A DNA stretch of 26,628 bases, from IMG/VR virus record IMGVR_UViG_3300025674_000316, positions 1 to 26,628 of that record. One strand, written 5' to 3'. This document shows positions 1-26,628 of the stretch, one piece after another. The stretch's first letter is position 1; the number at the start of each line of letters is the position of its first letter. A program made the position numbers and the translations under genes. This DNA comes from a virus. Under the pieces are notes generated by a model that was not told where the DNA came from, did no database searches, and worked only from the letters and a program-made list of their open reading frames with translations.

Positions 1-408
1 ACCGTGCGTATTCGTTGCATCTGAGTCTTTGGTATCATCAATCAAAAATAAGCCGTTTAAAGCGTATTTACGTGCGTATGATGAACTACTACCAAATGAC
101 TGAGCGATGTCCATACCTTTCTTGTTCACATCAATACCAGCTTGTGCTGATACAGATATTGTTTTCTCGCCATCAGACAATGTAGCTGTGGCGTTCACAA
201 TAAACATTCCCATAGAATGCTGTATCGCTCCTAAATTCTCGATAAAGTCATTGATTGTCAGAACAAGTTTATGTTCTGTTAATAGAGGTTTAACCGCCTC
301 TAAGATGTCCTCACAACTGCGGTAATTATAGTTACCGAAATTGTTTCTTTGATTCTTTGGTGCTTTCAATCTCCCTTGAATATCCACCAATTTTTCATAA
401 ATATCCAT
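1..408 (-). CDS. ERF-family single-strand annealing protein (3' end outside window)
   Basis: The minus-strand frame is open from an ATG at 406-408 to the window edge (136 codons, no stop), so the C-terminus is missing. The translation begins MDIYEKLVDIQGRL and contains NYNYRSCEDILEAVKPLL, a SVSAQAGID segment and GMDIAQSFGSSSSYARKYAL. These match the conserved core of the ERF family (phage recombinases that anneal single-stranded DNA, as in P22 Erf). The role is inferred to be DNA recombination or replication of the phage genome. A Bacteroidota-type promoter ends only 4 nt before the ATG, so the mRNA is probably leaderless. Family assignment is by motif recognition; the start is well supported because no earlier in-frame ATG fits behind the promoter. 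Confidence 0.82.
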   Translation of the reverse strand, partial: MDIYEKLVDIQGRLKAPKNQRNNFGNYNYRSCEDILEAVKPLLTEHKLVLTINDFIENLGAIQHSMGMFIVNATATLSDGEKTISVSAQAGIDVNKKGMDIAQSFGSSSSYARKYALNGLFLIDDTKDSDATNTHG

Positions 409-412
409 AGTG

Positions 413-444
413 CAAATGTAGTAATCCCAACTGACAAATGCAAA
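413..444 (-). promoter_or_regulatory. Promoter of the ERF gene, -7 box abutting the ATG
   Basis: On the minus strand TACATTTG (413-420) matches the Bacteroidota -7 consensus TAnnTTTG, with TTTG at 441-444 exactly 20 bp upstream as -33 box. Only CACT separates the -7 box from the ATG, which predicts a transcription start at or next to the A of the start codon. Confidence 0.65.
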
Positions 445-448
445 TATT

Positions 449-826
449 TTATGAAATTATATCAAAATTATTGAAGTTATCTGCGTATTTATTGTGAATG
501 GACAAGCGAAATGCTTTCTGCCCATCATTACTAAGTATAAAGAATCCTTTGTACAAATCGTGCCATACCGCAAAGAAATCTACCTCATCGGCTTGATAGT
601 ATCTTTTACCAGATTTTATTTCTATCTGGGGTGTCTTTTGCTTTTCACTTGAGTATCTATCTGACGACATATACTTGACTTGAACCTTATACAGCTTATT
701 ATCCTTCTCTAATATACAATCGTATGGCGAAGAATCAAGTAGTGGCATAGATACGTTAAATCCGTTCTCCATAGCTCTTGTGGCGAACTTATACTCAGCA
801 AAACAACCTTTTTGATTTATATCCAT
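449..826 (-). CDS. PD-(D/E)XK nuclease-like protein
   Basis: A 125-residue protein starting at the ATG at 824-826; a longer frame is possible only from a TTG at 841. The N-terminus GCFAEYKFATRAMENGF, then SPYDCIL and then YKVQVKY give the order E11 ... D36 ... Q49-x-K51, the catalytic signature of PD-(D/E)XK nucleases. The size and the G-x2-AE-x8 opening resemble the small 'PD-(D/E)XK endonuclease' family found with group I introns and in phages. The substrate is not deducible: it could be a homing-type endonuclease or a structure-specific (resolvase-like) nuclease serving the adjacent ERF recombinase. It is followed by 40 nt that carry the ERF promoter and preceded by a strong terminator, so it appears to be transcribed separately from the lysis genes. 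Confidence 0.62.
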   Translation of the reverse strand: MDINQKGCFAEYKFATRAMENGFNVSMPLLDSSPYDCILEKDNKLYKVQVKYMSSDRYSSEKQKTPQIEIKSGKRYYQADEVDFFAVWHDLYKGFFILSNDGQKAFRLSIHNKYADNFNNFDIIS

Positions 827-840
827 GCTACTAATATACA

Positions 841-876
841 AAAAAAAGTGGCAATCTTACGGGATTACCACCTTTT
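841..876 (-). terminator. Intrinsic terminator after the lysis/late operon
   Basis: Minus strand GTGGTAATC (871-863), a 6-nt loop, GATTGCCAC (856-848): a 9-bp stem with one G-T pair, followed by seven T (847-841). It stops minus-strand transcription coming from the lysis genes just before the nuclease gene. The plus strand has a weaker CTTTT, so some bidirectional action is possible. Confidence 0.8.
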
Positions 877-999
877 CAACATGAAAACAAAAATAAAAAA
901 TCAAATAAAAGATACAGAATCTTCTCAGGACATCAGAAACTATCTTATTACAAATATACCCTATTGAATTCACAAAGGGGTATTGAATTCATAAAGTTA
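842..999. other. Intergenic region between lysis genes and nuclease gene
   Basis: Holds the terminator above, a plus-strand 28-codon frame (881-967) of doubtful status, a TATATTTG -7-like box on the minus strand (951-958) without a well-spaced -33 box, and two copies of the dispersed TATTrAATTyAyA repeat. No other gene is visible. Confidence 0.6.
956..993 (+). repeat. Dispersed repeat pair (TATTGAATTCACA / TATTGAATTCATA)
   Basis: Two units at 962-974 and 981-993, start-to-start distance 19 bp. The first is preceded by CCC and the second by GGGG; together ATACCC (956-961) and GGGTAT (978-983) form an inverted repeat around the first unit. It lies just beyond the stop of the last late gene (1000-1002). 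Confidence 0.85.
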
Positions 1000-1125
1000 T
1001 TAACGCCCTTGTCCACGATACTTCTTCTTCCAACCCTTCTGTCCAACAGAGGCATTTTTAGAATGTACGTTTGGTCGTTTAGTCCTTGAAGAAGGAGTGT
1101 ATGCGTTAACTATCTTTTTTGCCAT
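1000..1125 (-). CDS. Small basic conserved phage protein (41 aa)
   Basis: ATG at 1123-1125, stop at 1000-1002, overlapping the end of the upstream holin-like gene by 20 nt in another frame. Sequence MAKKIVNAYTPSS ... RPNVHSKNAS ... WKKKYRGQGR is strongly basic, with no Cys or membrane segment. The THTPS/RPxxHSKNxS/KKxYRGQG pattern resembles a small protein often seen at the end of late operons of flavobacterial phages (from memory, not searched). Function unknown; the high charge would suit nucleic-acid or virion binding. The longer frame to 1371 in the same phase is not the gene, because that part overlaps the holin-like gene and has no protein-like character. Confidence 0.65.
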   Translation of the reverse strand: MAKKIVNAYTPSSRTKRPNVHSKNASVGQKGWKKKYRGQGR

Positions 1126-1507
1126 TACTTTTCCCTTTTTCCCAAGTTCTTCCAACAAAGTACGCACCGTAAACAGTAACGAGGAGTGTTTGAAATATTC
1201 GGATATATTCTTCTTGTATTGAGAACTGTCCAATGTTTCCATCGGTAAATGCCAGTAAGGTAAACATCGTTGTAAGAAAAACCATAACAAGCGGTCGTAT
1301 ATTCTTTGACAAAAAGTTGTCGCTTTGCATATCAAACTTCCAGCGTTCTGTAACCTGCGTTTGAGCATCATTGTCTGCTTTTTCTAATAGTTCTTGAATC
1401 TTTCTCTTGGCTTCTAAGCGTTCTTCATCGGTTGTAGTAACCTTATCTATTACTTCACCAATATCCTTCACTAAACCGCCTGTAATGAGTTGTAAGAGCT
1501 TTTTCAT
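1106..1507 (-). CDS. Holin-like protein, GTA_holin_3TM type
   Basis: 133 residues from the ATG at 1505-1507, which overlaps the endolysin stop by one base (TAATG), indicating translational coupling; an upstream TTG at 1519 is less likely. An amphipathic N-terminus is followed by a charged helical stretch, then WKFDMQSDNFLSKNIRPLVM leading into a membrane segment (about 72-88) and a second one (about 102-119) ending VYGAYFVGRTWEKGK. This layout fits the holin family known as 3TM gene-transfer-agent holin. Expected role: making the cytoplasmic membrane permeable so the adjacent endolysin reaches peptidoglycan. Position directly after the endolysin gene supports this. Confidence 0.7.
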   Translation of the reverse strand: MKKLLQLITGGLVKDIGEVIDKVTTTDEERLEAKRKIQELLEKADNDAQTQVTERWKFDMQSDNFLSKNIRPLVMVFLTTMFTLLAFTDGNIGQFSIQEEYIRIFQTLLVTVYGAYFVGRTWEKGKSNGKKDS

Positions 1508-1872
1508 TAGTATGTCCAAATTACGTTAGGCGACTTATCTTCATCGTCTATATCAATATGTATAAACGTATCGGCAATACCAATCCTTGTAATGCCGTAT
1601 TCTAAGAACAACCTAACAAGTTCAAATCTATCTCTTGATGTAGTACACGCCACATCAACAGCTAAGCCCTTTAGGTGGCTTGACGCTGGTTTTCCGCCAA
1701 CCTTAGCGTTATGAGCTTCCGTTCTGTACCCACTTGTAATGTGTATAGGCTTGCCATAGTCCTCTCTTACCTCATCGAGTATCTCAAGAAGCTCTTTGCT
1801 CATTAGCTGACCAGAACCCTGTATGTCTGGCGAATCAAACTCAAAGTAATTAAAATATTTCATAACTTCCAT
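1507..1872 (-). CDS. M15-family peptidase endolysin
   Basis: 121 residues if begun at the ATG at 1870-1872; a GTG at 1881 and an ATG at 1863 are alternatives. The SGYRTEAHN motif (47-55), SSHLKGLAVD (zinc ligands H66 and D73) and FIHIDID (H105) are the zinc-binding and active-site pattern of peptidase M15 (D-Ala-D-Ala carboxypeptidase / L-Ala-D-Glu endopeptidase type). Expected role is cutting peptide cross-links in peptidoglycan at lysis. There is no signal peptide, so export would need the holin-like membrane proteins on either side. Confidence 0.85.
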   Translation of the reverse strand: MEVMKYFNYFEFDSPDIQGSGQLMSKELLEILDEVREDYGKPIHITSGYRTEAHNAKVGGKPASSHLKGLAVDVACTTSRDRFELVRLFLEYGITRIGIADTFIHIDIDDEDKSPNVIWTY

Positions 1873-1906
1873 GTTTGGCACGTTTTTACTTCCGAGTTTG
1901 GTAACC

Positions 1907-2065
1907 CTACTCTTTCTTCTTTCTCAACTCGTGCCACTTTGCTACTGTATAGCCTATTGACACCACAAGCAAAAGTAATTTCAATGCAGTTTCTATTTGG
2001 TCGATTGCCGATATAGTCATCGCTGACAAGTTAATCGCATATACTTTAAAGCTTGAAGTGTCCAT
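1907..2065 (-). CDS. Small membrane protein, holin-like (52 aa)
   Basis: ATG at 2063-2065, stop at 1907-1909. Begins MDTSSFKVYAINLSAMTIS, has one hydrophobic helix around residues 27-43 (ALKLLLLVVSIGYTVA) and a short basic tail WHELRKKKE. One membrane span with a positive C-terminus, placed directly before the endolysin, suggests a small holin or spanin-related role, but nothing in the sequence proves it. Confidence 0.62.
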   Translation of the reverse strand: MDTSSFKVYAINLSAMTISAIDQIETALKLLLLVVSIGYTVAKWHELRKKKE

Positions 2066-2071
2066 ATCTAA

Positions 2072-2431
2072 TTAGTTAAAAGACCAACCTGCGAATGTAT
2101 GAACTCCGTTGCCCTCAACAGAAATCTCCTTGCTTGACCATCCATAAGGATAGTTTATAGTAGATTCCCCATCTTCATTGGCTTCTGTAATTTCACCTGC
2201 TTTCCATAGTACATCAACAGAATACTTGGTGCTGTACTCGCCTTCTGTTACCACGTTACCCTCATCGTCAAATGTAGGCTCTACAATAGGCAAATAACCC
2301 AATTTAACAACCGTATGGCTGTGTGAAGGGTGGCTGTTTCCCTCTTCATCTGTTGAGTTTGGCAAAGCTGCAATTCTTGTTTCTGCCTGTGCTTCGCTAT
2401 CAAATTCATACTTCTTAAAAATGTACTTCAT
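2072..2431 (-). CDS. Hypothetical protein downstream of the fibre genes
   Basis: 119 residues, MKYIFKKYEFDSEAQAETRIAAL ... ending GVHTFAGWSFN. Soluble and acidic with no membrane segment or metal motif; His-rich SHPSHSHT near residue 37. It follows the two fibre genes and precedes lysis, a position often taken by small virion or fibre-associated proteins. The closing pattern G(I/V)HTFAGW is familiar to me from similar positions in Bacteroidota phages, without a known function. Confidence 0.6.
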   Translation of the reverse strand: MKYIFKKYEFDSEAQAETRIAALPNSTDEEGNSHPSHSHTVVKLGYLPIVEPTFDDEGNVVTEGEYSTKYSVDVLWKAGEITEANEDGESTINYPYGWSSKEISVEGNGVHTFAGWSFN

Positions 2432-2443
2432 TGTATTTATAAT

Positions 2444-3718
2444 TTATATTGTTGTTAATTCTATTAACTCTGCGTCTGTAAGTGCTTCGTTAAATACCAT
2501 TAGTTGTTTTACTTTTCCGTTAAACTTAAAGTCAAAAGTTGGATAATCTATTGATAAATTATCTAATCCACTTATAGTTTCCGCTACAAATGAGCTATTC
2601 AATGATTGAGATACTCCGTTTATATAAACTTTGTAATCACTTGTGTTTTGTCCATATTGAACAGCCACTTTAATATCTTGAGTTAAGTCTGCAAGATATG
2701 TGTCTATTCTATTTTCATTTGAAGTTCCATTGTTATATAGATTCAAATCTCCTCCACCTGTAATCTGAAACATAATAGAATTATCAGGCGAACCATCAGA
2801 AAGCGAAATATACCTGTTTGAAGTGTCTGAATCATTAAGCATTGAAAATTCAGCAAACAACACACCCTCGTTGTCGTTAAACAAGTCAGCGTTACCTGCG
2901 TTCTCACATACATCGGCATTACGAGTTACAGTAGAACCTGATGTGGGTATGTAGGAAGTTGCGTAGCTTCCTTCTTCTAATTGCGCACCCCAAATAAAAA
3001 CCCCACTTGTTCCATCACCTAAAAAAGTAACACCATCAGCATCAGCAGAATAACCACTATTAGGTATTCCTGTAATATTAGGTGCAAAATTTGGAGATGT
3101 AGAGCTTGTTATATTTGTAAGTGTAATTTTATACCATTCATTACCTACCAACTCAATAGATGTATCTAATGGGCTTCCATAAGTTTCTAAAACTGCACCT
3201 ACTCCATTTAAATCATATACTGCTGCAGAAGGAGAATTGCCTGTACCTTGTCGAATATATAATCTTTCATATTCGTCTGATTTTGCATACAAAGTAAATG
3301 TGTATGTAGTTGTAGCCGAAACTGATGGTATAATTGCTACAAAATGGGTTGTATTTGTTGCAGATGCTATAACTTTATCAGCATTTTGTGTGCCATCAGG
3401 AGAAACAACTTGACTTGACAAAACACTTGAATTTGACAAAGTCCACTCACTAAAATCTTCTGAATACGTTACAAGATTAGTCCTACTCGGCTCTAAAAGT
3501 AAAGCAGGACAATCCTGTACCACTCCGTCAATCAAAGGGTAGTCCAATCTTGGTACACCACTTGCAACACTTTCAATCAGTCCGTCTTTGTTTACTCTTG
3601 TGGCAGAAGTTGCTCTTGTGTGGTCAAAATCGCCATCGCCATCAGCAGGTAAAACGGAATATAATGTACCGTCTTTAGTTCCACTTGGTATTAACGCTAA
3701 ACTTGCTTTATCGTACAT
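2444..3718 (-). CDS. Fibre/receptor-binding-like protein, paralogue of the upstream gene
   Basis: 424 residues starting MYDKASLALIPSGTKDG. Contains a DHTRATSATRVNKDGLIESV segment near residue 33, then LLLEPSRTNLVTYSED, a beta-rich carbohydrate-binding-like section, a YIPTSGSTVTRNADVC segment and a LamG/concanavalin-like C-terminus (YISLSDGS ... YKVYINGVSQ). The same segments in the same order occur in the gene just upstream, and parts are conserved at nucleotide level (for example ACAAGATTAGTCCT in both), which points to a tandem duplication. Likely a virion fibre or spike that binds cell-surface glycans; no enzymatic motif is seen. Confidence 0.68.
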   Translation of the reverse strand: MYDKASLALIPSGTKDGTLYSVLPADGDGDFDHTRATSATRVNKDGLIESVASGVPRLDYPLIDGVVQDCPALLLEPSRTNLVTYSEDFSEWTLSNSSVLSSQVVSPDGTQNADKVIASATNTTHFVAIIPSVSATTTYTFTLYAKSDEYERLYIRQGTGNSPSAAVYDLNGVGAVLETYGSPLDTSIELVGNEWYKITLTNITSSTSPNFAPNITGIPNSGYSADADGVTFLGDGTSGVFIWGAQLEEGSYATSYIPTSGSTVTRNADVCENAGNADLFNDNEGVLFAEFSMLNDSDTSNRYISLSDGSPDNSIMFQITGGGDLNLYNNGTSNENRIDTYLADLTQDIKVAVQYGQNTSDYKVYINGVSQSLNSSFVAETISGLDNLSIDYPTFDFKFNGKVKQLMVFNEALTDAELIELTTI

Positions 3719-3719
3719 A

Positions 3720-6221
3720 CTAACTTGTTAATTTTTCTAATTGTTCGTCTGTAAGAGCTTCTGTAAATACTGCAACGCATTTAACGTTACCTTCAAAATC
3801 TTGTCCGCCATCTCCCCTGTCAAAAGCTAACTCATTAAGACCTGTTGGTGTATTTCCGTTTGTGTCTGTTGCTCTTTCAGTTCCGTTTACCCACAAAGCA
3901 AAATCATTTTGTTTAAATTTAATTGCTACTTTAGTCATAGTCGGTGTAATTGCACCAAAGTTATATGTCATAAACGCTTGTGTTGAATTTGCACTCCTGA
4001 CCTCTACTGCAAATCTAAAATCTGTTGCACTATTTAAAAGTCCAATTTTTACTGCATTTGAATGAGTACCATCACTCAAACTTAACCATCTTTGCGTATT
4101 ATAATTAGCCAAAGCACTTATTTCAGCATACAATACTCCTTCTTCTGAATTAAAGTCTTGTGCAGAGCCACTATTATTGCATACGTCTGCATTACGAGTT
4201 ACTGTGCTTCCGTTTGTTGGGATGTAGGAGGTTGGGTAGCTTCCTGCTTCTGTTTGCGGATACTGAACAAATATATGACCTGTTCCAGAATTACCTATTC
4301 CACCATCAGTTTCAACAGGTTGAATATATACACCTGTACCACTTGCGTTGTTGAAGGTCATTGAGCATCTGTACCAACCATTGTTTATATATTTTATATC
4401 AGAAGAAATTAAATTAGAAGTAGTGCCTATTATACCATTTTCTAAATCAAAATAACATTGTTCAGGAATAGCACTAATTGCAATTCTTAAAAAATTATAA
4501 CTGCCTTTTTTGGCATACACACTAACTGTTGAAGTTGATGTAAACGATATAACACTTCTTATATTGTCGTATGCTAAACTTCTTTGTATTTTCCAAGCAT
4601 CATTAGAGTTTCCAACACCTAATTGACCGCTTGTTAATTGAATACCAGAAGATGCAACCCATTGTGTTAAATCCTCACTATACGTTACAAGATTAGTCCT
4701 CTGTGGCTCTAACAACAAACTACCCTCTCCATCTGTATAGTCTATTCTTGGTAAGTCTGTATCGTCTGTTATTTCGACTACTGATACGTTATCAATAAAT
4801 AGTGTACCTGTATCTGCTGAACCTCTTAAAACTCTTGCACTTGTATTTGTTGTTGATGAGGCATCAAAAATGTGGCTTACTCTTGTAACTCCGCTTGATG
4901 CAATAGTAATTGCTGAAGAGCTTGTGCCTAATAAATTTAAAATTACAGAAGTGCCTGTGTATGTTCCTATTTCTACATCTGCTTCTAATTTATATTTTTT
5001 CCCTGACTGAACAGGTACAGTAGAATCACTTGCTAAACCACTACCACTTTGAGCTGCAATAGTAACTACAGCTCTATTAGAATCAAAAGACAAAGTAGCA
5101 CCATTAATACCACTCCAATTCTGTCCGACCTCTTTTACTGATACGTTGTCTATTTCAAACTGTCCACTTGTGTTTAATACTATTCTTATATTAAAACTTG
5201 TAGGTGCTGTGCCATTAGCAGTAAAGTATAGAGTGTGTGTACCAACAGTTTGAGATAAAACATTTTGCGCAGAAGCTGTCGTGCCTGACAATTTAACTAC
5301 ACCATTGACTAAAGTACTATTAATAACTTCATACTGTAATTTATATAACTTACCACTCGTTAAAATACCACTTTGAGCTAAATCAGAATTAGTTGTACCT
5401 GTATATATTGCTTTACCATCACTTATACTCCACCCTGTACCCTTAATCCAATCACTATCAGTATCAAAGTTTCCGTTAGTAACAAGTTCACTACCTATCT
5501 GCTCAAAGTCTCCGTTTTGTACAAGCTCTCCACTTAATATCTGTACGTCCTCTACAAGCCCTTGCTCGTTTACTCTTGTAGCACTTGAACCTCTACTAAA
5601 GTCAAAGTCGGCTTCTTGTATTTCTTTTACGCTTACGTTGTCTATTGTATAAGTGTTGTTGTTTAAATTATTCCTTACTCCAATATAAGACAATGTGGAC
5701 GTTGCAACAAATGTCGCAGATAAACTTTGAGAATGTAACACGTTACGATTTGTTGAACCTGTACCTACACCTGTACCAACGCACAAATAATAATCGTTAC
5801 CTAATCCTGTGATATTAGCGTTTATATTATATCTTTTACCAACCTCAGTAGTTATACCTTGTTGAATAACTGAACCGCTAACATCGTCTAATTCTGCAAC
5901 TCCGTTAGAAATTGTTGCTCCATTAAATTTTAACCAATCACTATCTGTATCAAACGTGCCATTAGTAACCAATTCAGTAGGCAACACCTGATAAGGCGGT
6001 ATAACAGTATTTAAGCTACCATCTGAATATGCAGTAGGTGTTAAGACAATACTCGCTTTGTTGGATAAGTCTTTTAATATCTTATCTGTGCCATCAGAGT
6101 TCTCGTAATAGTCAGAATGATTGTACAGCTTGTTTGTTGCTGCTGCATCAAAGTACACATCGCCAAACCCCTCTGCGTTAGCGTTTCCCCAATTGCTTCT
6201 GTGATATATTTCGTTTGGCAT
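3720..6221 (-). CDS. Large modular tail fibre protein with repeated carbohydrate-binding-like modules
   Basis: 833 residues from MPNEIYHRSNWGNA. Three consecutive beta-rich modules follow the pattern ELVTNGTFDTDSDW ... IDNVSVKE (about 83-200, 235-350 and 350-485); this NG(N/T)F-DTDSDW start and DNVSV end resemble CBM4/9-type carbohydrate-binding modules. Between them is the SRGSSATRVNEQGLVEDV segment shared with the next gene. After RTNLVTYSED (about 505) come another glycan-binding-like section and a LamG-like C-terminus. Very Ser/Thr/Asn-rich, as usual for fibres. Probable role: adsorption to surface polysaccharide. The only downstream neighbour in the cluster is its shorter paralogue, one base away. 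Confidence 0.72.
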   Translation of the reverse strand: MPNEIYHRSNWGNANAEGFGDVYFDAAATNKLYNHSDYYENSDGTDKILKDLSNKASIVLTPTAYSDGSLNTVIPPYQVLPTELVTNGTFDTDSDWLKFNGATISNGVAELDDVSGSVIQQGITTEVGKRYNINANITGLGNDYYLCVGTGVGTGSTNRNVLHSQSLSATFVATSTLSYIGVRNNLNNNTYTIDNVSVKEIQEADFDFSRGSSATRVNEQGLVEDVQILSGELVQNGDFEQIGSELVTNGNFDTDSDWIKGTGWSISDGKAIYTGTTNSDLAQSGILTSGKLYKLQYEVINSTLVNGVVKLSGTTASAQNVLSQTVGTHTLYFTANGTAPTSFNIRIVLNTSGQFEIDNVSVKEVGQNWSGINGATLSFDSNRAVVTIAAQSGSGLASDSTVPVQSGKKYKLEADVEIGTYTGTSVILNLLGTSSSAITIASSGVTRVSHIFDASSTTNTSARVLRGSADTGTLFIDNVSVVEITDDTDLPRIDYTDGEGSLLLEPQRTNLVTYSEDLTQWVASSGIQLTSGQLGVGNSNDAWKIQRSLAYDNIRSVISFTSTSTVSVYAKKGSYNFLRIAISAIPEQCYFDLENGIIGTTSNLISSDIKYINNGWYRCSMTFNNASGTGVYIQPVETDGGIGNSGTGHIFVQYPQTEAGSYPTSYIPTNGSTVTRNADVCNNSGSAQDFNSEEGVLYAEISALANYNTQRWLSLSDGTHSNAVKIGLLNSATDFRFAVEVRSANSTQAFMTYNFGAITPTMTKVAIKFKQNDFALWVNGTERATDTNGNTPTGLNELAFDRGDGGQDFEGNVKCVAVFTEALTDEQLEKLTS

Positions 6222-6272
6222 CTAAATATTTCTTTAACTTAATTATGTTTTCTTTTTTCGGTTTGTATTTAC

Positions 6273-6776
6273 TTACAGTACCCATCCGTGAAATAATGTA
6301 TCTTTGTCAGGATAAATGTCATCGTTGTTGTTAGTGTAATATTCTGGAAACTTATCCTGAGCGTTAAAACTCATGTAGTCAATAAAACGCTGAGTGTAGT
6401 ATTCCGCATAATCTCTCTCCTTGTTAATTAACAAATCAACCTCCTCTTTGTTGGCGATTGAACTGTTCTCTGCGTTATGCTTGTACACTCCACCATTGGC
6501 GATTGTATATGCTGCAAATGGTAAATACTCAGCCATAGCAAAGTGAATAAGCATAGGCTGAATAAAGTCGTTTACAAGGTCTAAATAGTCGCCAGATAAT
6601 GTACCAGCGATAATGTCAGCACTAATCTTATCATACAGGTCAGTTCCAAGATAGTTTCTAACGTGGATTTCCTGTGCAATTTTGATGAACTGAATGAACT
6701 TATCCGTATCAACATTACCGTTCATGGCGGTATTCTTAATAAGGTCTGCTCTCTTTATAAATAATGCTGTTGCCAT
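6273..6776 (-). CDS. Head-tail connector (DUF6712-like)
   Basis: 167 residues, mostly helical: MATALFIKRADLIKNTAMNGNVD ... FIQFIKIAQEIHVRNYLGTDLYDKI ... FIQPMLIHFAMAEYLPFAAY ... RDYAEYYTQRFIDYM. The IxxAQxxHVRxYLGTxLYDKI and P-x7-AEYLPF patterns fit the DUF6712 head-completion/connector family of Bacteroidota phages (family name from memory). Directly downstream of portal, 1 nt apart, which fits a protein of the portal-neck interface. Confidence 0.62.
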   Translation of the reverse strand: MATALFIKRADLIKNTAMNGNVDTDKFIQFIKIAQEIHVRNYLGTDLYDKISADIIAGTLSGDYLDLVNDFIQPMLIHFAMAEYLPFAAYTIANGGVYKHNAENSSIANKEEVDLLINKERDYAEYYTQRFIDYMSFNAQDKFPEYYTNNNDDIYPDKDTLFHGWVL

Positions 6777-6777
6777 A

Positions 6778-8016
6778 TTATTCCTCGCTTTCTTCTATTT
6801 GTGGTTCTTCATCCACTTGGTCTTTCTTGACACCTGTTTCCTTTTCTATTTCGCTTTCGCTAATAGCGTTAGTTAGGTCTGTGAACTCAAGTGGTTGTAA
6901 TGTCTTAAAGTATATATCCAACTCAATACCATTGTAGGCGAGTACCCTTTCAAGCTCATCTAAGATGGTTACTTGCATTGGGCGAATAACTGTGTTGTCC
7001 ATAAGTACAGAAGCTGTCTGCAACTCCTCTGCGTTGTTACCAAGACCGCTTGTGTCTTTAATACCGACAAGCATAGGCGATACGATACGGTGTGATACCA
7101 TTACCTTGCGCATAGATTCGTCAGACAAGAATTGATACTGCTGGTGAGCATCAGACAACTGTACAGGGTCTATTGTAGCAGAGAGTTCTTTGCTGTCGTT
7201 AAACGCCAAGATAAAGCGCCCAGCATTAGAAGAACCACTAAACTTATCTACAATGCTTCTTTCAATCGCTTCACGCTGTTCTTCTGGTGGTACACCATTA
7301 TTGAAGTTAATAAGCATACTTGGTGCAAGACCATTCTGTATGTTATTGATGTGGTAGTTTGCGATTTCTTCTTCAAGCTCTGCATACTGCAATCCACCCT
7401 GATAATCTACTGGCGAATAATACTTGTACCCTGCACGATATGGCTTGATGTATAGAATCTCAAGTGGCGCATTAGAGAAACCAAATGCAGGTATTCTCTT
7501 TAGCTTTGTTCTATTGTTTACATTCGCCCAGTCAGCGCTGTAATAGTAGCCTTCTATTTCGCCCTTCTCATTACATTTCTCTGCTCTAAGCGTTTCAACA
7601 GGCATATGCTCAACACGAGCAATCTTCTTTCTATCTTTAGTGTATATAATCTGAAGTGCAGCTTGACCCATCATCTTGTAGTCGTAGCATATCTTCTTCA
7701 TACAATCCTTACGGAGTAGCTCTTTCATTTCAGCATACTCAGACGCTTTACTTTCGCTATCAGTAGCATCTAAGCCCTTTCCGTAAATCATCTCTGCAAT
7801 ACCGTTTATCGCAGCATTGTTAGTTGGCGAACCATTGTATCTGTCTATTAGATACTCAAAGTAATTGTTGTCATCGCCATAACCAATCCATTCCTGATTA
7901 CGATACTCTTTCATATCAGGTCTTGAATATGAGCCAAGATTCACTATATGTATCTTTCCATCTTTCACTTGTGGAAGTGGGCGATTCTTGGCGTATTTTA
8001 TTGCTTTGTTGCTCAT
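6778..8016 (-). CDS. Portal protein
   Basis: 412 residues. Features typical of phage portals of the PBSX-like type: an N-terminal stretch with EWIGYGDDNNYFEYLIDRYNGSPTNNAAINGIAEMIYG, a central FSNAPLEILYIKPYRAG and YYSPVDYQGGLQYAELEEEI, then SHRIVSPMLVGIKDTSGLGNN and a C-terminal acidic tail (EPQIEESEE). The portal is the dodecameric ring through which DNA is packaged and to which the tail attaches. Unusually it lies after the capsid and tube genes and about 16 kb from the terminase. Start ATG overlaps the upstream stop (ATGA). Confidence 0.78.
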   Translation of the reverse strand: MSNKAIKYAKNRPLPQVKDGKIHIVNLGSYSRPDMKEYRNQEWIGYGDDNNYFEYLIDRYNGSPTNNAAINGIAEMIYGKGLDATDSESKASEYAEMKELLRKDCMKKICYDYKMMGQAALQIIYTKDRKKIARVEHMPVETLRAEKCNEKGEIEGYYYSADWANVNNRTKLKRIPAFGFSNAPLEILYIKPYRAGYKYYSPVDYQGGLQYAELEEEIANYHINNIQNGLAPSMLINFNNGVPPEEQREAIERSIVDKFSGSSNAGRFILAFNDSKELSATIDPVQLSDAHQQYQFLSDESMRKVMVSHRIVSPMLVGIKDTSGLGNNAEELQTASVLMDNTVIRPMQVTILDELERVLAYNGIELDIYFKTLQPLEFTDLTNAISESEIEKETGVKKDQVDEEPQIEESEE

Positions 8017-8369
8017 AATATAACGTATTCGTTGTCGTAGCTATCCTCAACTACATAGTCGTCTTTATGTACGTTAAACTTGTTGTAATCGCTTTCATTC
8101 GTACAGAAAACAAGTCCTTTGTAATAAACATCAGATTGTGCAAAATTCTCTATTGTTAAGGAATAGAATCTGCCCTCAACTAAATCCTGTTCAAACGAAA
8201 GCTCAATCGTTGTTATTCCATTTGACTCTGAAATATCAGTTACGTCAGGATTTGCAACTAATTCTTTTCTCTCAGACTTGTCATAAAGAGATATTCTTGC
8301 GAAAGCAACACTACTTCTTAACACAACATTTAGTTCTTGCAATCCTGCCGATGTAGTTAATATATGCAT
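8013..8369 (-). CDS. Conserved structural-region hypothetical protein (118 aa)
   Basis: Starts MHILTTSAGLQELNVVLRSS and continues as a beta-rich acidic protein (TDISESNGITTIELSF, EGRFYSLTIENF, SDVYYKGLVFCTN). No catalytic motif or membrane helix. It overlaps the portal start by four bases, so it is expressed with portal, and follows a terminator and a repeat pair after the tube gene. A minor virion component is plausible, but unproven. Confidence 0.6.
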   Translation of the reverse strand: MHILTTSAGLQELNVVLRSSVAFARISLYDKSERKELVANPDVTDISESNGITTIELSFEQDLVEGRFYSLTIENFAQSDVYYKGLVFCTNESDYNKFNVHKDDYVVEDSYDNEYVIL

Positions 8370-8409
8370 ACTAAAGTAACAAATACAACGCTTTTTGTTT
8401 TTGTCGTAT

Positions 8410-8436
8410 AAAAAAAGAGGGAAGCGTTAGCCTCCC
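8410..8436 (-). terminator. Intrinsic terminator after the tail tube gene
   Basis: Minus strand GGGAGGC (8436-8430), loop TAAC, GCTTCCC (8425-8419), then TC and seven T (8416-8410). A 7-bp stem with one G-T pair. It sits between the tube gene and the 118-aa gene. Confidence 0.75.
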
Positions 8437-8468
8437 CCTATTAAATTCACACCCCTATTGAATTTATG
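8434..8468 (+). repeat. Dispersed repeat pair at the 3' end of the tube gene
   Basis: CCCCC-TATTAAATTCACA (8434-8451) and CCCC-TATTGAATTTATG (8452-8468), units 17 bp apart. The second unit contains the stop codon of the minus-strand tube gene (TAA at 8466-8464), and the pair sits between that stop and the terminator. Confidence 0.85.
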
Positions 8469-8988
8469 CACCATCTGGGTCAATGGGGTCGTTAGCACTC
8501 TCGTCAGGCGCAGTAGCAAAGAATGGAGGCGCAGTTTCCTGAGCAGTTACTGTTAAAGTAAATCCACTCAAGTCGCCCATAGCAGCACCAGTTACGATAG
8601 TACCACCAGTTACCTCAGCACCGTGTTCTTTACCAATCAACAAGTAATCTCCGTTGTAGGTTTCAACAACATAGTGCGCACGACCAGCGTTAAGTAATTT
8701 TAATTCTTCCTGAGTTTCAACATCCAAGTAAGCGAATGTCAAGTTCAAGGTACTTTCATAGAAAGTAGTTCCGTTCTCTCTTGATGAGGTAACAGTAGTT
8801 TCAAGGGAAGAATTACCCTTAATCTCAAACTTAAAGAATTCCGCACCAGAGGTAGGTAGTGTTACCGTACCAGATGAAGGCGTTAGGTCAGCAACAGCCG
8901 AACTATAATCAAGAATGAAAACATTCTTTAAGCCTCCTACTGAATTCTTGCAAGGGAGAGTTCTTCCTTTTGTAATTGCACAAGCCAT
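8464..8988 (-). CDS. Probable major tail tube protein
   Basis: 174 residues beginning MACAITKGRTLPCKNSVGGLKNVF, with FKFEIKGNSSLETTVTSSRENGTTFYE, then EELKLLNAGRAHYVVETYNGDYLLIGKEHGAEVTGGTIVTG and GDLSGFTLTVTAQE. The GNSSLET/SSRENGTTF and GxEHGAxVTGGxxxTGxAMGDxSGYTLT patterns are those of a protein seen next to the capsid gene in many Bacteroidota siphoviruses and thought to form the tail tube. Beta-rich composition fits. Separated from the capsid gene by one terminator and followed by another, as expected for a highly expressed structural gene. Confidence 0.62.
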   Translation of the reverse strand: MACAITKGRTLPCKNSVGGLKNVFILDYSSAVADLTPSSGTVTLPTSGAEFFKFEIKGNSSLETTVTSSRENGTTFYESTLNLTFAYLDVETQEELKLLNAGRAHYVVETYNGDYLLIGKEHGAEVTGGTIVTGAAMGDLSGFTLTVTAQETAPPFFATAPDESANDPIDPDGA

Positions 8989-9002
8989 ATTTTTATATTA
9001 TT

Positions 9003-9041
9003 AAAAAAGGGTAGGTAGGCTCTCGGCTCACCCACCCTTTT
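9003..9041 (-). terminator. Intrinsic terminator after the capsid gene
   Basis: Minus strand AAAAGGGTGGGTGAGC, loop, GCCTACCTACCCTTTTTT: a long stem (about 15 pairs with two G-T pairs and one mismatch) ending in a six-T run. It lies between the capsid stop (9063) and the tube start (8988); genes beyond must be reached by readthrough or another promoter. Confidence 0.78.
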
Positions 9042-9062
9042 ATTTATTAGACAATTTATTTA

Positions 9063-10034
9063 TTAAGCAAGAGTTTGCAATACAAGGTCGCTACCGATAC
9101 CATATTGTACACCAGCAGTAAATCTCATAATTACTCTTACGTTTTGGCTACCATCAAGGTCAGCCATATCAAGTACCTTAACTTCGTTATGGTCAGACAA
9201 TAGTCCAGTACCAAAGTAGATGTTAGAAGCCTCACCAGCTACGATGTGGTCAGAAGGCATACCAGGCGCATGTTGGATTTTGATACCTTCAAAAGAAAGT
9301 GCATTACCCATATTGTACCATTGTTGTCCTTTTGCATCATAACCAGCAGCACCTTGTCCACCAGAAGCAAATCCGCCTAAAGCACGAACATAAGACTGGA
9401 GAGCAATAGTAGGTACATAGATGGTCAAATCTTCTTTTCCGTAAACAGCAGCAGGAATTGCATCAACTACATTTCCAAGCAAAGTTACGATGTTGCTTGA
9501 ACTATAAGAAGTTTCAGAACCGTTAGCAGCGTCATTTACATCAGCGTCAGCAGCCATAAGTACAGTCAAACCATCAAATTCTCCAGCGTTGGCGTTTACA
9601 CCACCCCAGATGTTTTGCTCGGTTTTCTCAGCTACTTTAGCAGCAACATGACCTAACAAGAAGTCAGAGAAAGAAGAAGGTAATTCATCAAAGGCAGAGT
9701 AGCCCATTTGAACAGCTTCCCAATCGCTACGGAAATCCTTCTTACAAAGCTCAAGGTTTACTTGGAACTCCTCAGGTTGAAGGATGCGCTCAGTCAAGGT
9801 CAAAGCGTTAGAAGTTTCGCTAAAGTCGCAGCTTCCATCGGCAACAATACCAGTAGAGGCAACTTTCTTTACAACTTCTTTGAATTTAACATTAGGCTTA
9901 ATAGTGATTGCACCTTCAGCCAAAGTTTTACCGCTTAAGAGAGCAGCAGAGATATATTTCCCAGCAAACTCACCAGCGTAAGTTGAAGTGATACTGGCAA
10001 CAGAGCCAGTCAAGTTTACATTGTGATTACTCAT
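9063..10034 (-). CDS. Major capsid protein (HK97-fold type)
   Basis: 323 residues. Begins MSNHNVNLTGSVASITSTYAGEFAGKYISAALLSGKTL and contains VNLELCKKDFRSDWEAVQMG, an Ala/Gly-rich middle (IWGGVNANAGEFDGLTVLM), a P-domain-like YGKEDLTIYVPTIALQSYVRAL and a C-terminal VRVIMRFTAGVQYGIGSDLVLQTL. Composition, size and position after protease and scaffold genes fit an HK97-fold capsid protein. No long N-terminal delta domain is present; instead a separate scaffold gene lies upstream. Confidence 0.75.
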   Translation of the reverse strand: MSNHNVNLTGSVASITSTYAGEFAGKYISAALLSGKTLAEGAITIKPNVKFKEVVKKVASTGIVADGSCDFSETSNALTLTERILQPEEFQVNLELCKKDFRSDWEAVQMGYSAFDELPSSFSDFLLGHVAAKVAEKTEQNIWGGVNANAGEFDGLTVLMAADADVNDAANGSETSYSSSNIVTLLGNVVDAIPAAVYGKEDLTIYVPTIALQSYVRALGGFASGGQGAAGYDAKGQQWYNMGNALSFEGIKIQHAPGMPSDHIVAGEASNIYFGTGLLSDHNEVKVLDMADLDGSQNVRVIMRFTAGVQYGIGSDLVLQTLA

Positions 10035-10039
10035 TTTAT

Positions 10040-10594
10040 TTAGTTTAATTTAGAAAATACACGGTTAATTGTTGAACTTGGGCGATTTTGCGCATAGCGA
10101 ATCATCTCCTTTTGTTCTTGTTTTTGGTTTGGTGCATGGCTGATTGGCTCGGCTGCTGGTTCAGCAGATAGCTTTTCAATTTGCGCACTCAATTCAGCTT
10201 TTTCAGCTTCATACATTTCTTTTTCTTTTCCCATATCGCCCTTCGCAGACTCAATCAAGTCTTTTAATTCAGCGATTTTAGAATCGAACTCATCACGAGA
10301 AACATACTTGTCCTCGTCTAATTCTGCTTCTTCTTCTACTTCCTCCTCAGCAAGTTCTTCGGAAACTTCGTCTGTGGTTTCCTCAGTAGAATCTTCAGCA
10401 AGTTCAGTAGCTTCTTCTTCGGCTACTTCTTCTACTTCTTCAGACAATTCAACTTCTTCCTTGACCTCAACCTCAGCAGATACTTCTTCAGCGACAACTT
10501 CTACGTTATCTACTTCTTCTTGTACTTCCTCAGCGTTAATCATAGAAAGCTTTTGCATAATGTCTTTCAGAATGTCAGTTGCTTTACCTTCCAT
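10040..10594 (-). CDS. Probable capsid scaffolding protein
   Basis: 184 residues. Residues about 20-97 are extremely acidic (runs of E with V/A/S), followed by a predicted coiled coil (YVSRDEFDSKIAELKDLIESAKG ... AELSAQIEKLSAE) and a basic C-terminal tail (MIRYAQNRPSSTINRVFSKLN). Such acidic, coiled-coil proteins with a basic end, placed directly before the capsid gene, are typical scaffolds: the basic tail binds capsid protein and the rod nucleates procapsid assembly. The assignment rests on composition and context, not on a sequence motif. The acidic part is low-complexity, so length variation among relatives is likely. Confidence 0.68.
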   Translation of the reverse strand: MEGKATDILKDIMQKLSMINAEEVQEEVDNVEVVAEEVSAEVEVKEEVELSEEVEEVAEEEATELAEDSTEETTDEVSEELAEEEVEEEAELDEDKYVSRDEFDSKIAELKDLIESAKGDMGKEKEMYEAEKAELSAQIEKLSAEPAAEPISHAPNQKQEQKEMIRYAQNRPSSTINRVFSKLN

Positions 10595-10646
10595 AATAAT
10601 AGTTTAACTTTAAAGTATATAATAATAATAAATAAAAATATTCTTG

Positions 10647-10784
10647 TTAGATTTTTCCTATGCCCTGCGCCCTTAAAGTACCATCACAGCACTTTCTTGA
10701 GTATTTTTTACCGTCTTTGCACAGGCATCCCCTTCTTGAATTGCGTGGAGATGTTCTGCTTGGTGTTTCAAATGCTTTCTTCAT
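10647..10784 (-). CDS. Cys-rich small phage protein (45 aa)
   Basis: ATG at 10782-10784, 4 nt after the protease stop; stop at 10647-10649. Contains RRGCLCKDGKKYSRKCCDGTLRAQGIG: a CxC ... CC pattern resembling a recurrent small virion-region protein of Bacteroidota phages (GCLCPDG ... CCDG ... QGIG, from memory). It may bind metal or form disulphides; function unknown. The N-terminus is basic. Confidence 0.66.
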   Translation of the reverse strand: MKKAFETPSRTSPRNSRRGCLCKDGKKYSRKCCDGTLRAQGIGKI

Positions 10785-10788
10785 AATG

Positions 10789-11703
10789 TTACTTTAATTC
10801 GCCTAACTCACGCAGTTTACTCGCTGCCCATCTTTTACCAGCTTTACCACCCCATAGAAGATACGATATAGTTCCACAGGCTTTCATATTGCGCTTATCG
10901 TAATACACTTCAGCTCTTGATAGATAAGAGTGCATACGCTTGATTGTAGCAACGCTTAATCTTTCACCTCTGGCGAGTTGTTGCGCCCTTACTTTGCCAA
11001 CAGAAGTTGCACATCTATTGTTTACACTCCTATTCAATTCAATACCAAGTTTAGCATTGTTTCTTACAGCTTTTGGGTAATCAGAGTATGTAGCGAGTTC
11101 ATATTTGTTGCCTAAGATTACGTTAGCTATTTCTAAAAGTATCTGTCTTGCTTCACTTTCTTCTTCAAGTTCCTCGATTTTAGACATAGCAACCTTATCC
11201 GTAAAGTAACCTTCTATTGAGAATCCTTTTACTTTGCCTGATTTTACATAATCTTCCCAAACCTCATCGTTGTTTACCTTCATAGATACCATCCAAGTAC
11301 CAAGAGGCATATTTAAACCATATTTACGGCTCTTGTCGTGCGTTTCATCCTCTACAATCCACGATTCTACCACAGACAAGCCGTGAAGCTCTGCCTGATG
11401 CTCTAAAGTGCTTCTATTTTGATTTCCTTGCATCAAAAACAGCTCAGCAGCCTTTCTTACGGTATCTTCAGAGAAATATATGTAGTATTCATCCTCGCCA
11501 TTACGTCTGTAAATGTTCTTGTTGGGTATAAGTGCTGCACCCATGAGAATCTTCTTTTCTTTATCTACTTCTGCGAGTTGTACTTGTTTTTCTTCGGATA
11601 GGGCGATAAAATTTTCTTCTATCGCTGGTTTCTCTACGATTGATATGGCATCTATGCCAGACAACAATCCTTCTTCATCTATAAAAAGCTCTATAATCTT
11701 CAT
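10789..11703 (-). CDS. Prohead protease, XkdF-like, with extra C-terminal domain
   Basis: 304 residues. The N-terminal domain (about 1-175) has IDAISIVEKPAIEENFIAL, STLEHQAELHGLSVVESWIVED (candidate catalytic H102), GTWMVSMKVNNDEVWEDVK-like text and GFSIEGYF (candidate catalytic S162), as in the PBSX XkdF-type serine proteases. It would cleave scaffold during capsid maturation. After a short helical linker, residues about 205-304 form a second domain (YPKAVRNNAKLGIELN ... CATSVGKVRAQQLARGERLS ... YLLWGGKAGKRWAASKL) that I have seen fused to prohead proteases in other phages and whose role is unclear. Upstream of scaffold and capsid, as expected. Confidence 0.76.
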   Translation of the reverse strand: MKIIELFIDEEGLLSGIDAISIVEKPAIEENFIALSEEKQVQLAEVDKEKKILMGAALIPNKNIYRRNGEDEYYIYFSEDTVRKAAELFLMQGNQNRSTLEHQAELHGLSVVESWIVEDETHDKSRKYGLNMPLGTWMVSMKVNNDEVWEDYVKSGKVKGFSIEGYFTDKVAMSKIEELEEESEARQILLEIANVILGNKYELATYSDYPKAVRNNAKLGIELNRSVNNRCATSVGKVRAQQLARGERLSVATIKRMHSYLSRAEVYYDKRNMKACGTISYLLWGGKAGKRWAASKLRELGELK

Positions 11704-11712
11704 AGTATTAAA

Positions 11713-13911
11713 TTAACCGAATGATGCGGTATTTGTTATGTTTCTATCGAGTTCTTGTTGTGTTGAAATGTCTTTTCCAACTACAAATGCTCTTACTGGC
11801 TGTGCCTCAGCACCAGCTATTGTTTGCGCCAACTGAGATTGACCTGATGCACCTACTACATTAAAATCAGGCGCTTCTATTCCTGCGCCACCACCTGCTG
11901 CACCACCAGCAGAACCTGATGGAAGTGCAGTTGGAACAAACTGTTGTTTTGCTATTGCTGCTACTTGCGCCAAACCAGCAGATATAACAAGTGTCATAGC
12001 TGCTATTTTACCAACAAGACCAAGTTTTGTTTTTGCCAAAACATCCGTTGCGGCTAAATATGTATTTACAAGTGCGCTTGATATACTTGCAGCCTTGTTT
12101 AGCTTAAACTGTTTCTCGGCAAGTTCATCTCTCTTTTTAGCTAACTTAACTTCGTTTGCTTCTATCTGTTTATTGATAGCTTCTTTTTGTTGGGCGCTAA
12201 GTTTCTCGTTATTTAATCTTTCTTGAAGCTGATTATTTAAGAGAGTTGTCTTTCTCTCCTCTCTTTGTATTTCAGCATCGAATACTGCGCCAACAGCTAA
12301 AGACAATCCTTGAGCAAGTTGATTATAATATTCTAAAGACTCCTCAAAAGACATAGCCTCATCTTTTATAGCTGTCTTTCTTTTGTCGGAATTAGTCAAT
12401 ACTGTTGCTGTAAATTCATTATCAGACGTAACTCTTTGTATTCCTATCTTTTTAAATGCTAAAACAGTTTCAGTTTCAAAATCATTTAATTTCCCCAAAG
12501 GTTCATCTATGTATTTACTGGCTTGTTGTATTTTTTCATCTATTTCCTTTAAGTCTTTGTCGTAATCTTTTCTGACCTTTTCTACCCTTTTCCTTCTTAA
12601 TTCATCTAATTCTTCTTCAGTTCTATATACGGCTTGACCATCTTTTCTTATGAATTTTATCCTTTCCGTACTCGATGTTTTTTCAGCCTCAAGAAGTGCC
12701 ATATCCATTTCTAACTGAAGTCTTATCCTATCGGCATATAATTCATCAATGACAGATAAAATAGCTTTTGCCTTTGCAAGTTTAACTATTTCCTCTCTGT
12801 ATAGAGCTGTTATTTTAGTGGCATCCTCAGTTTCATCTTTTAAGTCCTCAACCGAAAGACCTGCAATATTGAGTTGCGTTATTAGTTTGGGGAAGTTTTT
12901 TTCTAACTGCTGTACTGCTGTATCGTATTCAAATGTAGTAGAGCTTGAATCAGATATTATAGACAATAAATCATCTAATTCTCTAATAGTTGAACCTGCT
13001 GAATCACCAGCTTTTTTTAATGAATCACCTAAAACACCAGCACCTGTTGAGGCTTCTTTAAACTTCTGTTGAAGTTTAGGTAAGAATGATATTAGTAACT
13101 GAATCCCAATAAGAATACCTCCTCCACCAAGTATTGACCTTCCGAGTTCTTTAAGAGAATTCTTCAACCCTCCACCGCCAGTCCTCGTAAACTCCTGACC
13201 AAGTTCGACTATCCTACCAATGTTGTTCGCCATACCCTGAAAACCGTATTGAGCATCCGAAGCGGTACGACCAAGTTCGATTAGTATTGCGTTGTTAAGA
13301 CCTGATTGCGCTCTATTTTGTTTCAGACCTTTTGTTCCAGTAGCTATTGTCTTATTTAAGCCATCATTCTTTTGAGTGAGATTTATCTGAGATTTCGCAT
13401 AATCAGCGTTTCTCTGTTTGGCTATTTTAAGGTTTTCATTTAGTACAGCTATTCTTTTTGCCTCATCAGATAATTCATAGTTCAGCTTTTCGGTTAGCTG
13501 TTCCTCTTTACTTATTTCCTTATTGAGTTTACTCTTTGAATCGGTTAAACCTAAGTCTGATTTAGCAGCAGCAACATTTAAGTCTTTTTGTATCTTTAAC
13601 TGCTGATTTACCTTTTCAAGTTCAATCGCTTCTGGACTTTGTAGTTGAGCTAATTTCTTTTTAGCTTCAATTACAGGGTCTATTGATTTTTTTAAACCAA
13701 GATTTGATTGTGCAACTTCCTTGTTTAATTCTTTCTGTTTCCTTGTTTTTTCGTTTACCTCAGCAAGTTTCTTGCCCTTTTCGCTTTGCTGAAAGGCTAA
13801 TTCTTTTTCTGCTTTTGCAAGTCTATCAACGGACTTAGCAGTTGATTCAATAGTTTGTTTCGCTTTTTCGCTACTTACCTCAACCGATATTATTATCTTT
13901 TTTTCAGCCAT
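11713..13911 (-). CDS. Tail tape measure protein
   Basis: 732 residues. Residues 1-230 are a long coiled coil with three related blocks of roughly 30 residues starting near 47, 97 and 152 (LAEVNEKTRKQKELN, LEKVNQQLKIQKDLN, IAVLNENLKIAKQRN). Then comes a Gly-rich hydrophobic region (ILGGGGILIGIQLLISFL, about 263-280), further coiled coil (about 540-610), another hydrophobic stretch (AAMTLVISAGLAQVAAIA) and a Gly/Ala-rich C-terminus. This is the usual tape measure composition. At about 0.15 nm per residue it would set a tail of roughly 110 nm. Its start overlaps the upstream 53-aa gene by 8 nt. It is unusual in lying far downstream of the tail chaperone. Confidence 0.82.
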   Translation of the reverse strand: MAEKKIIISVEVSSEKAKQTIESTAKSVDRLAKAEKELAFQQSEKGKKLAEVNEKTRKQKELNKEVAQSNLGLKKSIDPVIEAKKKLAQLQSPEAIELEKVNQQLKIQKDLNVAAAKSDLGLTDSKSKLNKEISKEEQLTEKLNYELSDEAKRIAVLNENLKIAKQRNADYAKSQINLTQKNDGLNKTIATGTKGLKQNRAQSGLNNAILIELGRTASDAQYGFQGMANNIGRIVELGQEFTRTGGGGLKNSLKELGRSILGGGGILIGIQLLISFLPKLQQKFKEASTGAGVLGDSLKKAGDSAGSTIRELDDLLSIISDSSSTTFEYDTAVQQLEKNFPKLITQLNIAGLSVEDLKDETEDATKITALYREEIVKLAKAKAILSVIDELYADRIRLQLEMDMALLEAEKTSSTERIKFIRKDGQAVYRTEEELDELRRKRVEKVRKDYDKDLKEIDEKIQQASKYIDEPLGKLNDFETETVLAFKKIGIQRVTSDNEFTATVLTNSDKRKTAIKDEAMSFEESLEYYNQLAQGLSLAVGAVFDAEIQREERKTTLLNNQLQERLNNEKLSAQQKEAINKQIEANEVKLAKKRDELAEKQFKLNKAASISSALVNTYLAATDVLAKTKLGLVGKIAAMTLVISAGLAQVAAIAKQQFVPTALPSGSAGGAAGGGAGIEAPDFNVVGASGQSQLAQTIAGAEAQPVRAFVVGKDISTQQELDRNITNTASFG

Positions 13912-14065
13912 TTCTGTATGCTTTAGATTCTTTTACTCTTTTCACTTGTTCCACTACATCACTCCAGTTGCTGCACCCCTCATACAATCCTTTGGCGACA
14001 TCCACATTATGAGATACACCATACCAATCAGAGAGTTGCAACATATCTATTAAATTCTTTATCAT
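13904..14065 (-). CDS. Small protein between tail protein and tape measure (53 aa)
   Basis: ATG at 14063-14065 overlaps the stop of the 808-aa gene (ATGA), and its stop overlaps the tape measure start by 8 nt, so it is locked into the operon. Sequence MIKNLIDMLQLSDWYGVSHNVDVAKGLYEG ... WSDVVEQVKRVKES is helical and soluble. Position and size suggest a tail assembly factor, without a recognisable family. Confidence 0.66.
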   Translation of the reverse strand: MIKNLIDMLQLSDWYGVSHNVDVAKGLYEGCSNWSDVVEQVKRVKESKAYRNG

Positions 14066-16488
14066 AATACGTTCAATAATTCAAGTTTAGATTCGCCTGT
14101 CTTTAGATTGGTGTCTATTGAATTTATAGTAAACACCTTGTCGCCTATCTGAAATCTATCATTCAGCTTATAGTTTAGTAATATACTGTTTGGTAAATAT
14201 GCTGTCAGCTTAAATATACGCTTCTTTGGGTTGAAGGCGTCCTCTATATATGTTTTGTAAAATACCTTAAACAATGAGTTTGTTGTTGCCTCGTAGTCTG
14301 TTAAATTCCATTCATCAATTTCATTGTCAAAATTAAGAGTATATGATGGTGGTCTATATATTCTGTAAGACTGATATTGGATTGTAAATATATCATCAAC
14401 AAGAGTTAGTTCGTTATCACTATCAACTGAAACTACCGTTGTGATTTCTTGACTACCTAAGTTTAACACCCTATCACCAACTTCCACAGTAGTTAAAAAG
14501 TTTTGACTTGCAGCTATTAGTTTGTTAGTGGCAACAGATGCGACTATTCCGCTTTCAAGTGGCTCATCTTGATTAGAACCATCTTCATTAGTGTTTGATG
14601 GTCGCCAATAATTAGACAACTCATCATTTGTTGTTCCTATGTTAAAGTTTATACCATCTGTTAATCCTGTTTCTCTTATTCCATAAAATATAACAGGTTT
14701 GGTTAATGTTGGTTCATAATTAGCTGTTGGCTGCGGTGTTGCTTGTGGGTCGGGTTTAAAATTATCTCCTGCTGAATAACCCCATAATATATCTTTTTTA
14801 ACATCACCATTCACATCAAATAATCTCTCGTATTTTAAGTGTTCAAATGGTAGCTTAACGGTGTATGGCTTACCTCTATCTACGCCTTCAGGTTTAAACT
14901 CCTCGTCGCCAAAAATATGATTAAATATTTCCTCGTGCTGTTTCATCAACAATGTCGTGGGTTCTTGGTATTCAAAATCCACTTCGCTGAAGGGTATTGT
15001 TGAATCTACATCGTGTTGTGATGAATCAACATATTCTGTTATGTCAAATGTCTGTGGATTATCATCAAAGAAATCGTCAAGTGGTATCATTTTTATTTTA
15101 CCATAATCAGCATCAGATTCATCTGATACGTAATAAAGTGTAAGATTAAAGGTTTTTAGTATTCCAGACACAAAATCAATAACCTTCATTTTAGGTATTT
15201 CTTGAGAAATCAATATAGTTGATGTTGCAGATAGTACCCCATTACAATTCAGAACCTCCTCTTTTGGATTATCAACATTAACACTTCTAAATGTAACAGA
15301 TGGGGTGAATAAAAACGCCTGTTCAGACTTAACTATAAACTTAACAACCTTATTGTTTATTTTGTTTGGATGACCCAATAAATTTGTGTACAAGCTAAAG
15401 AACTCTATATAGTTTAAGTTTTGAGTTCCTGTAACATTGTTTTTAGTAGTTTTAAGGACACCATCTACATAAATTTCTATATCGTATTGTGTTGAAGTGT
15501 ATAAGCTTTCGGGGGTAATAGTTAAGTAATATCCTGCTGAAGCTTCCGTTGCACCTGCGATTATTTCTAAATCAGCCGCTTTATTTACTACACTTAATTC
15601 TTGACCATTAGAACTTATTGTAACGTATGTATCTCCGCTATCGTGTTGCCAATCTTCAAGCACCTTGACTCGTTCTCCATCTTCTTGTGAAGCCCCTATC
15701 GCACCCTTCCTTCTACTAAGCCACATATAAAGATTGGACATTGGAGTTGTAGATATGAAATCTGAATCAACAAACTCTATTCCGTACTTAGACTCTATGG
15801 CGTTTATTATGTCTTTTATTTTCAAGGCAGGTTTTAATTCTGTAAACCTCAACGCTACATTTTCTGAGTGTTCATTGTTGTGGTAAAATAAGTTACCATC
15901 CAAAGTATTAGAGTCGTGTCCTTCAGGATTTCTTGAATCGTAATATAATCTTTGAGTGTGTGTTATTAGTGGGTATATTATAGATTCTGAAAATAGACCT
16001 GTGGTTAATCCTGTTTGAACTTGGCTTAATCCGTAATCGTGGTCAAATGCACTTAGGTCTAATTGACTTAATTCATCATCTCCAAACAAATCGGTTAATG
16101 TTACTGTGTTCCCAAAGAATGTTATATTATAAGAATATGGTTTATTATCCTTCATTTTAACGCCATTAAGAAATATCTTGCCACTTCTAAAGGGTATGTA
16201 ATTTATTTCTATTATAGCGTCTTTCTTTTTTCTTGCATCAAAAACACCTGCCTCACTTCCATCTGATTGAATCTGACCATCTATAAAATAATTATAAAAG
16301 TGAGCGAATATCTTATTGTTTGTTTTAGAAGCAGGTAGGGTGAATGACTGAGAATAATCTGTAAACACTTTAGATAAATCTCGTATATCTTGTATCTTAG
16401 ATGTTATAGATATTGTTTCATCATCAAACAAATCTACCTTTTGGTAATCACCATAAGTATCCTTTATGTATAGAATAACTTTATTCAT
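14062..16488 (-). CDS. Large tail tip/hub-like structural protein
   Basis: 808 residues: MNKVILYIKDTYGDYQKVDLFDDETISITSKIQDIRDLSKVF then TDYSQSFTLPASKTNNKIFAHFYNYF, then a beta-rich body with many Asp/Asn, MKVIDFVSGILKTFNLTLYY and a C-terminus KLNDRFQIGDKVFTINSIDTNLKTGESKLELL. The N-terminal DYSQSFTLPASxxNNxIFxxFYN segment recurs in large tail proteins of Bacteroidota phages. A baseplate or tail-hub role is inferred from size and position. The start overlaps the upstream stop by one base (TAATG). Confidence 0.6.
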   Translation of the reverse strand: MNKVILYIKDTYGDYQKVDLFDDETISITSKIQDIRDLSKVFTDYSQSFTLPASKTNNKIFAHFYNYFIDGQIQSDGSEAGVFDARKKKDAIIEINYIPFRSGKIFLNGVKMKDNKPYSYNITFFGNTVTLTDLFGDDELSQLDLSAFDHDYGLSQVQTGLTTGLFSESIIYPLITHTQRLYYDSRNPEGHDSNTLDGNLFYHNNEHSENVALRFTELKPALKIKDIINAIESKYGIEFVDSDFISTTPMSNLYMWLSRRKGAIGASQEDGERVKVLEDWQHDSGDTYVTISSNGQELSVVNKAADLEIIAGATEASAGYYLTITPESLYTSTQYDIEIYVDGVLKTTKNNVTGTQNLNYIEFFSLYTNLLGHPNKINNKVVKFIVKSEQAFLFTPSVTFRSVNVDNPKEEVLNCNGVLSATSTILISQEIPKMKVIDFVSGILKTFNLTLYYVSDESDADYGKIKMIPLDDFFDDNPQTFDITEYVDSSQHDVDSTIPFSEVDFEYQEPTTLLMKQHEEIFNHIFGDEEFKPEGVDRGKPYTVKLPFEHLKYERLFDVNGDVKKDILWGYSAGDNFKPDPQATPQPTANYEPTLTKPVIFYGIRETGLTDGINFNIGTTNDELSNYWRPSNTNEDGSNQDEPLESGIVASVATNKLIAASQNFLTTVEVGDRVLNLGSQEITTVVSVDSDNELTLVDDIFTIQYQSYRIYRPPSYTLNFDNEIDEWNLTDYEATTNSLFKVFYKTYIEDAFNPKKRIFKLTAYLPNSILLNYKLNDRFQIGDKVFTINSIDTNLKTGESKLELLNVL

Positions 16489-17705
16489 TATCGAATATTG
16501 TTTATCTTGTCAAATGCCATATCAAATTCAATGGTATAGTTTGCCAACTTATCATTTAAACTTGTCTTATATGTAATAGATTTAGTTCTTGGCGATATTG
16601 GTAAAACGAGTTCTTCATCTGTTAGTTTAGTCATCCAAACCTGTTCAGATAACATCAACTCCTCCATAACAGCATTGTGTTCATCATCAAGGTAGCCTGT
16701 ATTCATTGTTATCCTATCGCTACCGTTTACTTGGAATGATTGCTTTTGGTGTTGATATGTTTTGTACGACAAAGTACCCTCGTTAAATGTAGAACGCTTA
16801 TAGCTTTCTCCACGAACATCTGTGGTTTCTGTGGACTTAAGTCTGAACCAAAGGTCTTGTAATGCGCCATGTTTATTTACAAAGGTTACTTTTATTGGCG
16901 TGTATCTTGAGCAGTCAGCGGTTTTTATCTTTATGATATCTGTTTTAGTGTCCTCTGTTGAAGTAACACTACTTGCGCCTGTAAAATCTGTTCCTAAATC
17001 ATAAGTAACCCATACTTCATCCACTAAACCTATATCTATGGTGTCTAAGAAGTTCTGTAAGCAAACGCTATCTTCAAATGTACCTCCATTAGCTAAAACT
17101 CTTTCTTCATAGGTGTCTGTGTTGTCAGAACCGCTTACAGTAACATAATTTATTCTGTCATCTGTGTTTGCTGGAAATCCTGTTAAGATTCTTAAAGTAC
17201 GCTTTAAAGCGCCTTTATAATAAAAAGCTACACTACGAGTATTAGGTGCATATACAGGTATTCTTACGTTTGAATCGTTTAATCTAAAGATGGTTCTATT
17301 TGACATTAGTGCGCCTATATTGCCCAATGGACTATCCGCAGATTGCGCACCATCCTCAAAATATGTATATCCATCAAGTGCAATATAATTAACAGGCGTA
17401 GGATTTTCTGTTCCTCCTGTCGTTGTGATTGTAAAGTCTGGTCTTACCCATACACATTGACTATCATATTCGCCATCAAATTCAATATCCAAATAATCTC
17501 TTACAAGCTCACTAATCTCAAAAACAACATAGTTGTTAGAGCCAATAGGTGCTTTAGATATAGTATATCTCAATTCGCTTGATGTAGGAGGGTCTAATCT
17601 TTCGCCTGTATAAACATACAGTTCCATTCGGACTGTCGTTATGGTATTTGCGCTCGGCTCTACCTTTATGTAAAATGGACTTCTTACGTTTATTCTTGTT
17701 GACAT
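16488..17705 (-). CDS. Tail structural protein, unassigned (405 aa)
   Basis: 405 residues, beta-rich: MSTRINVRSPFYIKVEPSANTITTVRMELYVYTGERLDPP ... SELRYTISKAP, FEISELVRDYLDIEF, ending YKTSLNDKLANYTIEFDMAFDKINNIR. No catalytic motif. The N-terminal 'RSPFY(I/V)' followed by a two-domain beta protein, and its tight coupling to the 808-aa gene, suggest a distal tail or baseplate component; this is inference from context. Confidence 0.55.
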   Translation of the reverse strand: MSTRINVRSPFYIKVEPSANTITTVRMELYVYTGERLDPPTSSELRYTISKAPIGSNNYVVFEISELVRDYLDIEFDGEYDSQCVWVRPDFTITTTGGTENPTPVNYIALDGYTYFEDGAQSADSPLGNIGALMSNRTIFRLNDSNVRIPVYAPNTRSVAFYYKGALKRTLRILTGFPANTDDRINYVTVSGSDNTDTYEERVLANGGTFEDSVCLQNFLDTIDIGLVDEVWVTYDLGTDFTGASSVTSTEDTKTDIIKIKTADCSRYTPIKVTFVNKHGALQDLWFRLKSTETTDVRGESYKRSTFNEGTLSYKTYQHQKQSFQVNGSDRITMNTGYLDDEHNAVMEELMLSEQVWMTKLTDEELVLPISPRTKSITYKTSLNDKLANYTIEFDMAFDKINNIR

Positions 17706-17706
17706 A

Positions 17707-18276
17707 TTACTTTGTTTCTATCGTGTATTCGTTTCCTTTTTTAGTATATCCCATCTCTAATAGCATTTCGTCTATGATAACCTTAGCATCTTCAACTACT
17801 GGCTCAGTTATTCCTTCAAGTAATGCTTTGTAGCGATTTTCGTACAAACCTTGTAGGAAATTTAACGGCTTACCTCTGTTTAATCCCTTATCATCTATAC
17901 TTCGCCCAATAACAAATGCGAGGCTTCTAATCTGCTTTTCTTTAGTAGCACCCTTTATCTTTGATGACTCTATTGTTACTGGCTTTCTCTTTATCCAGTT
18001 TACAAGGGCATCAATGTTTGGGAAGTGCTTTCCAGTTCCTTCATCAAGCGATTCAATGTAGCTGTTCGCTAATAGCTGTGCGTCTAATGATTCTCCTTTC
18101 TCATCAATCTTGACCATTAGACTGTTTGCTAAATCGCCTGTTGCGTCTAATTTATATGCGCCACCAAATGCTCTGTTTATAGCTTCTTCTTTTATAAATC
18201 TTCTATACAGGTCGAGTGTGTCGTTCTGCATAAACGATGTAATGTATGCTTTTGTATTTTTTAGTTTAATGTCCAT
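17707..18276 (-). CDS. HK97 gp10-like / tail completion candidate (189 aa)
   Basis: MDIKLKNTKAYITSFMQNDTLDLYRRFIKEEAINRAFG ... TGDLANSLMVKIDE ... YIESLDEGTGKHFPNIDALVNWIKRKP. The TGxLxxS-x-V followed by E-x-GTGxHFPxIDALxxWIxRK pattern resembles neck/tail-completion proteins of the HK97 gp10 kind that join head and tail. It sits one base before the 405-aa gene and shares a base with the preceding gene. Confidence 0.58.
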   Translation of the reverse strand: MDIKLKNTKAYITSFMQNDTLDLYRRFIKEEAINRAFGGAYKLDATGDLANSLMVKIDEKGESLDAQLLANSYIESLDEGTGKHFPNIDALVNWIKRKPVTIESSKIKGATKEKQIRSLAFVIGRSIDDKGLNRGKPLNFLQGLYENRYKALLEGITEPVVEDAKVIIDEMLLEMGYTKKGNEYTIETK

Positions 18277-18770
18277 TATCTACAAGCATCCCCTGTTGCG
18301 TTAATCAAGCTCATATCATCATTGGCGACCTGAAGCGTTAAATCAAGACTCCAGCCAGTAAGTAGGTTCTCGAATCTATCTTCAAATAAGTTGGCGCTAA
18401 CATCCGATATAACTTGATACTTATCTCTGAATAGTTCGCCTCTGCGTAATGCAGCCTGTAATCCATTGATTACTGTCAGTTGGGTATTCAGTACATCGTG
18501 CTTGTTGTCTAATCCTCTGTACGGAATAGTCGCTGTGGCGAGTTTGTCATCTTTGTTCTCATCTACTAAATCCATACAAATCACTTGTAGGTTGAACTGC
18601 ATCACATAATCGGTGAACGACACACTCTGAATATTAACGTGCGCCAAAGGAAATATAGTTTGCTTAGATAAGTCCACTTGGAATATGTCGCCAAAGGTAA
18701 CTGTATTGACAGATGGGCTACCATTCAAATACGTGTATAGTTTATCTACTAAGTCGTAATACTCTCTCAT
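18276..18770 (-). CDS. Tail terminator/completion-like hypothetical (164 aa)
   Basis: MREYYDLVDKLYTYLNGSPSVNTVTFGDIFQVDLSKQTIFPLAHVNIQSV ... LQVICMDLVDENKDD ... FENLLTGWSLDLTLQVANDDMSLINAT. Alpha-beta mix of the size usual for tail terminator proteins. Its ATG overlaps the stop of the -1 frame of the tail chaperone (ATGA at 18770-18767), not the stop of the 0 frame, which strongly supports that frameshift. No motif proves the role. Confidence 0.55.
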   Translation of the reverse strand: MREYYDLVDKLYTYLNGSPSVNTVTFGDIFQVDLSKQTIFPLAHVNIQSVSFTDYVMQFNLQVICMDLVDENKDDKLATATIPYRGLDNKHDVLNTQLTVINGLQAALRRGELFRDKYQVISDVSANLFEDRFENLLTGWSLDLTLQVANDDMSLINATGDACR

Positions 18771-19036
18771 AAGTTTTTATTGTGTGCGTTCTTTATTAGT
18801 TGTGCTTCCAATTCGTTCTTCTCTTTTTCAAATGTTAGGTAGTTGAGGCATTGGAATAATTCTGTTTGCGTAACGGCATCGAATCTAAGGACATCCCCTT
18901 GAGCAAGTCCATATATTGACTGATACCATCCCCACTTTGCGCCAAAGTTTGCTTGAGCAGATAAGTCTGTTCTTCCGTCAGACTGTTTTGTATAAAGTTC
19001 GGGATAGCTTTCAACAACTCCATCCCTAAATCGTAA
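18767..19036 (-). CDS. -1 frameshift extension of the tail assembly chaperone
   Basis: From the nine-T run (19043-19035, minus strand) the -1 frame stays open for 89 codons to a TGA at 18769-18767. It has no ATG near its beginning, so it needs ribosomal frameshifting. Its translation is clearly protein-like: FGAKWGWYQSIYGLAQGD, LRFDAVTQTELFQC and LNYLTFEKEKNELEAQLI resemble the C-terminal part of phage tail chaperones that have a W-x-WYxSIYxLAxGD motif. The 0-frame codons GTT TTT TTT contain T TTT TTT, a classical slippery heptamer. The fusion would be 171 + 89 = 260 residues, the analogue of lambda gpGT. Coupling of its stop to the next start supports use in vivo. Confidence 0.72.
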   Translation of the reverse strand, partial: LRFRDGVVESYPELYTKQSDGRTDLSAQANFGAKWGWYQSIYGLAQGDVLRFDAVTQTELFQCLNYLTFEKEKNELEAQLIKNAHNKNL

Positions 19037-19548
19037 AAAAAAACCATTGAACTCATTACCACATCAAGTGGCATCTCTCTCATTAGTTCAGATACCTCAT
19101 CACTTGGTTCGTATGGCGCAACAGTATATCTTTCCTTGCTTCTAAAGTTTACTGGGCGATAAAGCACAGCCATCGCTTTGTGCATTGTTTCCCAATCGGA
19201 AATGTTATCCTCAGCGTCTATATATTCGCCAAGAGAAATACGTTCAAGATTCGGTATGAATCCCATATCGACATCAAGTAGTTTAAAGTGGCGAATAAGC
19301 TCAGGTTTCTCTTCAAACGCTTTGGCGAGTATTTGCAATACCTTTTCTACTTCGCTTACTGGAATACGCATTACATCCTTTAGTTCTATGTTACAGAATA
19401 TCTCAATAAGTTTCATATTGAGAAAGTCAGTTGCGCTCTCGTCATCTTTGTTCTGCTCAACAAGTTTCATATACCTCTGATACTGTCCAAGCGTAATGTC
19501 GCCAAGAGTAGTAGGTACTGATAATTCTAATTGTGCTTTCTTACTCAT
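18835..19548 (-). CDS. Tail assembly chaperone, 0-frame product (lambda G-like)
   Basis: 237 residues. MSKKAQLELSVPTTLGDITLGQYQRYMKLVEQN ... MKLIEIFCNIELKDVMRIPVSEVEKVLQILAKAF ... MGFIPNLERISLGEYIDAEDNISDWETMHKAMAVLYRPV ... MREMPLDVVMSSMVFFYDLGMELL. The (P)TxLxDITLGQYQ and LERISLGEYID patterns plus the WExMHKAMAVLYRP segment are typical of tail chaperones in Bacteroidota phages. It would hold the tape measure during tail assembly. At codons 169-171 (V-F-F) it carries the slippery run that leads to the longer product; after that the two frames overlap for about 200 nt. First gene of the structural operon, about 70 nt after the palindrome array. Confidence 0.7.
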   Translation of the reverse strand: MSKKAQLELSVPTTLGDITLGQYQRYMKLVEQNKDDESATDFLNMKLIEIFCNIELKDVMRIPVSEVEKVLQILAKAFEEKPELIRHFKLLDVDMGFIPNLERISLGEYIDAEDNISDWETMHKAMAVLYRPVNFRSKERYTVAPYEPSDEVSELMREMPLDVVMSSMVFFYDLGMELLKAIPNFIQNSLTEEQTYLLKQTLAQSGDGISQYMDLLKGMSLDSMPLRKQNYSNASTT

Positions 19549-19760
19549 ATTAAATTAACATTGAATTTAGTTATTGTTTGTCCAACTGCCTTAGTGGCGG
19601 TATATATTATAATAGTTATACTATGTATCACTAAGTGTATCATGTTACACTAAGTGTATTATGTTACACTATGTGTATTACGTTACACTAAGTGTACCAT
19701 AAATATATAAAATACACTAAGTGTATCATACACTAAGTGTATTATGTTACACTAAGTGTA
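19549..19760. other. Control region upstream of the structural operon
   Basis: No gene. It contains the array of seven 13-bp palindromes and then about 70 AT-rich bases before the chaperone ATG. I see no TAnnTTTG -7 box facing the structural genes, so late transcription here may need an activator or a non-standard promoter. Confidence 0.6.
19617..19760. repeat. Array of TACACTwAGTGTA palindromes
   Basis: Near-perfect 13-bp palindromes at 19646-19658, 19665-19677, 19684-19696, 19713-19725, 19729-19741 and 19748-19760, plus a variant at 19626-19639 and a degenerate copy (TATACTATGTATC) from 19617. Centre spacings are 19, 19, 29, 16 and 19 bp. Most copies are preceded by GT and followed by TTAT or TCAT. 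Each is a symmetric site for a dimeric DNA-binding protein. Confidence 0.92.
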
Positions 19761-20009
19761 TCATACACCCTTATTGTTTTTATCGTAGTAGTGGCGATAT
19801 ATTTCCCATATTTTAGCCGACCATTCTTCTTTAGAATACGTCTGAGGCGAAATAAGCGTTTCTAAGCCACTTTCTACGACTATCTGATATCTACCTCCAC
19901 TCGGCACAGGATATGCTCTTATATCGTTTCTAATGCACCAAGAGAAGGCTTTTAGGGAATGCTCGTGATTGTTTAAATCTTCAGTTACTCTTTTTTTTCT
20001 TGTCGCCAT
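19761..20009 (-). CDS. Small conserved-type phage protein, leaderless (82 aa)
   Basis: MATRKKRVTEDLNNHEHSLKAFSWCIRNDIRAYPVPSGGRYQIVVESGLETLISPQTYSKEEWSAKIWEIYRHYYDKNNKGV. Basic N-terminus, then an alpha-beta core. I do not recognise the family; the layout (basic tail, AYPVPSGGRYQIVVE strand pair, final helix) could suit a small DNA-binding protein. It stands alone, with its own promoter four bases before the ATG, and its stop codon (TGA 19763-19761) touches the palindrome array. That position makes it a candidate regulator of the array, which is inference only. Confidence 0.65.
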   Translation of the reverse strand: MATRKKRVTEDLNNHEHSLKAFSWCIRNDIRAYPVPSGGRYQIVVESGLETLISPQTYSKEEWSAKIWEIYRHYYDKNNKGV

Positions 20010-20013
20010 AAGA

Positions 20014-20044
20014 CAAAGATACGAAATACCTATTGAATTTACAA
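20014..20044 (-). promoter_or_regulatory. Promoter of the 82-aa gene, overlapping a dispersed repeat
   Basis: Minus strand TTG (20044-20042), 20 bp, TATCTTTG (20021-20014), then TCTT and the ATG. Spacer and -33 box coincide with one TATTGAATTTACA repeat unit (20031-20043). Confidence 0.68.
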
Positions 20045-20060
20045 GGGTATTGAATTTACA
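20028..20060 (+). repeat. Dispersed repeat pair over the promoter of the 82-aa gene
   Basis: TATTGAATTTACA at 20031-20043 and 20048-20060 (17 bp apart), preceded by ACC and AGGG respectively. AATACC (20026-20031) and GGTATT form a short inverted repeat across the first unit. Confidence 0.85.
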
Positions 20061-20350
20061 TTGGCAGATGGGAATTGAGGTATGAATAGAGTTTAGCTAT
20101 AACACACCCTGCGTACCTTCCTACGTCAGAGTTAAGAATATTCCTACAAATTACACACAAAGTGCAATAAATTAGCAGGGGTGATGCGATTTAAGGCTAT
20201 TTTAAGCCCCTCTAATGGCTTCAAATGGTTTGGGTGGTATGTAGGTATTAAATTGAGGAGATAATGCGTTAGAATAGAGATAAACCCCCTTATTTAACTT
20301 TATCCCCTACAATATATCCATACAAACAAACTGAGCTACAATAACATAAC

Positions 20351-20402
20351 AAAAAAAACACCTAAATATAGGTGCATAAAAAAAGCACCAAAATAAGGTG
20401 CT
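20351..20402 (-). terminator. Two tandem intrinsic terminators of the early operon
   Basis: Minus strand: AGCACC, 7-nt loop, GGTGCT followed by T6-7 (20402-20378), then CACCT, 6-nt loop, AGGTG followed by eight T (20374-20351). Stems of 6 and 5 bp with long U tracts, located just after the last early gene. Confidence 0.78.
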
Positions 20403-20426
20403 ATTTTCAATTTAAGTTTAATTTAA

Positions 20427-20612
20427 TTATCCAAAATATAGATATTTTCTCGCTTCCTTTATTGTTTCAAAATACTTTATTTCATATAGGGAAGCAACTT
20501 TATATACGCCATGAATATAACTTAACGTTTTATTGTTTCTCGTCTGCGTATATCCGCAACATAAAGCGTATTTTGTAGCTTCGTTATTTTTTGTGTAAAA
20601 CTTTGGTTTCAT
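20427..20612 (-). CDS. Small hypothetical early protein (61 aa)
   Basis: MKPKFYTKNNEATKYALCCGYTQTRNNKTLSYIHGVYKVASLYEIKYFETIKEARKYLYFG. The closing segment F(E)TIKEARKYL resembles the end of the preceding small gene (YTLNEARKEFKKL), so the two may be divergent paralogues of a small beta-beta-alpha fold. Function unknown. Last gene before the double terminator. Confidence 0.58.
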   Translation of the reverse strand: MKPKFYTKNNEATKYALCCGYTQTRNNKTLSYIHGVYKVASLYEIKYFETIKEARKYLYFG

Positions 20613-20693
20613 GTTTTATTGTTTTATCGTTTAACTTTCTCTGTTCTTTTTTCCATGCACAAAGATGCAGAAATTGTGTTTTATTTTTCATGC

Positions 20694-20864
20694 TTATAAG
20701 TTTTGTTTAATTAGTTTTTTAAACTCTTTTCGTGCTTCGTTTAGCGTATAAAAGAAATATGTTTCTTTTAGCGTTTCCTTTGTTTCATCGCATCGAAAAG
20801 TATAACTACCATTATTATTGTACTCAATTGAGTACATTTTGTTTTTATATACTGATACTGTCAT
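20694..20864 (-). CDS. Small hypothetical early protein (56 aa)
   Basis: ATG at 20862-20864, stop at 20694-20696. MTVSVYKNKMYSIEYNNNGSYTFRCDETKETL then YFFYTLNEARKEFKKLIKQNL. Beta strands followed by a basic helix, similar in plan to the 61-aa gene that follows. It starts 4 nt after the upstream gene's stop, so it belongs to the same transcript. Confidence 0.55.
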   Translation of the reverse strand: MTVSVYKNKMYSIEYNNNGSYTFRCDETKETLKETYFFYTLNEARKEFKKLIKQNL

Positions 20865-20868
20865 AATA

Positions 20869-21165
20869 TTAAAAATTTTGTATTATCAATTTCCCGTTAT
20901 CTACATTTATGACGTTTGTAAAGTTTTCCAAATGTCTTTCGTTTTTTATGTTTGGGTAATATTCTCTTATTTCATCGATGCTGTCATATTCACAAAAATC
21001 ACAACATATAGCAATGATATCAAGCTCAATTTCAATACCTGTTTCATCTTCTAAGTTTTCTAAATAGTTAAATAGAGCCTTTTTACCATGATAAGAAAAT
21101 TGATTTTCCCGACCATAATGGTTAAAAGCATTTAAAAAATCATGTTCTGTTACTATTGTTTTCAT
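20869..21165 (-). CDS. Conserved phage early protein (98 aa)
   Basis: MKTIVTEHDFLNAFNHYGRENQFSYHGKKALFNYLENLEDETGIEIELDIIAICCDFCEYDSIDEIREYY ... LIIQNF. The pattern YGRxxQFSxxxxxALFxYLExLExxTGxEIELDxIAICCxFxEY is that of a widespread acidic phage protein of unknown function, usually carried among early or accessory genes. Acidic and compact, with no catalytic signature. It is translated from the early operon between micro-ORFs. Confidence 0.66.
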   Translation of the reverse strand: MKTIVTEHDFLNAFNHYGRENQFSYHGKKALFNYLENLEDETGIEIELDIIAICCDFCEYDSIDEIREYYPNIKNERHLENFTNVINVDNGKLIIQNF

Positions 21166-21168
21166 ATG

Positions 21169-21270
21169 TTAAAAAATTAAGTGATACAAAATATATAAGG
21201 GTAAAAATATACCTAAGATAATTGTACCTATTTTAGAAACTTTGTCAATTATTTGTACTATCTTATCCAT
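21169..21270 (-). CDS. Micro membrane protein (33 aa)
   Basis: ATG at 21268-21270. MDKIVQIIDKVSKIGTIILGIFL then PLYILYHLIF: one hydrophobic segment covering about residues 15-33. Starts 3 nt after the stop of another micro membrane protein. Small single-span proteins in phage early operons can act on host membrane processes or superinfection; none is shown here. Confidence 0.5.
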   Translation of the reverse strand: MDKIVQIIDKVSKIGTIILGIFLPLYILYHLIF

Positions 21271-21273
21271 GTT

Positions 21274-21384
21274 CTAAAGGTTTGAAATTATTGAAACCGC
21301 ACAAGCTAAAATATAGCATGCAACAATACCTACTATTGAATAAGCTACTAAATCATGTTTAAATTGTTTTCTATTTTTTTTCAT
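21274..21384 (-). CDS. Micro membrane protein (36 aa)
   Basis: ATG at 21382-21384. Basic N-terminus MKKNRKQFKHDL then a hydrophobic helix VAYSIVGIVACYILACAVSII. It is the first frame after the control element at 21421-21512. Start is preceded by AT-rich leader only. Confidence 0.5.
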   Translation of the reverse strand: MKKNRKQFKHDLVAYSIVGIVACYILACAVSIISNL

Positions 21385-21420
21385 GTTATTATATTTAGAT
21401 TAAACTTTGTTTTGTTGGTA

Positions 21421-21512
21421 CAAATATGCAACGCTTTTTTTTATCTAATGTTAAGCTAATGTTAAGAAATTGTAAACTTAACGTTAAGAAATTGTAAACT
21501 ACTAATGTTAAA
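21421..21512. promoter_or_regulatory. Early control region A with AATGTTAAG repeats
   Basis: AATGTTAAG at 21447-21455 and 21458-21466 (11 bp apart), AACGTTAAG at 21480-21488 (22 bp further) and AATGTTAAA at 21504-21512, i.e. copies near helical phase. A -7-like box (minus strand CATATTTG, 21428-21421) lies on the left and a plus-strand TAGCTTTG at 21543-21550 on the right. The layout matches the second region at 23377-23427. Likely operator for a phage repressor. Confidence 0.6.
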
Positions 21513-21542
21513 AACTTAACACAAAAGAAACATAAAAAAAAG

Positions 21543-21610
21543 TAGCTTTGCAGATTAGGATACATGTACCCAAAAAATAGGGTATTCTGTACAGCCAAAC
21601 TTGTGTACAT
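21543..21610 (+). promoter_or_regulatory. Possible plus-strand promoter with downstream stem-loop
   Basis: TAGCTTTG (21543-21550) fits TAnnTTTG but has no clear -33 box. Downstream, ATGTAC (21564-21569) and GTACAT (21605-21610) could pair around an inner TACCC/GGGTA hairpin, leading straight into the repeat array. No substantial gene follows on this strand. Confidence 0.3.
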
Positions 21611-21614
21611 ACCT

Positions 21615-21727
21615 TATTGAATTGACAAGCCTATTAAATTCATAGGGGTATTAAATTCATAGGGGTATTAAATTCATAGGGGTATTAAATTCATACCCCT
21701 ATTAAATTTACACCTATTGAATTTATA
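21615..21727 (+). repeat. Seven-unit tandem array of the dispersed repeat
   Basis: Units TATTrAATTyAyA (first has GACA) start at 21615, 21632, 21649, 21666, 21683, 21700 and 21715: five 17-bp steps and one of 15. Three units are preceded by GGGG and one by CCCC; 21649-21695 is three exact copies of GGGGTATTAAATTCATA apart from the first flank. GGGGTAT and ATACCCC around the fifth unit (21679-21699) form a perfect 7-bp inverted repeat. The last unit contains the stop codon of the zinc-ribbon gene. Confidence 0.93.
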
Positions 21728-21863
21728 GAATTGTTGGCAATCCAAACTCATCTGTTCCAATTTCCAAATCAAAATCAAATCCACAATTCTCACATAAGAA
21801 ATTGTCTTTATGGTTATCGTGGAAACATACTACACATGCTTTTTTATATTCTGCTTTATTCAT
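21723..21863 (-). CDS. Small zinc-ribbon-like protein (46 aa)
   Basis: ATG at 21861-21863, stop at 21723-21725 inside the last repeat unit. MNKAEYKKACVVCFHDNHKD then NFLCENCGFDFDLEIG: Cys pairs C10-x2-C13 and C24-x2-C27 form a zinc-ribbon pattern, followed by an acidic tail. Such mini-ribbons in phages often bind nucleic acid or host RNA polymerase, but no partner is visible. Confidence 0.62.
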   Translation of the reverse strand: MNKAEYKKACVVCFHDNHKDNFLCENCGFDFDLEIGTDEFGLPTIL

Positions 21864-21873
21864 ATTATTAAAT

Positions 21874-22020
21874 TTATATTTCCTTTACAAATATTCGGTG
21901 GCGTTGAATATCCACATTATATTTCTTACAAATTATTTCCAATAATTCGACTTTGTCTTTAGCGTTTAATACTGCATTGGTATTTGCCAGGCTGGGTATG
22001 TTTACTTTAAACTTTCTCAT
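21874..22020 (-). CDS. Micro-ORF, hypothetical (48 aa)
   Basis: ATG at 22018-22020, overlapping the upstream stop (ATGA). MRKFKVNIPSLANTNAVLNAKDKVELLEIICKKYNVDIQRHRIFVKEI. Alpha-beta and basic; family not recognised. Ten nt before the next start. Confidence 0.5.
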   Translation of the reverse strand: MRKFKVNIPSLANTNAVLNAKDKVELLEIICKKYNVDIQRHRIFVKEI

Positions 22021-22160
22021 TTTACTTCGTTTTTAATCGCGTTATCAATTTCATTTATCATTTCCAGTACTAAATCTATATTCTTAAGAAATTCAACATC
22101 TAAAAGCATTTTAAACGTATCTCTGCAATCCTCAAGTAACTTCAATGTTTCATTATTCAT
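22017..22160 (-). CDS. Micro-ORF, helical (47 aa)
   Basis: ATG at 22158-22160 within an ATGA overlap. MNNETLKLLEDCRDTFKMLLDVEF then LKNIDLVLEMINEIDNAIKNEVK: two acidic amphipathic helices. Its opening MNNE(T/L)L matches the next upstream micro-ORF, suggesting duplication. Confidence 0.52.
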   Translation of the reverse strand: MNNETLKLLEDCRDTFKMLLDVEFLKNIDLVLEMINEIDNAIKNEVK

Positions 22161-22285
22161 AATTCCTTTTGTAATTTATTTATTAAGTTTCCTATTTCTC
22201 TACCTTTTTTAGTTTCATCAAAATCAAAATAAACTTCCAATTCAAATAAAACGTTCAATGTTTCTCTCAATAACTCATTATTCAT
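22157..22285 (-). CDS. Micro-ORF, helical (42 aa)
   Basis: ATG at 22283-22285 overlaps the end of the 175-aa gene by 8 nt; its stop overlaps the next start (ATGA). MNNELLRETLNVLFELEVYF then DFDETKKGREIGNLINKLQKEL. Two helices, resembling the neighbouring 47-aa protein in length and opening. Confidence 0.52.
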   Translation of the reverse strand: MNNELLRETLNVLFELEVYFDFDETKKGREIGNLINKLQKEL

Positions 22286-22805
22286 TTTTTACTAATTTAT
22301 CATTTATTTCAAATATATCATATTCCAAATCGTAAATATCCTCATTTACTTCATTTACTTCAATAAGGTAATCGCAAACCATTCCGAGTAAAATTGCCTT
22401 ATCATCATCATCATTTTGAGAACGCTCAATCAAATCATCAAGTCCATTGTAAAATGAAATGAAGCCATCACGAGAAGTCAATCGTGGGTTCGCATATTCA
22501 TAAAATTCAACATAATCTACAAACACTATAAGACTTTCAATATCCTTATCATCTATCTTTGCAATTATTCTGTCTGTTCGGTAATTATAGTATTTTGGAC
22601 TATCAATTCCAACAAGCTCTAAATCTAAATTACAATATGAATTAAATCTATTTAGCCAATTTTCAGCATAGCTTTCAAATGTTTTTTGCCAATCTACATT
22701 GTCAATATTCCATTCAGCACCACAATCATTGTCTGCTTCAATCCAACTCTCAATATATCCTTCATGGTAGCAGTAAAATCCACCAAATTCAATTTGTATT
22801 TCCAT
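22278..22805 (-). CDS. Early conserved-type phage protein (175 aa)
   Basis: MEIQIEFGGFYCYHEGYIESWIEADN then DWQKTFESYAENWLNRFN ... LVGIDSPKYYNYRTDRIIAKI and a strongly acidic C-terminal half. The FGGFYxxxH ... DSPxYYNYxTDRI pattern is one I associate with an uncharacterised phage early protein usually next to an 'ELSEEAKE' protein, as here. The acidity (many D/E, few K/R) would suit a DNA-mimic or inhibitor of a host enzyme, but that is speculation. Confidence 0.62.
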   Translation of the reverse strand: MEIQIEFGGFYCYHEGYIESWIEADNDCGAEWNIDNVDWQKTFESYAENWLNRFNSYCNLDLELVGIDSPKYYNYRTDRIIAKIDDKDIESLIVFVDYVEFYEYANPRLTSRDGFISFYNGLDDLIERSQNDDDDKAILLGMVCDYLIEVNEVNEDIYDLEYDIFEINDKLVKNE

Positions 22806-22817
22806 ATTATTGTGTTT

Positions 22818-23351
22818 TTATATTAGTGTTCCTTCTTTTGTAAACTCGTATTCGTTACATTGAATATCCTCAATAATACATTCATCGCTATATTGGAAGT
22901 CATATTCTTTTTCAATACATTCCAATATCCAAGAACAATGTTCCTCAAATTTTTCTTTTGCATCATCAAGTATTTTATTATCATTTTCTGTAAATTCATA
23001 TTCACAATCATTTTCTTCAAAATATATTGTACTTTCTTTTATAGTATAGTAAACTTCATTTTGCAATTCAATAGGTATATTAAGCCAATCTAAAAACGCC
23101 TTATCATCTTTTATATGCATACCTTCGGATATATTGATATAACCCCTATACAAGTCAAAATACACCTTTCGTGTATTCTCAATAATCAAATCATGTACAC
23201 CTTTTGGATTAAGCAAATAACAATCATCAATAATAAAATCGGATATAGAAGGAGAATGATATTTAGCCTCTCTCTCATTCATAATAGCTACTTCTTTTGC
23301 CTGTTCACTTAATTCGTGAAATTCGTAAACTTCTGTTTCAATTGTTCTCAT
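22818..23351 (-). CDS. Early conserved-type phage protein, ELSEQAKE family-like (177 aa)
   Basis: First gene of the early operon. MRTIETEVYEFHELSEQAKEVAIMNEREAKYHSPSIS ... VYFDLYRGYINISEGMHI ... YEFTENDNKILDDAKEKFEEHCSWILECIEKEYDFQYSDECIIEDI. The opening Y-x-F-x-ELSExAKExAI is common in phage proteins of unknown function. Acidic (many D/E). It is driven by the promoter at 23377-23404, with a leader of about 20 nt ending ATAAAAATG, the A-rich context usual for Bacteroidota starts. Confidence 0.64.
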   Translation of the reverse strand: MRTIETEVYEFHELSEQAKEVAIMNEREAKYHSPSISDFIIDDCYLLNPKGVHDLIIENTRKVYFDLYRGYINISEGMHIKDDKAFLDWLNIPIELQNEVYYTIKESTIYFEENDCEYEFTENDNKILDDAKEKFEEHCSWILECIEKEYDFQYSDECIIEDIQCNEYEFTKEGTLI

Positions 23352-23376
23352 TTTTATATGTTTTAAAATTATGGTA

Positions 23377-23427
23377 CAAACATAGACACAAATTTTTTTT
23401 CCAATGTTAAGCCAATGTTAAGAAATT
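23377..23427. promoter_or_regulatory. Early control region B: promoter and AATGTTAAG operator
   Basis: Minus-strand promoter TTG (23404-23402), 17 bp, TATGTTTG (23384-23377) for the early operon. AATGTTAAG occurs at 23403-23411 and 23414-23422 (11 bp apart), overlapping the -33 box. From AATTTCTTAACATT through TTTGTACCA the minus strand aligns with control region A. Divergent to the plus-strand promoter beside it. Confidence 0.68.
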
Positions 23428-23432
23428 ATTAC

Positions 23433-23440
23433 TATATTTG
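23433..23440 (+). promoter_or_regulatory. Plus-strand -7 box for the nucleotide-hydrolase unit
   Basis: TATATTTG matches TAnnTTTG. No clear TTG -33 box, but the repeated AATGTTAAG lies at the right distance (23414-23422), so this promoter may be regulator-dependent. Start of transcription expected near 23444. Confidence 0.5.
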
Positions 23441-23493
23441 TCATGCAATCATTTTTCTAATGGTTCATCTATTTATTTTACTGATATAATAAG

Positions 23494-23526
23494 ATACCCT
23501 ATTCAATCGAGTAGGGTATTTTTTTT
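23494..23526 (+). terminator. Perfect hairpin terminator upstream of the DUF5664 gene
   Basis: ATACCCTA (23494-23501), 10-nt loop, TAGGGTAT (23512-23519) and eight T (23519-23526). It lies between the plus-strand promoter and the ATG, so it should act as an attenuator or end a small RNA of about 80 nt. Confidence 0.75.
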
Positions 23527-23531
23527 ATACC

Positions 23532-23544
23532 TATTAAATTCATA
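23532..23544 (+). repeat. Dispersed repeat unit in the leader of the DUF5664 gene
   Basis: TATTAAATTCATA, 4 nt before the ATG at 23549, so it occupies the ribosome-binding zone. Confidence 0.85.
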
Positions 23545-23548
23545 GAGC

Positions 23549-23974
23549 ATGAAAACACAAGACACAACAGGGGGTATTAAATTCACAGGCGATTATTTAG
23601 ACGAAGCCGTTGAATATATCAACGAAGCAAACGAGGGTATTAAATTCACAGAGGGGGGTATTAAATTCACAAGCAGACTCCAAGAGGAGGCTGTTAAGAA
23701 ACGAAGGAAACAAACTCCAATCTTTAGTGGGGTATTGAATTACTTTCCCGATGCAATAAGAGAAGTCGCCCAATGCTCATTCGTGGGCAACGAGCAACAC
23801 AATCCTAACACTCCTTTACATTGGGATAGAAGTAAGTCAGGCGATGAATTAGACGCCCTCGCAAGACATCTACTTGAAGCTGGCACAATAGATACAGATG
23901 GTATTCGCCATTCAGCTAAGGTAGCGTGGAGAGCATTAGCCAACCTTCAGAAAGAGATAGAGCAGTCAAAATAA
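23549..23974 (+). CDS. DUF5664-type (d)NTP diphosphohydrolase with GIKFT repeats
   Basis: 141 residues, the only confident plus-strand gene. Residues about 60-138 (GVLNYFPDAIREVAQCSFVG, NEQHNPNTPLHWDRSKS, GDELDALARHLLEAG, DGIRHSAKVAWRALANLQ) match the DUF5664 / dATP-dGTP diphosphohydrolase N-terminal family, MazG-related; members in some phages remove dGTP or dATP. The expected reaction is dNTP to dNMP plus pyrophosphate, but substrate is unproven. The first 50 residues are unusual: GIKFT at 9-13, 30-34 and 37-41, each encoded by the dispersed DNA repeat (23575-23587, 23638-23650, 23659-23671). The linker between copies is acidic, followed by a basic KKRRK. Flanked by an attenuator-like hairpin and a terminator. 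Confidence 0.75.
   Translation: MKTQDTTGGIKFTGDYLDEAVEYINEANEGIKFTEGGIKFTSRLQEEAVKKRRKQTPIFSGVLNYFPDAIREVAQCSFVGNEQHNPNTPLHWDRSKSGDELDALARHLLEAGTIDTDGIRHSAKVAWRALANLQKEIEQSK
23571..23671 (+). repeat. Three in-frame copies of the dispersed repeat inside the gene
   Basis: GGGG-TATTAAATTCACA at 23571-23587, GGG-TATTAAATTCACA at 23635-23650 and GGGGGG-TATTAAATTCACA at 23653-23671. The 13-bp cores are identical. A degenerate fourth copy, GGGGTATTGAATTAC (from 23729), is read in another frame as GVLNY. Confidence 0.88.
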
Positions 23975-23989
23975 GCACTTGTGCTTTTT
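23973..23989 (+). terminator. Short hairpin terminator after the DUF5664 gene
   Basis: AAGCA, loop CTTG, TGCTT then TTT, overlapping the stop codon. A 5-bp stem; the reverse strand reads TGCTTATTTT, so it may also stop transcription from the terminase side. Confidence 0.55.
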
Positions 23990-24047
23990 CGCCATACAGG
24001 GCGTTTAAATTCACAAAGGTATCTGAGTACCACTTAGGTCGAGAAGT

Positions 24048-24083
24048 GCGCTTAAATCGCCTAATAGAGGGCTTAAAACGCCT
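24048..24083 (+). repeat. Two imperfect 15-bp direct repeats between convergent genes
   Basis: GCGCTTAAATCGCCT (24048-24062) and GGGCTTAAAACGCCT (24069-24083), 21 bp apart, two mismatches. Function unknown. Confidence 0.6.
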
Positions 24084-24087
24084 GTTT

Positions 24088-25302
24088 TTACCTTATTACA
24101 TACATACCTTTTGGTACGCTACGAGTAAGTAGGTATTGAATTGCGTATCTACTTCCATCAATACCGTGATTCCAGTTGTCAATCGGAATACTTCCCTTCA
24201 ACTTCCAAGCATAGTTATTGAACTCTTTAATGAGGTTTATAGAACCTTTATCAACCACCATGTCGTAGTCTTGCATTAGGGCGATTCCTGTTAAGATACT
24301 ACCTTTCTTTTTTATCGTTGGCGTTATATTGAGTCCTTTCATCTTCAACTCGCTTATTAGTCGAGGCTCACTATTATCGCACACTATAAGCTGTTTTCCT
24401 GCGATTCTACGGCACATCTCAAAGATATTGGAGGTGGACATACCAGCCTTGTAGAAATGCTCTCTAATCCATATTATTTTGCGTGTCTTGTCTATGGCGA
24501 TTTCTGTAAGCGCTGAAGGGTCTGTTGAGAAACCAAAGTCCAGCCCAAAGATTGTGTCTTGTTCTTCATCGAACTCACCAATGCGCCAATGGGTAAATAC
24601 AACGCCCTCTGCTCTATCGAGCCAACCACCAAGTATCTGGTGCTTATACTTGTCTGGTCTGCGCTCTCTCATATCTTCTACTTGGGCGACAAAGGATTCA
24701 GACAAGTGCGCCTTGTTGTCAAGGTACGTTGTGTGAATGTAGTTTATGTTTTCGCTATCGCCTAAGTACCCATCGGCAATCCCTCTGTTTTGGAAAAACC
24801 TCTGATATATCCAATGCTCTTTTGTAGTAGGGTTTAGGATTAAGATACACCTATTCTGTTTACCAGTCGCCCTAACCGAATAGTCAATCTTATCGAATGA
24901 TTCTTCGTCTGTAAGTTCTTCTGCCTCATCAAGAACGAAAGTAGTTACACCTTGAATAGACTTCAGCTTTGCTGTTTGGTCGCCACTTGCAGTTTTGATA
25001 CCACTAAAGAATATACTACTACCAGTTAGATTGTTTATGATTTCTGTTTTGGTTACGGTGAAATGTTCTCCAATGCCCATAAGTTCCAACTTCTCTAAGA
25101 ACTCAGGTATAATCGACATACTTGCCGAAGTCATTGTGTATCGTGTAAAAAGTATCTTATGTCCTTGCTCGTATGTGAGAAGTACAAGGAATGTGTTTAC
25201 TGCAAACGATTTACCGCTACCTCGCCCACCAGTACAGATATGGTATCTACTTGGCGAATTGAATAGACTATGGTACTTTGGATTTAGATTTACTTTTTTC
25301 AT
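24088..25302 (-). CDS. terL: Terminase large subunit (PBSX/Terminase_3 type)
   Basis: 404 residues. Walker A GGRGSGKS (25-32), Walker B FVLDEAEE with D125 and catalytic E126, coupling motif-like ILILNPT, then the RNase H-like nuclease domain with acidic residues in IFGLDFGFSTDP, LIVCDNSEPRLI and WNHGIDGSRYAIQYLL. This is the ATP-driven DNA packaging motor with headful or site-specific cutting. The family is the PBSX-like large terminase. The start overlaps the stop of a 44-aa micro-protein by ATGA. It is separated from the portal gene by more than 16 kb, which is unusual. No terminator of its own is evident downstream apart from the weak bidirectional hairpin near 23980. Confidence 0.93.
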   Translation of the reverse strand: MKKVNLNPKYHSLFNSPSRYHICTGGRGSGKSFAVNTFLVLLTYEQGHKILFTRYTMTSASMSIIPEFLEKLELMGIGEHFTVTKTEIINNLTGSSIFFSGIKTASGDQTAKLKSIQGVTTFVLDEAEELTDEESFDKIDYSVRATGKQNRCILILNPTTKEHWIYQRFFQNRGIADGYLGDSENINYIHTTYLDNKAHLSESFVAQVEDMRERRPDKYKHQILGGWLDRAEGVVFTHWRIGEFDEEQDTIFGLDFGFSTDPSALTEIAIDKTRKIIWIREHFYKAGMSTSNIFEMCRRIAGKQLIVCDNSEPRLISELKMKGLNITPTIKKKGSILTGIALMQDYDMVVDKGSINLIKEFNNYAWKLKGSIPIDNWNHGIDGSRYAIQYLLTRSVPKGMYVIR

Positions 25303-25433
25303 TGAATACTACAAAAGGTACATTGCTTTTCACATCGTTCACCTTTTAGGTCATAGTCGATGCAATCAAAGTCCTCTTTCTTCAATCCCTTTGCAAAGGG
25401 CGAATATCTATTTTGTATCTTTTTCTTCGCCAT
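25299..25433 (-). CDS. Cys-rich micro-protein between the terminase genes (44 aa)
   Basis: ATG at 25431-25433 inside the end of the small terminase gene; stop overlaps the large terminase start (ATGA). MAKKKIQNRYSPFAKGLKKED then FDCIDYDLKGERCEKQCTFCSIQ, with four Cys (C24, C36, C40, C43) able to form a metal site or disulphides. Basic N-terminus. Conserved coupling on both sides makes it likely to be translated. Confidence 0.62.
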   Translation of the reverse strand: MAKKKIQNRYSPFAKGLKKEDFDCIDYDLKGERCEKQCTFCSIQ

Positions 25434-25929
25434 CGTTTTTTATTTCAGCTTCAATATCAATAGTCTGCTCAGGGTTAAGGAACGAAACAACAGGAATGTT
25501 AATCTCTTGCTTTACGTTCAAATCCTTTTGCTCTTTCGGTTTACCATACTTGTATTCCCATAATAGGCGCAAGTGAGGGAATGAATCTTTACTCATATGT
25601 GCAAGTGCTTCCCATGCTTTCTTCTCACTACCAAAGGCTCGTTTCATTGAACCAAGTGCAAAGTTCTTTATTTCTTCTTCTTTCGCTTTTGGCTTACGCC
25701 CTTGCCCTCTTGATATTCCTTTGACTGCGCCATTGTTTCTGCGCCCATCAGAATACTTAACGTGAGGGTCTTTTACAAAGGTTGGTTTGTTTGTTGGTTG
25801 TTGTTTAGGTGCTGGTTTTGGTTTTGGCTTAGCCTTCGCTTCAGCTTCTTTGCGTTTCTTCTCAGCTAACCACTTTTGAGTTTTGGCGCTGATAACACCC
25901 TGTTTCTCAAACTTTTGTTCTTCGGACAT
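25408..25929 (-). CDS. Terminase small subunit-like protein
   Basis: 173 residues. A coiled-coil, Lys/Pro-rich N-terminus (AEKKRKEAEAKAKPKPKP), a basic GRRNNGAVKGISRGQGRKPKA segment and a helical core (IKNFALGSMKRAFGSEKKAWEALAHMSKDSFPHLRLLWEYKYGKPKEQ) followed by an acidic tail with INIPVVSFLNPEQTID. The WEYKYGKPKE core plus its place just before terL fit small terminase subunits of this phage group, which recognise the packaging start site on DNA. The long basic N-terminus is not typical. Confidence 0.68.
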   Translation of the reverse strand: MSEEQKFEKQGVISAKTQKWLAEKKRKEAEAKAKPKPKPAPKQQPTNKPTFVKDPHVKYSDGRRNNGAVKGISRGQGRKPKAKEEEIKNFALGSMKRAFGSEKKAWEALAHMSKDSFPHLRLLWEYKYGKPKEQKDLNVKQEINIPVVSFLNPEQTIDIEAEIKNDGEEKDTK

Positions 25930-25958
25930 TGATTCCCTTTATTTAAAGTAACAGATTT

Positions 25959-25971
25959 ACACTATTAGTGT
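25959..25971. promoter_or_regulatory. ACACT-n3-AGTGT palindrome upstream of the small terminase
   Basis: ACACTATTAGTGT is a perfect odd palindrome with the same half-sites (ACACT/AGTGT) as the array at 19617-19760, but with a 3-base instead of 1-base centre. It lies 30 nt before the small terminase ATG and covers the stop of the gene above. Confidence 0.45.
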
Positions 25972-26207
25972 TTGAACCTATACTTGCCATCTATCTTTAT
26001 TTTACGCCCCCTCATCCCATCTGTTTCAAATACTTGCCAATATATATTATGGTTTTCCGTTAATTCCGTTACAGATTGAATAAGTCTTTCAATCGCTTCA
26101 ACTTTTTCGGATTCATTACTCCAATAGTCCGCATCTAAAGATAGGGTTATATCTACGGCTTTTTTCCTAAAGTTTATTTCTTTTGCGTTTAAGTATGTTA
26201 CTGTCAT
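25965..26207 (-). CDS. Hypothetical protein (80 aa)
   Basis: ATG at 26205-26207 chosen over a GTG at 26210. MTVTYLNAKEINFRKKAVDITLSLDADYW ... EAIERLIQSVTELTENHNIYWQVFETDGMRGRKIKIDGKYRFKH. Alpha-beta, soluble; no family recognised. In the pre-terminase cluster, 4 nt after the coiled-coil micro-ORF. Confidence 0.55.
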   Translation of the reverse strand: MTVTYLNAKEINFRKKAVDITLSLDADYWSNESEKVEAIERLIQSVTELTENHNIYWQVFETDGMRGRKIKIDGKYRFKH

Positions 26208-26211
26208 CACG

Positions 26212-26334
26212 TTATTGTTTTTTATTTTCCTCTGTTACCTTGTCTATAAGCGCCTGAACCATCATATACAGATTGGATACTGCCTTTTCAAGTTGAACAA
26301 TTCTTTGAATTTGTGTGTATTTCTTAGGTTTCAT
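26212..26334 (-). CDS. Micro-ORF, coiled coil (40 aa)
   Basis: ATG at 26332-26334 in an ATGA overlap with the upstream micro-ORF. MKPKKYTQIQRIVQLEKAVS then NLYMMVQALIDKVTEENKKQ; heptad-like hydrophobics suggest an oligomerising helix. Function unknown. Confidence 0.58.
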   Translation of the reverse strand: MKPKKYTQIQRIVQLEKAVSNLYMMVQALIDKVTEENKKQ

Positions 26335-26465
26335 CGCTTCTTGTTTATATCAACTTGCGTTGCTCGTTTGTTTGTTCTGTGATACTGATATACGTTTCTC
26401 CATTCAGGAGTTGGTATAAATCTGATGTTTGCATCTATTTCTGCTTGTGTTTTTTTAGTTCTCAT
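26331..26465 (-). CDS. Micro-ORF, basic (44 aa)
   Basis: ATG at 26463-26465, stop overlapping the next start (ATGA). MRTKKTQAEIDANIRFIPTP then EWRNVYQYHRTNKRATQVDINKKR. Highly basic; could bind nucleic acid. Overlaps the end of the upstream micro-ORF by 11 nt. Confidence 0.55.
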   Translation of the reverse strand: MRTKKTQAEIDANIRFIPTPEWRNVYQYHRTNKRATQVDINKKR

Positions 26466-26592
26466 AATCTCTTATTATAAATTCAATATAGTAAATACCT
26501 AAGTCAATCACAAAGTATTTCACGTTGTTTGGGCAAATGTAGTGAATGCCAAACCCAACTTGACTATGGTATGTTCCAGTTCTAATTTTCAT
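26455..26592 (-). CDS. Micro-ORF, hydrophobic (45 aa)
   Basis: ATG at 26590-26592. MKIRTGTYHSQVGFGIHYIC then PNNVKYFVIDLGIYYIEFIIRDYEN; the second half is hydrophobic and may insert in membrane. The IxYxCPNxxxYxVIDLxIYYIExIIR pattern is familiar from Bacteroidota phages. The stretch TATTGAATTTATA inside it resembles the dispersed repeat in the opposite orientation. Any gene upstream is cut by the window edge (a frame ending NWYLCLEWGNEN is possible). Confidence 0.52.
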   Translation of the reverse strand: MKIRTGTYHSQVGFGIHYICPNNVKYFVIDLGIYYIEFIIRDYEN

Positions 26593-26628
26593 TACCCCAC
26601 TCTAAACATAAGTACCAGTTGAATATTG

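Follow-up and report, generated by a model that had tools for sequence, protein, structure and literature searches.

Repeats and genes in the window

The DNA analysed here, referred to as the window, is a viral record, 26,628 bases long, that encodes a terminase, a portal protein, tail proteins, Erf and an endolysin. The terminase shares 58% identity with its counterpart in Nonlabens phage P12024L. The gene for the large terminase subunit lies on the minus strand (24088..25302) and was taken as the strand reference. The main tandem array of the repeats described here is found at 21615..21727 on the plus strand and consists of seven units, spaced 17, 17, 17, 17, 17 and 15 bp apart, six of which have a GG or CC flank. 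As read by leftward transcription, it is TRTRAATTYAATA(SS), i.e., TRTRAATTYAATA followed by GG or CC. The initial annotation had counted seven flanked units at this place; all seven are indeed on the plus strand, but the first one (21615) differs from the core at one position and is flanked by CT. The last unit contains the stop codon (TAA) of a minus-strand ORF that encodes a zinc-ribbon-like protein of 46 amino acids (21723..21863).

Further plus-strand copies are dispersed over the window. Pair A (960..993, cores at 962 and 981, spacing 19) has the ORF at 1106-1507 on one side and the operon with Erf on the other, and 1 nt away from the pair in the leftward direction there is a -7 promoter box, TATATTTG, on the minus strand (951..958). 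The right unit of pair B (8437..8468, cores at 8439 and 8456, spacing 17) overlaps the stop codon of the leftward ORF at 8464-8988, and the pair is directly followed by an intrinsic terminator on the minus strand (8410..8436), with GGGAGGC, a loop and GCTTCCCTC preceding a T-run. Pair C (20029..20060, cores at 20031 and 20048, spacing 17) is situated in the promoter region of the leftward ORF at 19761-20009, which encodes cl9, and a minus-strand -7 box, TATCTTTG (20014..20021), separates it from the cl9 start codon. On the terminase side, one site (23530..23544, core at 23532) is located just upstream of a plus-strand ORF (23549..23974) with a dGTP_diPhyd_N domain (PF18909), the N-terminal leader of which is built over the site cluster. 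Three sites in this ORF, at 23573, 23636 and 23657 (span 23573..23671, cores at 23575, 23638 and 23659), have (G)GIKFT as their in-frame product. The pairs, the single copy at 23532 and the three in-gene copies had all been listed before, and the usual spacing of 17 bp that was claimed for them also holds for the main array and for pairs B and C.

Comparison of relatives allowed us to sharpen the motif to (GG or CC)TATTRAATT, mostly followed by YAYA and sometimes by GNN. This adds three weaker plus-strand copies that were absent from the earlier list: a single copy, GGTATTAAATT, at 20244..20254; a copy in the conserved domain of the plus-strand ORF (23731..23741), where it encodes GVLNY; and one within the 3' end of the terminase gene (24132..24142, GGTATTGAATTGCGTA), with similar copies in L123, L131, L149 and L154. 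The exact-core matches at 14116, 21866 and 26476 (the last one on the minus strand) have no GG or CC flank and are probably not family members. In the window, the refined motif occurs 19 times on the plus strand and twice on the minus strand, whereas 300 dinucleotide shuffles gave 0.15 copies on average and never more than 2; the family thus passes the shuffled-sequence test that had been proposed for it. The core with at most one mismatch is found 23 times, where 1.5 matches are expected by chance. The repeat family is therefore real and no product of chance. Rfam gave no match to the repeat, and a generic sigma-70 promoter scan was uninformative here.

Several other features of the window were observed. 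At 841-960, the site-linked -7 box is followed about 60 to 110 nt further on by a strong terminator and then by the start of the next operon, and the same layout is present at that junction in G006, G007, G025, G017 and G010; the product may be a short leader transcript or a small RNA. An array of 13-bp palindromes, TACACTWAGTGTA, in part with a period of 19, extends over 19603-19768, immediately upstream of the ORF at 18835-19548 (cl4), and G017 and G016 have TATACTAAGTATA arrays at the matching place. Possibly, these palindromes are the operators of a second regulator. Direct repeats around AATGTTAAG occur at 21437-21520 and 23393-23427, and GTTAAA or TTAACA direct repeats, such as GCCAAATGTTAAAGTTTTGTTAAAAT, stand just after the main array in many relatives; these direct repeats are candidates for an AT-rich unwinding element or another operator. 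Two stretches of 108 nt (2907-3014 and 4180-4287), 73% identical and 1273 bp apart, lie in neighbouring tail-protein ORFs, suggesting a duplicated tail gene.

Conservation, polarity and placement in related phages

We found 71 viral stretches with two cores 17 bp apart. In a collection in which 84,980 species of bacteria and archaea are represented by one genome each, the tandem pattern occurred in only five stretches, none of which encodes a gene related to those of these phages over the length examined. A GG/CC-flanked site pair is present in L073 and L074, two contigs of a Flavobacteriales metagenome-assembled genome (TMED96), and no gene similar to those of these phages was found within the 8 kb examined. 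Related contigs, 33 in number and whole or in large part, were compared, and dozens of them share the motif as well as its orientation, spacing, flanks and positions, so that the family also passes the conservation test proposed in the initial annotation. Sites recur at the junction in front of the Erf operon, at that between cl20 and cl19, in the cl9 promoter, at the junction with the main array and on the 3' side of the terminase gene. In nearly all related genomes, tandem units form an array in AT-rich intergenic DNA, and in most relatives this array consists of 3 to 6 units at an operon junction; G011, G023 and G024 have little besides this array. In the sister clade of P12024L-type phages, half-sites number 1 plus 5 in 827 kb, compared to 3 plus 337 in 698 kb of the clade with sites, in a locus set slightly smaller than the one used for the orientation count below. 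The repeat is a system of one whole clade, and the sister clade around Nonlabens phage P12024L has it at background level only.

The sites are strongly polar. Among the viral loci with a related terminase, 370 half-motifs are oriented opposite to the terminase gene and 3 in the same direction. In the viral contigs found by the pair of cores, too, almost every copy is on one strand, in line with the single orientation noted before for the window. As almost all genes run one way, polarity along the genome axis and polarity relative to transcription are inseparable. The placement of the sites follows transcription landmarks. Intergenic DNA makes up 15% of the sequence and holds 85% of the sites (n = 289), and 37% of the sites are located at most 160 nt upstream of an intrinsic terminator, compared to 10.5% of random intergenic positions; about three quarters of the predicted terminators are without any site. 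The stop codons of the terminase, ParB-like, cl20, zinc-ribbon and other genes overlap a site. TRA within the site can serve as a stop codon, and that is why several unrelated genes end on it. A TAnnTTTG -7 box starts 0 to 2 nt downstream of a site 12 times, where about 1 case is expected. The flavobacterial -7 box occupies positions -12 to -5 (PMC9723704), and an adjoining site would therefore span roughly -30 to -13.

One of the roles proposed earlier, that of a self-spreading mini-repeat without a role for the phage, would fit the many copies, the tandem growth and the strong preference for certain spacings (15, 17, 19 and 21). It is hard to reconcile with the same orientation at separate loci and with the nonrandom placement at stop codons, terminators and -7 boxes, and the repeat is absent from sister phages with similar structural genes, while its core is conserved among site-bearing phages whose terminases are 71 to 100% identical. 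We regard this as the least probable of the explanations considered. The two other proposed roles, regulator sites and replication iterons, are both still live.

The two flanking bases are GG in 58 cases, CC in 72 and CG or GC in 7 (7/137). GG and CC are interchangeable, and their order among neighbouring units is random: neighbours differ in 125 of 246 cases, where 122 are expected, and the alternation of GGGG and CCCC that had been described is not borne out. The same numbers apply to the hairpins that had been proposed around single units, since complementary flanks of neighbours occur at random frequency (again 125/246 versus 122 expected). If hairpins mattered, these flanks would be complementary, and we conclude that hairpins are not the point. 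This result also bears on the explanation that the sites act in the leftward transcript, as a 3' UTR binding site or part of a terminator, and are recognised as RNA. Such a role would be in line with the single orientation relative to transcription, with the frequent position between stop codon and terminator and with the fact that in some genomes the GG/CC flank forms part of the terminator stem. It is made unlikely by the random complementarity of the flanks, which leaves no conserved hairpin, by the sites in promoter regions upstream of the -7 box and by the lack of an Rfam match.

A plus-strand ORF with the dGTP_diPhyd_N domain covers the terminase-side cluster in the window and in G006, G007, G009, G012, G022 and G028. 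Its leader is poorly conserved, and the site in it reads GIKFT or PIEFT in one frame and VLNSQ in another; the minus-strand homologues, which lie elsewhere in other genomes, contain none of these peptides and have GVLKY instead of GVLNY. The site cluster is present at the same place in other genomes that do not have the ORF. The in-gene copies thus belong to the conserved terminase-side cluster, with the DNA site rather than the peptide as the constant element. This suggests a DNA site that shapes a protein, as the leader of a phage gene has largely been built over these sites.

A candidate binding protein and the question of an origin

Presence and absence of proteins were compared over 18 long genomes with sites and 11 sister genomes. 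The comparison points to the replication module, i.e., the cl10 exonuclease, cl11, the cl13 primase-helicase, cl26, cl23 and cl22. The last protein is present in all 18 long site-bearing genomes and weakly in 3 of the 11 sister genomes, a co-occurrence pattern that cl10, cl11, cl13, cl23 and cl26 also show; within the module, only cl22 has a recognised sequence-specific DNA-binding fold. It is a winged-helix protein of 86 to 117 amino acids, encoded beside the primase-helicase and downstream of Erf, and it matches the HTH_36 domain and resembles the DNA-binding part of phage replication initiators. Residues R67, T68, Y70 and R71 of the recognition helix and G90, G93, K94 and R96 of the wing are invariant or nearly so, in subgroups that are 29 to 51% identical. 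Structure prediction gave a winged-helix model (pLDDT 73) with MarR-type proteins and CodY as the nearest folds. In about half of the genomes, a site is found 0.7 to 1.8 kb upstream of cl22 and is usually placed in front of the cl22 operon. In the window's own phage cl22 is not seen, because the window ends before the region where it would lie. In a correlation of motif distances with protein distances, no protein stood out, cl22 included.

Other proteins were considered as binders and rejected. The sigma-like cl7 is present in 10 of the 11 site-free sister genomes, and cl9 is missing in G033, a contig that may be partial. With cl18, the sites would be variant DnaA boxes: this protein carries a DnaA C-terminal domain (PF08299) and is present in most site-bearing genomes, and the right half of the site, TTYAYA, resembles the tail of a DnaA box. 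Sites and protein do not always go together, however, as G005 has sites without detectable cl18 and cl18 occurs without sites in 5 of the 11 sister genomes, among them P12024L, and we consider this explanation very improbable.

Winged-helix proteins serve in both fork-arrest and segregation roles in known systems. The sites might accordingly be polar replication-fork or segregation sites, of the Ter/RTP or tubC/TubR kind, oriented along the genome axis that their direction follows, and cl22 has a weak sequence match to TubR (4asn, E 0.086). We give this only a small chance: placement follows transcription landmarks, neither TubZ nor ParA is among the families listed for G025, and a ParB-like gene occurs in only 6 of the 18 long genomes.

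A stronger rival is that the tandem array is a replication origin with iterons, to which the initiator-like winged-helix protein binds in order to load the primase-helicase, and that the dispersed copies are secondary (autoregulation, titration or handcuffing). The unit spacing in arrays ranges from 15 to 21 with a mode of 17, which is the near-constant period in AT-rich DNA that is seen in iterons. The sites are co-inherited with the module of primase-helicase and winged-helix protein, and the sister clade has neither the sites nor that primase-helicase. Moreover, cl22 matches the PHROG family 'replication initiation protein' in 13 of 13 cases, as well as DnaD/O-like families, AATGTTAA-type direct repeats follow many arrays, and nearly all related genomes possess the array, some of them with little else. 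Against an origin stands the distance of the array, mostly about 7 to 11 kb from cl22 and the primase-helicase in genomes with arrays of at least 3 units, so that the initiator gene, itself assigned as a candidate, does not adjoin it. cl22 has no initiator C-terminal part, and the polarity, the overlap with stop codons and the contact with -7 boxes of the dispersed copies would be left unexplained. The cumulative GC-skew minimum that had been suggested as a check was not found at the array. In about half of the 17 genomes examined, the array instead lies close to the maximum of the raw skew, and neutral, four-fold sites show no skew switch at this position. We consider a primary origin role possible, with the odds against it.

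In the arrays of L001-L071 and L118-L188, spacings of 15, 17, 19 and 21 are common and those of 18 and 20 nearly absent. Helical phasing is no explanation for this preference for odd numbers, and the spacings of 21 and 27 are partly in-frame coding.

Proposed function and comparison with known systems

The explanation that we favour, with a probability of roughly 0.45, is that the repeats are polar double-stranded DNA sites of one trans-acting phage protein, most likely cl22, that controls transcription, and that the array may double as an iteron origin. The sites have a direction and mark the junctions between the leftward operons of the phage. Bound next to a -7 box, the protein would control initiation, most simply by repression, and at sites that lie in a fixed orientation between a stop codon and a terminator, the bound protein would be an obstacle to leftward RNA polymerase, much as the mycobacteriophage L5 repressor is at its operators and stoperators. 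The tandem array of 3 to 6 units, which is the most constant element, may in addition be an iteron origin of the same protein. Both the random flanks and the sites upstream of -7 boxes, which are outside the transcript of that promoter, argue for recognition as DNA, and inside the plus-strand ORF the sites are preserved in at least two reading frames and also in antisense orientation, which is conservation at the DNA level. The GG/CC step is probably read by DNA shape.

The closest known behaviour is that of the cluster A mycobacteriophages such as L5 and Bxb1, which have dispersed asymmetric operators and stoperators of about 13 bp in promoters and short intergenic gaps, oriented with transcription and with a motif that drifts between relatives, and whose repressors hinder the polymerase at stoperators (PMC6550527, PMC9283540). 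The sites described here are likewise dispersed and asymmetric, lie in promoters and short intergenic gaps, drift in motif and are oriented relative to transcription (370 versus 3 with respect to the terminase direction, axis and transcription being inseparable). The cluster A phages differ in being temperate, with 20 to 30 sites and a two-domain monomeric repressor (HTH plus Stoperator domain), whereas in the present phages the sites form tandem arrays, follow a fixed rule for the GG/CC flank and are found beside intrinsic terminators, and the candidate is a short winged-helix protein. No integrase was found among the 45 scanned proteins of the apparently complete genome G025 (Pfam, and PHROG among the best 25 families listed), and a prophage role as in L5 is therefore doubtful; nor was an L5-type repressor among the families listed for this genome.

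Three other systems share some features. Cluster O mycobacteriophages (Corndog) have many 17-bp repeats of unknown function across a genome that is not obviously temperate (PMC4351075), which is similar to the spread seen here. Those repeats are true inverted repeats for which orientation is meaningless, and about one third of them are inside genes, whereas the present motif is asymmetric at its outer positions rather than a 7-bp inverted repeat, and it is polar, often tandem and found at operon ends. The start-associated sequences of cluster K mycobacteriophages are 13-bp oriented repeats with G/C-rich ends (PMC3203893) and resemble our sites in this respect. They include a motif for ribosome binding and are placed 3 to 7 bp ahead of start codons, whereas the sites in these phages do not take that position and are associated with stop codons, terminators and -7 boxes. 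Iteron origins of the phage lambda O and P1 RepA type also consist of tandem direct repeats in AT-rich DNA, with an initiator-like DNA-binding protein in the replication module; here, in contrast, about 7 to 11 kb separate the array from the initiator-like gene in most genomes, and the array is one component of a more extensive set of polar operon-junction sites. On present evidence, the repeats behave most like the dispersed operators and stoperators of phages and also have features of iterons, and they belong to none of these families.

A more specific proposal, which we put forward only tentatively and as rather doubtful, is that a stand-alone relative of winged-helix initiators reads one polar site family both as an iteron origin, in the array, and as stoperator-like sites, at operon junctions, and that a probably virulent phage thereby couples the start of replication to the insulation of its one-way operons. 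If true, recognition of a GG-or-CC flank by its shape would be out of the ordinary. The function of the sites is directly testable, as the motif is defined, the sister clade is free of sites and provides a natural control, and there is one short candidate protein. The repeats would represent a system of dispersed, oriented sites in relatives of flavobacterial phages, outside the actinobacteriophages in which stoperators and similar repeats were described.
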